Positions 1 to 64,000 of a stretch of DNA of 64,000 nt are shown here, piece after piece. This stretch comes from Candidatus Limnocylindrales bacterium (GTDB lineage: Bacteria > Moduliflexota > Moduliflexia > Moduliflexales > JAUQPW01): contig DATMBG010000021.1 of assembly GCA_035559535.1 (NCBI GenBank), positions 1 to 64,000 of the forward strand. The letters are read 5' to 3'. Numbering within the stretch: the first letter of the stretch is position 1; the number at the start of each line of letters is the position of its first letter. A program made the translations under genes and the position numbers. A model generated the notes under the pieces. The model ran no database searches. It was not told the origin of the DNA and saw only the letters and a list, made by a program, of their open reading frames with translations.

Positions 1-618
1 CCGTCCCGGTTGACCCACCTTGCAAAAAGAGGGAGCTTGCCCTCACGAAGGAGATTCAATGCATTTCGCTACTCAACCAGCAAGATAGCTAAACCAGTTA
101 TTAATCCCCTGAAATGAAAAAATGTGGGTAATGGTTAGCTCAAGGGAGGGATGGAGGCAGGGTCGCTCCGAACTTTTTTGTAAGTCGGGGATTTTATTGA
201 ATTACAAAAGCCCCACAGGGGCGATCTGTTTATAGTAGATCCATGTTCTTTTTATTAACCTGGCCTCAGAGGAGCCGGCCTGTTGGTAGACAGGTCGCCC
301 CACCAGGGCTATAGAAAAGGAGAAGGAATATTCTTCCTATAAACAGGCTGCCCCTCCGGGGCTTACCCAGGTTATTGGATTTAAAATTTAATAGGTTCAA
401 GTTAAAAACTGCAAAAATTATAGAGTCCCACTTTTTCAAGTTGAGAAGGATACTTTAAGAGGGTCCTTGCCGATAACCCATGAAGTCATTGGGTACGGAG
501 AGGAGGAGAGCTATGCGTCCCCTGGCTTCTCTGGGGACTTCGGCTTACCTCACTTTTTGTAAAGACAGGTCTGGTATTAACTTGAAAAGATAGGACTTTT
601 ACTTATTGACGAGACCTT
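1..618. other. Leading intergenic stretch
   Basis: I see no convincing gene in this stretch. It holds a cluster of related palindromic repeats (206-364, listed separately) and AT-rich spacer. No clear promoter could be assigned for the gene at 619, and no good Shine-Dalgarno sequence precedes its ATG. The first 150 bases could belong to the tail of something outside the window, but no long reading frame supports that. Confidence 0.6.
206..364. repeat. Cluster of three GCCCC-GGGGC palindromic elements
   Basis: A forward copy at 206-235 reads AAAAGCCCC, three bases, GGGGCGATCTGTTTATAG. A reverse-oriented copy lies at 338-364, and a more degenerate reverse copy at about 288-313. Each combines a GC-rich hairpin (GCCCC/GGGGC) with a conserved tail, CTGTTTATAG. 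A related shorter copy occurs at 51113-51136. The arrangement resembles REP/BIME-type intergenic repeats; their function here is unknown. Confidence 0.75.
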
Positions 619-1632
619 ATGGCGCTCAAGAAGGTGGTTTCCCTGGGTGGAAGCTCAGGTCCTCGATTGGTGTTTGAGAGTATCGGATCTTTCCCGGATA
701 TTCAGCTTACAGCCATCGTTGCCACAACAGATACCGGAAGCAGTACGGGGATCATCCGTAAGAATTTTTCCATTCCCGCTCCAGGGGATCTGCGGGCCAC
801 CCTGGCCCTCATGGCGGATCCTCCGGAGGCTTATAAACTTTTAAAAGAATTGTTTGAATATCGGCTTCAGCCGAGTCTTTCAACGGACCTTAGGAACATG
901 GCCTTCGGGAATCTCTTTATTACAGCCTTAGCCGAGTTGTTGGGAGATTTTGATGGGGCTATTCAATGGCTGCATCAGTTCTTACAAGTCCGGGGAAAGG
1001 TTTTACCCGTTTCCCTTCAAAGCACCCATATTTGTGCCGAGTTGGAAGACGGGTCTATTGTAAAGGGAGAGTACTCCATCCGACAACCCCACAAACCTCC
1101 CATTAAAAGAATCTTCTTGGAAGATCCGGAGGCTAAAGCAAACCCGGCTTGCCTTGAAGCTTTACATACGGCCGATCTTATCGTAATAGGCCCCGGCTGT
1201 CTTTATACCAGTCAGATCGCCTGTCTGGTTTTTCCTGGGATCGTAGAAGCCATTCAAAAATCTTCCGCCAAAAAGGTTTACATTTGTAATACAACGACCT
1301 ATCCGGGTCAGACCGATGGATTTACCTGCTTACGTCATGTGGAAGAAATTATGGCCTACCTTGGGAAGAATGTTCTGCACTATGCCCTCATCAACCAGGG
1401 AACCCCTTCCCAAGAGGTCCTGGACTTATATGCACAGGAGGGTTGTATGTTTATGGATTTAACGCCGGAAATGCGAGATCAAATTCAGAAGTTAAATATC
1501 CGTATCTTGAGTGGTTATCTCTTAGAACCTGAGAGAAAAGAGAAAAGAAAGCTTCACAAGTTGGATACCATCCGGCTGGATCCTGGGAAGGTTGGGTTAC
1601 TCTTATATCAGATCCTAACCTGTAAAGAATAA
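619..1632 (+). CDS. YvcK/CofD-family protein (gluconeogenesis factor-like)
   Basis: A 337-residue protein of the CofD/YvcK superfamily, which includes archaeal 2-phospho-L-lactate transferase and the bacterial gluconeogenesis/morphology factor YvcK. The N-terminus has the family's glycine-rich nucleotide loop in variant form (VVSLGGSSGP near residue 7, instead of GGGTG), followed by the TDTGSSTG segment and PGDLRATLALMAD, both typical of the family. A later segment, DLIVIGPGCLYTS near residue 186, matches the second conserved Rossmann strand and its GPGSLYTS-type motif. Length is normal for YvcK. Its stop abuts the stop of the convergent gene at 1633. The role is most likely YvcK-like, linked to cell envelope or central carbon metabolism, because no F420 pathway genes are nearby. 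The exact ligand cannot be read from sequence. Confidence 0.85.
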   Translation: MALKKVVSLGGSSGPRLVFESIGSFPDIQLTAIVATTDTGSSTGIIRKNFSIPAPGDLRATLALMADPPEAYKLLKELFEYRLQPSLSTDLRNMAFGNLFITALAELLGDFDGAIQWLHQFLQVRGKVLPVSLQSTHICAELEDGSIVKGEYSIRQPHKPPIKRIFLEDPEAKANPACLEALHTADLIVIGPGCLYTSQIACLVFPGIVEAIQKSSAKKVYICNTTTYPGQTDGFTCLRHVEEIMAYLGKNVLHYALINQGTPSQEVLDLYAQEGCMFMDLTPEMRDQIQKLNIRILSGYLLEPERKEKRKLHKLDTIRLDPGKVGLLLYQILTCKE

Positions 1633-2574
1633 TCAGAACCAGCGCTTCTTATCTACGATATTCTTTAAAGGTTCACCTCCCATAAACCGTTGAAGGTTTT
1701 CTTTTACAACGTGGATTCGGCGCTCTGCCGTATGAGGGTCTTCTCCTGCAGTATGGGGAGTTATAATGACATTTTCCATGCCCCAAAGGGGATGGTGAGA
1801 AGGGAGAGGTTCGATTTCAAAGACATCCAATCCTGCACCGGCAATTTCACCGTTCTGCAAGGCTGTAGTTAAGGCCGCCAAATCCACCACCACCCCGCGC
1901 CCCACATTGATAAAGTAAGCGGTTTTCTTCATCTGCCTGAACTGGGCCATACCGATCATTTTAACCGTCTCGGGGGTTTGCGGTACACACACTACGACAA
2001 AATCGGACTCTGCTAAGAGCCTGCTTAATTTATCGAGTCCCCACAACGCCTTAACAAATCTGGGTTTTCTTTTCTTGATGGCATCGACCGCAAGGACCCG
2101 CATCCCGGAAGTTGCTCCCCGTCTGGCCACCTCCGTTCCGATTCCACCCAACCCGATAATCCCTAAGGTCTGGTCCGCCAGATGGATGACAGGGACACCC
2201 CCCTGCCATTTTCGTTGGAGTTGCCGTCGGAGGTAAATATGAAACCCACGGGCAAAACACAGAATATATCCCATGACATGATCTGCAATATGATCGCTGT
2301 AAATCCCTTGCATATTGGTGAGAATCACGTCACTTTCTACCAATGCGGGGAACATATAGTGTTCAAGCCCCGCAATAGGCGTTTGAATCCACCTCAATTT
2401 TTTCGCCTTTGCCAAAAGGGCCGGTGTAATGGTTCCATACATGGCATCTACCTCGTCCATAACCTCAAGCGCTTTCTCTTCTTCCTGGATATTCAAAACT
2501 TCAACCTCCTTTGAAACGGATTGGATCTCTTGAAGGGATTTCTCATCTATTGCGGGATAAATCAGGAATTTCAT
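1633..2574 (-). CDS. D-2-hydroxyacid dehydrogenase (NAD(P)-dependent)
   Basis: A 313-residue member of the D-isomer-specific 2-hydroxyacid dehydrogenase family, which reduces 2-keto acids to D-2-hydroxy acids or the reverse. The Rossmann loop GLGGIG lies near residue 141. The catalytic set is visible: Arg in NVGRGVVVD, Glu in GAGLDVFEIEPLP and His in IITPHTAGEDP. The N-terminal lid is short, and the sequence resembles the glyoxylate/hydroxypyruvate reductase and GhrA-like groups more than phosphoglycerate dehydrogenase. An AAGGAGT ribosome-binding site stands about 7 bases before the ATG. The gene is divergent from the one at 2643 and converges stop-to-stop with the one at 619. Substrate is not determined. 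Confidence 0.9.
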   Translation of the reverse strand: MKFLIYPAIDEKSLQEIQSVSKEVEVLNIQEEEKALEVMDEVDAMYGTITPALLAKAKKLRWIQTPIAGLEHYMFPALVESDVILTNMQGIYSDHIADHVMGYILCFARGFHIYLRRQLQRKWQGGVPVIHLADQTLGIIGLGGIGTEVARRGATSGMRVLAVDAIKKRKPRFVKALWGLDKLSRLLAESDFVVVCVPQTPETVKMIGMAQFRQMKKTAYFINVGRGVVVDLAALTTALQNGEIAGAGLDVFEIEPLPSHHPLWGMENVIITPHTAGEDPHTAERRIHVVKENLQRFMGGEPLKNIVDKKRWF

Positions 2575-2642
2575 AAGGTATACTCCTTTTAGAAGTGATC
2601 TTTTAAAGTCAAAGATTTTATATTAACTTTAAATGGGGAGAT

Positions 2643-3080
2643 ATGGAGCGTCAAGGATTTTATCCACCGGAAAGTCATTATTTTTTCTTTTATGGGACCC
2701 TATGTCGGAGGGGTTCCAATTTCAAAAAGTACGCCTACGACGCCTTAACCATTCAAGAAGCCAGAACTTTAGGAGAACTTTATCGCCTTCCCCAGGGGTA
2801 TCCGGTCCTGCTGCCAGGTTCTACAGGATATGTTTACGGTGAAGTCATGACCTTTCCAGATACCCGGAAAACCCTGGAACGATTGGACGAGTTGGAGGAA
2901 TATAATGAGAAAGATCCTGAAGGAAGCTATTACCTTCGGGTTTTAAAGGACGTTGAGATTTTGGAAACCGGCGAACACCTCCAGGCCTGGTGCTATCTGT
3001 TTCCGGAGAGTCGTCGTAGAGAGCTGGAAAAGATTGCTGTCAGGCTTCCTACGGGATATTGGGATCCAACCGAACTTTAG
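2643..3080 (+). CDS. Gamma-glutamylcyclotransferase-like (AIG2/GGCT family)
   Basis: A 145-residue protein with the hallmark FFFYGTLCRRGSNF segment near residue 15, the substrate-binding loop of the gamma-glutamylcyclotransferase/AIG2 fold. A central VYGEV strand follows (around residue 66), then LDELEEYNEKDPEGSYY (around residue 85), which carries the acidic residues expected at the active site. Enzymes of this fold cyclise gamma-glutamyl groups to 5-oxoproline, for example in glutathione or gamma-glutamylamine turnover. The specific substrate is not readable. The ATG follows a GGGGAG ribosome-binding site. The gene converges on the amine oxidase at 3091 with only 10 bases between the stops. 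Confidence 0.85.
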   Translation: MERQGFYPPESHYFFFYGTLCRRGSNFKKYAYDALTIQEARTLGELYRLPQGYPVLLPGSTGYVYGEVMTFPDTRKTLERLDELEEYNEKDPEGSYYLRVLKDVEILETGEHLQAWCYLFPESRRRELEKIAVRLPTGYWDPTEL

Positions 3081-3090
3081 GGCTCTTTCT

Positions 3091-4671
3091 TTATCGAACC
3101 CTCCGTCTCAACACCCGACTGAGAACTTCTTTAGCAGCACGTTCACCGGATTCAGTAGCTCCGTTCATAAATCCTTGAAAATCAAGACTTGTATGTTCTC
3201 CGGCAAAGTGGAGGCCCTTAACCGGTTCCATTTCGGCTCCTGCCAGGGTGGTATATTGACCCGGTCTATAGCAGGCATAACTTCCTTCAACGAAAGGCGC
3301 CGTCGGCCAGTGGTAACGGGCAGCTTGCCCGGTATAAGCCGTCGTGGCTCCGGGGAAAATTTTGTTGATCTGGGAAACGAAATCGGCAGCTTGTTCCTGA
3401 GGAGTCCCCTTACCGACCGTAATTCCACGCTTTCCTCCCACGAAGTTTGTCAGAATTCCATGTTTACCGGCCTGTCCACGGCTTGTGTCCCAAGAGGATT
3501 GATAACTCAGATCTGAAAAAGTACTGCCGTTACTTCCGGCCATCTGCCAGATCCGTTGGGAAAAGCCTGCAATAATCTTCGCATTGGTACCATAGCCCAG
3601 GGTCTCTATAGCCAGTCGCTTAACCGGAGGGAGTGGGACCTGGATGTTAACCTGCCGAAGCATGGTAAAAGGGATGGCCAGAACCACCTCGTCGGCTGTA
3701 ATATCTTTGGCCTTACCGGCCTGGTTAACCGTCAAGCGATAAGTCCCATTGGCAAGCTGTCGGATGGCTTCCAGGCGAGTTTCAAACTCGATGGGTCGCC
3801 GAAGTCGCTGGGCAAGTTGCTTTGGTACACTATCATTACCTTCGGCGATATGGAAGCGCTCATCACTTTCCCCGAAGAGTTTGAAGTGATCTGGATCGGT
3901 TCCGATCAAAAAGAGTAAATTCAGAGCACTTTGTTCATCCACTTCAAGGCCGTATTCCCCCAGATAGGCTACTTCCAGTAAAGATCCAATGACCCCGGTT
4001 ACACCCCGTGTATTTAACCATTCGGCGATACTGAGACGGTCCAGGGCTTGACCATTGTGGGGGTTTTTATAGGTCACCGATCCATCCCCGGTAAGGGTTG
4101 CAAGATCTTTCAGAATAAGCGCAGCGACCGGACGAAAATTTTCTACGATCTCGGTATAGGGCACAGAACGGTTTTCAAAGTAATAAACATCCGAGACCAA
4201 GTTATCATCGGCCTTATGGACATCGATCAGTGTAAGTCCTAGTTCCTTAACCAGACGCCGAAGCGAGGTGTGGCTGGTATCGATGAACTCACCCCCCAGC
4301 TCTGCAATCTGGCCGTCAGGAAAGGCCTTACGCAACGTAAACATACGTCCTCCCACCCGGGTATCTGCCTCTAGCACACGGGCCTGGATCCCCGCTTGCT
4401 GAAGTCGATAAGCACAGGTCAGTCCGGCACAACCTGCACCCACAATGACAACCCGGGGACCCTCGGCGGCCATTACCGAAAATTCTGGAAACACTTTATC
4501 CACCACTATCCCGGCTACGACGGCGGTGGCTGTTTGAAGGAACCGACGGCGACTCCATTGAACCTCGGCAATCTGTTCAAGCCCCTCCGTTGTGGAAATA
4601 CCTTTCGTTTCAAAGTATGCGGCAAGTTTTAAAGCACGTTGAATTTTAGAAAAAAGTTGGGTTCTGGCCAT
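3091..4671 (-). CDS. Flavin monoamine oxidase family protein with Tat-like N-terminus
   Basis: An FAD-dependent amine oxidase of about 526 residues. The dinucleotide-binding loop VVIVGAGCAGLTCAYRL lies near residue 72, followed by LEAD and GGRMFT, as in monoamine oxidase and L-amino acid oxidase. The C-terminal FAD-binding segment is FAGEHTSLDFQGFMNGATESG. Before the FAD domain is SRRRFLQTA (about residues 40-48) with a hydrophobic stretch, a plausible twin-arginine export signal but preceded by about 40 extra residues. I chose the ATG at 4671 because GGAGG lies 7 bases upstream. An alternative start at 4743 would overlap the upstream DUF4241 gene. The likely role is oxidative deamination of an amine in the periplasm; the substrate is unknown. 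Confidence 0.85.
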   Translation of the reverse strand: MARTQLFSKIQRALKLAAYFETKGISTTEGLEQIAEVQWSRRRFLQTATAVVAGIVVDKVFPEFSVMAAEGPRVVIVGAGCAGLTCAYRLQQAGIQARVLEADTRVGGRMFTLRKAFPDGQIAELGGEFIDTSHTSLRRLVKELGLTLIDVHKADDNLVSDVYYFENRSVPYTEIVENFRPVAALILKDLATLTGDGSVTYKNPHNGQALDRLSIAEWLNTRGVTGVIGSLLEVAYLGEYGLEVDEQSALNLLFLIGTDPDHFKLFGESDERFHIAEGNDSVPKQLAQRLRRPIEFETRLEAIRQLANGTYRLTVNQAGKAKDITADEVVLAIPFTMLRQVNIQVPLPPVKRLAIETLGYGTNAKIIAGFSQRIWQMAGSNGSTFSDLSYQSSWDTSRGQAGKHGILTNFVGGKRGITVGKGTPQEQAADFVSQINKIFPGATTAYTGQAARYHWPTAPFVEGSYACYRPGQYTTLAGAEMEPVKGLHFAGEHTSLDFQGFMNGATESGERAAKEVLSRVLRRRVR

Positions 4672-4711
4672 GACCAATCCTCCAAATCGATGGGTAAAAA
4701 AGCGGCCTCTT

Positions 4712-5359
4712 TTACACGGCCTCTTCCATATCCAAAAGGTCAAAATCGGTTACCACACGACTGACGCGTCCATCCGGGCCGTATCCCAGGTAGGTTGCAT
4801 AAAAACCATCTCCAAAGCCCGACGAAAAGGCTATGAGATTTGCTCCATTGGAAGGATTCATACATATATTCATCCAAGACCAGGAGGGAAGGTAGGTTTT
4901 TTCAAACTCCGAAATTAACCTTTCCCGATAGCCCTCTTCATGTTCTAATTTTTCCATAAGTATCTGAGCCGTTTCTGCATCCATAAAACATCCCATTTCC
5001 GAATCAACCCCATAACCAAATATCTCCCTTTCCCTCAGGGAGCCCAGATCCTGACCCGGAATTGTAGCCATTTCCCATCGTACGGGCATCTCAGAACCTG
5101 TCTGGATCATAGCACAGACAACCCTCTCATCCCCGGTATCCAGGAAATGGGCAACGCTTAAAATAACCGGATAAGAACCCGGTCTAAAACTTACCGTAAA
5201 GGGTTTGGGCTCCGGACAAACCAGGGGATCACAGGCAACTAACTTGCCTGAAGTCAAAACCAGCTCCCCAATGGGATGACATTTTAAAAGGATTTCTTCA
5301 TCTGCAACCACTATTTTTTGACCATCCTGAAAGGCCTTGGAAAAGTCGGGATGTTTCAT
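4712..5359 (-). CDS. DUF4241 domain-containing protein
   Basis: A 215-residue protein matching the DUF4241 family in its characteristic order: an N-terminal part ending in the SYPVILSVAHF strand, VVCAMIQTGSEMPVRWEMA, then FGYGVDSEMGCFMD, and a C-terminal NICMNPSNGANLIAFSSGFGDG. The family has no assigned enzymatic function that I can state with confidence. In other bacteria it is often found alone or near toxin/immunity-type genes, which I do not see here. There is no signal peptide. GGAGG precedes the ATG by about 7 bases. It lies 40 bases upstream of the amine oxidase on the same strand and may be co-transcribed with it. Confidence 0.8.
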   Translation of the reverse strand: MKHPDFSKAFQDGQKIVVADEEILLKCHPIGELVLTSGKLVACDPLVCPEPKPFTVSFRPGSYPVILSVAHFLDTGDERVVCAMIQTGSEMPVRWEMATIPGQDLGSLREREIFGYGVDSEMGCFMDAETAQILMEKLEHEEGYRERLISEFEKTYLPSWSWMNICMNPSNGANLIAFSSGFGDGFYATYLGYGPDGRVSRVVTDFDLLDMEEAV

Positions 5360-5544
5360 AGGTTATCCTCCAAACATCATCAAACAGATAACGTATAGCC
5401 GGGGTTTACCTCTAGATTTGTCGTCATTATAAAAATTAATGAGAAGGATGCAAGGGGAAAATGCCGGGAATCGAAAGAAAGAATTCTCAAGCTAAAGATT
5501 TCTCTTCCTCAACCAGCTTGATTCAAACGATCCAAAGAAATAAC

Positions 5545-5574
5545 TTGACGGAGTATTCCTCCGACAGATATATA
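5545..5574 (+). promoter_or_regulatory. Candidate sigma-70 promoter for thiolase
   Basis: TTGACG (5545-5550) and TATATA (5569-5574) are separated by 18 bases and lie about 120 bases before the thiolase ATG. The rest of the 332-base gap between the divergent genes (5360-5691) shows no further gene. Confidence 0.4.
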
Positions 5575-5691
5575 ACAGATAGATAAAAGCTATACTTTCA
5601 AGGTTTAATTTTGCAAAAATAACGATTAGAGAAAACGGACTAAAGTATCCGGCTTCGATTTAGTCGTCAGCGAGAAGGGAGGAGAGTCAGT

Positions 5692-6891
5692 ATGCATAAA
5701 GATGTTGTCATTATCGGAGGAGCCCGGACCCCTTTCGGGAAATTCTTGGGAAGTCTCAAAGATATAGACTCTGTAGAGCTGGCCACCGTAGCCTCTAAGG
5801 AAGCCATGAGGCGGGCTCGAATCACACCGGATCGGATTGATCATGTGGTCTTTGGGAATGTTATTCAAACCCATAAAGGATCTATTTATTTAGCCAGACA
5901 CATCGGCTTAAAATCGGGGGTTCCGATTTCAACTCCGGCCCTTACCGTAAACCGACTGTGTGGTTCCGGTTTACAGGCCATAGTTTATGGAGCCCAATTG
6001 CTTTTGTTAGGTGAAGCAACCTTTGTACTGGCGGGTGGAACGGAAAATATGAGTCAGGCCCCCTATGTTTTACGTGGAGCTCGGGAAGGCTTCAGACTCT
6101 CATTTGCCGGAAATGAGCCGGTATTGCAGGATTCTCTAGGAGACGCTTTGGTAGACACATACCACGATACGCCCATGGCCATCACGGCTGAAAACTTAGC
6201 ACAGAAATATCAAATCACCCGACAGGAAGTAGATGAATTTGCTTTGCGGAGCCAGATGAAAGCCCGGGCGGCTATTATGGAAGGAAGACTTAAGGAAGAG
6301 ATCGTCCCCATGGAGATAACGGACAAAAAAGGACGGACCTCTATTTTTGACACCGATGAACATCCCCGTATGGATACCACCCTGGAAGGACTTTTGAAAT
6401 TACCTCCGGTATTTAAAAAAGACGGATGTGTGACGGCGGGTAATGCAAGTGGCATCTGTGACGGTGCAGCAGCTGTTGTTTTGACCACGGCAGATATAGC
6501 CGAAAAAGAGGGCCTGACCCCCCTGGGAAGATTGGTTAACTGGGGGCTGGCCGGTGTAGATCCCGATATCATGGGAATCGGACCGGCAGACGCTACCAGA
6601 ATCGTACTGAAAAAAGCAAATCTGAGCCTGAAGGACTTAGATCTGATCGAGATTAATGAAGCCTTTGCCGCCCAATATTTAGCCGTAGAGAAAGAATTAG
6701 GCCTCGACCGGGAGAAAGTGAATGTAAACGGTGGCGCCATCGCCTTAGGGCATCCGGTAGGCGCCAGCGGGGCCCGGCTGGCTTTAACCCTCCTCTATGA
6801 ACTTCGACGTCGAGAAGCTAAATACGGTCTGGCAAGCCTCTGTATCGGAGGTGGGCAGGGAATCGCAGCGATTTTTGAAAGAATATCGTAG
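5692..6891 (+). CDS. Acetyl-CoA C-acyltransferase (thiolase II family)
   Basis: A 399-residue thiolase that condenses or cleaves acyl-CoA/acetyl-CoA. The nucleophilic cysteine sits in NRLCGSGLQA near residue 88. The C-terminal half has NEAFAAQ, the histidine in GHPVGASGAR, and the second active-site cysteine in CIGGGQGIA, so all catalytic residues are present. The length and the start RTPFGKF are typical of acetoacetyl-CoA thiolases. A strong GGGAGGAG ribosome-binding site precedes the ATG. The next gene on the same strand, about 150 bases on, is a 3-hydroxyacyl-CoA dehydrogenase, so the pair probably serves butanoyl/acetoacetyl-CoA metabolism or fatty acid beta-oxidation. Confidence 0.93.
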   Translation: MHKDVVIIGGARTPFGKFLGSLKDIDSVELATVASKEAMRRARITPDRIDHVVFGNVIQTHKGSIYLARHIGLKSGVPISTPALTVNRLCGSGLQAIVYGAQLLLLGEATFVLAGGTENMSQAPYVLRGAREGFRLSFAGNEPVLQDSLGDALVDTYHDTPMAITAENLAQKYQITRQEVDEFALRSQMKARAAIMEGRLKEEIVPMEITDKKGRTSIFDTDEHPRMDTTLEGLLKLPPVFKKDGCVTAGNASGICDGAAAVVLTTADIAEKEGLTPLGRLVNWGLAGVDPDIMGIGPADATRIVLKKANLSLKDLDLIEINEAFAAQYLAVEKELGLDREKVNVNGGAIALGHPVGASGARLALTLLYELRRREAKYGLASLCIGGGQGIAAIFERIS

Positions 6892-7038
6892 GTCAAACGT
6901 CCTTGTTTGACAATGGAAAAGACTCTTTCGCCTCTAAGACCCAAAGGTACTAAGATGTGCTAAAACTCTGAAGGTCTTTAGGTTCCTTCCAATCGGTAGA
7001 AAACAGGCTTAATGCCTTTGAGTCTTAGGGTTCCGGAT

Positions 7039-7893
7039 ATGCAAATTAAACATGTTGGGGTCGTTGGATGTGGATTGATGGGTTCGGGTATTGCCCAGGT
7101 TTGTGCACAAGCCGGATATCCGGTTACCGTAAGGGAGATTTCCCAAGATTTGCTGGATAAAGGACTTCAAAGTATCCATAAGTTTTTGTCAACCGGCGTT
7201 GAAAGAAAGAAGTTGACCGAAGAACAGAAAAATCAGATCCTGAGCCGAATTAAGGGAACAACTCGACTGGAGGATTTGGGGAATTGTGATTTGATCATTG
7301 AAGCCGTGGTAGAAGATATTCATATAAAAAAGGAAGTGTTTGGTGCACTGGACAAGATTTGTCCTTTTGAAACCATTCTGGCCAGTAATACCTCCTCCCT
7401 GACGATTATTGAGATGGCTGCGGCTACCCGTCGCCCAGATCGGGTTGTAGGCTTGCATTTTTTCAATCCGGCTCCCTTGATGAAATTGGTCGAGGTGGTA
7501 CGAACCATCGCTACAAAGGAGGAAGTCTTTCAGACAGCCTTTGAGTTTGTAAAGTCCCTGGGGAAAGAGCCTGTAGCGGCTAAGGATAACTCTGGATTTA
7601 TCGTTAATTTTCTACTGATTCCTTATCTGCTGGGAGCTATTCGGGCTCTCGAAAACGGATTGGCTTCTAAAGAGGACATCGATAAGGCCATGAAGCTGGG
7701 CTGCGGATACCCCATGGGGCCCTTTGAACTCCTGGATTTTGTAGGATTAGATACCACTTACAAAGTGGCCAATATTTTCTTTGAAGAATATCGAGATCGT
7801 CTTTATGCTCCACCCCCCCTGTTGAAAAAAATGGTTCTGGCCGGTTATCTGGGACGAAAATCCGGGAAAGGATTTTATGATTATCCCAAGTAA
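7039..7893 (+). CDS. 3-hydroxyacyl-CoA (3-hydroxybutyryl-CoA) dehydrogenase
   Basis: A protein of 284 residues from the chosen ATG, with an NAD-binding Rossmann loop at its start (VGVVGCGLMGSGIAQ) and the catalytic histidine in GLHFFNPAPLMKLVEVV. The downstream SGFIVN segment and the C-terminal GRKSGKGFYDY are classical for the family. It interconverts 3-hydroxyacyl-CoA and 3-ketoacyl-CoA with NAD. An ATG 27 bases upstream (7012) is in frame, but family members usually start right before the IKKIGVIG-like strand, as here. It lies downstream of thiolase on the same strand and is probably part of the same pathway. Confidence 0.92.
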   Translation: MQIKHVGVVGCGLMGSGIAQVCAQAGYPVTVREISQDLLDKGLQSIHKFLSTGVERKKLTEEQKNQILSRIKGTTRLEDLGNCDLIIEAVVEDIHIKKEVFGALDKICPFETILASNTSSLTIIEMAAATRRPDRVVGLHFFNPAPLMKLVEVVRTIATKEEVFQTAFEFVKSLGKEPVAAKDNSGFIVNFLLIPYLLGAIRALENGLASKEDIDKAMKLGCGYPMGPFELLDFVGLDTTYKVANIFFEEYRDRLYAPPPLLKKMVLAGYLGRKSGKGFYDYPK

Positions 7894-7942
7894 CTACACA
7901 CAGATTTCCCCCCTTCCTTTCTGAAGTAGGTTTTTCTTAACA

Positions 7943-8019
7943 CCTAACCCTCTCATCCCCATACTCCTTCCCCCCGTCCACGGGGGGATACAGGGGGGTA
8001 TGGGGATGAGAGGGTTAGG
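7943..8019. repeat. Long perfect inverted repeat (22-bp arms)
   Basis: Arms at 7943-7964 and 7998-8019 are perfect complements of 22 bp. They enclose a second GC hairpin (CCCCCC/GGGGGG around GTCCAC). The arms are C/T-rich on one strand and G/A-rich on the other (CTCATCCCCATAC type). The element sits between two convergent genes and could act as a bidirectional terminator. Related elements occur at 24590-24773 and 38909-38967, so it is more likely a dispersed repeat family. Confidence 0.8.
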
Positions 8020-8118
8020 GTAGGCAATCCAACGGTGGGTCCTCCAAAACCATTTCGTCGAATGATGACACTACCATCCGTATTCTCGAGCTACTGCGGA
8101 TCGTGTAGGGGATAAGGT

Positions 8119-10410
8119 TTAGGAAGAAGTATCTGGAACTTTATAAATAATCACCTCACCTTGATGATAAACCGGCTCAAAGGTGGTGTTAAATCCTTCC
8201 AACCCCACCGGGCTGTAAGTTTGCCTTTCCAGGGAACCTACGTAAATGTACTGAATGTGATATTTTTTTAATAAATCTTGAACGGTGGACTTATCCGGAG
8301 CTGTATAAATCGTCTGAATGTCCTGGGTGCGTTCCATAATGGATTTCCAGGTTTGATCCCGCCAGAGAGCTTCATGATTCCCCCAACCCAATACAGTTGG
8401 AAATCCTGTATTGGTGGAAACCCTCCCATAGAAGGAATAAGGTTTCCCGGTGGCTTCTAAAATAACAGGTTGCCCGGAGAGGTTTTCTTTTAGCCATTTT
8501 ATAGCCCGATACTCTTGAGGATAACGAAATTGAATATACAGGGTACCGTCCAGGGTTGGAAGATAGGGAAGGCCTCCATGTTTTGAATCTTTGAATCGAT
8601 TACATTTCTCGTAGGTAGCGGCCACGGGATAAATAACCAGAGCTACCAGCAAAAACATGAAAACATAATCCCAGTAAATTCGGACTTTTTCCTTCAAAAA
8701 CCCCTGGGTATCGATCTCATAGAGTAGATAAGGAACCCCTATGGATAAGAAAATCCAAATCTGATAATAAAATTTGAAGATAGTGTTCTGCCGTTCGAGG
8801 GGATGGGCGTAAAAATCCTTAATATATATCAACTCGCATCCTATCAAAATCGCCGTAGCCACGAAGATCAATCCATAGATAAATTGCGAAGAGGCTTCTC
8901 TCTCCTGTAAGGTTAATACTAAAAATAACAGGGTAAGGGGCAAGGTCAGAGGAATAACCCAGGTATTAAAGACAAGGTATAAGATGGGAAAGGATAACAA
9001 AAGACCTCCCCACAGGGTCCTTTGAACATCTTGCGTAAAGGAACCTAGGATATGTGTGAATTTACAGAAGGCAAAGGTGACCAGGATAAACAAGAAAAAC
9101 CCATAGATAATGAGGTAATAAGCCACCCCGGTCCGTTGAGAGCTTGAAACCATTCGGAGGCTACTGAGAGGAACCTGAGATTTAAAAGATAGATGGAAAG
9201 GCAGGTACAGGATATAACTCCCGGCCAGTAAGACTAAAAAGGTGAAGAAGGTCCATCCAGCATAAGCAGATAATTTCGGTTTCTGGAAATGCGGGCCAGA
9301 AGTTTCTGCCTTTCTAAGATTTCCTAGGAAAAGGCACAAAAGGGTTAAAAGGAGATACGTGGGAAAATCCCATGTGTTAAGAAAGGGAGTTGCACCAAGG
9401 GAGAGACAGAAGGGGAGAAGGGGAAAAAGGGAGCGTGGAAGAACGCGAGGGTGAAAGAGGGAAAGGAAGGAGGAAGGGAACGGCTCTTCCCCTTCTCTGT
9501 TCCTGTTTTCGCCCTTTCTCCCTTTCTCCTTTTCCTTCCAGGTCACCTCATACAACAGGGAAAGAAATAACAAGGCAAGGGGGATCGACATAAAATGGGC
9601 ATGAAGATCTCCCAGTAAGAAGCTGAAGAAGGGGAACTCGTTGATAGTATCTGGAATAATCCGGGAGCTTCTCCACCAGTCAAAGGGAAACAGTCTTCCT
9701 CTCTCCAGCCACTGGATAAGGGCATCGAGATTACCTGCCAGGCACAATAAAAACCCGGTCAAAAAACCATAACGAAATCGCCCTGTTAGCTTAAAACCCA
9801 GACTAAATGCGCCCACGAGGGATAAAGCCGGTATAGTGGCTATGGCTAAATTAAATCCGATGGAAGAGGGAATCCTGGATAATTTAATGACTTGAGCCCA
9901 GATAAAATAGCCAAAATAATAATAGTTAAGAGATTCTCCGGCAAACCAGGTATCCAGGGGGGGAAGGGTTTTACTTTGTAAAATAGCGTTGAGGAAGGTG
10001 AAATCCGGCTCCTTTTCCGCTCCTGTAATATCTGGATTATAGGATCGGATAAAGGCAAAGACCGAATAGGCCGATAAGAAGATAACTTCCAGGAGGAGCA
10101 GCAGTTTAAGGTTTCGTTGAAGGAACTTGATCAGATCCTTACGATGGGGTTGGACGAGTCCGAAACCCACTCCTAAAACGAGAATAAAGGCTACTGACAA
10201 CCAGGCCGTTGTAGTCTGATAAGGGAGCAGATGCAGGCTGGTGAGAAGCCAGCTTATATAAGCACAGAATAACAGTCCCTGGATTTTAGCCAGGGCATAA
10301 CCCCGGTCTGGAAAACTGGGAAAAAGGCGATAAGAAATGGGAAAAGTACTCCATGCCAGAATCTGGAGGATAAGATACCAAATAAACAGGGATAAAAATT
10401 CAGAATTCAT
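8119..10410 (-). CDS. DUF2298 (YYY-type) polytopic membrane protein
   Basis: A 763-residue, strongly hydrophobic protein with many membrane segments, beginning right after the start (FLSLFIWYLILQILAWSTFPISY). The segment DITGAEKEPDFTFLNAI followed by LNYYYFGYF near residue 155 is the signature of the DUF2298 family, also called the chlorobium/archaeal YYY membrane domain. A charged, low-complexity cytoplasmic insert rich in Lys/Glu/Gly lies near residue 295. The C-terminal part resembles the soluble tail found in such proteins (IQYIYVGSLER). The family is predicted to be glycosyltransferase-like, but I know of no proven activity. No strong ribosome-binding site is visible. Confidence 0.85.
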   Translation of the reverse strand: MNSEFLSLFIWYLILQILAWSTFPISYRLFPSFPDRGYALAKIQGLLFCAYISWLLTSLHLLPYQTTTAWLSVAFILVLGVGFGLVQPHRKDLIKFLQRNLKLLLLLEVIFLSAYSVFAFIRSYNPDITGAEKEPDFTFLNAILQSKTLPPLDTWFAGESLNYYYFGYFIWAQVIKLSRIPSSIGFNLAIATIPALSLVGAFSLGFKLTGRFRYGFLTGFLLCLAGNLDALIQWLERGRLFPFDWWRSSRIIPDTINEFPFFSFLLGDLHAHFMSIPLALLFLSLLYEVTWKEKEKGRKGENRNREGEEPFPSSFLSLFHPRVLPRSLFPLLPFCLSLGATPFLNTWDFPTYLLLTLLCLFLGNLRKAETSGPHFQKPKLSAYAGWTFFTFLVLLAGSYILYLPFHLSFKSQVPLSSLRMVSSSQRTGVAYYLIIYGFFLFILVTFAFCKFTHILGSFTQDVQRTLWGGLLLSFPILYLVFNTWVIPLTLPLTLLFLVLTLQEREASSQFIYGLIFVATAILIGCELIYIKDFYAHPLERQNTIFKFYYQIWIFLSIGVPYLLYEIDTQGFLKEKVRIYWDYVFMFLLVALVIYPVAATYEKCNRFKDSKHGGLPYLPTLDGTLYIQFRYPQEYRAIKWLKENLSGQPVILEATGKPYSFYGRVSTNTGFPTVLGWGNHEALWRDQTWKSIMERTQDIQTIYTAPDKSTVQDLLKKYHIQYIYVGSLERQTYSPVGLEGFNTTFEPVYHQGEVIIYKVPDTSS

Positions 10411-10935
10411 AAACGTTACTACCTAACCAACCCTATACAGGGTAAGTTCTAAGGATGTCAGGTGGCTGAACTGTGGGTATCATAAAATTGTTTTTACTAA
10501 AAGTCAATCAAATCCAGGAACTTTTTTCTAATACCGGCTTCAAACTGGTGAGCTGCTTTACTCTCCTTTTTTGGAGCTTTAGCCTACGATTCGAGCTGTT
10601 AAAAGTCATCAAACTAAAGATATTCGGATAATGGGTTGGGTTGGATCGGTTATGAAGGGTGGGATTTGCTATGACGTTCTTTCAGAATTTTAACCTTCAG
10701 GTTTGGACAAACTGTCAAACTAGGCTGTTCCCTCCGGGGGAAGAAGGAGTAGTATTAAATCCCAGACAGAATGTCGAAAGAATCTGGTTCGGTTTAGATA
10801 GATTTCGATTCAGAGTGGGAAAACGGCCATAGAGAACCACCCCTACCGGGTTCTCCTTCAAGATTATAGGAACCTACAAGATAGGGGCCTTCTCTTAGGC
10901 TGGAGACCGGTAGAATAAAACGGTATTCTACCGGG
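10411..10935. other. Gene-poor stretch
   Basis: About 525 bases between two minus-strand genes. Apart from the hairpin at 10907-10934 I see no gene or clear promoter. Base composition is ordinary, and the stops in all frames argue against a missed CDS. Confidence 0.5.
10907..10934 (-). terminator. Hairpin after the WPWFN-repeat gene
   Basis: An 11-bp perfect stem (CCGGTAGAATA paired with TATTCTACCGG) with a 6-base loop starts just after the stop codon of the minus-strand gene at 10936. There is no U-tract, so this may be a processing or stability hairpin instead of a classical intrinsic terminator. Confidence 0.55.
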
Positions 10936-11403
10936 TTAACGACGATTGAGACGAGATTTGGAATTTAAACGGTTAACATCTCTGATCTGTACAGATTCCT
11001 TGGCTGCAATGGGAGCCTGACCAACTCCTGACGTCTGGTACTGTGGCCATCTCGCATTCTCTGGATTAAACGCAACACGGTCCGATGGTAAAGGTGGTGT
11101 CACGCTCCCAAATCGGGACGTATTTGAAAGACCGTTGTTGTTAAACCAGGGCCACCGTGCACCTTCCGGATTAAAGGCAGTTTGATTTGAGTTCTGTCCT
11201 CTATCCGGTAGTAAAGCAGGTGGAAGGGGTGTTACAGGCTCAGCGGTCGACTGATTGAACCAGGGCCATTTAGCCGCTGCCGGATCAAATTCTGTACGAT
11301 TTCCATTACCAAACCGATCCAGAGCTGTAACTCCGGTCACCGTGAAAAGCAACAGGCTTATCACCGCAACAAAAAAGATAGACTGAATTTTAAACCAAGA
11401 CAT
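10936..11403 (-). CDS. Secreted protein with WPWFN repeats
   Basis: A 155-residue protein that I do not recognise. It opens with a basic/hydrophobic signal peptide (hydrophobic core about residues 10-25, likely cleavage after VTALD). The mature part has three degenerate repeats of about 30-40 residues with the pattern DR-x(4,6)-N-x-T-x-FNPExARWPWFN: TEFDPAAAKWPWFNQ, TAFNPEGARWPWFNN and VAFNPENARWPQYQ. The linkers are rich in Pro, Ser and Thr, and the tail is basic. A strong AAGGAGG ribosome-binding site precedes the ATG. The pattern suggests a small extracellular or periplasmic structural or binding protein; no function is claimed. It stands alone between hairpins. Confidence 0.7.
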   Translation of the reverse strand: MSWFKIQSIFFVAVISLLLFTVTGVTALDRFGNGNRTEFDPAAAKWPWFNQSTAEPVTPLPPALLPDRGQNSNQTAFNPEGARWPWFNNNGLSNTSRFGSVTPPLPSDRVAFNPENARWPQYQTSGVGQAPIAAKESVQIRDVNRLNSKSRLNRR

Positions 11404-11613
11404 ACTGTAACCTCCTTTTTTTAAGAATGTTGTGGGTTATACCCTCTCCGTGTTGGAATGTAACATAACTGGTAGGAGCAGTTCTCTATGGCTATCCTGT
11501 TAAAAGGCAATACCGTAAGGTCGTCCTACCCTTTATGAAACATTTTCACGGTAAATGGGTAACCATTAGACATTTTAAATTATCTCCAAATTTTATGCCA
11601 GAGCTTTTAAAGC

Positions 11614-11642
11614 AAAAAAGCCCTCCCTACACAGGGAAAGGC
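11614..11642 (-). terminator. Rho-independent terminator of the pepA operon
   Basis: Read on the minus strand, a GC-rich stem (GCCTTTCCCT against AGGGAGGGC, one bulge and one G-T pair, loop GTGT) is followed directly by six T. It lies about 100 bases after the aminopeptidase stop. The surrounding 338-base gap (11404-11742) holds nothing else clear except a weak sigma-54-like sequence at 11586-11600 with a poor -12 element. Confidence 0.75.
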
Positions 11643-11742
11643 CATTGATATTCCAGAAATTTTGACAAAAAGTCGTTGGTTTCTTGTTTCTGACTCCACT
11701 TTTTATGACACTACTTAGAAGTTGAGAAGTTTTCCTCAAATT

Positions 11743-13299
11743 TTATTTTTGACTTAATCCGCTTCCTTTCCAGCTTCTTAGGAACTCAACCAGCAACCGT
11801 ACTCCAAAACCGGTTCCTCCTTCAGGAATATAAGGTTTCTCTTCAAAATTGCGGGCCACATTGGCAATATCCAGGTGAACCCAGGGAAAACCTTCGGCAA
11901 AATAGCTCAGGAAAGCTCCCCCCATAATCGTACCGGCTCCTACATCTTCGGTAATATTTTTTAGATCGGCTATCTTACTCTTGGCCAATTCCCTGTAATC
12001 CTCCCATAAAGGAAGTTCCCAAACCCGTTCACCGGAAGTTTCTCCGGCCTGACGGATCTTATCCAGAAGAGATTTATCATTTCCCATCATAGCGGCTGCA
12101 ACCCGACCGAGGGTAATGGCGCAGGCACCGGTAAGAGTTGCCAGATCAATAACGGCCTGGGGATTGTATCTTTTAGCATAGGCCAGGACGTCCGCGAGGA
12201 TCAACCGACCCTCCGCATCGGTATCTAGAATTTCGATGGTGATCCCGGAGAGGGAAGTAACGACATCACCGGGTTTTGTGGCTTTACCACTGGGGAGGTT
12301 CTCGGCAGCTCCTATCAATCCCACTACGTGAAGGGGGAGATCCAGCAGCGCTATAGCCTGCAGGGTACCTAACACAACCGCGGCTCCGGACATATCGGTC
12401 TTCATCTGGTACATCCCCTTTGAGGGTTTCAGAGAAATTCCCCCACTATCAAAGGTTACACCCTTACCGGCTAAAACTATGGTACCCAAAGCCGAACTAC
12501 CCTCTGGTTCTTTGCCGATTGCTGCTTGCTTCGGATCGTGTTCCAGAATTACAAATCGGGGAGGCTCTTCGCTTCCCTTTGCAACGGCTAACAAAGCTCC
12601 CATTTTAAGATCTGAGATCTCTTTTTCCGTCAGGATCTGACATCTTAAACGGCAGGTTTCGGCCATCCGCCTGGCCTGATGGGCCAGCTCCGAGGGAGTC
12701 AGGATATTCGCCGGCGTATTAATCAAGTCCCGAGCAAAGTTAACGGCTCCTGAGATAATCCGGGCCGTACGAATTTCCTCTTCTACTTCTGCTAACCTTT
12801 GCTCATCGGTGCAGATAAGGATCATGCGATCTATCTCCCTGGCATCCTCTTCTTTCTTAGACTTATAGGGATCAAATTTATAGAGTCCCAGTAACGTTCC
12901 TTCAACCAAAGCCTGGGCTTCTCTGGGATTACCTGTTCCGGGAAGCAGAGTCGCAAAACTGGTAAATCCCTTCCTTGAAATTTCTTTTGCAGCCTTACCT
13001 GCCGCACGACGGAGGGTTTCCAGATTAAATTCCTCTTTTTTTCCAAGCCCTACAAGCAGAACGGCTTTTGCAGTGAGAGTCGGATCGGTTCCCTGTTTGC
13101 TTAAATAAATCAGTTGGGTTTCCAGGACCTTTCCTTTGAAGTTGTTTCCTTGCAAGACCCGATGGATCATCCCCTGGAGGGATTGATCCAGGGACTTGAC
13201 AGGTTCTGTGAGATCTTTCGTTTTCTCAAAAAAATTCAAAACGAGGACGTCCACAGACTCCTCGTGGATCTTTCCTGTTCTGGCCAGAATCTGTTTCAT
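11743..13299 (-). CDS. pepA: Leucyl aminopeptidase (M17 family)
   Basis: A cytosol-type leucyl aminopeptidase (about 518 residues) that releases N-terminal amino acids from peptides using two metal ions. Metal-binding and catalytic segments are all visible: GKGVTFDSGGISLKP, MKTDMSGAAVV and the DTDAEGRLILADVL signature. The N-terminal macro-like domain is present, as in full-length family members. I chose the ATG at 13299 because its ATGA overlaps the stop of the preceding short ORF; a TTG at 13320 is the other option. It ends a run of three overlapping minus-strand frames and is followed by a good terminator. Confidence 0.93.
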   Translation of the reverse strand: MKQILARTGKIHEESVDVLVLNFFEKTKDLTEPVKSLDQSLQGMIHRVLQGNNFKGKVLETQLIYLSKQGTDPTLTAKAVLLVGLGKKEEFNLETLRRAAGKAAKEISRKGFTSFATLLPGTGNPREAQALVEGTLLGLYKFDPYKSKKEEDAREIDRMILICTDEQRLAEVEEEIRTARIISGAVNFARDLINTPANILTPSELAHQARRMAETCRLRCQILTEKEISDLKMGALLAVAKGSEEPPRFVILEHDPKQAAIGKEPEGSSALGTIVLAGKGVTFDSGGISLKPSKGMYQMKTDMSGAAVVLGTLQAIALLDLPLHVVGLIGAAENLPSGKATKPGDVVTSLSGITIEILDTDAEGRLILADVLAYAKRYNPQAVIDLATLTGACAITLGRVAAAMMGNDKSLLDKIRQAGETSGERVWELPLWEDYRELAKSKIADLKNITEDVGAGTIMGGAFLSYFAEGFPWVHLDIANVARNFEEKPYIPEGGTGFGVRLLVEFLRSWKGSGLSQK

Positions 13300-13592
13300 A
13301 TTTCTACTAAAATCTTCCAAATGGTTGGATTGAAGAGGACAAGATTTGCCTGTGATTGGGTTTCTGTCTTTACATAATCCAGCATTTCCCAGATCCGATC
13401 TTCGGTAGGCGGAACTACCGGAAGCCCATCGGTCCAGCCTTTCTGGAAATAAAACTCAATAGCTTCTAGAGAATCCTTCACTTCAAACCTTCGGGATAGC
13501 AATTCTCTGCTGGCATTTAGCTCAAAAATCAAAGAGGTAGAAGGTAAAAGCCATAAAGCAGCGGCCGTTAGGCAGGTTTGTATAGACTTCAA
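13296..13592 (-). pseudogene. Fragment of a WTDGLPVVPPT-family protein
   Basis: A 98-codon frame. Its middle, from about residue 37 (VKDSLEAIEFYFQKGWTDG, then LPVVPPTEDRIWEML), matches the N-terminus of a much longer conserved family of unknown function that I know from soil and marine bacteria. After about residue 70 the similarity stops, so most of the usual protein is missing. The start would be TTG, overlapping the stop of the thioesterase gene, and its TGA overlaps the ATG of pepA (ATGA). It is either a decayed remnant kept inside an operon or a very short derived gene. The first 35 residues look like random or signal-like hydrophobic sequence. Confidence 0.55.
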
Positions 13593-13957
13593 TCTCCCAT
13601 AATAGGCGTCGGTCGACCGTTTTCATCGACCGCCACGTAAATAACTTCAGCCTCCGTTACCCTAACCTTGGATTTATGACTCGTTCCACGTTCTGCTTCG
13701 ACTATAACGTGGACCGTTAAAGAGGTGCGCCCTACCCGAATGACCTGGGCATAAAAACTTACCAGATCTCCCACATATACAGGGGCCACAAACTCTACTT
13801 CCCGCATGGCCTTGGTAACAAACCTTTTAGGAGCGTATTTATGGGCCTCTATCCCCCCGGCCAGGTCAATATAGCTCAAAATAACCCCACCAAAAATAGT
13901 CCCAAACCCGTTGGTATCCCGGGGGAGCATCATCACGCGAATAGCTGGCTCTTGCAC
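13589..13957 (-). CDS. Acyl-CoA thioesterase (hotdog, YciA-like)
   Basis: A 122-residue single hotdog-fold thioesterase that hydrolyses acyl-CoA to free acid and CoA. The family core is present: [24 protein letters not shown], in which the Asn/Asp and Gly-rich helix form the active site, then the strand [17 protein letters not shown]. The annotated start is GTG without a good ribosome-binding site. The first MET-LEU-PRO lies only eight residues in, so the real start is uncertain. The product is cytosolic. It leads a tight group with the fragment at 13296 and pepA, which looks like chance co-transcription more than one pathway. Confidence 0.85.
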
Positions 13958-14040
13958 AAATTAATCGATGCCAGATAAGGGATGACCCTTAAGGTCAGAA
14001 GTTAAAAGCCAGAGGTCCTTCCGGCTTCTAACCCTATCCT

Positions 14041-14937
14041 TTACCCTGCATCACTCGGTGAGAGGGTTTTGATCAGATTCCCGGTTTTGGCGTCCCAAAT
14101 GCGAATAGTATCGTCGAAGCTGCCGCTGGCCAGATAATTACCATCCGGGCTGTAAGAAACCGACATAACCTGTTTGGTATGCCCTTTAATTAACAACTCT
14201 AAGTTTCCCGTTTCAAGATTCCAGATTCGAATGGAATGATCATCCTTTCCCCCTCCACTGGCCAGGTGCTTTCCATCCGGGCTATAAGAAAGACTCATCA
14301 CAGATCCCGTATGACCCAGCAGCCTGTGAATTTCCCTTCCTGTCTGGGTATCCCATATTTTGATGGAATCATCAAAACTTCCGCTGGCTAAATAGGAACC
14401 ATCTTCCAGATAAACCAGGGTTTTAACATGTTTTAAATGCCCTTCCAGTATAAATTGGGTCTCTTCCGTTTCCACATTCCAGATTCTGATCTTTCGATCC
14501 ATTCCTCCACTAGCTAAATAGCGGCCATCTGGACTGTAACAAACCGTAAAGACCTGATCTGTATGACCCTCCAGGGTTTTTACCTCTTTAGTAGTCAGAT
14601 TACAAATTTTAACCTGCCTGTCCCGACTGCCACTGGCTATACTCTCTCCATCAGGACTATAAACTACACTGAATACATCTGCCGTATGGATTTTTAAGCT
14701 GTATAATGCTTTACCCGTTGCCGCTTCCCATATTCGAATACTTTTATCTCTACTTCCACTGAGGATGTACCTTCCATCTGGACTGTAACAGACGCTATAC
14801 ACCGCATCATAATGTCCCCCCAACATCATGACTTCTTTGCCGGTTTGAACTTCAAAGATTTTTACCTGGCTATTGCTACTACTGGCTACCAGATAATTTC
14901 CATCTGGACTATAAGCAACACAGGTAACTTTAATCAT
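14041..14937 (-). CDS. WD40 repeat protein, seven-bladed propeller
   Basis: A 298-residue protein made almost entirely of seven WD40 repeats of about 42 residues. Each has a YSPDG turn, an SGS/SGG strand and an IRIWxxxTG end (blades begin near residues 3, 43, 85, 126, 167, 208 and 252). Repeats 2 to 7 keep the GH...V...V/L pattern. Seven blades with no other domain would close one beta-propeller. There is no signal peptide or kinase domain, so it is likely a cytosolic interaction scaffold. The repeats are very similar to each other, pointing to recent internal duplication. No partner gene is evident nearby. Confidence 0.9.
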   Translation of the reverse strand: MIKVTCVAYSPDGNYLVASSSNSQVKIFEVQTGKEVMMLGGHYDAVYSVCYSPDGRYILSGSRDKSIRIWEAATGKALYSLKIHTADVFSVVYSPDGESIASGSRDRQVKICNLTTKEVKTLEGHTDQVFTVCYSPDGRYLASGGMDRKIRIWNVETEETQFILEGHLKHVKTLVYLEDGSYLASGSFDDSIKIWDTQTGREIHRLLGHTGSVMSLSYSPDGKHLASGGGKDDHSIRIWNLETGNLELLIKGHTKQVMSVSYSPDGNYLASGSFDDTIRIWDAKTGNLIKTLSPSDAG

Positions 14938-15076
14938 TTTAACCTATCAGAATTCAGAGGCCAGAATTCAGAAGAAGGAATACAACCTCTTAACCTAGTT
15001 TTGCCCTTCTATCCATCCGGGAATGATTCCGTGGGTAAGATCTAAATTCTGACTCCTGAGTAACTTCTAAAACGAT

Positions 15077-15532
15077 TTACAGTTCATGGTACTTCAAAAT
15101 CTTCAACATCACTCTAGGCTGACGGGGATCTAACTTTTGCCTGACTTCATAAAACTCGTTGAGTTTAGTTATTTCTTCTGAAACGTAGGCCTGATAGGCT
15201 TCATGAACCTTTTCCAGGGTCCAGTCGACTCGGGTTGGACTCCAATGATAACCCTTAGAAAACTCCATAGGATCATTCTCCACCTGAGTGATATAATTTA
15301 CGGCACATTTTGTACAAACAGCATAACCTTGAAACCACCAATCTCTGCGGAGCTCGCGCTCTGAACCTTCCACCTTCTCGTAATCACAGCTAAAAAAGCG
15401 TACATTTAACCTGTTTCCACAATTCAGGCAAGGTTGTTTCTTTAATATTTCTACAGCTCCTCTGGCATTTCCAGGGGAAATAAGATCATATTTGAAACGA
15501 TCCCACAGTCCCATTTTTGCTTGTGGGTCCAT
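15077..15532 (-). CDS. Conserved hypothetical protein with two CxxC motifs
   Basis: A 151-residue protein that I cannot assign. Two CxxC pairs, CLNC near residue 35 and CTKC near residue 74, suggest one structural zinc site. Between them is an acidic/basic segment with WWFQGYA. The C-terminal half is helical and charged, with Trp/Tyr-rich FSKGYHWSPTRVDWT. No signal peptide or membrane segment is visible. It lies between a WD40 gene and the TPP-enzyme fusion on the same strand, but no functional link is evident. Confidence 0.55.
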   Translation of the reverse strand: MDPQAKMGLWDRFKYDLISPGNARGAVEILKKQPCLNCGNRLNVRFFSCDYEKVEGSERELRRDWWFQGYAVCTKCAVNYITQVENDPMEFSKGYHWSPTRVDWTLEKVHEAYQAYVSEEITKLNEFYEVRQKLDPRQPRVMLKILKYHEL

Positions 15533-15608
15533 GTAAATACAGGAGCAATTTCAGACAACCAGCTTATCCACCGGTCATTTTGGATTAAGACAAGGACCCA
15601 GGACCTCT

Positions 15609-17687
15609 TTATTCTAAAGATAGCCAGGGGACCTGAAAAGTTCCAGGAATTTCAATAATAGTTGTAAAATTCGAATATAGAGCCTCTTTAAGGGCAGATT
15701 TTAGTTCTGAAGGATCCTTTAATCGAATTCCTCGCGCCCCAAAAGCTTCTGCAAACTTTACAAAATCAGGGGTATAGAGATCTACCTCAAAGCTACGACC
15801 ATATCGAATTTCTTGAAAACCCTTGAGAACCCCATAGCTTCTGTCGTTAAAAATTAGTATGGGAATATTTAGCTGATATTTGACTGCTGTAGCCAGTTCC
15901 TGGCAAGTAAACATAAACCCCCCATCTCCACAAAGGGCTATAACCTGTCGGTCAGGATAGGCCACTTTAGCTCCAATTGCAGCAGGTAAGCCAAACCCCA
16001 AGGTGGTAGAACCATAAGGATATAAGAACGTCCGTGGCCGACGTACTTTAAAATACCGCCCAGTCCAGTAAGTCATAATGGTCATATCATTGGCCACAAT
16101 GGCATCTGGCTCTAAAACCTCTTGGAGATCCCAAACTATCTGGAGTTCTTTTTCCCGACGGCCCGACTTGAGAAGCCCTTCAATTTCCTTTTTCAACTCA
16201 GTCACCGTATTTTGTACTTCTTCCCATTCAGAGACTCGAGATAGATTTTTTTCTTTTAGTTCCTTCAAGATTTCTGCCAAAACTTGTCTGGCATCCCCCA
16301 CAATACCTACCTCGACCGGATAGTTTTTTCCGATCTCTTTCTCATCCAGGTCAATCTGGATCCTTCGCACCGGTAAAGGTAACCGCCAATTATCGGTGGT
16401 CGCTTCACCCAGTTTTGTCCCAATGATCATTAAACAATCGACTTTAGATAGAAATTTCTGTACGAAGGGACTCTTCACCGGATTTCCTCTATAGATAAGG
16501 AGTCCATTTATACAACCCAGGGCCAGAGGGTGATCTTCGGGGAGGATTCCCTTTCCCTGAAAGGTTGTTATAACCGGAGCACTCAACCGTTCTGCAAGCT
16601 CACGGATTTCTAACTCAGCCCCTGATCGAATCGTTCCACCGCCGGCTAAAATTAAAGGATTTCTAACTTGATGTAAGATGTCTATCGCCTCTTTAATCTT
16701 TTGGGGATCACCGGATCTCCTCGTCCACGGAACCTTCTCCGGGATAGTTATCTGACCTTCGCTACTTAGAATATCTGTGGGAATTTCGATCTGTACCGGC
16801 CCGGGTCTCTGGGTTTTTAATTTTTTGAAGGCTTCCCGGATCACGGAAGGGATTTCCTCCACTGACTTCACGCGATGATTCCATCGGGTAACCGATTTAA
16901 ACAGATTATAATGATCTTTAACTTCATGAACCCCTCCTTTTCCGCTATCCACCAACTTAGAATGAATTTGTGCCATGAGAATTAAGACCGGAGAAGAGCT
17001 CGCGTAGGCTTCCATAGCCGGGGTAATGACATTACCTCCCCCTGGACCCGGGGTTATTAAACAAACGCCCGGTTTTCCGGTTACCCTTGCATAGGCATCG
17101 GCCATAAATCCGGCTCCCTGTTCGTGCATAGTCTGAATGTGACGGATCTCGGGGTAATCTATCAACACATCATAAAGAGGTAGTGCATGAACTCCAGGAA
17201 TCCCAAAAATAACTTCGGTCCCCTCTGCCTTCAGGGTTTGAATAACTGCCTCTGCTCCCTTCATCCGATAGGATTTCCCTGACAGGCTATCTGTTGGTTG
17301 TTCCGGTTTTGCTTTGGCTGCAAACCTCTTTTTATCGATAATCGCCCGTTCATGGAATCCTTCCCCGATTTTTTCCCTTTCGTTATAGGCTTCTACTTCG
17401 AACATACAGCGTCTATCACGGATCTCGATCAACCGGGATCTGGCCGTAACCTTCATTCCTATCGGGGTTGGTCTCAGGTGTCTGATATTCACGGCTGTTC
17501 CCACAGAACTTTCTCCTTGATCTAAATAGGGCTCTAAGAGCTTCCTGGAGGTATCTTCCATGAGTCTGATCATGGAAGGAGTCGAGAAAACCGAGGGATA
17601 CTCGGGACCTAAGTACGTGATTCCCTCTTCAGGTGCTACGGTAATCGTCTGTTCAAAACTTAATCCAACTTTAAGTCCTTCTTTCAT
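15609..17687 (-). CDS. Fusion: FlK-like hotdog thioesterase + TPP-dependent enzyme (acetolactate synthase-like)
   Basis: A 692-residue protein with two parts. Residues 1-130 form a hotdog domain of the fluoroacetyl-CoA thioesterase (FlK)-like group, with FSTPSMIRLMEDTS (Thr and Glu positions) and NIRHLRPTPIG (His position). From about residue 140 follows a complete TPP enzyme of the acetolactate synthase/benzoylformate decarboxylase fold. It has the activating Glu in MHEQGAGFMADAYARVTG, the central domain, and the TPP/Mg motif GDGGFMFTCQELATAVKY ending in IFND. No regulatory subunit gene is adjacent, so biosynthetic acetolactate synthase is doubtful. A decarboxylase or carboligase acting on a CoA-ester-related substrate is a reasonable inference. 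No frameshift occurs at the junction. Confidence 0.85.
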   Translation of the reverse strand: MKEGLKVGLSFEQTITVAPEEGITYLGPEYPSVFSTPSMIRLMEDTSRKLLEPYLDQGESSVGTAVNIRHLRPTPIGMKVTARSRLIEIRDRRCMFEVEAYNEREKIGEGFHERAIIDKKRFAAKAKPEQPTDSLSGKSYRMKGAEAVIQTLKAEGTEVIFGIPGVHALPLYDVLIDYPEIRHIQTMHEQGAGFMADAYARVTGKPGVCLITPGPGGGNVITPAMEAYASSSPVLILMAQIHSKLVDSGKGGVHEVKDHYNLFKSVTRWNHRVKSVEEIPSVIREAFKKLKTQRPGPVQIEIPTDILSSEGQITIPEKVPWTRRSGDPQKIKEAIDILHQVRNPLILAGGGTIRSGAELEIRELAERLSAPVITTFQGKGILPEDHPLALGCINGLLIYRGNPVKSPFVQKFLSKVDCLMIIGTKLGEATTDNWRLPLPVRRIQIDLDEKEIGKNYPVEVGIVGDARQVLAEILKELKEKNLSRVSEWEEVQNTVTELKKEIEGLLKSGRREKELQIVWDLQEVLEPDAIVANDMTIMTYWTGRYFKVRRPRTFLYPYGSTTLGFGLPAAIGAKVAYPDRQVIALCGDGGFMFTCQELATAVKYQLNIPILIFNDRSYGVLKGFQEIRYGRSFEVDLYTPDFVKFAEAFGARGIRLKDPSELKSALKEALYSNFTTIIEIPGTFQVPWLSLE

Positions 17688-17865
17688 GGGTTATAACCCA
17701 CGAATTATACGAATCACATAAATCCGTTTAATCCAGGGTTGTAGGAGATTTAAAGCCTGCCTTCTTTAGAATGATCCTGTTACCTGTATTTAATGCGATG
17801 GGGTCCCTGTTGTCAAGATGCAGTTTGGACTTACCCGGCAAACCTAGTCGGAAATAAACTTTTTA

Positions 17866-17893
17866 TTGACGGGATCAACCTTTCTTTTATAAA
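17866..17893 (+). promoter_or_regulatory. Candidate sigma-70 promoter for the 17957 operon
   Basis: TTGACG (17866-17871), 16 bases, TATAAA (17888-17893), with the start codon about 64 bases downstream. It lies in the 270-base divergent gap after the TPP-enzyme gene. Confidence 0.5.
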
Positions 17894-17956
17894 ATTTAAA
17901 TAGTTATTCACTCTAAAAATCCAAAGAACGTAAAAGGAATAAAGGGGGCTAGGGAA

Positions 17957-18190
17957 TTGAACGAACTTTTTCAAGCTTTGGATCTGCTCTTAGAACAGAT
18001 GATTTCCCAGCAAAGGGAAAAAGTCTACCAGGTTGCTCAAGAAATTAATCCTCGATTAACTCGGGAGGATATCCTGGATCCTCCCGGTTTTCCAGAGCTG
18101 GCTTCCAACCCCAGGTTTAATTATGAAGATGGTATTCTGGCCGGGCTGATCAGTGCCCAGATGGCCCTTCGGGCTCATATACAACGTTAA
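17957..18190 (+). CDS. Small conserved hypothetical protein
   Basis: A 77-residue, mostly helical protein beginning with a TTG codon after a G-rich ribosome-binding region. It has no signal peptide. The segment INPRLTREDILDPPGFPEL followed by NPRFNYEDGILAGLISAQMAL recalls small uncharacterised proteins often encoded in front of other genes. Its stop is one base before the ATG of the methyltransferase, so the two are almost certainly translated from one message. No function is claimed. Confidence 0.7.
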   Translation: MNELFQALDLLLEQMISQQREKVYQVAQEINPRLTREDILDPPGFPELASNPRFNYEDGILAGLISAQMALRAHIQR

Positions 18191-18191
18191 G

Positions 18192-18797
18192 ATGAAACAA
18201 CATCCTATTTTTGCAGCTACCTATAACTGGATTATGATTCCGCAAGAGTGGTTGGGTCTTGGGAAGCAGAGACAAAAAGTGGTCTCGGCTGCAAAGGGAA
18301 AAGTCTTAGAACTGGGGATTGGAACGGGATTAAACCTTCCTTATTATCGGGACGTCGAGAAAGTCGTAGGGATTGATCCAGAACCCCATATGCTTGAAAG
18401 GGCCTATAGGGAGTTAAAAAGGGCTTCCGTATCAGTTGAGCTTATCCGGTGTAGTGCCGAAGACCTTCCCTTCAAAAATTCTAGCTTTGATACGGTTATA
18501 TCAACGTTGGTCTTCTGTTCAATTCCGGAGGTAGATAAAGCAACCAGAGAAGTTCATAGGGTCTTAAAACCTGCCGGAACCTTTAGATTTCTGGAGCATG
18601 TCAGGACCAAAACCCCGATTTTGGCTAAAGTTCAGGATGCCTTAACTCCGGGTTGGAAAAAACTCTGTGCCGGTTGTCATCTGAATCGGGAGACTCTGTC
18701 CATTTTCCGACGAAACGGTTTTGAGATTATGGAATTACAGAGCGTCGTATACGATGTGGTATTACGAGGTATGGCTAAACCCCAGAGGATCTCCTAA
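18192..18797 (+). CDS. Class I SAM-dependent methyltransferase
   Basis: A 201-residue methyltransferase from the ATG that follows the upstream stop directly. SAM-binding motif I is VLELGIGTGLNLPYY near residue 36, then GIDPEP (acidic end of strand 2), and SAEDLPFKNSSFDTVIS as motif III/IV. The later HRVLKPAGTFRFLEHV and the Cys-His containing CAGCHLNRET match phospholipid/ubiquinone-type methyltransferases (PmtA/UbiE-like group). The substrate is unknown. Translation is coupled to the small gene at 17957. Confidence 0.88.
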   Translation: MKQHPIFAATYNWIMIPQEWLGLGKQRQKVVSAAKGKVLELGIGTGLNLPYYRDVEKVVGIDPEPHMLERAYRELKRASVSVELIRCSAEDLPFKNSSFDTVISTLVFCSIPEVDKATREVHRVLKPAGTFRFLEHVRTKTPILAKVQDALTPGWKKLCAGCHLNRETLSIFRRNGFEIMELQSVVYDVVLRGMAKPQRIS

Positions 18798-18831
18798 CGA
18801 AAGGGAAATGAAATTTTTCCGAAATAAATCT

Positions 18832-18900
18832 TCCGGAATCCCGACCCAGAGAGAATTCCGGATTCAAAAGGAGTAGGGACGACCAGCCGGTCATCCCTAC
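18832..18900. repeat. Two adjacent palindromes between convergent genes
   Basis: An 8-bp stem (TCCGGAAT/ATTCCGGA, 18832-18862) is followed by a second hairpin at 18873-18900: GTAGGGA pairs with TCCCTAC, and inside it GACC pairs with GGTC. The second matches the general form of widespread GTAGGG-CGACC-type intergenic repeats. It could terminate both convergent genes. Confidence 0.65.
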
Positions 18901-18951
18901 AAGAGCTTATCCGGTCTATGGGATCAGAGGGGGTAGGTAGGGTAAAACGCA

Positions 18952-19281
18952 TTATCGGAGAGGATGTCCTGCTCCACCTGTGCCGGAAGCCTGTCCCCCG
19001 CCCATTGCTTTACCGGTGCCGGTAGCACTCCCTTTGCCAATAGCAATTCCCCTACCAGAAACGGTGCCGGTTCCTTTTTTAGCACGGACTTTACCGTGAT
19101 TACCTCGATAGATAACCATTCCGGTACCGCTGGCACTACCTGTACCCAGGGTTGTACCACCACCATGAATACTGCCGGTTCCCCGAACTCCGCCTCTTCC
19201 ACTCACTTCACCGGCCATAACCGGAACAGAGAATATAGCCAACAAAACTACCATACATATGGCTATAAGCATTCTTTTCAT
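18952..19281 (-). CDS. Small secreted Gly/Thr-rich repeat protein (paralog A)
   Basis: A 109-residue protein that I do not recognise. A signal peptide (VVLLAIFSVPVMA, likely cleavage before GEV) is followed by a mature part built of short GTG-type units (GTGS, GTGM, GKGS, GTGK). The core GTGMVIYRGN, then KVRAKKGTGTVSGRGIAIGKG, is shared with the protein at 19721, so the two are paralogs. GGAGG precedes the ATG by 6 bases. A second frame on the same strand (18924-19202) is open but is only a shifted shadow of this repetitive sequence. Likely periplasmic or extracellular, with function unknown. Confidence 0.7.
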   Translation of the reverse strand: MKRMLIAICMVVLLAIFSVPVMAGEVSGRGGVRGTGSIHGGGTTLGTGSASGTGMVIYRGNHGKVRAKKGTGTVSGRGIAIGKGSATGTGKAMGGGQASGTGGAGHPLR

Positions 19282-19720
19282 AAGGCACCTCCTATTTATA
19301 TTGGGTGAAATTTACCTGAATTCCCTTGTAAGTAACCCATCGTAAACCTTTGTAATAAATTCCCAAACAATCAGTAGAAGCGAGTTTCTACCCTATCTCT
19401 ATTCCCACGACTACGAGGGTAGAAATCTTAAAATTATTCAGGATCGTTTGTTTATTACCTCAGCCTTTTTTCAACCTGAGTAAGATCATTCTACTTTAGA
19501 ATGACGTACTGACCTGAAAAAGGTTCCCAATAAATTATCTTGGCCGGAGATGCAGGTTAAAAAAGTTCTCAGATTCTACCAGTCCTGATTCGGACAAACC
19601 GGTTGAATAAATAAACCTGAGAGGAAAAGCCATCGGTAAGAGAGGAAGTGCAGCGGAACAGACATCCGCTGCAGCTCAGGATCAGGTGGGTTTCATCTTT
19701 CCATAAAAATTTAAGTGGAG
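19282..19720. other. Gap between the two Gly-rich paralogs
   Basis: About 440 bases with no supported gene. It is the leader of the minus-strand gene at 18952 and the trailer of the one at 19721. No clear promoter or terminator was seen. Confidence 0.5.
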
Positions 19721-20173
19721 TTATTGCTTAGTATTGCTCGTTGATCCAGTATTTCCGGTTTCTGTAGTTGTTCCGGTATCGGTACCTGTATGGGAGTCAC
19801 CATGATGTCTGGGATTACCGGCTGTACCCGTCCCCGTGGCAGCCCCTTTACCTGCTGCAGTACCCTTACCGGAAGTAGTACCTTTACCTATGGCAACGCC
19901 TTGACCAGAAACACTTCCTTTTCCCTTCTTAGCATGAACCGTAGTTTTCTTCTTACCTTTTCGAGTCCGTTTCTTACTTTTGTAAACTACGACGCCGGTC
20001 CCCGTGGCACCTCCAGTCCCCTTGGTTATTCCCGTACCTTCGGTGGTACCTGTACCCTTCGCACCGCCGGTTCCGGTTACTGTATTTCCGGTTTCCGTAT
20101 TCTGAGCTATACCAGGAACAGAAGACGCAGCCATTAGGGCTGCCATGGATATTGCAATCACGGTTTTCTTCAT
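19721..20173 (-). CDS. Small secreted Gly/Thr-rich repeat protein (paralog B)
   Basis: A 150-residue protein with a signal peptide (AISMAALMAASSVPGIAQ) and a mature part made of short G-T-G, G-K-G and T-G-T units. The core GTGVVVYKSKK, a lysine-rich stretch and HAKKGKGSVSGQGVAIGKG correspond position for position to paralog A (18952). Paralog B adds a basic insert (KKRTRKGKKK) and a longer Thr/Gly/Asp-rich C-terminus with a HHGDSHTGTDTGT patch. It has its own strong AAGGAGG ribosome-binding site. Repetition of this kind suggests an extracellular or surface-associated polymer-like protein. No function is known to me. Confidence 0.7.
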   Translation of the reverse strand: MKKTVIAISMAALMAASSVPGIAQNTETGNTVTGTGGAKGTGTTEGTGITKGTGGATGTGVVVYKSKKRTRKGKKKTTVHAKKGKGSVSGQGVAIGKGTTSGKGTAAGKGAATGTGTAGNPRHHGDSHTGTDTGTTTETGNTGSTSNTKQ

Positions 20174-20662
20174 AACTTACCTCCTTGGAGGGCCCGAGAA
20201 AAAACGCCGAAGGTTTTTAATCCGGCCCTTGTTTTAATTCTCCTGAAAACGGAATAACACCAGCTCAAAAGACGTAATCCTTTGAGAAAAGTTTCTATAC
20301 CTGTTGGGAATTATCACTCAAGACCTTATCCAACAGATATCTAAAACCCTCTCTGGGGATACCCAAAAGGGTTTGCATCTTTTCGACTTTCCTTACTCCG
20401 TTTCAACAACTTAAAAATTATCTACCCGGTGTACGAGCTAGGCTAACTAGAAAACATAACATCTTGTCCGTAGCCTGGTTTCAGACTCCTTCTGGGAACA
20501 TACCTCCATCAGGCTCTCTGCTCCGAATCCCCTTTACGACCAGGCAAAGTTTCTGAATCTACCTTTTAAGGTAGAACCCGGGAGCGAGAAAAACTGGTCA
20601 CGGATCGAAATGTCAGGTTTAGCGTGTATTTTTTAATTCTTTTAGTCTTAAGTTTATTTAAT

Positions 20663-20691
20663 TTGACAATATGGAATTACTAGCTTAAACT
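20663..20691 (+). promoter_or_regulatory. Sigma-70 promoter for the ferritin-like gene
   Basis: TTGACA (20663-20668), 17 bases, TAAACT (20686-20691), about 80 bases before the ATG at 20772. The -35 box is perfect and the spacing optimal. The rest of the 598-base divergent gap (20174-20771) shows no gene. Confidence 0.65.
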
Positions 20692-20771
20692 CATAGACTA
20701 AAATATCATAAAAAATACAACTACTGAGAATCTGGTATCATTTAGAATCTGAGTCAAGGAGAAAGATAAGT

Positions 20772-21431
20772 ATGGATATAGAAACTTTTGTAAAAGAACT
20801 GGAAGCGTCTAACAATGAACTCTTAGATCAGCTAAGGGCTATGGATGCCCGTAAAGCTTTTGGAGAAGGAAATCTGGATGTTAGAGACCTTTTAAAAATT
20901 GCCCTTAAAAACGAGATCGAGGCTGCAGAAATTGCGGCCAGGTGGATAGGAACTACCCCTCAGGCGGAAGTAAAACTGGCCTTTGCTCGTCAGGTAGGTG
21001 ATGAAGCGAAGCATTACCGGTTAATCGAACAGCGACTCAAGGAGTTGGGGGTAGATCTTACCGGATTTGATCCTCTGGCCCAGGGATATAGCCTCCTGTT
21101 TCAGTATTTGACAACCCTTACAGATACCGTTGAACGTGTAGCCGCAGGACAATTTACCCGAGAATCGATTGCCCTTATTAAGAACCAACAATTCATTGAT
21201 TTTTGCGAATCTATAGGAGATCAGGCAACCGCCGGTCTTTACCGGGATATCATCCAACCGGATGAGCGGTTTCACCACGAGCTGGGTCGACGTCTTTTGC
21301 TAAAATACGCTTTAACGCCTGAACAGCAGGAACAGGCCCGACGTGCGGCGGCACGTACTTTAGAATTAGCCGAAGAACTCCAGGACCTTGCCTGGACCAG
21401 GGCCAGGATCCATCACGCCCCGGGATGCTGA
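20772..21431 (+). CDS. Ferritin-like four-helix-bundle protein
   Basis: A 219-residue, almost entirely helical protein. Acidic and histidine residues at helix positions (KNEIEAAEIAARW near residue 40, GDEAKHYRLIEQRL near residue 77, PDERFHHELGRRLL near residue 160) are spaced like the metal ligands of ferritin-like or rubrerythrin-type diiron proteins. There is no signal peptide. GGAGAAAG before the ATG and a strong upstream promoter suggest robust expression. Iron handling or an oxygen-linked diiron reaction is an inference; I cannot assign a named subfamily. Confidence 0.7.
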   Translation: MDIETFVKELEASNNELLDQLRAMDARKAFGEGNLDVRDLLKIALKNEIEAAEIAARWIGTTPQAEVKLAFARQVGDEAKHYRLIEQRLKELGVDLTGFDPLAQGYSLLFQYLTTLTDTVERVAAGQFTRESIALIKNQQFIDFCESIGDQATAGLYRDIIQPDERFHHELGRRLLLKYALTPEQQEQARRAAARTLELAEELQDLAWTRARIHHAPGC

Positions 21432-21438
21432 GAGGTTT

Positions 21439-23649
21439 TTAGATCGGTTCTGAAGGCTCAATCCACTTTCCATGGGCTTTAATAAGCTCGATCAACTTTT
21501 CGTCGGCAACTTCTTCGGGTATGTTTCGGGCCACCCGTTCTTTCCCGACATAGAGATCTACCCGCCTGGGGCCTGATCCAACATATCCAAAATCGGCATC
21601 AGCCATCTCACCTGGACCATTAACAATACATCCCATGATGGCGATTTTAACCCCTTTAAGGTGGGACATCTTAGACTTAATACGTTGGGTGGTAGTTTGG
21701 AGATCGAACTGGGTGCGACCGCAAGATGGGCAGGATATAAAATCGGTTCGAGATATTCGCAATCGGGTAGCCTGAAGCAAATTATAACTCACTTCAAGGG
21801 CTTCGAGAGGATCATCGTATCCGGCTATCTGGATGGCATCGCCGATTCCATCGCATAGCAGAGAACCCAATATCACCGAAGCCTCCAGGAGAGGATCTTC
21901 AGTTTCAGGAGTCGGACTATACCTTAAAAGGAGGGGAACGTCCATTCCCGAAAAATCCAATTTATCAACAAGCTTACGGTAGGCAAAGATCATTTGAGAG
22001 GTTTTCAGAGAGATAAGAACATTCTCATAATTCTGATCCAGACCCAGTCCAACAAGCTGATAGCACGTCTCTACAAGACCTTCGAGGGTTTTTCCATGGG
22101 TCTTTAAGATAAACTCAGGAATCTGGGCTTCATCAACATCCCATTGAATCGTCCTCTGATACGTCTTGGCCAACTGGATATACGGTAGAATCCGAGATTT
22201 CCAATCTGAGCTGGATCCTTCTGGATCAGGACTCAGGTTGATTTTATCAACCTCTGGAAGAATACGACAGATAGGATCCGGATCTATCAGATGAGGAGAA
22301 ATTTTAAGGGCCAGAGGGACTCGACCCGAAACCATGGGCCCGGTTTCCGATTGAATAAGGGGAAGGGATAAGGACCTGGAACCCTGAAGGTTTCTTCGAA
22401 TTTCTGTTACATAATCTATTTCTATGTCCTTTTCCAGGGAAAGCTGAATAATCTCAGAAGGTGGACAGTTTTTGGACTTCGGATTTAGAAGTCGGTCCAT
22501 TTGCTGTAAGGTAGCTTCTACATCTGAAATCGGCGTTGTAACGGCAATTTCTACCCGGATCGGATGGGTATTTCCGAGTTTAAGACCGTTTAAATCCAGT
22601 TCCCGGGTTTTACGACGGGAGTAAGTGTAAGGATTTCGTAGGGAAGCAGGCATAGGGGAAAGTAGGGGTTTGGGAGAAGAGAGAACAATGGGCGTCCTGG
22701 CCTCTCTATCTTTATGGTCTTCTTCCTCCATCTTTCCGTACTTCCTTACTTTCTCGAGCAAATCATTATACTTCTTAACCAAAGCATAGGCCACAGGAAT
22801 TTCTGCAACCGGATCTTCCGTTAAAGAGACGCGAATGGTATCTCCGATCCCATCTTCCAACAGGGAACCGATTCCAACGGCGGATTTCATACGTCCATCC
22901 ACCCCATCCCCGGCCTCCGTCACACCCAGATGAAAAGGATAATCCATTCCCAATTCAGCCATCCTGGCAGCCAACAACCGATAAGCCTGGATCATAATCA
23001 GAGGATTGGAAGCTTTCATGGATAGAACCAGATCCCGGTATCCATATTTTTCACAGATTCGTACAAATTCCAGAGCAGATTCTACCATGCCCTCCGGAGT
23101 ATCCCCATAGCGGTTCATGATCCGATCTGAAAGGGAACCATGATTGGTTCCGATCCTCATGGCAACTCCATATTGTTTAGCTTTTAAAACTAAGGGTTTA
23201 AATTGGGTCTCTAACCGTTCCAATTCCCGGGCGTATTCGCTATCGCTGTATTCTTTTTGCTCAAAGTGTTTCCGATCTGCATAATTTCCCGGATTAATTC
23301 GAACCTTCTCCACATACTCTACAGCTTTTAAGGCAGCATTCGGGGTAAAATGGATATCTGCTACCAGCGGAACTTTAATACCCCGCTCTCGTAAAGCGGC
23401 TTTAATATTTTTCAGGTTTTCAGCATCGGCCAGAGAAGGCACCGTTACCCGGACGATTTCACAGCCGGCTTCCACCAATCGGATGATTTGATCCACCGTG
23501 GCAATGGTATCCTTTGTATCCGTGGTAGTCATGGACTGAACCCGAATAGGATAATTTCCCCCAAGGGGAACATCCCCCACATAAACAACTCTTGTTTTTC
23601 GGCGATAATAGGTATAAGGGTCTTGACAATAAGGTAAGATGTTAATCAT
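21439..23649 (-). CDS. ispG: 4-hydroxy-3-methylbut-2-en-1-yl diphosphate synthase, large form
   Basis: IspG/GcpE, the penultimate enzyme of the MEP isoprenoid pathway, using a [4Fe-4S] cluster. At about 736 residues it is the large form with a central insert, as in Chlamydiae, Bacteroidetes and plants; proteobacterial IspG is about 370 residues. Domain A starts with TRVVYVGDVPLGG and IRVQSMTTTDT. The cluster-binding C-terminal domain has SCPSCGRTQFD and IAIMGCIVNGPGEMADADFGYVG. The insert begins near residue 340 with NPYTYSRRKTR, echoing the protein's own N-terminal DPYTYYRRKTR. I chose the ATG at 23649 over a TTG at 23691. Confidence 0.95.
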   Translation of the reverse strand: MINILPYCQDPYTYYRRKTRVVYVGDVPLGGNYPIRVQSMTTTDTKDTIATVDQIIRLVEAGCEIVRVTVPSLADAENLKNIKAALRERGIKVPLVADIHFTPNAALKAVEYVEKVRINPGNYADRKHFEQKEYSDSEYARELERLETQFKPLVLKAKQYGVAMRIGTNHGSLSDRIMNRYGDTPEGMVESALEFVRICEKYGYRDLVLSMKASNPLIMIQAYRLLAARMAELGMDYPFHLGVTEAGDGVDGRMKSAVGIGSLLEDGIGDTIRVSLTEDPVAEIPVAYALVKKYNDLLEKVRKYGKMEEEDHKDREARTPIVLSSPKPLLSPMPASLRNPYTYSRRKTRELDLNGLKLGNTHPIRVEIAVTTPISDVEATLQQMDRLLNPKSKNCPPSEIIQLSLEKDIEIDYVTEIRRNLQGSRSLSLPLIQSETGPMVSGRVPLALKISPHLIDPDPICRILPEVDKINLSPDPEGSSSDWKSRILPYIQLAKTYQRTIQWDVDEAQIPEFILKTHGKTLEGLVETCYQLVGLGLDQNYENVLISLKTSQMIFAYRKLVDKLDFSGMDVPLLLRYSPTPETEDPLLEASVILGSLLCDGIGDAIQIAGYDDPLEALEVSYNLLQATRLRISRTDFISCPSCGRTQFDLQTTTQRIKSKMSHLKGVKIAIMGCIVNGPGEMADADFGYVGSGPRRVDLYVGKERVARNIPEEVADEKLIELIKAHGKWIEPSEPI

Positions 23650-23729
23650 AGAAACGAGAATCAGGATCAGCCTCCAGGAACCGGAATTCAAAACATTCTG
23701 ATCCCTGAGCCCTTATCTTTAGATCACCT

Positions 23730-24566
23730 TTAATTGGTACTTGCAATGAGCTTCCGAAGTACCTGAATATGTCCTTGAATGATATCTCTATCCGGTGCAT
23801 CGGGTACCATTTTTACATATCGCTCCAAATCCGCCAATGCCTGGACGTAGCGCTCCAGATTGTAGTACAATAACCCCCGATCTCGGATCTCCTGAGGATG
23901 GTTAGGATTAATAAGAAGAATGCGCTCGATAGCCGAAAAGGCTTTGGAATAGTTTTGCTCGCGAATATAAATTCCCTTAAGGTTTTGGAGCACTCGAGTT
24001 AAGATCTGTTTTTTAGTAACTATCGCCAGAAACTGCTCCTGAAACAAGAGGGCACCACCATAAATCTGATCTAACCGGGTCTGGCAGTCTGCATAAGAAA
24101 GAATGGCTCCTTTATTAAAGGGATCGATAAGGATTTCTCCACTTTCAGAGGGACTCTTAACCAGGAAATGCCCGGGAAAACCGACCCCAAAGACCGGGAA
24201 TTCGATCCTGCGCCCGATTTCCATGTATAAGATAGAAAGGAGGATAGGAATACCTGTCTTCCGGTCCAATACCTGGTTCAAAAAACTGTTTCGAGGATCG
24301 TAATAGTTTTCTGTATTGCCGGTAAATCCCTCCTCCTCAAAGAGATACCGGTTCATGGTTTGAATAATCCCTAAGGGGCTATGAATCCCTTCCAACCAGT
24401 TTCTGACTTCCTCAGCCATCCTATCTAATCTTCGAAGATATTTCTCTACCTCCAGATCCGGATATTCTTCCCTGGCAATGAGGAGAGCAGCTCTATCCAG
24501 CTCAATCTCGCCTTCAGAACGCCGCATCATCTCGACAAAGAGCTGACGGGTGCTGATAGATTGCAT
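23730..24566 (-). CDS. SirB1-family transglutaminase-like protein with TPR tail
   Basis: A 278-residue protein of the SirB1/UPF0162 family. The N-terminal transglutaminase-like half has LDRKTGIPILLSILYMEIGRR and the FGVGFPGHFLVKS strand, in which the histidine matches the conserved position. The C-terminal half (from about residue 205) has two or three TPR-like helices ending in LERYVKMVPDAPD. The enzymatic activity of this family is unproven. It lies between ispG and a HAD phosphatase on the same strand, 80 bases after ispG in coordinates, and may share a transcript. No signal peptide is present. Confidence 0.85.
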   Translation of the reverse strand: MQSISTRQLFVEMMRRSEGEIELDRAALLIAREEYPDLEVEKYLRRLDRMAEEVRNWLEGIHSPLGIIQTMNRYLFEEEGFTGNTENYYDPRNSFLNQVLDRKTGIPILLSILYMEIGRRIEFPVFGVGFPGHFLVKSPSESGEILIDPFNKGAILSYADCQTRLDQIYGGALLFQEQFLAIVTKKQILTRVLQNLKGIYIREQNYSKAFSAIERILLINPNHPQEIRDRGLLYYNLERYVQALADLERYVKMVPDAPDRDIIQGHIQVLRKLIASTN

Positions 24567-24589
24567 CAGTTAAGTAGGGGAGTGTGGGA

Positions 24590-24773
24590 GTGTGGGAGGA
24601 TGGGGGTGTGGGAGTGTGGGAGTGTGAAAGCAGGAAATTTTTTGTGGTAACGTCGCGTTAGCTGTTTATGGGATAAAAGAAAATATGGAGGTGAGGAGTA
24701 CATTTATACTCTTACATCCCCATCCTTCCCTACTTCCACACCTCCACACTCCCACACCCCCATCCTCCCACAC
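24590..24773. repeat. G/T-rich inverted repeat with 30-bp perfect arms
   Basis: Arms at 24590-24619 and 24744-24773 are exact complements over 30 bp, and the flanking bases continue the same GTGTGGGAG-type pattern with mismatches. The 124-base loop contains no gene. The element fills the whole space between the SirB1-type and HAD genes. Related sequence occurs at 38909-38967, and a C/T-rich variant at 7943-8019. Confidence 0.85.
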
Positions 24774-24787
24774 TTCCACATTTCCAC

Positions 24788-25477
24788 CTAGAATAATTTT
24801 TCTGCTTCTTCTATATTATAGCTCTCTAGACTGGGAATGACCAGATCAGCACCGGCAGATTTAAGAGCTTCTTCGGAATAGGTATTCAAAACGGCTAAGC
24901 ATTTCATCTGGGCACTTTTGCTGGCCTGAACTCCGGCTAAAGAATCTTCAATAACCAGACATTGGGAAGGACGAATAAGAGGGGCTGTTTTCATAATTTC
25001 TTGATTAATTTTTTTTAATGCCTTAAGGAAGCCCTGGGGATGAGGTTTGCTATGTTCGATGTCCTCAGCGCTTACAATAACTTTAAATTTATCCCGGATC
25101 CGCGCAGCTTCCAGTACAAACTCTATCTCGTTTCGCAAAGCTCCAGACGCAATAGCTGTTATATACTTTTCTGCCGTCTTTGTTATAAAATTGACCACCC
25201 CGGGGAACAAAATCAGATGATGATGTAACTGTTCCTGATAATACCCAGCCTTACGTTGGGCCAGGTTTTCAATCCATGCAGGATCCAAGGGTAAGTTCAG
25301 ATCCTTCAAAATAGCCCGAAAGGCATCTAGGTCATCATAGCCCAGATATCTGGCATAAAAAGCCTCTCGGGTTAGAGGGATTCCTTCTTCCTCTAAAACC
25401 TTTCGAGTTGTTTCGTAGTGCATCCCTTCGGTATCTACAATAGTACCATCAAAATCAAAAATAACGGCTCTGAGCAA
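24788..25477 (-). CDS. HAD-superfamily hydrolase (phosphoglucomutase-like subfamily IA)
   Basis: A 229-residue HAD hydrolase. Motif I RAVIFDFDGTIVDTEGMHYE begins at residue 3 with both aspartates, so the reported TTG start is effectively fixed. A helical cap follows, then motif II (ITAIASGA), motif III lysine (HSKPHPQGFL) and motif IV (CLVIEDSLAGVQASKSA). This set is typical of beta-phosphoglucomutase and phosphoglycolate-phosphatase-like enzymes. The substrate cannot be read. It lies just beyond the large palindrome. Confidence 0.9.
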   Translation of the reverse strand: MLRAVIFDFDGTIVDTEGMHYETTRKVLEEEGIPLTREAFYARYLGYDDLDAFRAILKDLNLPLDPAWIENLAQRKAGYYQEQLHHHLILFPGVVNFITKTAEKYITAIASGALRNEIEFVLEAARIRDKFKVIVSAEDIEHSKPHPQGFLKALKKINQEIMKTAPLIRPSQCLVIEDSLAGVQASKSAQMKCLAVLNTYSEEALKSAGADLVIPSLESYNIEEAEKLF

Positions 25478-25807
25478 GACTCTTCTAATCTTGAACCATG
25501 AAGATCACGAAAGGACATGAAAATTACGAAACAGGAAAAGGTCTATATAAGGTGGAGAAGAGGGATCTTTTCACATTTCGTAGGCTTTGGTTTTTTCGCG
25601 CTCTTTATGGTCCAAACACTCCTTACCACCTGGTCGTTTCTTTATATGTAAACAGGTATGAACATAAAGTATTCTTATCCCATCCGTCAATAGAAAAATA
25701 AACCCATCTTTAAAAGCATTTTTGGTCTAAACCATCTCCTTAGCGAAACTTTTCACCGGCTAGGGTTGCGGGAGGAGGAAGGAGGATTAAGGAGATAGCC
25801 CCCGATT
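25478..25807. other. Spacer without a supported gene
   Basis: 330 bases between two minus-strand genes. A 67-codon plus-strand frame exists (25498-25701), but its start region (ATGAAGATCACGAAAGGACA) looks like dispersed intergenic repeat sequence, and it has no ribosome-binding site. I do not call it a gene. Confidence 0.5.
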
Positions 25808-28549
25808 TTACTGTTTTCTTAATGCTTCTAATTTAACTCGGGCCTTCTCGGTGAGATCTTGATCCGGAGAAGTCTCTATGACTTTTTCATAAAGGGTAAT
25901 GGCTTCCTGGATTCTTCCGAGTTTGGCGGTAATCTCGGCAGAAGCAAAGGCTGCGGCTGCGGTATAAGATTTTTGGTCCGGATAAAGGTAGATGACTTTT
26001 TGATAAATGGCAAGGGCTTTATCCAAATTATTGGTTTGGGTATAACACTGGCCGATCTTGAGTTGAATTTCAGCAACCGAGGTATTTTTAAGGGGAGCGC
26101 CCTCGATCCCTCTTTCTACTTTCTCGGCTTCCTCACATTTATTCTCATGGGTTAAAGTCAAAGCAAGTTGGGCATAGGCCTCGGGAACCAGGGGATGCTG
26201 AGGATATTGTTCTACAATCTTCTTGAAATGATCTTCCGCCTCAGAGGTTTTTCCCGTCTTTAACAAGGTTAAACCGATTTGAAGGAGGGCTTCAGGGATG
26301 AGAGGACTGTCAGGAAAACTTTGGGTAAAGATTCTATAGGTTTCAAGAGCCTGTTCGTAGTGGCCGAGTTTAAATTGAAGGGTGGCTTTATCATATTGAG
26401 CACGGATTCGGTACTCGCTGGTCGGATAAGTATCCAATAATTTTTGAAATTCTTCCAAAGCCCTATCCAGATTCTCCATCTGCAAATAGCTCCAGGCGAT
26501 CTTATACTGAGCATCATCGGCCAGTTCACTCTGAGGTTGATGATCCACAATCCATTGATAGGCCTTCAAAGCCTCCGGGTAATTTTTTTGTTGCAGGTAC
26601 TGCTCACCCAATTGATATTGGGTTGCAGCACTTAAAGGACTTTCGGGATACTTCTGAACAAATTCCTTAGAAGCTTCTATATAAGCGGTGGTGTCTCCCA
26701 GTAGATACCTGGAAAGATTCAGGTTGTACTGGGCTTCGGCTGTTTTAGGATGATCGGGATGCTCAATAAGAATCCTTTGATAAGCTTCTATGGCCTTTTG
26801 ATAATCGCCCATATTAAAATAACAATCGGCTATTTTGAGTTTAGCGTCCACAACCAGGTTACTTTGAGGGAATCGCTCAACAAGGAGTTGGAATTCCCGA
26901 ATAGCCCCTTTAAAATCCCCTTTCCGAAAATAAGACCAGCCTATCAGATTTTGGGCTTCAGCCGCCAGGGGGTTGTCCGGAAATCTTTTGATAAACTTTG
27001 TAAATACCTGCCGGGCTTCATCAAATCTCTCAAGCCGATAGTGGGTATATCCTATCTGATAAAGGGCATCCTGAGTCGAGGGATCGTTAGGATAGCGTTT
27101 TTCAATTTTTTGATAAGTCTCCAAAGCCTTCTTGTAATTTTTTAAATTGAAATAAGCATCGCCTTTAAGGAGCAAGATGTCAGGCTGTAGCCGGTCTTCA
27201 TCAATGTTCTTTAACTCATCCAGGACCTCGTTCCATTTTTCCTCTTGATAAAGGATTTTAGCCAATTCTATATGGATTTCATCGGAAACAGATCCTGCCT
27301 GCTTTTGATTCAATAGAGTTGTAAAATACTCCCTGGCTTTTTGATAATCTCCCGAACTTATCAGCATCTCTCCCATCCAATGGCGGGCCTGTTCTACCAG
27401 GTCAGGTTTAAGTCCGGGCTCTGAAAGAAGCCGGGTTAGCGAACGGATTCCTTCCTCGTAATCACCCTGCCGATAATAAGAAAGGGCCGAATGAAGTTGA
27501 GCTTCCGGCCATAAAGTATTCCCCTGGGGAACTTTTTCATATTCTCGAACTGCTGCACGGTATTCTCCTATGTGGAACAAACTTTCCCCCCTCATAAAAT
27601 AGGCTACAGGTACCTCTGAGCTTTCTGGATAAAGGCTTATCAATCTCTGGTAAGCCTCTAGAGCTTTTTGGTAAGCTTCCAAATGGACATAAGAATGTCC
27701 TATATGGAGCAGGGCCTCATCGGTATAAGCCGATTGAGGAAACCGGTTTACCAAACGATAAAACCCTTCGAGGGCTTTGGCATAATCCCCGGCCTTTTCA
27801 TAGAGTAAACCGATTTGATATAGGGCCGCCGGGAGTGCGGGGTGATTAAGGTAATCCTGGGTAAAGATTTTCAGAGATTCCAGGGCTTTTTGTTCCTCTC
27901 CTATATTTAAATAACTTAAGCTTAACTGGTAGAGGGCTTCTCCTCGTCGGGGACCTTGAGGATCCTTTTCGATGAGCTTTTCATAAAAAGAAATGGCTTT
28001 TGAAAACTCTCCTAAACGAAATAAAATTTCACCCGAGTTAAATAAAGCTTCTCCTGATTTATCTGATTGGGGATTTAGCTGGATAAACTGATCATAGACC
28101 TGAAGAGCTGTTTGAAAATCCTCTAAATCCATGAGACATTGCCCTAGATAAAAAAGTGAATCCGAATAAGAAGGACTTTTAGAAAGTTCCTCTCCCAGGG
28201 CATGGAGTCGGGCTACGGCTGAAGAACAATTTCCGGTCTGGTAGTAACTTAACCCGAGGTAATAGTAAACATCCAGTGGATGAGATTGAAACTTAGCCAA
28301 AATTTGTTCAAAAATATCGATAGCTTTGTCAAATTCCCCCAGTTCAAAGTAAGTTTTTCCCAGTTGGTAATAAGCATCCTGGTTGAGAGGATCCTTCTGA
28401 ATAGCCAGTAACAGCTCCCTTACTGCCGCCCATCTATCACCCTGTTCCAGATGCTTGACCCCTTTCTCGTAAGGACCAGGACACCCGAGAAGCAAAAGAG
28501 ATAATATAAGAAGAAGGAGGCCTTTAAGAATCCACTTATACCCTACCAT
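25808..28549 (-). CDS. Large TPR-repeat lipoprotein
   Basis: A protein of about 913 residues from the chosen ATG. It has a lipoprotein signal (hydrophobic run ending LLLLGC) and then more than twenty tetratricopeptide repeats with the recurrent pattern of Tyr/Gly and DAQYKIAWSYLQ-type helices. The repeats resemble BamD/YbgF-like TPRs in which each unit has FPxSP turns. Membrane-anchored scaffolds of this type organise secretion or envelope complexes. No partner machinery is adjacent, so the role is open. The alternative start (TTG at 28585) would lengthen the N-terminus with no benefit. Bounded by the GH2 gene on the same strand, 80 bases upstream. Confidence 0.85.
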   Translation of the reverse strand: MVGYKWILKGLLLLILSLLLLGCPGPYEKGVKHLEQGDRWAAVRELLLAIQKDPLNQDAYYQLGKTYFELGEFDKAIDIFEQILAKFQSHPLDVYYYLGLSYYQTGNCSSAVARLHALGEELSKSPSYSDSLFYLGQCLMDLEDFQTALQVYDQFIQLNPQSDKSGEALFNSGEILFRLGEFSKAISFYEKLIEKDPQGPRRGEALYQLSLSYLNIGEEQKALESLKIFTQDYLNHPALPAALYQIGLLYEKAGDYAKALEGFYRLVNRFPQSAYTDEALLHIGHSYVHLEAYQKALEAYQRLISLYPESSEVPVAYFMRGESLFHIGEYRAAVREYEKVPQGNTLWPEAQLHSALSYYRQGDYEEGIRSLTRLLSEPGLKPDLVEQARHWMGEMLISSGDYQKAREYFTTLLNQKQAGSVSDEIHIELAKILYQEEKWNEVLDELKNIDEDRLQPDILLLKGDAYFNLKNYKKALETYQKIEKRYPNDPSTQDALYQIGYTHYRLERFDEARQVFTKFIKRFPDNPLAAEAQNLIGWSYFRKGDFKGAIREFQLLVERFPQSNLVVDAKLKIADCYFNMGDYQKAIEAYQRILIEHPDHPKTAEAQYNLNLSRYLLGDTTAYIEASKEFVQKYPESPLSAATQYQLGEQYLQQKNYPEALKAYQWIVDHQPQSELADDAQYKIAWSYLQMENLDRALEEFQKLLDTYPTSEYRIRAQYDKATLQFKLGHYEQALETYRIFTQSFPDSPLIPEALLQIGLTLLKTGKTSEAEDHFKKIVEQYPQHPLVPEAYAQLALTLTHENKCEEAEKVERGIEGAPLKNTSVAEIQLKIGQCYTQTNNLDKALAIYQKVIYLYPDQKSYTAAAAFASAEITAKLGRIQEAITLYEKVIETSPDQDLTEKARVKLEALRKQ

Positions 28550-28628
28550 ACTTGTATGGTACGGAAATGCCCTTCTCCTTGTCAAGGGATTATATTTAGT
28601 TTAGTGAAGGTTCCCTCTAGCACCCTAT

Positions 28629-31481
28629 TTAAATCGAAATGTCCTGTTTTTTATCCAGGGAACCAGCCAAATAGGCGATCATATCCTCTATCATCAAGGT
28701 GGCTACAGGGTGATTTCCGACATGCTTCTGCAAACGGAAGGTAGAGACCAGTAAACGTCCGTTACCGATACGTCGTTCGGCCACCAGAGCCACCGTGTGA
28801 TGTAACCATCCTACAAACAATCCAGCATGGACGTCTGCGGCAAAATCTCGAGGGTTTAAACCCACAATAACCTGTTCCGGGGTTAAATCGGCGAAGGCGA
28901 AATCGACGACTCCTCCGGAGGGTATATCTTTGAACATCCGATCTTGACGAATCCAACTCATACTACTGACCCAATCCCCTTGCCAGCTTCGCCCTTGCCG
29001 TTGTGCTATCCCCAGACTACCCAGATAGGTATGTTGGGAATCGCTGGATTCAGCAAGCCAGAGTACGTTTCCACCATTTTGGACGTACCAACGCAATTCA
29101 TCGGTCATTTTGGTTGCCAGCACTACGTCAGCAGTAGCTAAATTTTCGGTTATCTGATAACCCAGGGCACTTAACCGTTCGGCTAACTCCGACAGGCCGG
29201 GAGCACTCAAAATAGCAGTTCTTAATGTTTTCGACCGATGGGGAAAGAAATATAATTCGTGATGATTGGTTGTTATCAGGTTTCCTGATCCATCCAACAG
29301 CCGTAGTTCTAGACGGGTCCGTACACTCTTGTTTAATTTTGGTACCTCAAAAGTCACCGTACCCACATGGGTCACCTGGGCTTTTTGGGGTTTGAATCCG
29401 GCAAAATGACCCCGGATATCCGGCCACAAATCTAGATTCCACTCCAACCTGCATTCAGATAAATCTACCTCTGAAAAATGAGATAACATCACGCGTACTT
29501 CACAGCGGGTATCTTCCCAAAAAGCTATACATTCCCAATCGGCAGGTATAATAGCATCGGCTCTATTGATTTGACCCATTGCGTCGTAGAAAGCCTTGGG
29601 GTTACGACACATATCCAGTAAACCGTTGGCTTCCCAATAGACATCGGTAAATTGAGTGATGATATAGCCTACAATACCGGGATGGCGACGTATCTGTTCG
29701 ATTTCATATTTAAGTGCAGTAAACTGCATACGCTGACTGGCTGCTGTTAAATCGGATAGGGTTGGGAAGACTTTATCCAGGTGGAAGACTTTGAAGCGTT
29801 GTTCAATACCATGGGGATAAACCACTCCATTAACCCATTCGATCCCTGTTTCAAACCACCAGGGTTCTTTACCTCCATAGTGCTCTTTTAACTGGTTGAT
29901 GTCCGGCAAACCCCAGTTACCGAACTCGGCAATGACCACAGGTTCTTTGCCATGGCGGTGTATTTCAGGCGCCGGAGTACGAGGGATCAGGCTCCAGGGA
30001 TCCCGGATAAATTCCCGCCAGGTTTCAAGATTTTCGTAAACATGGACAAACATCCAGGATGGACGACCGGCAAAAGTCTGCACCCAGCTCCGCCATTGAC
30101 GGTAGTGATCCGGAATAGCATAGTAGTCATGAAAGTCCTCAATATCGGTTACAACATGAAAGTTGGTAAAGCAGGGAGAATTACCGATCACTAATCGGTA
30201 GGGATCGAGTTGCTTGAGATAAGAATAAGTTTCGGCCAGCCATGCTCGATGCTCGGCATTGACGGCTAAATCTACTCCCCAACCTTCGTTGATAATGGTC
30301 CAGATAATAATGGAAGGATGATTCCAATCCCGCTCCACCATTCCGGTCAGGGTCTCTCGGGCCCGACGCTTGGCTGCATCTGTCAGGTTTTGCCAGTTAG
30401 GCAATTCGGTCCAGATAAGCAGGCCAACACGATCAGCCACATCGTAATAGCGGGGATCTGTAATCTTGATATGGGTCCGCAAACAGTTCAAGCCCATATG
30501 TTTGGCTTTAGTGAATTGATCCTCCAATTCGGCATCACTAAAGGGGGTATAGAGCATATCTGGATAGTAATCCTGATCCAGTGCCCCACGTAAATAAAGA
30601 ATACGTCCATTCAGCATAAGATATCCATCCGGCGAGGTCGCAATACTGCGCATTCCAAAATGGGAAGATAATGAGTCCAGGACAAGTCCCTTATCATCAT
30701 TACTGACCAATGAGGCTTCAAGTTGATAAAGCTGCGGATTTTGAGGATCCCATAGGAGGGGGTTTGGTATGGGTAATTCCCCTTCAAATTGTTGCTCCCC
30801 TACATCGATAACAAATCGATGGTCATCTTTCTGCCCCAGGGGATTCTTTACGGTGAGAAGGAGTCCTATACGCCGCTCGGTCGGTTGGTTCAATTTTAAA
30901 CTTACCCGAGCCTTTTCGTCTGCTACTTGGGGAGTTATATGCAGACGGGTGATATGGACAGCATGACGCATCTCCAGATAAACACTTTGCCAGATACCTC
31001 CTATGGACCCATACCAGCTCTGTTTCCCATGGGGAATTTCCGCAAAGGTAAACTGGGGAAAGAAATCGGCATCATTACCGGGATCAATAACCCGAACCAC
31101 CAGTTCATTCAAACCTGTGAGATGTAAGGCATCATCTAAGATAAATTCAAAGGGTAGATAACCCCCTTCGTGTTCTCCAATCAACTGGCCGTTTAGCCAT
31201 ACCGATGCGTAGTAATCCACTGCGCCAAAGTGAAGCACATAGGTAGGATCTGGAATAATCTCTCCTTTCTGCAAAGAATCTGCATTCATAAGCTCAAAAC
31301 GCCGCCGATACCAGGCTACGCCACTGTAATCACGTAAATCTTCGAATTGAGCCTGCCAGGGACCAGGAACCCAAATATTAAGGGGTGGACCCGCACTTTC
31401 AAGGGTTTGTAATTCTAATCGCTGATAGGGGTCCAGGAAGAAATCCCAAGAACCATCCAGGCTTATACGGATCCGCGTCAT
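28629..31481 (-). CDS. Glycoside hydrolase family 2 protein with C-terminal extension
   Basis: A GH2-type retaining glycosidase of about 950 residues. It has the N-terminal jelly-roll (WDFFLDPYQ, GVAWYRRRFEL, WLNGQLIGEHEGGYLPFEF), an immunoglobulin-like domain, and a TIM barrel. The catalytic acid/base is Glu399 in IINEGWG and the nucleophile probably Glu519 in VVIAEFGNWG. Unlike beta-galactosidase, it continues with a long C-terminal region (from about residue 690) whose end resembles a glutamine amidotransferase-like or DUF4350-type domain (GLNPRDFAADVHAG, then VGWLHH). No signal peptide is visible. GGAG precedes the ATG at 31481. The sugar specificity is unknown; beta-glucuronidase, beta-galactosidase or beta-mannosidase are all possible. 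Confidence 0.88.
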   Translation of the reverse strand: MTRIRISLDGSWDFFLDPYQRLELQTLESAGPPLNIWVPGPWQAQFEDLRDYSGVAWYRRRFELMNADSLQKGEIIPDPTYVLHFGAVDYYASVWLNGQLIGEHEGGYLPFEFILDDALHLTGLNELVVRVIDPGNDADFFPQFTFAEIPHGKQSWYGSIGGIWQSVYLEMRHAVHITRLHITPQVADEKARVSLKLNQPTERRIGLLLTVKNPLGQKDDHRFVIDVGEQQFEGELPIPNPLLWDPQNPQLYQLEASLVSNDDKGLVLDSLSSHFGMRSIATSPDGYLMLNGRILYLRGALDQDYYPDMLYTPFSDAELEDQFTKAKHMGLNCLRTHIKITDPRYYDVADRVGLLIWTELPNWQNLTDAAKRRARETLTGMVERDWNHPSIIIWTIINEGWGVDLAVNAEHRAWLAETYSYLKQLDPYRLVIGNSPCFTNFHVVTDIEDFHDYYAIPDHYRQWRSWVQTFAGRPSWMFVHVYENLETWREFIRDPWSLIPRTPAPEIHRHGKEPVVIAEFGNWGLPDINQLKEHYGGKEPWWFETGIEWVNGVVYPHGIEQRFKVFHLDKVFPTLSDLTAASQRMQFTALKYEIEQIRRHPGIVGYIITQFTDVYWEANGLLDMCRNPKAFYDAMGQINRADAIIPADWECIAFWEDTRCEVRVMLSHFSEVDLSECRLEWNLDLWPDIRGHFAGFKPQKAQVTHVGTVTFEVPKLNKSVRTRLELRLLDGSGNLITTNHHELYFFPHRSKTLRTAILSAPGLSELAERLSALGYQITENLATADVVLATKMTDELRWYVQNGGNVLWLAESSDSQHTYLGSLGIAQRQGRSWQGDWVSSMSWIRQDRMFKDIPSGGVVDFAFADLTPEQVIVGLNPRDFAADVHAGLFVGWLHHTVALVAERRIGNGRLLVSTFRLQKHVGNHPVATLMIEDMIAYLAGSLDKKQDISI

Positions 31482-31804
31482 ATACGACTCCATTGTTCCA
31501 TTAAGATACAAAAACTTGCTCTGAAATTACCCATGTAAAAATGGCGCAAAAGTTATGCCAAAAGCTCCAATCGACACGGGGTAAAATTTTACGTAGACAA
31601 GGAAGATTCCATGAGATCCACATAGATCAAGTCGAATTAAGGGGAAATTCAAGATGATTTGTTTTCTCTTGTCAAATATGAGGTAAGCTGATACCCTCTT
31701 TTTATCGCCTCCAGATCGGATTTTAGCATATCTGTGGAAAAACAAGGGCCTTTCCTCAAAGTCTGGAGTTTTAAATGGCACGGGAGACGGAGGAGTTCAG
31801 GGAA

Positions 31805-31819
31805 TGGCATACAAATTGC
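31805..31819 (+). promoter_or_regulatory. Sigma-54 promoter of the hemerythrin cassette
   Basis: TGGCATACAAATTGC has the -24 GG and -12 GC elements with the required 10-base spacing. It is almost identical to the element at 51565-51579 (TGGCATACTTATTGC). The ATG at 31914 lies about 83 bases beyond the expected start site. The 431-base divergent gap (31482-31913) otherwise shows no gene. Confidence 0.75.
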
Positions 31820-31913
31820 CCGAAACATATTTAAAGGACGAGGTTTTAAGCTTCTATAGCGGGGAAAACTCTTAAAGGAACATTCTTGAAATTGGACCTG
31901 AAGGAGGCCAGTT

Positions 31914-32399
31914 ATGAAAAATAAAGATAAAAACCAAGGAACCGGCATAAATGCCCTAGAAATGCTTACATCTGACCATGACAAAGTGAAGGAGTTATTT
32001 CGGGAATATGAGGCCGCAGGAGATCGGGCCTATAAGAAAAAAAGAGATATTGCCGAGAAAGCCTTTATGGAATTGGAGGTTCACACCATGTTGGAAGAAC
32101 AGATTTTCTATCCGGCCATTCAGGAAGACGGAAACAGGGAGGATAGAAAACTGGTTGCCGAAAGCATCGCAGAACATGATGTGGTTAAGGGTTTGATTGA
32201 GGAGCTTAAAAAACTCGATCCTGAAGATGAGCAATTCGACGCCAAGTTTAAAGTGCTCATCGAAAATGTTGAACACCACATCCAGGAAGAAGAAGAGGAG
32301 ATGTTCCCGGAGGCCCAAGAGCAACTTGGCGAGGAACTCCAACATCTGGGTATTCAACTGAAAAAGCTCAAGGAACGACTTCTGGCTTCCATAGACTAG
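31914..32399 (+). CDS. Hemerythrin HHE-domain protein
   Basis: A 161-residue, helical, cytosolic protein of the hemerythrin/HHE family. Metal-ligand positions are apparent in each helix: SDHDKVKELF, ELEVHTMLEEQIFYPAI (H-x3-E), EHDVVKGLIEEL and NVEHHIQEEEEEMFPEA (H-x3-E). Such proteins bind a diiron centre and are linked to oxygen, nitric oxide or iron sensing and repair. A strong AAGGAGG ribosome-binding site precedes the ATG. It leads a run of stress-type genes on the plus strand behind a sigma-54 promoter, so induced expression is likely. Confidence 0.9.
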   Translation: MKNKDKNQGTGINALEMLTSDHDKVKELFREYEAAGDRAYKKKRDIAEKAFMELEVHTMLEEQIFYPAIQEDGNREDRKLVAESIAEHDVVKGLIEELKKLDPEDEQFDAKFKVLIENVEHHIQEEEEEMFPEAQEQLGEELQHLGIQLKKLKERLLASID

Positions 32400-32563
32400 A
32401 CGAGAAGTTCCAAAGGTACTAACAATCCCGTAACTTTTACTGTTTGGATAAAAACACTTTAGTTCATGCCTGTCAAAGAAGGTTCCTTCTATACCCGAAA
32501 AGAAAATAAAGGAATCGGCAGGGCTATGGTACTTTCTAAATAAACGATAAGGAGAAAAGTTTT

Positions 32564-33022
32564 ATGAATATAAGCCATCGTGAAGCAATTTCCGTACTGA
32601 ACAACCTGATTGAAACCTGTAAAGATGGGGAAAACGGCTTTCAGACAGCAGCAGAAGGGATCAAAGACAGTCAACTTAAGAGTCTTTTTAATTCCTACGC
32701 TCAGCAACGGGCCCAATTCGCTTCGGAATTGCAAAGGGAAGTCCGGCGTTTAGGAGGCCAACCCGAGGACAGCGGAAGCGTAACTGCATCGATCCATCGC
32801 GGCTGGATGAACATTAAATCGGCAGTAACCGGTGAGGACAAAGCTGCGATTATTTCCGAATGTGAACGTGGAGAAGATGTAGCTGTAAAAACTTATAAGG
32901 AAGCCTTGAACGCCAACTTACCTGCAGATATAAGAGTTATTGTGGAACAGCAGTATGCAAAGATTCAAGAAGCCCACGATAAAATCCGTTCATTAGAAAA
33001 AGCAACCAGTTTCCAGAAGTAA
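32564..33022 (+). CDS. PA2169-family four-helix-bundle protein (DUF2383)
   Basis: A 152-residue helical protein with the DUF2383/PA2169 signature: VLNNLIETCKDGENGFQTAAE at the N-terminus, then AQFASELQREVRRLGG, and SIHRGWMNIKSAVTG with ECERGEDVAVKTY. Ferritin-like fold, with poorly defined metal-binding or stress role; members often accompany general stress proteins. AAGGAG precedes the ATG by about 9 bases. It follows the hemerythrin gene at 165 bases, and no second promoter is obvious in between. Confidence 0.88.
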   Translation: MNISHREAISVLNNLIETCKDGENGFQTAAEGIKDSQLKSLFNSYAQQRAQFASELQREVRRLGGQPEDSGSVTASIHRGWMNIKSAVTGEDKAAIISECERGEDVAVKTYKEALNANLPADIRVIVEQQYAKIQEAHDKIRSLEKATSFQK

Positions 33023-33036
33023 TTTCCCTCAGCTCC

Positions 33037-33079
33037 GGTTCGTTGTTCGTGTTTTACTCTGGATAACGGACAACGAACC
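33037..33079. repeat. GTTCGTTGT palindrome
   Basis: 10-bp perfect arms (GGTTCGTTGT at 33037-33046 and its complement at 33070-33079), loop of 23 bases. It lies between the DUF2383 and SDR genes and resembles elements at 49069-49148 and near 54995-55205. The SDR gene start follows within 11 bases, leaving no room for a normal ribosome-binding site. Confidence 0.75.
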
Positions 33080-33089
33080 CGACCTCACC

Positions 33090-33956
33090 ATGGATAAAAA
33101 ACAAAAGGAATCCAAACAGCCGGCACAACCTCAAGACCATCAACCTGGAATCGAATCGGAAATGAGACCCAAACCCAGGGCTGAAGACCGTCAGTATCGT
33201 GGAAGTGGAAAATTACAAGATAAAGTTGCCCTTATTACAGGGGGTGATAGTGGTATCGGTCGTGCGGTAGCCATTGCCTATGCTAAAGAAGGTGCATACA
33301 TTACTATTGTATATTTAAACGAGCATAAAGATGCAGAAGAAACCAAGAAAAAAGTGGAACAAGAAGGTCGTCGTTGCCTTCTCATGGCGGGAGATGTGGG
33401 GAATAAATCATTCTGCCGGCAGGCGGTTCAACAAACTATCAAGGAGTTTGGGAAGCTGGATATCCTCGTGAATAATGCGGCTGAACAACATCCTCAGGAT
33501 AGCATCGAAAATATTAGCTCGGACCAATTGGAGAGGACCTTCCGAACAAATATTTTTTCATTTTTTTACATGACCCAGGCCGCTCTCAGATATTTGAAAG
33601 AAGGAAGTGCTATTATCAATACGACTTCCATAACAGCGTATAAAGGAAATCCGAAATTATTGGATTATTCGGCCACGAAAGGAGCTATTGTGGCCTTTAC
33701 CCGATCTCTGTCCCAGGCATTGGTTGAAAAGGGGATCCGTGTGAATGGTGTGGCCCCCGGACCGATTTGGACCCCTCTAATTCCTTCGACGTTTCCACCT
33801 GAGAAGATCGAAAAATTCGGTGAGGATGTACCTTTGAAGCGCCCAGGCCAGCCGGAAGAGGTTGCACCCAGCTATGTGTTCCTGGCATCCGATGATGCCT
33901 CCTATTTTACCGGCCAAATTTTACATCCCAACGGTGGCGTCATTGTCAATGGGTAA
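33090..33956 (+). CDS. SDR-family oxidoreductase (general stress dehydrogenase-like)
   Basis: A 288-residue short-chain dehydrogenase with a polar, Gln/Pro-rich N-terminal extension (about 45 residues) of the kind seen in stress-induced YhdF/YdaD-like enzymes. The NAD(P) loop is ALITGGDSGIGRAVAIAYA. The second motif is LVNNAAEQHPQ, the catalytic Ser/Tyr/Lys lie in NTTSITAYKGNPKLLDYSATK, and the C-terminal DDASYFTGQILHPNGG is typical. It probably reduces sugars or aldehydes; the substrate is unknown. No classical ribosome-binding site is visible because the palindrome abuts the start. Part of the hemerythrin cassette. Confidence 0.9.
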   Translation: MDKKQKESKQPAQPQDHQPGIESEMRPKPRAEDRQYRGSGKLQDKVALITGGDSGIGRAVAIAYAKEGAYITIVYLNEHKDAEETKKKVEQEGRRCLLMAGDVGNKSFCRQAVQQTIKEFGKLDILVNNAAEQHPQDSIENISSDQLERTFRTNIFSFFYMTQAALRYLKEGSAIINTTSITAYKGNPKLLDYSATKGAIVAFTRSLSQALVEKGIRVNGVAPGPIWTPLIPSTFPPEKIEKFGEDVPLKRPGQPEEVAPSYVFLASDDASYFTGQILHPNGGVIVNG

Positions 33957-33989
33957 AATCTAAAACAAACCGTTAGAGGAGGTGAGAAA

Positions 33990-34397
33990 ATGGAATCAAA
34001 ACTATCCACCGGGATAAACAGACAAATGACCTCTGAGGTTCAGCAACAGAGAATGAACCGCATCAATGTGGGGGAGGTTGAGCGCTGGTTATCCGTCCTT
34101 GCGGGCGGTGCGTTGACACTTTATGGTTTATCGCGCTCTTCTTGGGGTGGGCTTATGTTAACCTGGATTGGAGGAAGCCTTCTCCATCGAGGTATTACCG
34201 GACATTGTTATCTTTATGAAGCACTGAACGTAGATACTAGTCAGGTTTTCTCACCTGTTAGTTCCAGACTTCCTTCCAATAATGAAGTTTCGTCTACTTC
34301 ACAGCATATTGTAGGGATAGCCTCTGAAGAATCATTCCCTGCCAGTGATGCACCGTCCTGGACACCTACGACGGCTCTAGGCTCCCCTCGAAAATAA
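33990..34397 (+). CDS. YgaP-like/DUF2892 small membrane protein
   Basis: A 135-residue protein whose middle carries the DUF2892 (YgaP-type transmembrane) signature: NVGEVERWLSVLAGGALTLYG then LSRSSWGGLMLTWIGGSLLHRG and TGHCYLYEALN, predicting two short membrane helices. The C-terminus is polar (SNNEVSSTSQHIVG, EESFPASDAPSW), with a tail ending in APSWTPTT. AGAGGAGG precedes the ATG. It closes the stress cassette and is followed by a hairpin (34413-34441). Function unknown, but the family often sits with rhodanese or stress genes. Confidence 0.85.
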   Translation: MESKLSTGINRQMTSEVQQQRMNRINVGEVERWLSVLAGGALTLYGLSRSSWGGLMLTWIGGSLLHRGITGHCYLYEALNVDTSQVFSPVSSRLPSNNEVSSTSQHIVGIASEESFPASDAPSWTPTTALGSPRK

Positions 34398-34412
34398 GAT
34401 CGAATTCAAGAA

Positions 34413-34441
34413 ATCTCCAGGGTCTTCAAACCCCTGGAGAT
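34413..34441 (+). terminator. Hairpin after the stress cassette
   Basis: Arms ATCTCCAGGG (34413-34422) and its complement (34432-34441), 10 bp with a 9-base loop, 16 bases after the last stop of the cassette. It lacks a strong U-run, so termination efficiency is uncertain. Between it and the gene at 34666 nothing further is seen. Confidence 0.55.
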
Positions 34442-34665
34442 CTTCCAGGAACCAACATCCTTCAAATCGAATGGAAGATAAAGCAAATTCTGAAATAAAA
34501 ATAAAAATCGCCGAAGTGAATATTACTTCCCTCCAGCGGCTTCTTTTTTAAATTAAGAAAAGATCCCCAGAGTCAGGCTACCCACCTATCGCTGACCGGG
34601 TTGACCGGGATTTCCCGAAGTCCTGGGAAAGGATCGTATCAAAGCCGGTCACACTACTTATCACC

Positions 34666-35577
34666 TCACCGTTCTCCACCCAATGGAATTCCGGTCATGA
34701 TACCTGTTGTAATCCCAGTTTGACTACCTGACGTGATATCCAGGGAATTAAAGGTAGTTACCAGCGGGGGAGGGATCATAAAAGTCCCACTCCCTACCGT
34801 CCCAACCGGATTATTCAAGGTGATATCCAGGGAATTAAAGGTAGTTACCAGTGGGGGAGGGGTTATAAAAGTCCCACCTCCTACCGTCCCAACCGGATTA
34901 TTCAAGGTGATATCCAGGGAATTAAAGGTGGTCACCAGCGGGGGAGGAGTCAGGATAGTGCCGGTGAAAGTTCCAACTGGATTAGTGGGAAACACATTTC
35001 CAATTTGAGTGGGGATTAGGAAGGTACTTTGTCCCAGCTGGCCGATTCTTATGGTTTGACTTGCAAATCCCGGTTGGAGAATGGTAGTCGTTCCCGTGAT
35101 AGTTCCAGAGGGATTGGTTAAGGTAATCCCGACCATGGCCCCGGGCTGGGTGATGGTTAAAGTGGTGAGGGTTGTAGTCCCAAACCGATTACCTGGAAAA
35201 ACTGGATTCATTTGCGTGTTAACGATAAGGCTACTTGGACCTCCCGGTTGTTCGACTCTCGTTGTGCTGGTTGAAAACCCAGGCTGGACAATACTTACCG
35301 TATTGGATAGTATACCAGATGGAGGGGGGAAGGTAATACCAGACGGACCTTTGGTTACCGCACGTAGCTGATCCCCCGATGGGTCTTGAAGTTGCCGATT
35401 TGCCACATGACCGATGCCGATTTGACCTATCCGACTAGTCTGACCGGCGATTATAATTCCCGTTCGATCACCGGAAACGTGCCTGGTTATATCACTTGCA
35501 GATTGGGCAGCGTCGCTGGGTACCGGCCAGGTGATAATGATCATCAAAAACAAAGTAAAAATACCTGATCTTCTCAT
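34666..35577 (-). CDS. Secreted tandem-repeat protein (NPVGT/TPPPLV repeats)
   Basis: A 303-residue protein with a signal peptide (FTLFLMIIITWPVPSDAAQ) that I do not recognise. Its C-terminal third has three nearly identical 29-residue repeats (87-base DNA period, starting near 34734, 34821 and 34908) of the form TPPPLVTTFNSLDITLNNPVG. The middle has two longer, more diverged repeats with QPGFxSxTxRIxQ and VFPxNxxGT motifs. Ser, Thr, Gly, Pro and Ile dominate, and no Cys is present, as in extracellular beta-structured or adhesin-like proteins. GAGGAGG precedes the ATG. High DNA identity between the last repeats indicates recent expansion and possible length variation between strains. Confidence 0.7.
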   Translation of the reverse strand: MRRSGIFTLFLMIIITWPVPSDAAQSASDITRHVSGDRTGIIIAGQTSRIGQIGIGHVANRQLQDPSGDQLRAVTKGPSGITFPPPSGILSNTVSIVQPGFSTSTTRVEQPGGPSSLIVNTQMNPVFPGNRFGTTTLTTLTITQPGAMVGITLTNPSGTITGTTTILQPGFASQTIRIGQLGQSTFLIPTQIGNVFPTNPVGTFTGTILTPPPLVTTFNSLDITLNNPVGTVGGGTFITPPPLVTTFNSLDITLNNPVGTVGSGTFMIPPPLVTTFNSLDITSGSQTGITTGIMTGIPLGGER

Positions 35578-36140
35578 TATTTCTCTACCTCCTCACCCTT
35601 TTATACCGAATGTTACTCGGTATTTTCCTTCAAAAGGGTTAAGTTGATTTCATTTTGGACTCAATTTATCAGGTAGCCAAACCCATCTGGCTTTTAATGT
35701 CGATTACCTTTCAGGTGAAAATTAGACCATTCTCAAGAAGAACAGATGTGAAACACTCCCCTATGTATGAAACGCAAATGGGTAAAATCCATGGCTGACC
35801 TTTCAAAACAGATAAGTTCTAATTCCTCTCTTTAACTTAAAGATAAGAGTATTTTTTATTTATATAAAGGAGTAATTTTTGGATCAGAGGGTATTCTTGA
35901 GTAAATTCTACAGTAAGAAGGAAGAATTCTTTTCCACGTTCAACTAACTTCCCTCAGAGGTGGAAGAATACCCGGTTTACCCGGGATAGAAGGAAAGATT
36001 TTTAGAAAGGTTAAGTCTCCCATAGGGAGTTTGGGGTCATACCCCTTTGGTTCTGTCAGAAAGATAGACAAAAAGAACCGGGATTTTATTCCAGGACAGG
36101 AGTTAAGCCCTTCTTTTAGACAATCCTTAGAAACGAGGTT
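35578..36140. other. Gap upstream of the repeat-protein gene
   Basis: About 560 bases without a supported gene between two minus-strand genes. It contains the leader hairpin at 35603-35623 and the region downstream of the oxidase operon. I see no clear intrinsic terminator for coxD. Confidence 0.5.
35603..35623 (-). promoter_or_regulatory. Leader hairpin of the repeat-protein gene
   Basis: A 7-bp stem (ATACCGA/TCGGTAT) with a 7-base loop lies just upstream of the ribosome-binding site of the gene at 34666-35577. It may stabilise or regulate the mRNA 5' end; no ligand-binding motif is evident. Confidence 0.4.
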
Positions 36141-36440
36141 TTAATGTCCTGGATAGGTCAACCAGCTTCGGGTCAGATAATCGCTGAGGGTTAAAGCGAT
36201 CATAATTCCCAACCAGAAGAGGCCTCCTAAAATAACCACCCAGGTTAAACGCGTACTGTAGCGGACATGCATAAAAAAGAGAGCAACCAGAGTAGCTTTG
36301 CAGACCGCGATCCCCAAAGCCAGGATATTATTCAGCCATCCCAAATCCATAAAGGCAACCTGGATGGTAATAAAAGTCAAAACCATCAGGACTACAAAGA
36401 CGGTGAAGTAGACTTTTTTAGATTCAACATGCTCGACCAT
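36141..36440 (-). CDS. coxD: Cytochrome c oxidase subunit IV
   Basis: A 99-residue inner-membrane protein with three hydrophobic helices, starting at FTVFVVLMVLTFITIQVAF and NILALGIAVCKATLVALFFMHV. The KATLVALFFMHVRYS segment is a hallmark of prokaryotic COX4-type subunits. It is the last gene of a long minus-strand run encoding alternative complex III and a caa3-type oxidase, 42 bases after coxC. The subunit has no redox centre and is thought to support assembly of the oxidase. Confidence 0.9.
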   Translation of the reverse strand: MVEHVESKKVYFTVFVVLMVLTFITIQVAFMDLGWLNNILALGIAVCKATLVALFFMHVRYSTRLTWVVILGGLFWLGIMIALTLSDYLTRSWLTYPGH

Positions 36441-36482
36441 GTTTTACAAACCTGCAAGGTGTAATGAGTACGGAATTAAAAC

Positions 36483-37142
36483 TCATGACCCCTTTAAATG
36501 CAGTCCAATTAAATAGAGTAAGGGAAAGAGAAAAATCCAGATAATATCTACGAAATGCCAGTAAAGTCCTGCCAATTCCACAGGCGTATAGTATTCTGCC
36601 GAAAAGAGGCCCCGGCCGGCCAGAATCAAGAGAATAGTTAATACCCCGACTCCTGCCACCATATGTAAAGCATGAAGACCGGTCATAAAGAAATAAAAGA
36701 CAAAAAAGAGTTCTACATGACCGGCCTCTGGCCCTGGATAACTAAATCCAAAGCCTGGGACCAGATGATCTCTAAACTTATGGCCATATTCCACCAATTT
36801 AATTCCAAGGAAGGTCAGACCAAGGAGAATGGTTAAAATTAGAAATATAACCAGCGATTTACGGTTACTCATCTGGGCACTTCGAACTGCCAGTGCCATG
36901 GTCAGGCTACTGGTGATGAGTACAACGGTATTGATTCCACCCAGGGTGATATCTAGATGATGGCTCCCTTCGGCAAATACCCCGGGATAAATCGTCCTAT
37001 AGACCACATAACCTGTGAACAAGCCTCCGAAGAACATAATTTCTGTTACCAGAAATATCCACATTCCCAAGGAGGAAGCTTCACGCTGTTGTTCTATACT
37101 ATCGAAATGATGTGCCAGTACGGTCGAATGACTCTTAGCCAC
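36483..37142 (-). CDS. coxC: Cytochrome c oxidase subunit III
   Basis: A 219-residue protein with five or more membrane helices. Signature segments are [21 protein letters not shown] near the N-terminus, with the conserved Glu, and [19 protein letters not shown], then [18 protein letters not shown] at the C-terminus. It packs against subunit I of a haem-copper oxidase and affects stability and proton uptake. It lies between coxD and coxA; a 13-bp inverted repeat (37156-37217) separates it from coxA. Confidence 0.95.
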
Positions 37143-37155
37143 TGTTAGTTTAGGA

Positions 37156-37217
37156 TCTGTGATCGATTATCTATCCCTTGTCCTTATCCTTCCGGTTGAT
37201 GGACAATCGATCACAGA
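37156..37217. repeat. Inverted repeat between coxA and coxC
   Basis: 13-bp perfect arms (TCTGTGATCGATT at 37156-37168 and its complement at 37205-37217) with an intervening 36 bases. It fills the intergenic space inside the operon and could attenuate transcription or mark an mRNA processing site. Its length and G/A-T-rich loop resemble other dispersed elements in the window. Confidence 0.7.
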
Positions 37218-37224
37218 GAGCAAA

Positions 37225-38874
37225 TTAACCGGATTCGTCATTTATGTTCAGTTTTCCGATAACTTCCATTTCTTCTCGGGGTCTAAATTCATAAGGCTCC
37301 CAGGTTACAACGGGAGTTTCCTTAAAGTTCTCCGTTGGAGGCGGTGAGGGGGTTCGCCATTCCAGACCGGTTGCTGGCCAGGGATTTGAGCTGGCTCGGG
37401 GTCCATATCGCATAGACCAGATGAGATAGATCATAGGAAGTAGATAACCAACCCCAAGGATGGAGGCCCCTGCCGAAGACATAACGTTTAATACCTGGAA
37501 TTCATCGGGATAGGCATAATAACGCCGTGGCATTCCTAAATAGCCCAGAACGAACTGTGGGAAGAAGGTCAGGTTGAACCCAATGAAGATGACCAAGGCC
37601 CCCAACTTGGCCCATCCTTCAGGATACATTCTCCCACTGATTTTAGGCCACCAATAATGTAGCCCACCCAGATAAGCCATGATCGTTCCACCCACCATGA
37701 TATAATGGAAGTGGGCTACCACAAAATAGGTATCCGTTACATGGACATCAATCCCCAGGGAAGCCAGAAACAATCCAGTAACACCCCCTATGGTAAACAG
37801 TCCGATAAATCCAAATGCATAAAGCATTGGAGTTTGATAGGAAATGGAGCCTTTGTAGAGAGTGGCAGTCCAATTGAAGACTTTAATGGCGGAAGGAACG
37901 GCCACAAAGTAAGACAGAAATGAGAAAATCATGGCTCCATAGACAGATAAACCGGCCACAAACATATGGTGAGCCCAAACAAGAAATCCCAATACAGCGA
38001 TAGCAACACTTGCAAAGGCAACAAAGCGATAACCGAAAATATTCTTCCGGGAGAAGGTAGCCACCAGCTCGCTAATCACGCCCATGGCAGGTAAAACCAT
38101 GATATAAACCGCCGGATGGGAGTAAAACCAGAATAGATGTTGGAAGAGTAAGGGATCCCCTCCCAAGGCCGGGTCAAAAATACCTACGCGAAGTATCCGT
38201 TCAACGGCTACCAGCAGGAGGGTAATGGCAACCACCGGCGTTCCTAAAACGATAATGACACTGGTTGCATAGAGCGACCAGATAAACAGCGGCAGGCGGA
38301 ACCAGGTTAAACCCGGAGCCCGCATCCGGTGGATGGTAACAATAAAGTTTAATCCTGTGAAGATGGATGAGAAGCCACTTAAAAATATCCCCAGTATGGT
38401 AACGGCTACGTAAGTTGTCGAATAGCTACTACTGTAAGGGGTATAAAATGTCCAGCCGGTATCCACCCCACCTGCTAAAATCGCCCATATGGCAATAAGT
38501 CCTCCCAGAATAAAGAAATACCAGCTTGCCAAATTCAGGCGAGGGAAAGCCAGGTCCCGGGCCCCGATCATCAGGGGCACGAGAAAATTTCCCAATACGG
38601 CGGGAATAGCAGGAATCAGAAAAAAGAAAATCATGGTTACCCCGTGCATGGTAAACAACTTATTATAAGTTTCTGCCTGGACCAGATCCCCTTGTGGGGT
38701 TAATAGCTCTAGTCGAATTAAGACAGCAAACACCCCCCCCACAAAGAAAAACAGCGTAACCGATACCAAATAAAGTAAGGCGATCCGCTTATGATCTGTG
38801 GTTAGTAACCAGGATTTTATCCCGTAATCTGCATTTAAATAATTCTCTCTCGGTTCAACCCGATCTACAATCAT
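37225..38874 (-). CDS. coxA: Cytochrome c oxidase subunit I (haem-copper)
   Basis: A 549-residue subunit I with 12 or more membrane helices, which reduces oxygen to water and pumps protons. Key histidines and motifs are present: [16 protein letters not shown] (haem a ligand), [21 protein letters not shown] (CuB His and cross-linked Tyr), [10 protein letters not shown] (two CuB His) and [12 protein letters not shown] (haem ligands). The presence of the Tyr and ISE glutamate places it with A-type oxidases. It is preceded by coxB and followed by coxC and coxD on the minus strand. Confidence 0.97.
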
Positions 38875-38908
38875 AATTTAAGGACCACGAAGAGCGGAGG
38901 AGTATGGA

Positions 38909-38967
38909 AGTATGGGAGTGTGGGGGTATTTACTACCATACCCCCCATACTCCCACACTCCCATACT
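38909..38967. repeat. GTGTGGG-type inverted repeat upstream of coxA
   Basis: 16-bp perfect arms (38909-38924 and 38952-38967) of G/T-rich sequence, the right arm followed by TTTT on the plus strand. It is clearly related in sequence to the larger element at 24590-24773. It occupies the coxB-coxA intergenic gap, where it may act as a weak terminator or processing site. Confidence 0.8.
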
Positions 38968-39024
38968 TTTAGCGTCCTTCATGGATAAACCAAGAATAAC
39001 TTAAGAAAAAATGCAAAGGTATCA

Positions 39025-40104
39025 TCATTTAAGAGACTTGATATAAGCGATGAGCTGGATCAATTCTTCTTCACTTAGCCGGCCTTCATAAGGGGGCATA
39101 ATAGGCTGAAAGCCTGCAACAATTTTAGCTTGCGGATGAAGAATCGATTCACGCAAATAATTTTCATCTGCAACCACCGTTTCTCCATTTTGTAAAGCAA
39201 TGGATTTACCGAATATTCCTACCAGATTGGGTCCTCGTCCCTGGGTACCCAGTCGATGGCAGGTTATACAACCTAAATCTCGAAATAGCTTCTCTCCGGC
39301 TGATGCAAGGGAGCCTTCAGCAGCACCGGTACCTGGAGCTTCTGCTAAAGGTGCTGCAGATCCTGGAGCCATACCCGTTGTCACCCCAGCAGGGGAGGTA
39401 GACCCCTGTGGGGTACCTGAAGTTGGAGCTTCCCCCGTCATTACGGGGGAAGGGGTAAGGGCACCTGCCTGTTGTATCACGTTTCCACTTAACCAAGCCT
39501 GGTATTGTGCGGGTTCCATAACGATTACGCGACCTATCATACCGGAATGCTGAGTCCCACAATATTCAGCGCAAAATAAATGATAGGTTCCAGGTTTGGT
39601 TGCCTGGAACCAAAGGGTTGTATAGCGCCCGGGAATCACATCCCCTTTGACACGAAAAGCAGGTACAAAGACGTCATGAATGACATCTTGGGAAGACATG
39701 ATCAGCTTAATGGGACGATCTACCGGTATATGGAGTTCATTAATTTCCCTTTGTCCTCCAGAATGTTGAAATTTCCACATCCACTGTTTACCGATAACAT
39801 AAATATCTAAGGCATCCTCTGGAGGGTGGGCCAGGGTAGAATAGATACTGGCTCCCCAAAAAAACATAACCATGAAAAGGCCGAAGGTAAATACCGTCCA
39901 TAGTATTTCCAGAGGTAAAGAACCTTCTACGGGCCTTGGCCTTTCAGCTTCCGACCGACGATGATACTTGATAGCAAAGTAAATAATCAGGAGAACAACC
40001 AGCAGAGATAAAAAACCGGTGATGATTAGCAGGAAATAGAAAAGCGCATCCACACGTCCGGCAATGGTAGATGCTTGCTCGGGAAATAAGGGAAGTTGTT
40101 TCAT
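39025..40104 (-). CDS. coxB: Cytochrome c oxidase subunit II with fused cytochrome c domain (caa3 type)
   Basis: A 359-residue protein. It has two N-terminal membrane helices (FYFLLIITGFLSLLVVLLIIYF and LFMVMFFWG), then a CuA cupredoxin domain (VIHDVFVPAFRVK and FCAEYCGTQHSGMIG, containing both copper Cys, the His and the Met), then a Pro/Thr/Gly-rich linker and a C-terminal class I cytochrome c with CITCHR and a distal Met in PIMPPYEG. This caa3 architecture lets the subunit take electrons directly from the alternative complex III. The C-terminal domain is nearly duplicated in the cytochrome c at 40948. Confidence 0.95.
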   Translation of the reverse strand: MKQLPLFPEQASTIAGRVDALFYFLLIITGFLSLLVVLLIIYFAIKYHRRSEAERPRPVEGSLPLEILWTVFTFGLFMVMFFWGASIYSTLAHPPEDALDIYVIGKQWMWKFQHSGGQREINELHIPVDRPIKLIMSSQDVIHDVFVPAFRVKGDVIPGRYTTLWFQATKPGTYHLFCAEYCGTQHSGMIGRVIVMEPAQYQAWLSGNVIQQAGALTPSPVMTGEAPTSGTPQGSTSPAGVTTGMAPGSAAPLAEAPGTGAAEGSLASAGEKLFRDLGCITCHRLGTQGRGPNLVGIFGKSIALQNGETVVADENYLRESILHPQAKIVAGFQPIMPPYEGRLSEEELIQLIAYIKSLK

Positions 40105-40111
40105 CTATCTT

Positions 40112-40951
40112 TTAGGGTCCCTCCTTGGTCCTCTGCAAGGAATCATCCTGCAAAGGATAAGAAACAGAAGACCAATTACGATCCCGTCGCCACATGACAA
40201 ACATAAAAATCCCCAGAGCCAGAACCGTCAGGATACCTCCCAAGCGCACAAGACTTAAAACCGTAGCACTATACTTTCCAGTCGTAGGATCATAGTGGTA
40301 ACAGAGTAGCATCACCTGATCGACCAGGGAACCGATTTTGTTTGCTGAAGCCTCTACGAGACCAAGGCGTAGGTCTCTGGGTGCAAATTCTACTCCAAAG
40401 AAGTAGCGGGCAATCTTTCCCTGAGGGGTTAATAGAATGATGCCGCTGGCATGGGCATATTCATCCCGCTTTGCATCGTAAGTATAATGAAACCCCACGA
40501 CCTGTGTTAAACGTTCAATGGATGCTTCTTCCCCCGTCAGGAAGTGCCAGCCTTCGGTTGCTCCAGAACGGGCATATCTTCGAAGGTATTCTTCTTTTTT
40601 GGTTGCGGCGATCTCCGGGGTATCTTTAGGATCAAAGCTTACCGTAATTACCGAAAAATGCTCCCCAACGTTAAGAGAGAGCACGCGAAGACTACTTATA
40701 AGTCCTTCCAGAACCGTGGGACAAAGCAGGGAACACCTGTAATAACTCAATACCAGGATGAGGGGTTTGTTACCAAAGTAATTCCCCAATTGAATCAACC
40801 GTCCCGTTTCATCTCGAAATACCAGATCCCCAGGTACCTGCTCGTTCAATCTCTGATCGATACGGAGGTCACCGGGTGATAGAGATTTTTCCTGATGAGC
40901 CTGCACCGGAACGGCTACTAAAAGACAAAACATAAAAATTACCCACTTCAT
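40112..40951 (-). CDS. SCO-family copper chaperone
   Basis: A 279-residue thioredoxin-like protein of the SCO1/SenC family that helps load the CuA site of oxidase. It has an N-terminal signal peptide (VIFMFCLLVAVPVQA), the copper-binding Cys pair in SYYRCSLLCPTVLEG, and a His in DEYAHASGIILL. The C-terminus has an extra membrane anchor (LGGILTVLALGIFMFVMWRR), which is uncommon for E. coli-like members but seen in gene clusters with alternative complex III. The start codon overlaps the stop of the cytochrome c gene by four bases (ATGA), indicating coupling. Confidence 0.92.
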   Translation of the reverse strand: MKWVIFMFCLLVAVPVQAHQEKSLSPGDLRIDQRLNEQVPGDLVFRDETGRLIQLGNYFGNKPLILVLSYYRCSLLCPTVLEGLISSLRVLSLNVGEHFSVITVSFDPKDTPEIAATKKEEYLRRYARSGATEGWHFLTGEEASIERLTQVVGFHYTYDAKRDEYAHASGIILLTPQGKIARYFFGVEFAPRDLRLGLVEASANKIGSLVDQVMLLCYHYDPTTGKYSATVLSLVRLGGILTVLALGIFMFVMWRRDRNWSSVSYPLQDDSLQRTKEGP

Positions 40952-41850
40952 TTTTCTTTACTCCCCAAGGATTTAATGTATGCGACAAGTTTTGATACCT
41001 CCTCGTCACTAAGTTTACCTTCATAGGGAGGCATAATAGGGGGAAAGCCGGCAACGACCTTTGCCATTGGATTGAGGATCGATTCACGGATATACGCTTC
41101 ATCAGCTATGACCGTTTCCCCGTTTTGTAACTGCACAGGCTTACCAAACACTCCCGCAAGATCCGGCCCACGGCCCCGGGAGCCAATTTTATGACAAACA
41201 TTGCAACCTGTTTCCTGAAAGAGTTTTTCCCCTTCTGATGCCAGGGATTTTAAAGAAGGTTCTCCAGACGGCCCAGGTTTCTCAACTGTCGGTGCAGCCA
41301 CCAATCCAGGAACCTGCTGAATACCGGGAAGTTTCAGGGGAGCGCGATAAGGTTCTCCTCGAATGGTTCGACCCGAGCTGGAGTCCTCCACCAACTCATA
41401 GGAAAAAAACTCCTGTGAAGATGTATTTTCTTGGCCCTGTGTCCCGTCCCTGGATCTTACCGGCAGACCTTTTTCGGCTATCAATTTCATGGCCTGCTCA
41501 ATGGGAATTCGGACCGTATTCGTTTTTTGATCAACCCAACCATAGCTATGAAGTAGGGCATCTTCCGATGCACGCATTTCTTTCATATCCCGGGCCGGAG
41601 AAACCTGTAATCGAGGCTCTGGAGGAAGCTCTTTCTGGGGACGGGAAACCGTTGGCACCCGGGGCTGGGTCTGCTTCTGATCACGGGCGGAAAAATAGTC
41701 AAATAGCCACCAGAGTAAAAGATGAGCCACAACGGCAAGAACAATGAGTCCCACCCCAAAGATGAAAATCCCCCGAACATTTACATCGCTATGCTCATGG
41801 CTCACCTGGGGATTCTCTTTATCGGTGGTACGAAGGCTTGTCTTCTCCAT
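40948..41850 (-). CDS. Membrane-anchored cytochrome c (duplicate of CoxB C-domain)
   Basis: A 300-residue protein with an N-terminal transmembrane anchor (FIFGVGLIVLAVVAHLLLWWLF), then a Pro/Gln-rich region with the segment DALLHSYGWVDQKTNTVRIPI found in oxidase-associated proteins, and a C-terminal cytochrome c domain with CNVCHK and PIMPPYEG. The haem domain is strikingly like the CoxB tail in the segments GRGPDLAGVFGK, NGETVIADEAYIRESIL and PIMPPYEGKLSDEE. This suggests gene duplication with domain transfer. It probably shuttles electrons between alternative complex III and the oxidase. It ends in an ATGA overlap with the SCO gene. Confidence 0.88.
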   Translation of the reverse strand: MEKTSLRTTDKENPQVSHEHSDVNVRGIFIFGVGLIVLAVVAHLLLWWLFDYFSARDQKQTQPRVPTVSRPQKELPPEPRLQVSPARDMKEMRASEDALLHSYGWVDQKTNTVRIPIEQAMKLIAEKGLPVRSRDGTQGQENTSSQEFFSYELVEDSSSGRTIRGEPYRAPLKLPGIQQVPGLVAAPTVEKPGPSGEPSLKSLASEGEKLFQETGCNVCHKIGSRGRGPDLAGVFGKPVQLQNGETVIADEAYIRESILNPMAKVVAGFPPIMPPYEGKLSDEEVSKLVAYIKSLGSKEK

Positions 41851-41925
41851 TTAAATATAAAAATACTCCTTCAGGAGTCAGGAGCCAGGGATTATGTTAG
41901 CTTCTGACCCCGTTTTTTCCTACAT

Positions 41926-43161
41926 TCAATGTTTACTTCCAGTCGAGCTAAAGGCTTCTTCTAAATAGGGATCATAAAGAGGTAATAAAGGTCGACTCTT
42001 CAATTGTTGGATAAACTGCGCCAACCAAACACCCCCCACTCCTATGGGGGCCAGGATATCCATCACGTGAACATGCAGATAAGAAACGACCCCTGTTTCC
42101 ATTTGGGCGGCAGGGGCTATCATCCAGAATAAATCGACCAGGCGCATCAAAAGCATCCAGACGGCTATGATGGCAAGCACACGCCGGTTGCGTTTTATAG
42201 GTCTCGATAGGAGCAACAAGAATGGCAAGGCAAAGTGAAAGAGAATAACAAATAAGCCTATCCACTTCCAGCCACCCTCCATTCGACGCAGGTACCAGGG
42301 AGTCTCTTCGGGGAGGTTACCCGACCATATGATAAGGAATTGAGAAAATGCGAAATAAGCCCAAAGCATTACAAAAGCCAGTAGCAGCTTACCGAGATCA
42401 TGGAAATGGGTTGGTGAGATAACATAGCGTAGGGGCCGTGCATATAAGGGGTCGGGGACTCCGGACTCCGTACGATCTGTCAGCAAAACTGCAACAACAA
42501 TTGCAAATGAAAGAGCCGAGATTCCCTGCCCTCCCATAAACATAATTCCAAAGATGGTGGATAACCAATGGGGTTCCAGGGACATCACCCAATCAATCGA
42601 GGCAAAGGTAACGGTTAAGCCATAGATTACCAATCCAGGACCGCTAAGTAATCGAAACCGTCTCAACTTGGCGTACTCTACATGTTCAGGAAGACGGTGA
42701 TCCGCCATCTGATCCTGCTCCAAAGACCACTTGTTCAAGAAGTGGGAGACGCTCAACCATGCCACAAAGTAAAGGGCTGCCCGAACCAGAAAGAATGGAA
42801 TATTTAAGTAAACACTTTTATGCTGGAGGATAACATCCTTGACAACCTCTTCTGGACGTGCCCAGGGGTATAAGTAACGAAGACCCAACACAAGGGGTAG
42901 AAACAGAAGTACCAGGAGTGGGAATGTTCGGGTTGCGGCTTCGAGTAGGCGTCGGATGACCAATCCCCATACTCCACCCGACAGGTATTGCACCATTAAC
43001 AGGGCAAAAGAGCCAAGGGCAATTCCAATCCAGAACATATAAGCCAACAGGTACGAATGAAAAAACTGTCCGGGATTGAAGAACGCCCATATAATACAAA
43101 GTGCCAGGCCTACCACTCCAATCTTGAAAGATCGCTGCTGTATCTGATCCAGGTCTTGCAT
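41926..43161 (-). CDS. actF: Alternative complex III subunit ActF (quinol:cytochrome c oxidoreductase)
   Basis: A 411-residue integral membrane protein with about ten helices, of the ActF/NrfD-related type. Segments such as LLAYMFWIGIALGSFALLMVQ near the N-terminus and SIDWVMSLEPHWLSTIFG in the middle are characteristic. The next gene in transcription order is the cytochrome c at 40948. The order actABCDEF, with ActF last, matches known alternative complex III clusters. It has no haem or FeS motif; ActF and ActC together form the membrane quinol/proton part. Confidence 0.93.
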   Translation of the reverse strand: MQDLDQIQQRSFKIGVVGLALCIIWAFFNPGQFFHSYLLAYMFWIGIALGSFALLMVQYLSGGVWGLVIRRLLEAATRTFPLLVLLFLPLVLGLRYLYPWARPEEVVKDVILQHKSVYLNIPFFLVRAALYFVAWLSVSHFLNKWSLEQDQMADHRLPEHVEYAKLRRFRLLSGPGLVIYGLTVTFASIDWVMSLEPHWLSTIFGIMFMGGQGISALSFAIVVAVLLTDRTESGVPDPLYARPLRYVISPTHFHDLGKLLLAFVMLWAYFAFSQFLIIWSGNLPEETPWYLRRMEGGWKWIGLFVILFHFALPFLLLLSRPIKRNRRVLAIIAVWMLLMRLVDLFWMIAPAAQMETGVVSYLHVHVMDILAPIGVGGVWLAQFIQQLKSRPLLPLYDPYLEEAFSSTGSKH

Positions 43162-43197
43162 GGGTAAACTATTTAGATTTATTTAAAGTGAACGGAG

Positions 43198-43266
43198 AGT
43201 GTCTAAAGTTAAAAGAACCCAATCCTGGAGGTTCCTTTGACTTCGGGTATGTATCCTTTAGACACT
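43198..43266. repeat. AGTGTCTAAAG inverted repeat between actE and actF
   Basis: 11-bp perfect arms (AGTGTCTAAAG at 43198-43208 and its complement at 43256-43266), with a second nested stem pairing AAAGAACC-like and GGTTC-like sequence. The motif ACACTTTAGTTCAT next to it recurs at 32454-32467. Confidence 0.6.
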
Positions 43267-43271
43267 TTAGT

Positions 43272-43928
43272 TCATCTGCTGAGTTTGGCACGCTCCTCCG
43301 CCGGTATATCTTCAAGTCTAGCATGCTGACTGAGCTGTAGTGCACGAATATAGGCAATAATGGCCCATCGATCCCGGGGTGGGATTTGGGTCGCATAATC
43401 CGGCATAGCTCCGAAGCCGTTGGTAATAACATCAAAGAAATAACCAACCGGAGCTTCTCGCAATCGATCTTGATGAAACGAAGGGGGAGGGGTATAACCC
43501 CTGCGTACAATCATCCCATTTCCACTCCCTGTACGATCATGACAGGGGGAGCAGAAAATATTATACCGCTCCTGCCCACGTTCTAATACCGTCCAGGTTA
43601 CCGGGAATGGAAAAGTGTTGGTAAAGTCCTTACCGGATTTACCGGTATAGAATTCTGTATCCTCCCGGAGATAACCCCGGGCTACAGTACCGGGTGGAAG
43701 AGGCCGTGCAGATTGACCATCGGCAAAAAATGTACTTGCCTCAAAGGGGTCATATCTGGGTTGCTCGGCCATATCTTGACGACAACCCACGATCAAAAAA
43801 GCAAAAAGCAACAGGCAAAGGATAAACATCCAACGATTATCCAGGGATCCTGAAAACCCGTAAAATATTTCATTCCAGAATCGTATTTCTGTCTTCGGTT
43901 TTTGACCTTTTAGCTTTTGACTTCTCAT
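43272..43928 (-). CDS. actE: Alternative complex III subunit ActE (monohaem cytochrome c)
   Basis: A 218-residue protein with a hydrophobic N-terminal segment ([17 protein letters not shown], possible lipoprotein with a Cys) and one haem motif CSPCHDRTG. Segments [13 protein letters not shown] and [27 protein letters not shown] near the C-terminus are typical of ActE. It is the c-type cytochrome of alternative complex III that passes electrons towards the oxidase. It follows actD by 5 bases in coordinates, a tight operon arrangement. Confidence 0.93.
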
Positions 43929-43933
43929 CCTGA

Positions 43934-44473
43934 TTAATGCTCCACCTCATAGACCACACGGGGTGCCAGCCTTTCCAGGAAGTACCTGGTCGTTTCTGGA
44001 TCAAAACGGGGGTCTGTAGCTTCAATACACAGGAAGAATCGATCTCGTGTTGCAAGGGCGAAACGAGGTACATTAAAAACGGGATGGTAGGGCATGGGAA
44101 GACCGTTCAAGGCCAACATACCCAACACCGCAAACAGAGATGCCACGAGAATCGTACACTCAAAAGTAACCGGGATGAAAGCTGGCCAGCTATTTAGAGG
44201 ACGTCCCCCGATATTGAGGGGATAATCTATCACGGCGGTATAATACTGCAAAAAATATCCTCCCACACACCCTATCAAACCTCCTATGAGCACGATAAGT
44301 GGAAGACGGGTTTGACGGAAACCCAGGGCTTCCGTTAATTCCTCAATGGGAAAGGGAGTATAAGCATCCATCTTCCGATAGCCTTCTTCATAAGCCTTAC
44401 GGGCTGCAGCGACCAGATCACTTGGATTCTCAAATTCGGCCATTAAACCATATATCGGAGGCCTTCCATCCAT
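43934..44473 (-). CDS. actD: Alternative complex III subunit ActD (DUF3341)
   Basis: A protein of about 179 residues from the ATG at 44473; an upstream TTG at 44506 only adds hydrophobic residues. It matches the DUF3341 family: [21 protein letters not shown] at the start, then YTPFPIEEL, a membrane segment [20 protein letters not shown] and [21 protein letters not shown]. The C-terminus [16 protein letters not shown] is also typical. ActD is a membrane subunit without redox centres. It lies between actC and actE. Confidence 0.92.
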
Positions 44474-44554
44474 CAAAATGAAAGAGATCCAGGAAATTAG
44501 AAGCAAGGAAGCCTGAAATCTTGCTTCTAGCTTCTGGTATCTGACTTTGAATTT

Positions 44555-45979
44555 TCAATCTTCTATATAATCAACCAATTCCCTGACTTCCGCCTGAGGT
44601 AAAATCGTCCGCATTTCAAAGATGGAAATCATGGGAAGGAAGCGAATAAACAAGAACAGCAGAGCAAGGAACAGACCGATTGTACCCACAAACATAGACC
44701 AATCAAACAGGGTTGGAACATACATATTCCACGAGGAGGGAAGAAAATCCCGATGTAGACTGACGACGATGATAACAAAACGCTCTAACCACATCCCGAC
44801 ATTGACGATCAAAGCGATTACAAAAAGGGCCGGTACACTCGTTCGTACCCGTTTGAACCAAAGTACCTGGGGGATTAAAACATTACACAGTATTAAGGCC
44901 CAATAAAGAGGGGCATAGGGTCCCTGCATCCGATTCAGAATCATATATCTCTCGTAAGGATTCACACTATACCAGGCCATGAAGGCTTCCATCATGTATC
45001 CATAGGCTACAATAAGGCCTGTGACCAGGATAATCTTGGCCATATTTTCCAGATGCCTCATGGTAATAAAATCTTCCAGTTTATAAACTGCCCGGATCGG
45101 AATCGCAAGGGTCATCACCATGGCAAAACCGGAATAAATGGCCCCGGCCACAAAATAAGGAGGAAAGATGGTAGCATGCCATCCGGGCACGATCCCCACG
45201 GCAAAATCAAAACTTACGACGGTGTGAACTGAAACCACCAAAGGAGTTGCCAATCCTGCAAGTAACAGATAAGCCGTCTCATAGCGGTGCCAATGTTTCG
45301 CCGAACCGCGCCATCCCATTGCCAGGATTCCGTAAATAATACGACCCAATCGACTTTGCGATCGATCTCTCAAAGTGGCTAAATCAGGAATCAATCCCAC
45401 AAACCAAAACAAGAGGGAAACGGTACCGTAAGTCGAGATTGCAAAGACATCCCAGACAAGGGGACTGCGGAACTGGGGCCAGAGCCCCATGGTATTGGGA
45501 TAAGGAAGCAGCCAGTAGTCAAACCACGGTCGCCCGGTATGAAAAGCCGGATATAATCCTGCACAAGCCACTGCAAACAAAGTCATGGCCTCTGCAAACC
45601 GGTTGATCGAAGTTCGCCATTTTTGACGTAAAAGCAGCAGAATGGCCGAGATTAGGGTCCCAGCATGCCCGATCCCAATCCACCAGACAAAATTAAGAAT
45701 ATCAAACCCCCATCCCACCGGGATATTGACGCCCCAAATCCCAACCCCAACCACCAGCAGGTAACCGATAGTATATAACAACATCAGGGTTAACAGGAAG
45801 GTTATCCCAAAACCTACAAACCATCCCCAGGGAGTCTTGCGAGTCAGTACGATGGAACTGATTTTATCGGTGATCGACTCGAAGGTGTGTCCCGGCTCGA
45901 TGACCGGAGAAAGGCCCGGCTGACGAACGGATCCTATTTCCTTGGTTCTAGTCGTTTCGTGTGGAAGTTCCGATTTCAT
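44555..45979 (-). CDS. actC: Alternative complex III subunit ActC (NrfD-type quinol-binding)
   Basis: A 474-residue polytopic NrfD/PsrC-like protein with about ten helices. The N-terminal region [20 protein letters not shown] and [14 protein letters not shown] are characteristic of ActC, as is [18 protein letters not shown]. It binds quinol in the membrane and passes electrons to the FeS domain of ActB. Adjacent to actB (46050) and actD. Confidence 0.95.
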
Positions 45980-46049
45980 GGATACCCAGTTCAGAGAGGA
46001 TAAGGCGTTAAGTAGACAGGCGTTCCTTCTATACCCCGCTCCTTACCTC

Positions 46050-49000
46050 TTACCCTCTATTATTTTCGGTCATTTCAGGGTTAGGATTACGAATCACCGC
46101 CAGATAAGTAGTCCGCGGTTTTGTATTCAATTCTGCGAGTAATCCATAGTTACGAGGTTCGGCCTTGAGCTTTGAAACGCGGCTGTTGGGATCGTTAATA
46201 TTACCAAAGACAATAGCATCGGCCGGGCATACAGCCTGACAGGCTGTTAAAATCTCCCCATCACGGATCTGCCGACCTTCCTTTTCCGCTTCAATCCGAG
46301 CTGCATTGATTCGCTGAACACAATAGGTACATTTCTCCATAACTCCCCGGCTTCGGACCGTTACATCGGGATTTCTTAACAATTTAAGGCTTGGGGTATT
46401 CCAGTCTGAATACTGGAGGAAATTAAAACGGCGGACCTTATAAGGGCAGTTATTGGAGCAATAACGGGTACCTACACACCGATTATATACCATATCGTTC
46501 AACCCTTCTGCGCTATGGGAGGTAGCTGCAACGGGACAAACCACTTCACAAGGAGCCTTCTCACACTGCATACACAAGACGGGTTGATAGTAGGTTTCCG
46601 GATTATCCAGCCCTCCGGCGTAATAGCGATCAATGCGCAGCCAATGCATCTCACGGCTCTTCATGACCTGATCCTTACCGACGATGGGAATATTATTCTC
46701 GGACTGGCAGGCGATAATGCAGGCATTACAGCCTACACAGGCACTTAAATCGATGGCCATGCCCCAGGCATATCCTTTATATTCGTATTCAGGATATAAG
46801 GAAGGATAGGGGCCGGCTTCAGATTCCCCTTCATGTACAAAATTGGGATTTTCCCGGTATTGCTCCAAACTGGCCGAGCGAACCAGATTACGGCCCTCCA
46901 TACTATGGTGCATCTGGGTACAGGCCAAGGGATACTTCTGGCCTGTTTTTTGAATTTCCAGTCCGGAACCAAACCAGGGTCCGTCAGAGGTACGAAGGAC
47001 ATAGGCATTGAATCCCTGGCCTGTTCCGACCCGACCTGCACGGGTCCGACCATATCCTAAATGCACCGTAACCGAATGATCCGCGTGACCCGGCATAATC
47101 CAGACCGGGGCACTCACCACACGCCCCCGATAAATCAGTTTAACCACGTCCTCATTGGAAAGACCCAGGCGTTCGGCGGTAGCTGGACTGATGAGCGCGG
47201 CATTATCCCAGGTAAGTTTGGTCAGCGGCTTTGGTAATTCTTGAAGCCAGCCGTTGTTCGCGAATCGACCATCCCAGATACAGGGGTCCGGTTGAAACAC
47301 AATTTCTAAAGAGGGAGAACCGATTCCCGGGCCTTCGGGTTTTTGTAATTCTATAGCTCTTTGTACCCAATCCGGTTTTAAGGATACCGATTTAGGTGGA
47401 AGCGCCGTATCGGGGATAAATCCGGCATTCAGTACGGTACGCCAGAACTGTTCAAAGTCACCGGAAATCTTCCGGCTTTTCCAATAATCCCGAACGATAT
47501 CGTAGCTGGTCTGCTCTGGCTTATCGGTAAATGCGGCTAATACTTCATGGGCAGTCTTTCCCCCATAAAGAGGTGCAATCAAGGGTTGAAGGATGGTAAT
47601 GGTCCCGTCGTAGGCCCGGGTATCACTCCAGGATTCCAGATAATGGGCTTCGGGAATATGCCAATGACACAGGACCGAAGTTTCATCTTCATACAGGCTC
47701 AGATGAACACTGAATCCTACTTTTGCCAGACGCTCACCAAACGGAAGATCTGCCGGGGCAGTATAAGCCGGGTTGCCTCCTAGAATTACAAGTACATCCA
47801 CAAGGCCCTGATCCATATCCTGGACCAATTCCCGGAGCGAAGCCATTTGATCCACCGGATTGGCTTCTACCGGATCTGTATAAACCACCGTATTCCCCAC
47901 GTTACCCAGGGCATGGTTCATAGCGTGGGCCAGGGCATGAACCAGGGGAGGTTGTTCCGGGCCAACTAAAATTAAACTGGTTCCCCGATGTTGCTGAAGA
48001 TCCCGTACAAGGGCACCTATCCATTGGGCAGGGATAATGGGCGGAGTGATCGACTGATTGCCCAGGGCTCCTATCTCAACACCCAGGGCTACGGCAACGG
48101 CCCGTGCAAAACCCTCAATTTCATCGGCCCGTAGCGGAAGTCGGTGATCGGCTACAGCCCCGGTATTGGAAGGCGTACACTCCACCACATACAAACGGTT
48201 CATTTTACCCTCACCCATCTGCATCCGCCGTTTGGTAACGAAATCCCGAGTATATCGCAGGCTTCCGGGCCCCCATGTCAAAAAGTCCGACCCCAGAGCC
48301 AGGACGATTTCCGCTTTGTCAAAACGATATTGAGTTTCGACATACTCCCCAAATGCCAGCTTAGCCCCTGCCCGGACATTATCCCGTCCCACAGGCTCAT
48401 ATTGATGCCATTTTGCCGATGGGAACATCGTCAACACACCTTGCAGTTGATGGGCCAGGGTTGGTGAGGTAACGGTTTCGGTCAATATCCGCAGGCGAGT
48501 CCCTCGGGTTTTACGCTGCTCCGCCAACACCTTACGAAACTCCGCCAGGAAAACCTCCCAGGGTCGAATATCCCCTCGATAGGTCACGGTCTCTGAGCGA
48601 TCGGGATCATAGAGTGTCAGGACGGAAGCCTGGGCAAACACATCGGTTGCTCCCAGGCTGGCAGGGTGATCTGGGTTTCCTTCTATTTTGGTCGGACGTC
48701 CCATATGGCTTTCAACCAATAGACCCGTAGCAAAACCGCCCAGGGACATGGCCGTAGCGAAAAACAAAGGCTTACCGGGCACAATTTCTTCGGGGGGCCG
48801 GACATAGGGTACAATCTTTTCATCGGGTGGACGTGCGCAGGCGTTTAAACCAGCAAGGGCTAAAGAGGCCCCCATTAGCCTCAAAAATTGACGACGACTG
48901 ACCGGGTCTGGCCATTCTGCCGCCTGCTGCGGAAATTCACGATGGAGGAATTCCTGAAAATCTTCGGTTTCGGCCAGTTCTTCCAGGCTCCGCCAATAGA

Positions 49001-49082
49001 GCGAACCTTGAGTTGCTTTCAGACGCGCACGAATCGAAGCAAGATCCAGTCGCTTATCGGTTGTCTGTTGTCCGTTGTCCAT
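46050..49082 (-). CDS. actB: Alternative complex III subunit ActB (molybdopterin-oxidoreductase-like with FeS domain)
   Basis: A protein of about 1010 residues. N-terminal Tat-like signal RRQFLRLMGASLALAG, then a molybdopterin-oxidoreductase-like domain without a cofactor site, then a ferredoxin-like domain with four cysteine clusters (CVGCNACIIACQ, CMQCEKAPCEVVCP, CVGTRYCSNNCPYK, CTYCVQ...CQAVCPADAI), as in three [4Fe-4S] plus one [3Fe-4S]. I chose the ATG at 49082 with AAGGA upstream. A GTG at 49115 would add residues encoded by the dispersed palindrome at 49069-49148. The first residues of the chosen ORF also come from it, so the N-terminus may have been remodelled by that element. Confidence 0.94.
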   Translation of the reverse strand: MDNGQQTTDKRLDLASIRARLKATQGSLYWRSLEELAETEDFQEFLHREFPQQAAEWPDPVSRRQFLRLMGASLALAGLNACARPPDEKIVPYVRPPEEIVPGKPLFFATAMSLGGFATGLLVESHMGRPTKIEGNPDHPASLGATDVFAQASVLTLYDPDRSETVTYRGDIRPWEVFLAEFRKVLAEQRKTRGTRLRILTETVTSPTLAHQLQGVLTMFPSAKWHQYEPVGRDNVRAGAKLAFGEYVETQYRFDKAEIVLALGSDFLTWGPGSLRYTRDFVTKRRMQMGEGKMNRLYVVECTPSNTGAVADHRLPLRADEIEGFARAVAVALGVEIGALGNQSITPPIIPAQWIGALVRDLQQHRGTSLILVGPEQPPLVHALAHAMNHALGNVGNTVVYTDPVEANPVDQMASLRELVQDMDQGLVDVLVILGGNPAYTAPADLPFGERLAKVGFSVHLSLYEDETSVLCHWHIPEAHYLESWSDTRAYDGTITILQPLIAPLYGGKTAHEVLAAFTDKPEQTSYDIVRDYWKSRKISGDFEQFWRTVLNAGFIPDTALPPKSVSLKPDWVQRAIELQKPEGPGIGSPSLEIVFQPDPCIWDGRFANNGWLQELPKPLTKLTWDNAALISPATAERLGLSNEDVVKLIYRGRVVSAPVWIMPGHADHSVTVHLGYGRTRAGRVGTGQGFNAYVLRTSDGPWFGSGLEIQKTGQKYPLACTQMHHSMEGRNLVRSASLEQYRENPNFVHEGESEAGPYPSLYPEYEYKGYAWGMAIDLSACVGCNACIIACQSENNIPIVGKDQVMKSREMHWLRIDRYYAGGLDNPETYYQPVLCMQCEKAPCEVVCPVAATSHSAEGLNDMVYNRCVGTRYCSNNCPYKVRRFNFLQYSDWNTPSLKLLRNPDVTVRSRGVMEKCTYCVQRINAARIEAEKEGRQIRDGEILTACQAVCPADAIVFGNINDPNSRVSKLKAEPRNYGLLAELNTKPRTTYLAVIRNPNPEMTENNRG

Positions 49083-49148
49083 GATTCCTTGTCCGCTGTT
49101 CACCGTTCGTTGCACAAACCAACAGCAACGAACAACTCACAACGGACA
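49069..49148. repeat. GTTCGTTG / GTCCGTT palindromes at the actB start
   Basis: Nested inverted repeats: GTTCGTTG (49104-49111) with CAACGAAC (49126-49133), and TGTCCGTT (49069-49076) with AACGGACA (49141-49148). The element belongs to the same family as that at 33037-33079, and its left part extends into the actB coding region. Confidence 0.7.
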
Positions 49149-49167
49149 TCTTTTTACCTATTTACTC

Positions 49168-49827
49168 TTATCGATGACAGGTAGAACAACTGGTAAGAAA
49201 GGCAACATCGGGGATATTGTATTCCTTTACAAGCTTTTGTCCCAGCGCAATCTGATCGGCCGGTGGCTGCCAATCCATACTAAAGACATACTCCCGAGGT
49301 CTGATGAAACGTTCCGGCTGGCGGTGACATTCCAGGCACCACTCCATCTGGAGAGACTGCTGCTGCCAGGTTAAGGGCATTTGATCAATCCGCCCATGGC
49401 ACGTCACACATCCAATTCCCTTATTTACATGGATACTGTGATTAAAATAAACAAAATCGGCCAGATTGTGAACCCTTGTCCATTGAATAGCTTTACCAGT
49501 TCGCCAGCTCTCGCGCACAGGTTCCAGATAGGGACTGTTAGCCCAGATCTGAGAATGACAATTCATACAAGTCTTCGTCGGGGGAATTCCGGCAAACGAG
49601 GATTCCTCCACGGTGGTATGGCAATAACGACAGTCAATTCCCAATCCACTGACATGATGTTCATGACTGAATTGGACCGGTTGTACACGGACTATATTGG
49701 CCTGGGTCACATACTCCGAACGATTGATTTGCATCAAGACCCAGGCAAACACTACAAGCATGAAAACGGCTCCAAAGATACTCAGCTTGGATAAGGTATT
49801 CGTACTACGGTGAAAGATCTGAGGCAT
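49168..49827 (-). CDS. actA: Alternative complex III subunit ActA (pentahaem cytochrome c)
   Basis: A 219-residue protein with an N-terminal membrane anchor (LSIFGAVFMLVVFAWVLM) and five CxxCH motifs: CRYCH, CMNCH, CVTCH, CLECH and CSTCH. The number and spacing match the pentahaem ActA that begins known act clusters. It leads the long minus-strand act-cox run. A candidate promoter lies at 49919-49947. It takes electrons from the FeS domain of ActB. Confidence 0.95.
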   Translation of the reverse strand: MPQIFHRSTNTLSKLSIFGAVFMLVVFAWVLMQINRSEYVTQANIVRVQPVQFSHEHHVSGLGIDCRYCHTTVEESSFAGIPPTKTCMNCHSQIWANSPYLEPVRESWRTGKAIQWTRVHNLADFVYFNHSIHVNKGIGCVTCHGRIDQMPLTWQQQSLQMEWCLECHRQPERFIRPREYVFSMDWQPPADQIALGQKLVKEYNIPDVAFLTSCSTCHR

Positions 49828-49918
49828 TTTAGCGTATCAAGTTCATCTTATTCTTTCTAGAAAAGATTATCATATCCTGCTCAATTATCAGAACGCACAT
49901 TGACGTGTTAATACCATG

Positions 49919-49947
49919 AATATCATGAATGAATGGCGAACTGTCAA
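49919..49947 (-). promoter_or_regulatory. Candidate sigma-70 promoter of the act-cox operon
   Basis: On the minus strand, TTGACA (49942-49947), 17 bases and GATATT (49919-49924). The actA ATG lies about 92 bases downstream. The -35 is perfect, while the -10 matches in four of six positions. Confidence 0.55.
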
Positions 49948-50122
49948 GCGAAATTTATAGATTCTCACTTAAATTTGTGGGCTAAAGGGGAGTAACTGAA
50001 ATCCTAGCGGGATACAGCAAACCTCTCTCTTAGAGAATTATTTAACTCCCTAACGAAGACCAGGACTTGACCTGGCTAAATAAAAGGGAATTCTCTATGA
50101 AGGACTTCCCCAGAAAGGATCC

Positions 50123-51079
50123 TTATACTTTCTTTTCACCGGGCCCCTCCCCTTCTGATGCTGCCTGCGCAAGGATGGCGTTAATTTCTCCTCCCACCAA
50201 AATAAAAAACCCCGTCAGATACATCCAGGTTAAAAGGACTATCACGGCCCCGATACTTCCATAAGTCTTGTTATAAGAACCGAAATGACTGACGTAGTAA
50301 GAAAATCCAAGTGAGGTGATAAGCCAGCCGATCACAGCAAAAACAGATCCCGGGGTAATCCATTTCCACTCCTGTTCTACATCGGGGGCAAAATAATAAA
50401 TCATCGCCATGGCTAAAATCAAAAACATGAAGATAACCGGCCATCGTAGGATGGTCCAGGTTACCTCAAAAATACTTCCCAGGCCTATACTACTTACCAT
50501 CCAACTCCCTATTTGGGGGCCAAAGATCAAAAGGATCGTGGCCGTGATGAGGAGGATTGAAAGCCCAAGGGTCAGGAGAATAGCCGTACCTTTCACCTTC
50601 CAAAAGGGACGTCCTTCCTGAACCCCATAAGCTCGATGGAGGGTCTCTATAATAGCGGTCATAGCACTGGAAGAGGCCCAGAGGGCCGTCAGAATACCAA
50701 AGGACAAGAGTCCACCTCTCGGGTTAGAAACCAGATCCCGAATATGATCCTGAATAAGTTTTAAAGCCTCCTCTGGAACTACCTTTGCCAGGAGCTCCAA
50801 GATCCTATCCATCAGATCAGGAACCGGCACATATCCCAAAAGACTCGTAAGAAAAAGTAAAAACGGGAACAGGGCAAATAAGAAATAATAAGCTAATTGG
50901 GCGGCAGATCCCAGGCAATCGTGTTTTTGAACCTTTTTAACCAGGCATCGTAATAATTCTACCTTGCTGAGTCCGCCCAAACGCCAAACTTCTTTGAGTT
51001 GTTCTTTGAGAGAAGTCCTTTTTCTTACCTCGAATTTTTCTGTTTCCCGGGTTTTTGTTTTTTTACCATAGTTATTCAT
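50123..51079 (-). CDS. YihY/virulence factor BrkB-family membrane protein
   Basis: A 318-residue protein with six or so membrane helices. Characteristic segments are AAQLAYYFLFALFPFLLFLTSL near residue 60 and GSIGAVIVLLTWMYLTGFFILVGGEINAIL near the C-terminus, the hallmark of the YihY/BrkB family. The basic N-terminus is rich in Lys and Glu. Function is not established; the old ribonuclease BN label is not supported for the family. It stands alone, with the act operon downstream on the same strand and no shared start-stop coupling. Confidence 0.9.
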   Translation of the reverse strand: MNNYGKKTKTRETEKFEVRKRTSLKEQLKEVWRLGGLSKVELLRCLVKKVQKHDCLGSAAQLAYYFLFALFPFLLFLTSLLGYVPVPDLMDRILELLAKVVPEEALKLIQDHIRDLVSNPRGGLLSFGILTALWASSSAMTAIIETLHRAYGVQEGRPFWKVKGTAILLTLGLSILLITATILLIFGPQIGSWMVSSIGLGSIFEVTWTILRWPVIFMFLILAMAMIYYFAPDVEQEWKWITPGSVFAVIGWLITSLGFSYYVSHFGSYNKTYGSIGAVIVLLTWMYLTGFFILVGGEINAILAQAASEGEGPGEKKV

Positions 51080-51112
51080 GTTATTTCGATCCTGTTAAAT
51101 TAGGTTTTAACC

Positions 51113-51145
51113 TTAAAAGCTCCGCAGGAGCGATCTGTTAATTCC
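51113..51145. repeat. Degenerate copy of the GCCCC palindromic element
   Basis: AAAAGCTCCGCAGGAGCGA followed by TCTGTTA shares both the hairpin and the GATCTGTT tail with the copy at 206-235, with GCTCC/GGAGC in place of GCCCC/GGGGC. Confidence 0.65.
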
Positions 51146-51564
51146 CCCCGCATGCGGGGGAAAAGAGCGATAGAGAGGAAAGGGGGGCTTCCTTTGGTAG
51201 CAACCCTCTTACCTGAACACCCTAAGCCCCATAAGGGCGGCGTCGAGTTATTTATTAGGTTATTCATTATTCAATAGTATCGCAAAGATCAGGCCAGAAA
51301 CCTCTCTTAAGTTATCGAAGTAAAGGAAGAGGTAAAAATATACCCTTATCGGGGAAATAAAATTACCCCTGGTTACAGGCTGATGTTGGGGTAGGGGTTA
51401 TTCAAAACTCTCCCAGGGGAGTTAGTTGAAGGAATTGAATCCAACCTTTTGTCTTTAAACCGATTCATTCACAAGAAAAATAGACCTCCTGGATAGAGAC
51501 GAGGAGAAGGGCCCATAACCCTCCTAAATTCTTAAAGATCCATGGGAAAATTTCTTCTTTGCTT

Positions 51565-51579
51565 TGGCATACTTATTGC
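51565..51579 (+). promoter_or_regulatory. Sigma-54 promoter of the small lipoprotein gene
   Basis: TGGCATACTTATTGC has the -24 GG and -12 GC with the correct 10-base spacing. The ATG at 51623 lies about 32 bases beyond the expected start site, with AGGAGG in between. It differs from the element at 31805 in only two central bases. Confidence 0.8.
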
Positions 51580-51622
51580 CCCAATGTAGGTATTATCCAT
51601 ACCTGATGATAGGAGGGTTTTT

Positions 51623-51934
51623 ATGAGCTACTTCAAGCTAAAAATACTAAATTATTTCAGGGTTTTTCTCTTCTTAGGTCTTTTTTCCTTATCTGGATGC
51701 TTCAATATCTTACAACTTACCCCCAAAGACAGGCCTCCCACTCAAGAAACCGGTCAAAGGAACGAAGTCATCCTTAAAGATTTTCCCATTTCTTCCCCTC
51801 TACCACAAGGAGAAGAGCAATTATCTGAAGCTGAGGCCTTTTTAGAGAATGCAAACTCTCAAAAAACTCCCTACGCCGGCTATTCGGACCAGGCAGAGTT
51901 TTATAGTCAGTTTATTCTAAACAAGGCCAACTAA
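51623..51934 (+). CDS. Small putative lipoprotein
   Basis: A 103-residue protein with a lipoprotein signal (hydrophobic core FLFLGLFSLSGC, Cys at about residue 27). The mature part is polar and rich in Pro, Glu, Gln and Ser, without recognised domain. It has a strong AGGAGG ribosome-binding site and its own sigma-54 promoter. Next downstream on the same strand is a hybrid sensor kinase, so the lipoprotein may be an envelope component of, or a target of, that signalling system; this is inference only. Confidence 0.7.
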   Translation: MSYFKLKILNYFRVFLFLGLFSLSGCFNILQLTPKDRPPTQETGQRNEVILKDFPISSPLPQGEEQLSEAEAFLENANSQKTPYAGYSDQAEFYSQFILNKAN

Positions 51935-52095
51935 AAACGAAAGGAGGTTATGGACAAATCAAGAAATAATAGCTAAAATTAGCTAAAGGAATAGGTGGAG
52001 AGGGTTAATTATAACCTTTTTTTCAATAATTCAGGAAAATATTCCTCAGTTATCAAACGGGACGTTTGACCTACTAACTTGAGAAATCATAACTT

Positions 52096-54984
52096 ATGAG
52101 TCCTTCCATATTGGAAAAAGTAAAAGATCAGCTTGGGTTCAATTTTGTGGTAGTACTTCTGGCCGGATTATTAGGTTTTCTGTTAAATACCCTTCCCATA
52201 GAGTTATTCTATAAAGTATGGATCTTTTTCGGAAGTATCCCTGCTTTAATTGTTACCCTTACCCTGGGTCCCTTATGGGGATCTCTAACAGCCCTTCTTG
52301 CTTCGAGTTATACTGTTTATCTGTGGAATTCCTTTCACGGGGTTGTTCTTTACACCCTTGAAGCTCTCGTACTTGGTAGCCTGGTCAGCCAACAAAGGTC
52401 TCCCATTATCATGGACATGTTTTACTGGATTCTGATAGGGTCTCCACTGACCTATTGGTTTTATACTTCCTGGTTAGGTTATTCAAAGATTTACGTAAGC
52501 ATCCTGTGGGTTGGATTAATTCTAAATGGATTTATCAACATAACTTTGGCTAAATTGCTGCTGTTGCTGTTCCCCGGCATCAGTCTCGGTATTTCTAGAG
52601 GAAAGAAACCTTATCCAAGCGAAAGTCTTCAATCTTATCTTTTTGTGACCTTTATCATCGTAGCCATTACCCCGGTTGCCATAATGAGCCTCGTTAACAG
52701 TCGCTCCCTGATTAAAAGCAAACTGGAGGAGCGAAAAAATAATCTAAAAGAAATCTCCAACTCGGTAAGTATCAGCATTGATAAATACATAAAACTCCAT
52801 ATGGAAGGGCTCCAGACCCTGGTCAAGCAGCTTGAATCCAGAAAAAATCTGGCGCCTTCCCCAGAAATTGAAAACCTGATCGAAACGGCTTACAAGGAGT
52901 ATCAAGGATTTTCCGCTGTTTATCTGGCAGATGCCTCCGGCCAGGTCATGGTAATAAAACCGAGTTCCAGTGCTTCAGAGGTGATGAACTTTAGTAGCCG
53001 GGATTATTATAAGCAGCTTGTCCAAACGAAAAATACCACGATTTCAGAGGTATTTTTTGCCATAGAAGGAGGTTTTGAACCGACGGTTGTAATCGTTAGT
53101 CCGGTTCTAGACGAAAAAGGGCAAATGATGGCTTTTATCGGGGGAACACTGAACCTGAAGGTTATCAATCATTTCATCGACAAATTTAAAACCGATAAAG
53201 ACCGGGAAATTATCGTGGTAGATGAACGAAATCGGGTGATCAGTTCCAGTAATCCAAAACGTTATTGGGCCCTCAAGGATCTGGGAAACACAGAACTTAT
53301 AACCCAGGCTCTTAAAGAAGAATCTGAAGTTTTTCAGTATCAGCTCGATGAAGCGAAGGAGAGGGTCTCACCGGAGTCGGCCATCCGTCTGGTTGGGTTC
53401 CAGGTTCTTCGCCCTCTAGGATGGAAAGTTCTTATTGAGCAATCCTTACAAGAAATCTACTCGGAAATTCAAGTTATTTATCAACGACTGGCTTTCTGGA
53501 TCTTTGGAATCTGTGGATTTTCTATCTTTATCAGTATTTTACTTTCCAGAACGATCTCACAGCCTATTAAAGAATTAGAAGCAGAGGCTAAATCCTTCAT
53601 CAGCAACCTGGGACATAGAAAAGTCTCCTCCCGAAGCCTCATTGCTCCTACGGAGGTAACGACCCTGGCCAGGGCTTTTTCTGAAATGGCTCAAGAGATT
53701 GAAGGCTCTTACTCAAAGCTGGAGAGAATGGTTAAGGAAAGAACTGAGGAATTGGAGACTAAGAATTTTGAACTTCAGCAAATGAATAAAAAACTTGAAG
53801 AAATCAATCGACTCAAATCGGCTTTCCTGGCCAACATGTCCCATGAGTTGAGAACCCCCTTGAACTCCATCCTGTCCCTGTCAGAAGGTCTGATTCGCAA
53901 GATCCCCGGAGAACTCAACCAGGATCAGGAAAAATATTTAAAGATCATCTTCAAAAATGGCAAAGACTTGTTGGAGTTGATCAATGATCTCCTGGATCTG
54001 GCTAAAATAGAGGCTGGAAAGATGAAGTTAAATCACCGGGTTTTTGTAGTTAATCGCCTCATCGAGGAGGTTGTGGAGATCATTTATCCCATGACCCAAG
54101 AAAAGGGGTTACACTTCTTTGTTGAAGTGGATACATCTACACCCCCTGTGATTTACAGTGATGAAGAGCAAATCAAAAGGATTATTTTAAACCTGGCCAG
54201 CAATGCAGTTAAATTTACAGAGAAAGGACTGGTGGTTCTTGGGGTCAAAAGACGCCTCCAGCAAGATACCCAAAGACCATATATTCAATTTTCTGTATCG
54301 GATACCGGAATCGGAATTTCGAAAGAGCATCAAGAAGCCATATTTGGAGAGTTTATCCAGGTGGATATTTCCAGGGCCCGTCGCTATCAAGGAGCGGGGT
54401 TAGGCCTTGCCATATGTAAAAAACTGGTTCAAATCTTAGAAGGAGAGATCTGGCTTAACAGTGAGCCTGCAGAAGGCTCCACCTTTATGTTTACTATCCC
54501 TACCTGTGAAGATCAGATAAGTCCTGAAGCCCTGGCCTATATCCTAGAAGGGGAGAAAAATGTAGAAGCCAGATTTCGAAAATTTGAACTCAGACTTAAG
54601 AATGACCAGGGTCGCAAAGTTCTATTGATAGAAGATGTTATATCTACCCAGTATGCGATCAAGTTCCTCCTGGCAACCAGGAACATCCAGGTTATCATCC
54701 CAGACCACAGACCAGAAGAATGTTATAAGAATCTGGAGGTTCAACCTGATTTAATCCTGGTGGATGTGTCGATTCCAGATCGAGATGGACACACGATCCT
54801 TAAAGCTTTTAGAGAAATCCAAGCATTTAGGGAAATTCCTATCCTGGCGATTACCTCAGGTTCTAAAGAAGAACAGGGAAACAAATGGATAAAAATGGGG
54901 TATAATGATTATATTACAAAACCGATCCAGGACTCGGATTTGTTAGATAAAGTAACCTATTGGCTTAACCCAATCTGTTGTTAG
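52096..54984 (+). CDS. Membrane hybrid sensor histidine kinase (Cache-HAMP-HisKA-HATPase-REC)
   Basis: A 962-residue protein. Residues 1-180 hold about six membrane helices. A Cache-type periplasmic sensor domain lies between about 205 and 460 (ending in a helix, FWIFGICGFSIFISILL). HAMP follows, then a coiled coil, HisKA with the phosphorylated His583 in NMSHELRTPLN, and HATPase with NLASNAVKFTEKG and GIGISKEHQEAIFGEF. The C-terminal receiver domain has Asp890 (LVDVS) and Lys942 (NDYITKP). The signal is unknown. The nearest regulator, encoded 240 bases downstream, is a sigma-54 activator that is a plausible phosphorelay partner. Confidence 0.9.
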   Translation: MSPSILEKVKDQLGFNFVVVLLAGLLGFLLNTLPIELFYKVWIFFGSIPALIVTLTLGPLWGSLTALLASSYTVYLWNSFHGVVLYTLEALVLGSLVSQQRSPIIMDMFYWILIGSPLTYWFYTSWLGYSKIYVSILWVGLILNGFINITLAKLLLLLFPGISLGISRGKKPYPSESLQSYLFVTFIIVAITPVAIMSLVNSRSLIKSKLEERKNNLKEISNSVSISIDKYIKLHMEGLQTLVKQLESRKNLAPSPEIENLIETAYKEYQGFSAVYLADASGQVMVIKPSSSASEVMNFSSRDYYKQLVQTKNTTISEVFFAIEGGFEPTVVIVSPVLDEKGQMMAFIGGTLNLKVINHFIDKFKTDKDREIIVVDERNRVISSSNPKRYWALKDLGNTELITQALKEESEVFQYQLDEAKERVSPESAIRLVGFQVLRPLGWKVLIEQSLQEIYSEIQVIYQRLAFWIFGICGFSIFISILLSRTISQPIKELEAEAKSFISNLGHRKVSSRSLIAPTEVTTLARAFSEMAQEIEGSYSKLERMVKERTEELETKNFELQQMNKKLEEINRLKSAFLANMSHELRTPLNSILSLSEGLIRKIPGELNQDQEKYLKIIFKNGKDLLELINDLLDLAKIEAGKMKLNHRVFVVNRLIEEVVEIIYPMTQEKGLHFFVEVDTSTPPVIYSDEEQIKRIILNLASNAVKFTEKGLVVLGVKRRLQQDTQRPYIQFSVSDTGIGISKEHQEAIFGEFIQVDISRARRYQGAGLGLAICKKLVQILEGEIWLNSEPAEGSTFMFTIPTCEDQISPEALAYILEGEKNVEARFRKFELRLKNDQGRKVLLIEDVISTQYAIKFLLATRNIQVIIPDHRPEECYKNLEVQPDLILVDVSIPDRDGHTILKAFREIQAFREIPILAITSGSKEEQGNKWIKMGYNDYITKPIQDSDLLDKVTYWLNPICC

Positions 54985-55224
54985 TCATCTATTGTCCGTT
55001 GTTCATGGCAGGATTATCAGCTTGACCCTATTAAGTTCCTTAGAATCTCTTAATTACAAGGACAAAAAATCCTGGGGATCAGAAAATTTTATGTTGACAC
55101 CCATATCCTTGGAATCTTTGGCCCTGACAGTGAAAGAATTCTTTCTGACTAAACAGGGTTCGTTTAAACAGGTAAAGAGTAACAGGGGACAACAGATAAC
55201 GGACGACTGGCAATTAAGATAGTT
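54985..55224. other. Spacer with possible receiver-domain remnant
   Basis: 240 bases between the hybrid kinase and the regulator. A plus-strand frame (54992-55222, 76 codons) contains TPISLESLALTVKEFF, which resembles the last helix of a response-regulator receiver domain. It has no clear ribosome-binding site, and inverted GTCCGTT-type motifs lie at both ends (about 54998-55007 and 55190-55205). I treat it as a probable remnant or repeat-borne sequence, not a gene. Confidence 0.35.
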
Positions 55225-57174
55225 ATGGCAAAAATCTTAATCGTCGATGATAGAAGAGACAATATATTTTCTGCGACGGTCAAATTAAAAGAGGACAACT
55301 ATGAAATCCTCACGGAGACTCAGGCCGAAGAAGCTCTTAAGAAGGCTGAAGAGGAGTTACCGGATTGTATCCTGCTCGATGTAAACATGCCGGAAATGGA
55401 TGGATTTGAGATTTGCAGGAGACTTAAACAAAATCCCAAGACCCAGGATATTCCAGTTTTGTTTACAACTGCCATCTATCGAGATACAGAGAGTATTGTA
55501 AGGGGGTTGGAAGTTGGAGGAGATGATTATATTGTATCACCGTTTGAAGCTCAAGAACTCAGGGCTCGGGTCAAGGTTCTGGTTCGTCTCAAAAAGAGCC
55601 GGGATGAATTAAGAGAGAAGAATCTGGAGTTGGAACTGGCCAATGAGCAACTCAGAGAAAAGAATAACGATCTCATCCGGGCCAATAATTTTCTCAGCAG
55701 TATTATGGATTGGTCCGATTATTCTATTCTGACCGGCGATTTGCAAGGGACTATCTTGACTTTTAATGAAGGGGGGAAACGGACGTTTGCTTATGAAGCA
55801 GGGGAAGTTATCGGAAAACCCATAGGTATCTTATTTACGAAGGAGTTTAATGAGCCTGAGCAAATCCAGAACATGATCGAAGCCATTGTTACAACCGGAC
55901 GCTATGAAGGGGAAATGAAAGGAGTTCGAAAGAATCAGGAAATTTTCCCGGTGCATGCAGTATTTACCCTGAGAAAGGATGAAAACGGAAAACCTTTCGG
56001 ATTTGTCAATATCTCAAGAGATCTTTCTAAAGAGAAGAAACTGGAATTAACCGTTGAGCAGAAGGAGGAAGAACTCCAGAGAGCTACCCAAGAATTAGAA
56101 CGGAAAAATAAAGAACTGGAACTACGCTACAAATTCAAGAAGGATATCATTGGATATAGTCCCAAAATGCTGCAGGTATTTAAGATTATCGAACAGGTCT
56201 CCCAGATTGATTCTACGGTTTTAATTCAGGGAGAAAGCGGGACCGGAAAGGAATTAATCGCTAAAGCCATCCACTACAATAGCCCACGAGCCAAAGGCCC
56301 CCTAAGAACCGTTAATTGTGCTGCACTTCCAGAAACTCTGATCGAAAGTGAGCTATTCGGCCACGAAAAGGGAGCTTTTACCGGAGCAGACCGACAAAAG
56401 AAGGGACAGTTTGAGCTGGCCAATAAAGGAACGATCTTCCTGGATGAAATCGGAGAAGTCTCCCTGAGTACTCAGGTGAAACTGCTGCGGGTTCTTCAAG
56501 AAAAAGAGATCATCCGGGTCGGAGGGGATAATCCAATTAAAATAGATGTCCGAATTATTACCGCTACCAACAAAAATCTGGAAGAAGAAGTCAAAAAAGG
56601 AAATTTTAGACAGGATTTGTTATATCGACTCAATGTAATCCCTATCGTTTTACCTCCACTCAGAGAAAGACGGGATGATATCCAGTTGCTGGTCAATCAC
56701 TTTCTAAAGAAAACCTGTGAGCGCCTGGGAAAGAAAGTCAAAATCTCCCCAGAGGCCATGCAGGCCCTTACGAATTATCAATGGCCCGGTAACGTAAGAG
56801 AACTTGAAAATATCATCGAACGGGCCGTGGTTTTTGAAGAGACCGATACCATTACCTTAAGTTCCTTACCTCAGACCATAGCTGAAAATGCTATTCTCAA
56901 TCCATCCTGGGATAAAAAGGATCAAGGATTTCTAAAAAAGACCTATCAGGAGTTAAAAGAACAGGCCATTGAAAACTTCCATAGGGAACTCTTAGACTGG
57001 ATTCTGATCAAATACAAGGGCAATGTGGGAGCCGCAGCCAGAGAGCTTGGATTAGATAAAAGTAATTTCAGGAAAATCATTAAGAAATACCATATTAATG
57101 TACGGAATTACCGTCAAGGCCTGGCAAGTACCATGGGACGTACCCCAATCAAAAAGGAAGAGAATACCAGCTAA
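55225..57174 (+). CDS. Sigma-54-dependent response regulator (REC-PAS-AAA+-Fis)
   Basis: A 649-residue activator. The receiver domain (residues 1-120) has Asp52 in [11 protein letters not shown], but the position usually occupied by the conserved Lys is Ser105 (DYIVSPF). A coiled coil, then a PAS domain (about 154-270), then the AAA+ domain with Walker A GESGTGKE (residues 336-343), the sigma-54-contact motif GAFTGA (383-388), Walker [11 protein letters not shown] and the arginine finger region [11 protein letters not shown] Fis-type helix-turn-helix ends the protein ([20 protein letters not shown]). It is the natural candidate to act at the two sigma-54 promoters in the window. Confidence 0.93.
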
Positions 57175-57841
57175 ACCCCCTTGAATTTAAGACCAGAAAT
57201 ATGTAAAGATCCTGATTTATGAAGGTTTCTCAAGAGGTACGGGTTTTCGAAGGGGTAGATCTAAACCTTACCATTTAAACAAATCCAAAAAGGGTAAAAG
57301 CACAGATAATACCAGATCGGTATTGAAATAGGGTGTAAAATAGGAACAGCTCCTCCCCAGGAGGCAACCTCTTCAGAGGGAAAGGAAAGGGTCTATTCTG
57401 GAGTTGGAGTAGGCCACACGCCAATAAGAAAGTCAGGGAAACGGTCCTGGATATCCTCCCCATCCAGAGGGATAATTACTTCATCCTCCCTGAACCGGCT
57501 CGTCCATCTCCCGCCTGATACTTTTAACAACTTAAATCTTATTTTAAGAAGAAAGAGGGGAGTTTCTTCGTTTAAATTAAACCTGACCTCCTAATCATCG
57601 TAGAATCCCTATGGATCATAACCTTTGATTTAATTTCCTAATACCTGAGGTAAAGAACGGTAAGTTTCCCATTGATCTCGCCACGCGAAGTTATAATCTT
57701 AGATTAGCATAACTTTGTGTAGGCTTCTATCCTACTCTACCATACTTTAATGGATTATCTTTAACCGTATTTTTACAAAATAACTGCTATGGTATTCATC
57801 TTGAATGCCAGAGGAGTATTCTTGTAAAAAGGATATAAAAA
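57175..57841. other. Long spacer without supported gene
   Basis: About 667 bases between the sigma-54 regulator and uppS. No frame has a good start, ribosome-binding site or protein-like composition. I saw no clear promoter; one is presumably near the 3' end for uppS. Confidence 0.5.
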
Positions 57842-58525
57842 TTGAAAACGACAGCGAAAAGGCAAAAGGAGTTTTCTCGCCTTCCTCAACATGTAGGTAT
57901 TATTCCAGACGGAAACCGTCGTTGGGCAAAGAAGCGAGGTCTTGCGCAGCAGGAAGGTTATGAGGCTGGAATTGAGCCCGGACTTCGTCTCCTGAATCTT
58001 TGTCGGGAACTGGGAATTAAAGAAGCTTCGGTTTATGGTTTCACCAAGGAGAATGTACATCGACCGTCCGAACAAATCGAGAAGTTTCGAGAGGCCTGCG
58101 TAAAGTTTGTTTTCTCTGCCATTGAAGTGGGTGCGGCTTTGCTGGTCGTGGGTGATTCGGACTCTCCCGTTTTTCCAGATGCCCTTCGGCCTTTTACAAA
58201 ACAACGGACCCAGGGAGATATTCGGGTTAATTTGCTGGTAAACTATGGCTGGCAATGGGATCTCCTGTCAGCTCTGGAACATGCACGAACCAACAATACC
58301 CTTTCCTACTCTGGAATACCACGGGCTTTGGCTTCCGGGGATGTTTCACGCGTGGATCTTGTTGTACGTTGGGGTGGACGTCGTCGTCTTTCCGGCTTTC
58401 TGCCGATCCAATGTGCCTATGCAGATATGTATGTCATCGATACTCTTTGGCCGGACATGACTCTAGAGGAATTCTTAGATGCCCTTCGCTGGTATCAGGA
58501 ACAGGACATCACCCTGGGCGGATAA
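57842..58525 (+). CDS. uppS: Isoprenyl transferase (undecaprenyl diphosphate synthase family)
   Basis: A 227-residue cis-prenyltransferase that makes undecaprenyl diphosphate for envelope synthesis. The signature HVGIIPDGNRRWAKK includes the catalytic Asp23. Later come the FTKENVHRP motif and the C-terminal VVRWGGRRRLSGFLPIQCAYADMY, where the consensus Glu of AYAELY is replaced by Asp. The start is TTG: no ATG lies upstream of the essential N-terminal motif, and AAAAAGGA precedes it. The family also includes enzymes making shorter or longer cis-polyprenyls, so chain length is not certain. Confidence 0.9.
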   Translation: MKTTAKRQKEFSRLPQHVGIIPDGNRRWAKKRGLAQQEGYEAGIEPGLRLLNLCRELGIKEASVYGFTKENVHRPSEQIEKFREACVKFVFSAIEVGAALLVVGDSDSPVFPDALRPFTKQRTQGDIRVNLLVNYGWQWDLLSALEHARTNNTLSYSGIPRALASGDVSRVDLVVRWGGRRRLSGFLPIQCAYADMYVIDTLWPDMTLEEFLDALRWYQEQDITLGG

Positions 58526-58534
58526 TCCCCTTTG

Positions 58535-58576
58535 AGAACGACTGTAGAGGTGTTACAGATGCTCTACAGCCGTTCT
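58535..58576 (+). terminator. Hairpin after uppS
   Basis: Arms AGAACGACTGTAGAG and CTCTACAGCCGTTCT pair over 15 positions with one mismatch. It begins 10 bases after the uppS stop. It lacks a long U-run. The remaining 323-base convergent gap (58526-58848) shows no gene. Confidence 0.6.
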
Positions 58577-58848
58577 TAACTCATCTAGAGTAGCCCGTCC
58601 TACCGGCTTGCAGATACCTCAAACCTGGAAGATGATACGCTTCCCCCCTATAGAACGCCCTTCTATCTGCGACTGGATTTCAATATCGAAGGGGTATAAA
58701 TCCATAGTTTATGGGAACAGATCGCCATGGATCCTTATCCAGGTCTTCCCCACCGAATACCTCTCCATATTTATTCTTAATGGGTGTAAATTTAAAGATC
58801 AATTGACCCAACCGGTTTTTCAGTACCCGGCCCTCAAATCGGATCCGA

Positions 58849-61800
58849 TTACTTTACCCTGATCTCAATACCCGGGATCGTCCCGACTTTTTCTGCATCA
58901 TACATGTCGTGAACGGATATATAAAGCCTGCCATACCCCGGACGGATAGCAACGGCATCGACCGTGAGTTCTTCTCGCTCGATAGGGAGGTAAGCGGTTT
59001 GTGCGTTGGCTCCTCCTTTGAGTAAGGCCAGGTTACCGGGCAAGAAAAGCCGTACCAGCGGAGCAAGAGCCTGCTCTCTGGGGGTAATGGTGATCTGGAC
59101 CCGTTCACCCACGCGAAGCCGGGCCTTGGTCAGTTTAACCGCAAACTGGAAATGAGCCCGTGGCTCCAGGTGATTGATCTCGATCTCTTCATCTATCCGC
59201 ACCATCAGGTTATCGTTGAGGGCTGTGACTTCCTGACCTATGGTAACATCCTTCAATATGACTTCCTTCCCGTCTATCACCGCCCGAGGGGATGGGTCAA
59301 ACCGAAGAAAGGCCAGCAATTCTACCAATGCTCGGGTATCGGCCGTGGAGTATAGCATGCCGTTGATTAGCCTGCTGGTAACAAAGGTAAACGCCGGACG
59401 AAATAATTCATCCCCGGCATGGTACATTACTCTGGCAACATCGGCAGTTACCTCTAGATTACCGCCCCAGGCCGACTTTGCTTTCCAGTAGGCCTTGTCC
59501 CCTTCTCGCTGAACGGTCCGGCGCAAAAATTGTAAAGATATATCGCGTTGGTTATTGCCGGCAAAGTAGTAGGCAACTGCGTCTTCCGGGCCAGACATCT
59601 CCCTACGGAAATGCATATCCAAAAGTAGAAGTGCATTATCCCGATACCCGGCTCTGAGCAAAGCACCTTTGGCTTTATTCAACATGGTCTCGGCCAGAGG
59701 AAATGGTAGATCTCGCAACCCCAGCAGACGGTGTACCACACGTGCTGTAATGTCTATTTCAGGCTGTCCCCCACACCAGAGGGAATATAAACCGTCGGGA
59801 TATTGGAATGTCGACAGGTGGTGTAGGCCTGCAAGTATACGGCCATGGGTAGCAGGCAAGTCCCCAGGTACCACCCCGCTAACAATGCCACAATAGGCTA
59901 CGGCCAGCCCATACAGGGCGCTTGCGGTCTGCTCTGCTCAGCCAAAGGGGTAGTGAATCAGGGCAGTAACAGTGTCCCTCAGTACCGGTCCCATGGAAGG
60001 GTAAACGACCACCCGCTCACCCTGGACGGTCTGACCCTGGTCCAGGATCATCAACCGGGAAGCCGTCACCTTCTGCACCCCGGGTCCATCTATGGCACGA
60101 ACACTCCAATCTGATCCGGTCTGATTTTCAATGCGAACCTCCACACGACCTGGGCCTTTGATCAAGATGCATTCCGTACCCTCACCCTGGACCCGAGTTT
60201 GGGTTCTATCAAAAGGCGTGGCAATAATCAGATCAGCAGGCTCGCGGGTATGATAATGAACCGCGGCGGTAATAGCATCTCCGACACTGGCAATGGTGGG
60301 TAGATCCAACTCAGCATATAGTGGTTTATCCACTTGAATATCCGAAGTGAGTTCGCGGTAGTCTACCTCCTGGAATAAGTAAGCCCGCACACGCCAGGTA
60401 CCAATCTGATCCCCCAATTTGACCTTGCGTGAAACCTGACCATTCAGGCAAAGTAGCTCCAGGTGGACCATCTCAGGGAACTCCATGCGGATAGGAGCTA
60501 CCATTACCTCCGGTAGCTTGTCTGTAGTCATGAGGAAGTCTAACTCACGCGCAGCCCCCGCCGGGCTGATGTCGGACTGCAGAGAGAAATCTTTTTGAAA
60601 GCTCATAATGATGTCGGGCTCCATAATAAGGAAATCAAGGTCACCAGGTAGAACTAAGTCCTCGTCTTGTAGGTTAGATACCGACCCGGCAGCCAAACTA
60701 TGGGTCGCCTCTCGGATGCTTTCGTAAATCCTTTTGGCGAGTTTGGGGAGGAGGCTCTCGTGTTCCAGTCGGGCGTCGTAGACCAGAAGCAGACAAAAAA
60801 GTGGATGGATGGAAGACCCAACAGGGGAGATAGAGGAAGGAAGATCACCATTTTCAGTCCCCGATTTTGGATCCTGAACCTCTCCACCATTCTCCCATGT
60901 TGTTTTAAGGTGGATTGTAACTTCTTCACCGGGCTGTGCAGTGGCCGGCACGGTTAGCATGGCTTCAAACGCCAGTGGCTTGATCACAACGCCCCAACCC
61001 TCAAAGGGTTTTTCTCGGGTAAATGCCCCAACCGTGAACAGGGTATAGGGTGCTTCGGCGTCAAACTCGAGGGTTTCACCCTGTTTGAGGTCGGCCCGGT
61101 CGATTACCTGGCTGATTCCGGTACGTGGGTTGAAGACGATGAGCTGGGTCGTTAACAGGTCTGTAACCACCTGCAGTCTGCCTCTGACTGCCTGGATACT
61201 TTCCAGGACCAGGGGAGTCCTGTTAACTTCACCCAAACCGACATAAAAGCCCCGCAAAGGCTGAGCGTTCTCCCAGGGTATCAACCCCATCCTGGCCGTC
61301 TGACCCAGCAGGTTGATCGGGATAGGTTTTCGTTCTTTGACACCGGTTCCCGGAAACGAAACAAGCGCTGTATGACCTTCTGGCGTGATGACTTGTACAT
61401 GGAACGGACCACTATGATTTGAAAGATTAAATTGACCCCGAACGATACCCTTTTTGGCCTTTACCTTTTGCACGGCTACTACGCATTCACTACAAACCTG
61501 GCATTGCAATCCAAGCTCCACCGGACCCGAATAGGGTGTGGAAAGCAAAAATAGCTTGAGGGTGAAGGTAAGATATTGTCCTGTATACTGATATGTTTCC
61601 AGGATAGCCAGAAGGGGGGAAAGGGTAAACTCGGCTACACTGAAGGTACATTCAGCCTGGGTATTATCGGATAAGGTAACGATGGCCTTATACTCCCCTT
61701 CTTTTAGATCTGGGTAACGATGCAAAGCCAGACCTCCTGGATTGAGAGTTACCTTTGCCTCATACACCTTTTGTCCGGCCAGTTGGATCTCAACAGCGGC

Positions 61801-62196
61801 TTCATCCTCCGCCATATCCGGTGCAACAATGAACAGAGCTGCCTCGCTACCGGTTCGGTAAATCTTACGGTCGGTCACCACGGTCAGTAATTTAAGCGAA
61901 GGCCAGGGAAGTCGAGGCCGATCAGGTAATGATCCCTCTTGTCCCCTTGTTTTACCGCCGCCCGAGTTATCCCCGAAACTCACCCCGTGCCGGTGGAGCG
62001 AAAGGATCGTAGTCGCACAGTAGGTTTGAAGGGTTCCATCTACCTCTAACGTCACGGGGTGTTCGTTATCGGCCTGGACAAAGATAAACTGCTGGCCGAC
62101 AAATACCCGGTCGTATAAGTAACCTATATTCTGTTTACAATGGATACATACTTCAGCGTCAGCCGGATTAGGACGGAAACAGGTGGAACAATACAT
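58849..62196 (-). CDS. Alpha-2-macroglobulin family protein with in-frame TGA at the thioester Cys (candidate selenoprotein)
   Basis: One frame of 1115 codons interrupted only by TGA at codon 753 (59938-59940). N-terminus: a zinc ribbon with CSTC and CIHC pairs, then macroglobulin domains (TDRKIYRTGSEAAL, TWRVRAYLF, KPLYAELDLP), ending in SMGPVLRDTVTALIHYPFG. The next codon is TGA, then AEQTASALYGLAVAY, and the alpha/alpha-toroid thioester domain continues (GLYSLWCGGQPEIDITARVV) to a receptor-binding-like C-terminus. The A2M motif is YPxG-C-x-E-Q, so TGA replaces precisely the thioester Cys while Glu and Gln remain. No frameshift exists: both halves share one frame. Unlike normal bacterial A2Ms, no signal peptide or lipobox is seen. 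Alternative: nonsense mutation or sequencing error. AAGGAG precedes the ATG. Confidence 0.75.
59893..59912 (-). promoter_or_regulatory. SECIS-like hairpin downstream of the A2M TGA
   Basis: In mRNA sense, AUGGGCU pairs with AGCCUAU (7 bp, one G-U) around the loop GGCCGU. The loop begins 33 bases after the UGA, within the 16-37 range described for bacterial SECIS elements, and has G at its first two positions. A competing 4-bp hairpin (GCCC/GGGC, loop UGUAU) lies closer to the UGA. Confidence 0.5.
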
Positions 62197-62217
62197 AGAA
62201 ATCTCCTTTTTAATAAC

Positions 62218-62259
62218 ACTGATTTAAGAGTACTGGGTATCGAGTACTAGTAAATCAGT
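62218..62259. promoter_or_regulatory. Hairpin just upstream of the A2M gene
   Basis: 9-bp arms (ACTGATTTA/TAAATCAGT) enclose a further 6-bp stem AGTACT/AGTACT separated by a symmetrical AG/AG mismatch. It lies between the stop of the Sel1-type gene and the A2M ATG, about 22 bases before the latter. It could be a terminator of the upstream gene or a leader structure. Confidence 0.5.
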
Positions 62260-62325
62260 CCAGAGGGCCTGGTAGAGTGTCTAGGCAGATCTGGTAGACG
62301 TAGAAATTCTCTTTCCTTTCAGGGA

Positions 62326-64000
62326 TTACGGCCTGGGGAAAGCGGGAGGCATTGGCTCGATACAACCACTTCGACCCGCGTTCCGACAACGATCGTACTC
62401 ATCTTTTCTGCTATCGTAGTCGAGCCAGGCGTCTGCAGCGTCATTGGCCTGCCGCTCACCCATCAAATAGCTAAAGCGCTCAGCTTCGTTTCGGAATACC
62501 CTGCCTCTGGGATCTCGATAAGTACGAAACCCGATGAGTTGCCGTTCCTCCTCTGTACGGAAGGTAACGCTCAGGATTTGTCGCAGGTGCCGGGCCATAT
62601 AGGCTGCCTGGGCGTGGCCGTGTGCTGCGGCTTTATCGTACCAGAAGATGGCGGTGTTACGATCCTGGGGAACCCCCATACCATACTCGTAAGCGCGTCC
62701 TAAGCGGAACTCGCCCAGGTCATGGCCTTGCCTGGCACTCAAGGCATACCAATAGGCAGCGGTCATCCAATCCTCGGGTACCCCCTTGCCATCTTCGTAA
62801 AGGGCACCCAGGTTGCTCTGCGCCGTAGCGTTACCCTGCCGGGCCGAGAGCTGATACCACCGAGCTGCTTCGGTGTAATTCTGGAGGACTCCTTCCCCGT
62901 ACTCATATTGATACCCTATCTGTAATTGAGCCTGATCATAACCCAGTTTTGCCGCCTCCAGAAACCGTTGTGCGGCCGCTGCATAGTCCCCGGCGAGATA
63001 AAGTTCTTTGCCCTGCTCAAAGAGCGTGCGGGCATGGGTGGTTGCCTCGGTACTGGGGGTCGAGGGCTGACTTTGAATCGCATCGGAAGTAGATCCCCTT
63101 TCAGGTAGGGTCGACTGCGCCATCCCTGGTTTCGGTGGGGACGGAAAAGACCTGTCGTCTCTATCTGGTTCCTTGAGGTTCGTCTGTATCTCACTACTTC
63201 GTCGCCACACACCTGTGCCGAGATTACCTGTGGCTATCAGCGTGTCTGTATCCGGCAATTGATAAGTGCCCTCATCTGTATAACCGTGGGTTGACTTTAA
63301 ACTCCAATGTCCGTCCTTGATCGTAACACTTCCGCTATGGGGGGCCGGAGAGCCGGGCCCTTCACTTCGGAAGTTGTAAGTACCATCAGATTGGATCTCC
63401 CATATCCAGCGTGCCACACCCCTTGCATTGGGTACCTTGAGTTCCCAGATACCCACCACTGACGGCTCAACCGGACCGACAATGGCCGAAGTAGTTTCCG
63501 AAGGTTGTAACTTTGAGGAATCTTTCTTACCCACACGGACCCATAGTATAGTACCTTCCTTATCGGTCATCTCCAACCTATCGGCCTGAAGAATTTCATA
63601 GGTAGCTTCTGTGATCGGTCCATCAACCGGTATCATCTTCAACTGCCCATTGTCGGCTTCCACATGCATCTTAACTTCTGCACTCGAAATGACACGAATC
63701 GAATGGCCATTTGGACTGATCCGCCAAACCAGGGTCAACGGAATACCGTCCTTTACTACACTTGCCTGCCAGAGACCCACCAGGGCCGAATTTAATGGAT
63801 TTTGCGGAGACCCTCCTTGAGGAGCAGCCAAAACCTTATCTAAAAAAATAGGATCTATACCCGACGGTCGTGTTCCGGACGGAATCCGGGTCCATTGAAT
63901 TTCATCATAAGGGGATCCGGCTTCCTGGGTCGAAAAGGCATTGGTACTCTTCACAGCATATTTGCCATGGGCAAGATCCCCAGGCTTATTGGGAACCCTT
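62326..64000 (-). CDS. Sel1-repeat protein with N-terminal beta-domain repeats (partial, 5' end outside window)
   Basis: The frame stays open to the window edge: upstream of the apparent GTG start at 63954, the codons read R-V-P-N-K-P-G-D-L-A-H-G-K-Y without a stop, so the true start lies beyond 64000. The visible N-terminal part has about three related beta-rich repeats of about 90 residues with LVGLWQASV, VVGIWELKV and ending in WxRV/WRR. The C-terminal part has four Sel1-like helical repeats (AAKLGYDQAQLQIGYQYEYG and similar), which mediate protein-protein contacts. It is immediately upstream of the A2M gene on the same strand, 129 bases between, and could be co-transcribed. Confidence 0.8.
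   Translation of the reverse strand, partial: RVPNKPGDLAHGKYAVKSTNAFSTQEAGSPYDEIQWTRIPSGTRPSGIDPIFLDKVLAAPQGGSPQNPLNSALVGLWQASVVKDGIPLTLVWRISPNGHSIRVISSAEVKMHVEADNGQLKMIPVDGPITEATYEILQADRLEMTDKEGTILWVRVGKKDSSKLQPSETTSAIVGPVEPSVVGIWELKVPNARGVARWIWEIQSDGTYNFRSEGPGSPAPHSGSVTIKDGHWSLKSTHGYTDEGTYQLPDTDTLIATGNLGTGVWRRSSEIQTNLKEPDRDDRSFPSPPKPGMAQSTLPERGSTSDAIQSQPSTPSTEATTHARTLFEQGKELYLAGDYAAAAQRFLEAAKLGYDQAQLQIGYQYEYGEGVLQNYTEAARWYQLSARQGNATAQSNLGALYEDGKGVPEDWMTAAYWYALSARQGHDLGEFRLGRAYEYGMGVPQDRNTAIFWYDKAAAHGHAQAAYMARHLRQILSVTFRTEEERQLIGFRTYRDPRGRVFRNEAERFSYLMGERQANDAADAWLDYDSRKDEYDRCRNAGRSGCIEPMPPAFPRP

Follow-up and report, generated by a model that had tools for sequence, protein, structure and literature searches.

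In the stretch of DNA analysed here (the window, 64,000 nucleotides of contig DATMBG010000021.1 from Candidatus Limnocylindrales bacterium), the reverse strand carries between positions 15609 and 17687 a single open reading frame with an ATG start and no internal stops. The encoded protein of 692 aa combines an FlK-type hotdog thioesterase with a thiamine diphosphate (TPP)-dependent enzyme. All Pfam domains of this protein score far over the cut-off: FlK (PF22636) at residues 28-119 (E 6e-35), TPP_enzyme_N at 142-258 (4e-36), TPP_enzyme_M at 331-472 (3e-36) and TPP_enzyme_C at 536-680 (9e-45). The features discussed below are as follows.

15609..17687 (-): fused gene for an FlK-type hotdog thioesterase and a TPP-dependent enzyme (open frame, Pfam domains, kept in the sister species)
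17322..17687 (-): FlK-type hotdog domain, residues 1-122 (PF22636, E 6e-35; phmmer match to 3kv7; pLDDT mostly 87-97)
17580..17582 (-): Thr36, equivalent to the catalytic Thr42 of FlK (3kv7 alignment; invariant in 26 FlK-family domains)
17556..17558 (-): Glu44, equivalent to the catalytic Glu50 of FlK (same evidence)
17478..17480 (-): His70, equivalent to the catalytic His76 of FlK (same evidence)
17265..17321 (-): linker, residues 123-141 (pLDDT <50 for 124-140; dN/dS 0.28; one in-frame codon indel between species)
15609..17264 (-): TPP enzyme with N, M and C domains, residues 142-692 plus stop (PF02776, PF00205, PF02775; Foldseek)
17121..17123 (-): Glu189, TPP-activating glutamate in MHEQGA (alignment with IlvI, IlvB, PoxB and Oxc)
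15846..15929 (-): GDG-X24-N Mg2+/TPP-binding motif, residues 587-614, with GDG at 587-589 and Asn614 (same alignment)

Integrity of the fused frame

The same fused frame, here of 691 aa, is present in a sister species (G001; L022:8001-10076 in record JAUQPW010000009.1), which is the sole other genome of the genus in our collection and was assembled independently of the window. The two proteins are 95% identical (TPP half 95%, FlK half 98%), and the only indel in the linker comprises one whole codon, so that the reading frame is kept through it. According to the Nei-Gojobori method, dN/dS between the window and L022 is 0.043 for the FlK half (18 synonymous and 3 non-synonymous changes), 0.28 for the linker and 0.084 for the TPP half; thus, strong purifying selection acts on both halves and relaxed selection on the linker, in keeping with a real two-domain protein. 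The probability that a frameshift or a misassembly joined two separate genes is virtually nil: we found no point in favor of such an artefact, and the frame shared by two separately assembled species, the 3-nt in-frame indel in the linker and the low dN/dS on both sides of it rule out this explanation, together with chance read-through. The sequence-only reading, which placed an FlK-like domain and a complete acetolactate synthase (ALS)-type enzyme in one continuous frame, is therefore borne out by the open reading frame, the Pfam domains, the sister species and the dN/dS values. It had also named what would speak against the fusion, namely homologs with the two domains as separate neighbors and a stop or frameshift between them; such neighbors do exist in one other genome (L025, see below), but in the window the two domains are joined without an intervening stop or frameshift.

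The AlphaFold2 model (mean pLDDT 82.9, pTM 0.69) consists of a confident FlK fold, a low-confidence segment at residues 124-140 and a TPP fold, and the linker of about 19 residues is predicted to be disordered. The linker ends at Met142, with which the TPP half begins, and this residue aligns with the starts of stand-alone TPP relatives; hence, end-to-end joining of two genes is the simplest origin of the fusion. Met142 could also permit separate translation of the TPP half by internal initiation, which counts against the interpretation of the fusion as a bifunctional enzyme that we favor below.

Characteristics of the two halves

The FlK half scores 119.9 bits against PF22636 (cut-off 27) and covers positions 11-102 of the 103 in the profile. 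In a phmmer comparison it matches the fluoroacetyl-CoA thioesterase FlK of Streptomyces cattleya (3kv7 in the PDB) with E 7.5e-22 over residues 1-123; this full-length alignment, beginning at residue 1, supports the chosen start codon. Across the 26 FlK-family domains aligned, T36, E44 and H70 are invariant, as are G63 and R114. T42, E50 and H76 are the catalytic residues of FlK, with roles established in other family members, and the lid segment with Phe33 and Phe36 confers the discrimination of fluoroacetyl. Unlike 3kv7, the window protein has a gap at the six residues that carry the lid phenylalanines, and it is C-terminally fused to a TPP enzyme. FlK-family thioesterases are common in bacteria, and their substrates are mostly unestablished. 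On the basis of the conserved residues, we predict that the FlK half, which lacks the fluoroacetyl-specific lid, can act as a thioesterase. Thus, the earlier designation "FlK-like" holds for the wider FlK family, with its catalytic residues kept, but the absence of the lid segment means that a specialized, fluoroacetyl-CoA-like substrate is not indicated.

The TPP half is a complete three-domain enzyme (residues 142-681) that exhibits the hallmarks of its superfamily, i.e. the N, M and C domains, the catalytic Glu and the GDG-X(24-27)-N motif, and Foldseek aligns it with structures of acetohydroxyacid synthase (AHAS), alpha-hydroxy-beta-keto acid (AHKA) synthase and ALS at E values of about 1e-46 to 1e-42. 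However, it falls below the cut-off of every NCBIfam family among the best 25 matches listed, of which PRK08266 (NF006122) is the highest-scoring (461.2 bits vs a cut-off of 571), and it reaches 439.7 bits against the TIGR00118 family of biosynthetic AHAS, for which the equivalog cut-off is 538.35. The second-substrate site of AHAS includes Arg (R276 in AHAS II), Trp (W464) and Gln (Q110). In the alignment all three are kept in E. coli IlvI and in the ALS of the same genome as the window, whereas in the TPP half Gln is replaced by His254, Arg by Lys425 and Trp by Phe624. The tree, which includes IlvI, IlvB, Gcl, Oxc and PoxB of E. coli, assigns the window protein to a ten-member clade that contains no characterized reference and is separated from AHAS and Gcl (99/99). 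The AHAS large subunit (IlvB/IlvI) shares with the TPP half the three-domain fold, the catalytic Glu, the GDG-N motif and about 30% sequence identity, but differs in its specificity positions, in its clade and in its partnership with a small subunit.

The genome does encode a normal ALS elsewhere: the large subunit (L003, C36:51546-53159) scores 843 bits against TIGR00118, and the only ALS_ss_C match in the genome (C36:53618) lies directly behind it; no small-subunit gene was found beside the fusion. The presence of this separate ALS, the scores below the cut-offs and the separate clade indicate that the fusion is not a biosynthetic ALS, in agreement with the initial view of its layout, and these sequence comparisons place the TPP half outside AHAS. 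The uncharacterized PRK08266-type enzymes, for instance the paralog L002 from the same genome, form a sister clade in the tree, but they share only about 40% identity with the TPP half and are unfused. Among the structures in the PDB, the AHKA synthase BbmA is the top sequence match (281.7 bits), followed closely by E. coli AHAS I (276.6 bits), and both also lead the fold search. The margin of about 5 bits is too small to assign the window protein to the BbmA type: identity to the AHKA synthases BbmA and CsmA (8x3x, 8x3z) is about 30%, barely above that to AHAS, CsmA scores far lower, and neither of these enzymes has a thioesterase domain. Membership in the OXC/HACL group was rejected because of lower scores in the PDB search (about 199 bits or less, compared to 282).

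Other TPP enzymes of this genome include a glyoxylate carboligase and further paralogs. L002 lies downstream of an AMP-binding CoA ligase of the phenylacetate-CoA-ligase type, and at another locus (L133, G000:C37:155000-170000) genes for RidA, a PRK06154 TPP enzyme, a class-III aminotransferase and a branched-chain amino-acid ABC transporter stand in a row that is likely an uncharacterized amino-acid catabolic cluster.

Distribution of the fusion and relatives of its halves

Among the genomes and relatives screened, only the two species of this genus carry the FlK-TPP fusion. The architecture of FlK proteins was examined in about 680 genomes and in the 80 top FlK relatives, and a search for close full-length homologs covered additional genomes. 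No FlK-TPP fusion was found among the 80 top FlK loci; in the phylum to which G061 belongs (297 genomes), none of the 108 FlK hits lies in a frame of at least 600 aa; and the fusion was found neither in a set of 385 genomes covering many families, which was searched for full-length matches at E<=1e-115 and separately by inspection of the frame around each FlK hit, nor in the plasmid collection. The 396 genomes of the Acidobacteria phylum yielded no full-length match at E<=1e-130, which is a weak negative. At these two E-value thresholds, a fusion might be missed if its TPP half were more distantly related; however, in the 297-genome and many-family sets the frame around every FlK hit was inspected, so that a fusion there would have become apparent. 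FlK domains are common and nearly always stand-alone, most of them in frames of about 120-220 aa. Several longer frames were rejected as fusions: the 567-aa frame with FlK in G394 is a spurious low-complexity extension, those in G294, G264 and G189 look like non-coding upstream frames, and the 650-aa frame in G1089 has an N-terminal extension without FlK. The search for the same pairing proposed in the sequence-only reading thus recovered the sister species and, in the genomes and relatives screened, nothing outside the genus. We conclude that the fusion is probably genus-specific; the phylum of the window is represented by four genomes in the collection.

The closest relative of the TPP half found, and its nearest neighbor in the tree (100/99), is a stand-alone enzyme from Candidatus Tectomicrobia (G034/G062) with about 51-52% identity (52% over 437 aa, as the contig breaks off within the gene). 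Only six bases separate its 3' end from that of an opposite-strand gene (L025:7628-8536), in which an FlK domain 60% identical to that of the window is fused to a RidA (YjgF) domain. We estimate that, with roughly 3,000 genes per genome, such an adjacency would arise by chance with a probability of the order of 0.1%, or about 1% when the small number of genomes inspected is taken into account. This locus resembles the window in combining a close FlK domain with the nearest stand-alone TPP relative, but there the fusion partner of FlK is RidA, and since the two genes are convergent on opposite strands, they form no operon. In a second Tectomicrobia genome, an FlK gene (L031, 48%) lies beside a RidA gene and the TPP gene is located elsewhere, and in G051/G065, G061 and G060 both relatives are present on different contigs. 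The adjacency independently links the FlK and TPP families and argues for a bifunctional enzyme, whereas the convergent orientation and the genomes with unlinked relatives argue against it. The neighborhoods of RidA, TPP and FlK genes in Tectomicrobia and at L133 hint at a shared amino-acid or 2-oxo-acid context.

These data bear on the possibility that the loss of a stop codon simply joined two neighboring genes, whose products both work, but in unrelated reactions, so that the fusion would have no metabolic meaning beyond co-expression. Such an accident would account for the linker ending exactly at Met142, as in simple end-to-end joining, and for the restriction of the fusion to one genus among the genomes screened. 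On the other hand, the nearest TPP relative and a near FlK relative are also neighbors in a distant phylum, and the fusion has persisted through a synonymous divergence of about 0.3 per site between the window and L022; we therefore regard an accidental join as rather unlikely.

Another alternative is that the FlK domain is non-catalytic and serves as a module for CoA-thioester sensing or oligomerization, by which the TPP enzyme is regulated or scaffolded, in analogy to the ACT small subunit that regulates AHAS. The lack of a small-subunit gene beside the fusion is consistent with this scenario, as is the situation in Tectomicrobia, where the FlK domain is joined to unrelated enzymes, i.e. to RidA in L025 and, in the same genome, to an enoyl-reductase-like short-chain dehydrogenase/reductase (SDR) in an in-frame FlK-SDR protein (L020:1192-2688), the SDR part of which may have its own start codon. 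Nonetheless, none of the catalytic positions of the family has been lost, each of them is invariant, and purifying selection is stronger on the FlK half than on the TPP half; we consider a non-catalytic role unlikely.

Possible function of the fusion

We are inclined, with somewhat better than even confidence, to regard the gene as a genuine genus-specific fusion encoding a bifunctional enzyme, in which both halves are catalytic and most likely act in one catabolic or clean-up pathway. From sequence we infer the activity of both domains, their common pathway and the direction of flow. The FlK-family domain would most likely hydrolyze a small or activated acyl-CoA by means of its Thr-Glu-His residues, and the TPP half would most likely decarboxylate a 2-oxo acid and pass the resulting hydroxyalkyl- or acyl-TPP carbanion to a proton or, in carboligation, to a carbonyl acceptor. 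The thioesterase might either free the acid used by the TPP enzyme or clear an acyl-CoA side product. The coupling of the two activities on one acyl-CoA or 2-oxo acid, as suggested in the sequence-only reading, is plausible, with their shared chemistry being our inference, and the fusion most likely points to an uncharacterized two-step reaction in a non-AHAS pathway of 2-oxo acids. The nearest genes in the window (for a zinc-ribbon-like protein, a WD40 protein and a YciA-like thioesterase) indicate no pathway, which counts against the proposed bifunctional enzyme.

It is tempting to consider a more specific scenario, in which the FlK-family thioesterase feeds or proofreads a BbmA/CybE-like TPP carboligase in an undescribed pathway of this poorly sampled phylum. 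AHKA synthase-type enzymes (CqsB3/NzsH, CybE) condense two 2-oxo acids (PMC7466098, PMC12395478); in the scenario considered here, the hotdog domain would release a 2-oxo acid or clear a dead-end acyl-CoA, and the TPP domain would at once decarboxylate and couple the 2-oxo acid. We consider this carboligase scenario improbable. Returning to the bifunctional enzyme in general, FlK-TPP is a new combination of two known enzyme families, for which the literature searched provided no shared pathway; a search for FlK with acetolactate synthase or for thioesterase-ALS fusions retrieved nothing relevant. The fusion is thus a "Rosetta stone" hint that FlK-family thioesterases can serve 2-oxo-acid/TPP chemistry, and because both halves reside on a single polypeptide, the hypothesis is directly testable in vitro.

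The surroundings of the fusion exhibit several further features. A second hotdog thioesterase (4HBT, YciA-like) is encoded on the same strand at 13589-13957(-), about 1.7 kb downstream of the fusion, and the order of these two genes is the same in L022. Compared with L022, the window lacks a segment of about 1.5 kb (within L022:12327-13853) that contains a 351-aa ORF without a Pfam match and another ORF of 104 aa; a chimeric 98-aa ORF (13296-13592(-)) is left in its place. Two adjacent small ORFs at 18952-19281 and 19721-20173 (both on the reverse strand) have signal-peptide-like starts and dense Gly-Thr-Gly repeats, and the gene at 21439-23691(-) encodes an IspG-like protein of the long form (about 740-750 aa), with an extra central domain.

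What the first reader, a model, noticed from the sequence alone, without database searches (positions are those of the whole stretch)
59938..59940. In-frame TGA exactly at the thioester cysteine of an A2M-family protein
Seen: two open segments (59941-62196 and 58849-59937) are in one frame with a single TGA between them. The residue before is the Gly of YPFG and the residues after are A-E-Q, which in A2M proteins surround the thioester Cys (YPxG-C-x-E-Q). Every other part of the thioester domain is intact over more than 350 further codons. Known: Sec commonly replaces catalytic Cys, and bacterial A2Ms form a Cys-Gln thioester there. Inference: this protein carries selenocysteine and would form a selenoester, a chemistry I do not know to have been described for A2M. 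A random nonsense mutation would hit this one codon of over 1100 only rarely.
Basis: partly seen in the sequence, partly recalled or inferred. Interest (0 to 1): 0.95.

Follow-up and report, generated by a model that had tools for sequence, protein, structure and literature searches.

The report
Selenocysteine at macroglobulin thioester site
This gene appears to encode an alpha-2-macroglobulin-like protein that uses selenocysteine where its relatives use the cysteine that makes their reactive thioester bond, which matters because selenium at that site may mean a new natural chemistry.

Summary
In detail: one frame of 1115 codons (62196..58849, minus strand) is broken only by TGA at codon 753, at the Cys of the A2M thioester motif (YPFG-U-AEQ).

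Selenocysteine is well supported. The genome has selA, selB, selD and tRNA-Sec. Three relatives in other genomes, 64-66% identical, have TGA at exactly this codon and no other stop; all four genomes have tRNA-Sec. Distant A2Ms have Cys there (17 of 17). A hairpin 22 nt behind the UGA has the same loop in all four, the only such case in 465 codon columns.

Gln756, a bait-like variable stretch and a C-terminal Met-Tyr are kept; no signal peptide is apparent. All four Sec forms, but none of 22 Cys forms, have Cys at residue 808, so the chemistry is open between a selenoester (Sec753-Gln756) and a Sec753-Cys808 redox pair.

The same-genus genome lacks the gene at this place. None of my full-text searches listed a Sec-containing A2M.

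The parts
58849..62196 (-). Gene for the Sec-containing A2M-family protein, 1115 aa plus TAA, one internal TGA
   Evidence: homologs
59938..59940 (-). TGA codon 753, read as selenocysteine at the thioester-Cys position
59903..59921 (-). Candidate SECIS hairpin: nt 20-25 pair with 31-38 counted from U of UGA, loop UGUAU at 59911-59915, 22 nt after UGA
59888..59927 (-). Hairpin plus possible lower stem (nt 14-19 with 48-53); 2 pairs changed on both sides, 3 pairs broken in one of the four sequences
59929..59931 (-). Gln756, partner of the (seleno)thioester bond, kept in 4 of 4 Sec forms
59773..59775 (-). Cys808 in the DGxxxxW-C-GG loop; Cys in 4 of 4 Sec forms, in 0 of 22 Cys forms looked at
59302..59994 (-). 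Thioester (TED) domain, residues about 735-965 (Pfam match 735-825; end estimated)
60253..60444 (-). Pfam A2M domain PF00207, residues 585-648
60511..60696 (-). Hypervariable bait-like segment, residues 501-562 (21% identical to G760; the other blocks 50-76%)
61639..61884 (-). Weak MG2-like match, residues 105-186
   Evidence: E 0.046, under cut-off
62131..62196 (-). N-terminal zinc-ribbon-like CxxC...CxxC (residues 1-22); hydropathy shows no signal peptide or membrane helix
   Evidence: no Pfam match; motif read by eye
58900..58905 (-). Met1098-Tyr1099, matched by eye to the ECAM Met1634-Tyr pocket motif
   Evidence: PMC4498604 passages
58577..62203 (.). Block absent from the same place in the same-genus genome G001 (flanks 89-90% identical, about 33 bp instead)

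Best explanation
The gene encodes a probably cytoplasmic A2M-family protein. SelB and tRNA-Sec, guided by a hairpin just behind the codon, decode UGA 753 as selenocysteine (strongly supported by comparison; not shown in the cell). The protein probably works like other thioester A2Ms. In the resting state Sec753 and Gln756 form a buried internal selenoester. When a protease cuts the bait-like stretch, the ester is exposed and captures the protease, or another nucleophile, by acyl transfer faster than a thioester would (inferred). Cys808, found only in the Sec forms, would lie near Sec753 and form a selenium-sulfur bond with it when the ester is absent or opened, protecting or switching the site (inferred). 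Probabilities: Sec insertion about 0.95; A2M-type protein about 0.93; a selenoester in at least one state about 0.55.
For: Machinery in the own genome: selB 408.6 bits, tRNA-Sec 74.5 bits, anticodon tca, selA 622 bits, selD 388.6 bits with its own in-frame TGA and a hairpin behind it. Conservation: L037, G760 and G833 each have exactly one stop, TGA, at the same codon. Selection on both sides: dN 0.248 before and 0.208 after the TGA, dS saturated. TGA/Cys pairs: Cys in 17 of 17 distant loci covering the site, in three full-length relatives, in G672 and in ECAM. SECIS: hairpin with identical loop UGUAU in 4 of 4, the only one of its kind in 465 codon columns; codons 759-763 nt-identical in all four, the longest such run, permutation P 0.012; in two sequences the four best of 367 windows start at codons 754-757. 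tRNA-Sec in 4 of 4 Sec genomes. For A2M-type working: Gln756, Tyr749 and Phe751 kept, Met-Tyr kept, bait-like variability just before PF00207.
Against: No expression, selenium or ester data. The bare hairpin has MFE -7.8 kcal/mol in the window but only -5.6 in the other three, short of the published -7.5 limit. Local folding is not more stable than shuffles, and there is no Rfam match. In one search another 8 columns have a hairpin at one place in all four, though with differing loops. Two of the four sequences are contig-end fragments (L037, G833). Both AlphaFold models failed (pLDDT 31 and 46), so the Sec753-Cys808 distance is unknown. In the G760 copy both Pfam scores fall under their cut-offs (20.2 against 21, 16.9 against 22). 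The Cys808 pattern fits a redox role as well as or better than an ester. A selenoester in a thiol-rich cytoplasm would need good burial.
Confidence: 0.6

Rival explanations
1. Sec is real, but the site is a redox centre: Sec753 and Cys808 form a selenenylsulfide that is made and broken in catalysis or sensing, with no ester to Gln756.
For: Residue 808 is Cys in 4 of 4 Sec forms and in 0 of 22 Cys forms. It is the only other Cys shared by all four in the stretch they all cover. The review PMC13188914 (passages) says that many selenoproteins are homologous to thiol oxidoreductases or hold redox motifs, and that most uncharacterized ones are likely to serve redox functions. No secretion signal is apparent, and a CxxC at 232/235 is shared by the two full-length forms.
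Against: Gln756, the CxEQ surroundings, the bait-like stretch and the Met-Tyr residues are all kept; a pure redox site would not need them. The nearness of 808 to 753 is inferred, not measured. Two Cys forms, L058 and L059, have a Cys three residues before position 808 (GFCMYP, GFCFYP), so a Cys in this loop is not wholly confined to Sec forms.
Confidence: 0.33
2. The UGA is a true stop: the gene makes a 752-aa truncated protein and perhaps a separate C-terminal protein from GTG 59874.
For: The downstream frame has a possible GTG start.
Against: Same UGA in 4 of 4 close homologs with Cys in 17 of 17 distant loci covering the site, conserved RNA hairpin, full Sec machinery. The downstream piece would start beyond AEQ, inside the TED.
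Confidence: 0.03
3. Nonsense mutation, decaying gene or sequencing error.
For: Nothing beyond the stop itself.
Against: Three further genomes with the same stop, no other stop in any of the four (two are fragments), and low dN after the stop.
Confidence: 0.01

Closest known systems
E. coli YfhM / ECAM, bacterial type I alpha-2-macroglobulin (PDB 5a42, 4rtd, 4ziq)
   Same: TED with CxEQ motif aligned to UxEQ, A2M domain, Met-Tyr near the C terminus (matched by eye)
   Different: ECAM is 1653 aa with an N-terminal LALAGC lipoprotein signal (motif recalled) and lies beside pbpC, and it uses Cys; this one is 1115 aa, without apparent signal peptide, not beside pbpC, with Sec, and has Cys808 where ECAM has Asp
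Full-length Cys-type relatives from the phylum of L037's genome (L057/G228, L058/G496, L059/G260)
   Same: Similar length (1154-1223 aa open frames); profile matches over residues about 70-434 and, in G228, 566-642, the rest by alignment; sister clade in the TED tree (support 0.978); no obvious signal peptide by eye
   Different: Only 25% identical; Cys in the motif, Pro at 808, no N-terminal CxxC...CxxC
Known prokaryotic selenoprotein families (119 families/subfamilies in PMC13188914 Table 1)
   Same: UGA, downstream hairpin close to the bSECIS model, Sec in place of a functional Cys
   Different: 'macroglobulin', 'A2M' and 'thioester' occur 0 times in that paper's main text; many known families are redox proteins
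Type II bacterial A2M (P. aeruginosa MagD)
   Same: A2M family with bait region
   Different: Type II lacks the CxEQ motif (PMC5764988 passages); here the motif is kept with Sec

Membership tests
Selenoprotein | In-frame UGA at a position that is Cys in homologs | tested here: met
Selenoprotein | Sec machinery (selA, selB, selC, selD) in the genome | tested here: met
   all four in G000; in the other three Sec genomes only tRNA-Sec was searched: present in 3 of 3
Selenoprotein | bSECIS model (loop 3-9 nt, stem 4-16 bp, G in first two loop bases, spacing 16-37 nt, MFE at most -7.5 kcal/mol; PMC13188914 figure legend) | tested here: inconclusive
   loop 5 nt, G second, spacing 22 nt and stem met in 4 of 4; the energy limit is met by the bare hairpin only in the window (-7.8; others -5.6)
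Selenoprotein | Selenium present at the residue | not testable with these tools
   needs protein
A2M / TED superfamily | Significant match to A2M and TED profiles | tested here: met
   window: PF00207 25.4 bits over cut-off 21, PF07678 19.6 under cut-off 22; G760: 20.2 and 16.9, both under cut-off; profile of four against ECAM E 2.2e-8
Type I bacterial A2M | CxEQ thioester motif with Cys | tested here: not met
   UxEQ in 4 of 4
Type I bacterial A2M | Signal peptide/lipobox and periplasmic anchoring | tested here: not met
   N terminus MYCSTC..., hydropathy maximum in the first 60 residues 0.72; ECAM shows LALAGC
Type I bacterial A2M | Gene often beside pbpC (PMC5764988 passages) | tested here: not met
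   neighbours are a Sel1-repeat protein and an undecaprenyl diphosphate synthase-like gene
A2M / TED superfamily | Bait region before the A2M domain | tested here: inconclusive
   hypervariable residues 501-562 in the right place, from one pairwise comparison; cleavage not testable
A2M / TED superfamily | Internal (thio/seleno)ester bond | not testable with these tools
   Gln756 kept in 4 of 4

The most novel reading that the evidence does not exclude
Nature uses a genetically encoded intramolecular selenoester: a cytosolic, complement-like protein trap whose warhead is Sec753-Gln756, with Cys808 as an added redox gate that came with the change from Cys to Sec.
Probability: 0.45. Interest if true: 0.95.

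Novelty: new variant of a known kind. Interest (0 to 1): 0.86.

Why it matters
It adds a selenoprotein family of an unusual kind: Sec in a large protein of the complement/macroglobulin superfamily, at the one residue that makes its covalent bond. If the bond forms it would be a natural selenoester in a protein, which none of the full-text searches made here listed. It also gives a simple test of why a cell would pay for selenium at an acyl-transfer site, and it is a case where reading UGA only as a stop would cut the gene in two.

Tried and rejected
Alternative code (TGA as Trp or Gly): rejected, because 9 of the 34 other window ORFs of 200 aa or more end in TGA and the genome has selA, selB, selC and selD. 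Scattered stops in homologs: looked for in all four Sec forms, none (two are fragments). Single-sequence folding around the UGA: no excess stability, z 0.0 to 0.9. Rfam around the site (59700-60100): nothing. An earlier guess that the hairpin AUGGGCU/AGCCUAU was the SECIS (note) was dropped because it is weak in L037. A test for A/T-ending codons after the UGA in L037 was negative (2 of 15 codons, P 0.37). Viral contigs (one scan) and plasmids: no homolog. NCBIfam: no family for the window protein or L037. AlphaFold on the whole protein (pLDDT 31) and on the TED (pLDDT 46) was unusable. Foldseek of the TED model put ECAM first, but at E 0.066, so it is not used as evidence. Gene neighbourhood gave no shared partner: Sel1 protein and uppS-like in the window, aromatic-amino-acid genes in G760, a galactarate/altronate-dehydratase-like gene in G833.

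Full report
The observation. On the minus strand, 62196 to 58849 is one frame of 1115 codons with a single internal stop, TGA at 59940-59938. It lies in IHYPFG-TGA-AEQTASALYGLA. Pfam finds the A2M domain (residues 585-648, 25.4 bits, over cut-off) and the thioester domain (735-825, 19.6 bits, under its cut-off of 22). A profile of four relatives matches E. coli ECAM/YfhM with E 2.2e-8 and places the TGA residue on the Cys of YPYGCLEQ, which is Cys1187. The passages read of PMC4498604 name Cys1187 and Gln1190 as the thioester pair.

The genome decodes selenocysteine. The window's own assembly (5.6 Mb, 95.8% complete) has selB (408.6 bits), selA (622 bits), selD (388.6 bits) and tRNA-Sec (74.5 bits; ARAGORN anticodon tca). 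Its selD itself has an in-frame TGA (TVECGG-U-AAKLSP) followed by a stable hairpin, an internal control. TGA is not reassigned: of 36 window ORFs of 200 aa or more, two are halves of this gene and 9 of the other 34 end in TGA.

The TGA is conserved. One close homolog was found in the named genome collection: L037, WFUY01000428.1, titled as a Thermoflexales MAG (Chloroflexota by NCBI taxonomy), 70% identical in its best segment, with TGA at the same codon. A search of 396 genomes of that genome's class gave 4 with a match at E 1e-10: itself, two more TGA forms (G760 and G833), and G672, an ordinary Cys form. A search of 400 genomes of its phylum gave 4: itself and three Cys forms. Its order held one genome, itself. 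Among 144 relatives of the window's genome 18 had a match, of which only the window itself was close. The G760 copy is full length and lies in a contig of 5.35 Mb; L037 and G833 are cut by contig ends. Each of the four has exactly one stop, TGA, in the same alignment column. Identity to the window protein is 64-66%. GC3 ranges from 0.54 to 0.90, yet TGA was kept. dN between window and L037 is 0.248 before and 0.208 after the TGA, with dS saturated, so the part behind the stop is under purifying selection. All four genomes have tRNA-Sec over cut-off; of the three genomes with full-length Cys forms, two do. selA, selB and selD were searched only in the window's genome.

TGA/Cys pairs. Of 20 distant loci aligned, 18 cover the site: 17 have Cys and L037 has TGA. 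Three full-length relatives, L057, L058 and L059, read YPHGCIEQ, YPYGCIEQ and YPFGCVEQ; by eye none has an obvious signal peptide. L056 (G130) has lost the motif (QPSGTCAEE). In a FastTree tree of the thioester domains the four Sec forms are one clade (support 0.983), sister to L057-L059 (0.978), so Sec arose or was kept once in this clade.

The RNA element. Behind the UGA, nt 20-25 pair with 31-38 around the loop UGUAU (22 nt from the UGA) in all four sequences. A lower stem (14-19 with 48-53) has two pairs changed on both sides, and three pairs broken in one sequence each. The bSECIS model as printed in PMC13188914 (figure legend) asks for a loop of 3-9 nt, a G in its first two bases, a stem of 4-16 bp, spacing of 16-37 nt and MFE of at most -7.5 kcal/mol. 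All but the energy are met in 4 of 4; the bare hairpin is -7.8 in the window and -5.6 in the other three. A simplified form of the rule, without energy, is unspecific in one sequence: 216 of 465 codon columns pass in the window. A hairpin at one place in all four is left in 16 columns; 8 of these also have the same loop in all four, and all 8 point to this one hairpin. Codons 759-763 are identical to the base in all four, the longest such run among 262 shared codons (permutation P 0.012). In the two-sequence test the four best of 367 windows begin at codons 754-757 (local P 0.017). Against this, single-sequence folding is no better than shuffles and Rfam has no match.

The protein. Hydropathy shows no signal peptide or membrane helix, and it begins with CxxC...CxxC, shared with G760, so it is probably cytoplasmic. 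Residues 501-562 are 21% identical to G760, against 50-76% in the other blocks, just before the A2M domain, where A2Ms carry the bait region (placement recalled). Gln756, Tyr749 and Phe751 are kept in 4 of 4. Met1098-Tyr1099 is kept in 4 of 4. ECAM has Met-Tyr at 1634-1635 (sequence), and Met1634 and its SaA2M counterparts Met1625-Tyr1626 are described as part of the thioester pocket (passages). The program's alignment did not put the two Met-Tyr pairs together; I matched them by eye.

A Cys that goes with Sec. In the stretch shared by all four, only two columns are Cys/Sec throughout: 753 and 808. At 808 the 20 Cys-type sequences have Pro, Lys, Ala or Gly (they were picked by a motif with Cys at 753; L030 dropped out for lack of it), G672 has Arg, and ECAM has Asp: 0 of 22 have Cys. 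Two of them, L058 and L059, do have a Cys three residues earlier in the same loop. Residue 808 ends the DGxxxxW loop. That loops of this kind sit on the same face of the domain as the thioester is recalled and was not measured; both structure models failed. Hence two chemistries remain: a Sec753-Gln756 selenoester, or a Sec753-Cys808 bond. They may alternate. I favour the ester in at least one state because the sequence features that an A2M needs for it are kept, but only at about 0.55.

Origin. The same-genus genome G001 has the flanks (89-90% identical) but about 33 bp in place of window 58577-62203. The gene has GC 0.52 in a window of 0.46, and in the TED tree it groups with G760 (0.860) among the copies from L037's class (0.703). 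Gain by transfer is the simplest reading; loss in G001 is not excluded.

In print. Full-text searches for selenocysteine with alpha-2-macroglobulin and thioester (1 paper), selenoprotein with macroglobulin, selenocysteine and bacteria, selenocysteine with thioester domain (none), selenoester with macroglobulin and selenoprotein with alpha-macroglobulin listed nothing that by its title or abstract start is on this subject; only listings were read. The 2026 review PMC13188914 (passages only) tabulates 119 prokaryotic families/subfamilies; 'macroglobulin', 'A2M' and 'thioester' occur 0 times in its main text. PMC12013277 and PMC9312934 likewise have no occurrence of 'macroglobulin' or 'thioester' (passages). 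Two papers by Haft and colleagues cited in the review are not held, and supplements could not be read, so an earlier mention is possible.

Verdict. The selenocysteine is real as far as sequence can show; the family is a new Sec variant of the A2M superfamily; its chemistry is open and testable.

Noticed in passing
L039, TGA at 1528 (selD of the same genome, G000:C29:76668-77594): selD is itself a selenoprotein gene (TVECGG-TGA-AAKLSP) with a stable hairpin behind the UGA.
   Followed up: partly
L057 5081-8653, L058 4891-8352, L059 6051-9719: A small subfamily of A2M relatives (open frames of 1154-1223 aa) without obvious signal peptide, with ordinary CxEQ; their Pfam scores lie under the cut-offs or are absent.
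   Followed up: partly
L056 4231-7656 (G130): A relative of the same length that has lost the thioester motif (QPSGTCAEE), as type II A2Ms have.
   Followed up: no
window 58577-62203 against L070 (G001): Clean presence/absence of the whole gene between two genomes of one genus, with flanks 89-90% identical.
   Followed up: yes
L074 4350-14696 (G760): The Sec-A2M gene sits inside a run of aromatic amino acid genes (shikimate kinase/dehydroquinate synthase, chorismate synthase, EPSP synthase, prephenate dehydrogenase).
   Followed up: partly
window 61492-61503 (residues 232-235 of the protein): A second CxxC (CQVC/CGVC) shared by window and G760 in the N-terminal half, a possible metal or redox site.
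   Followed up: no
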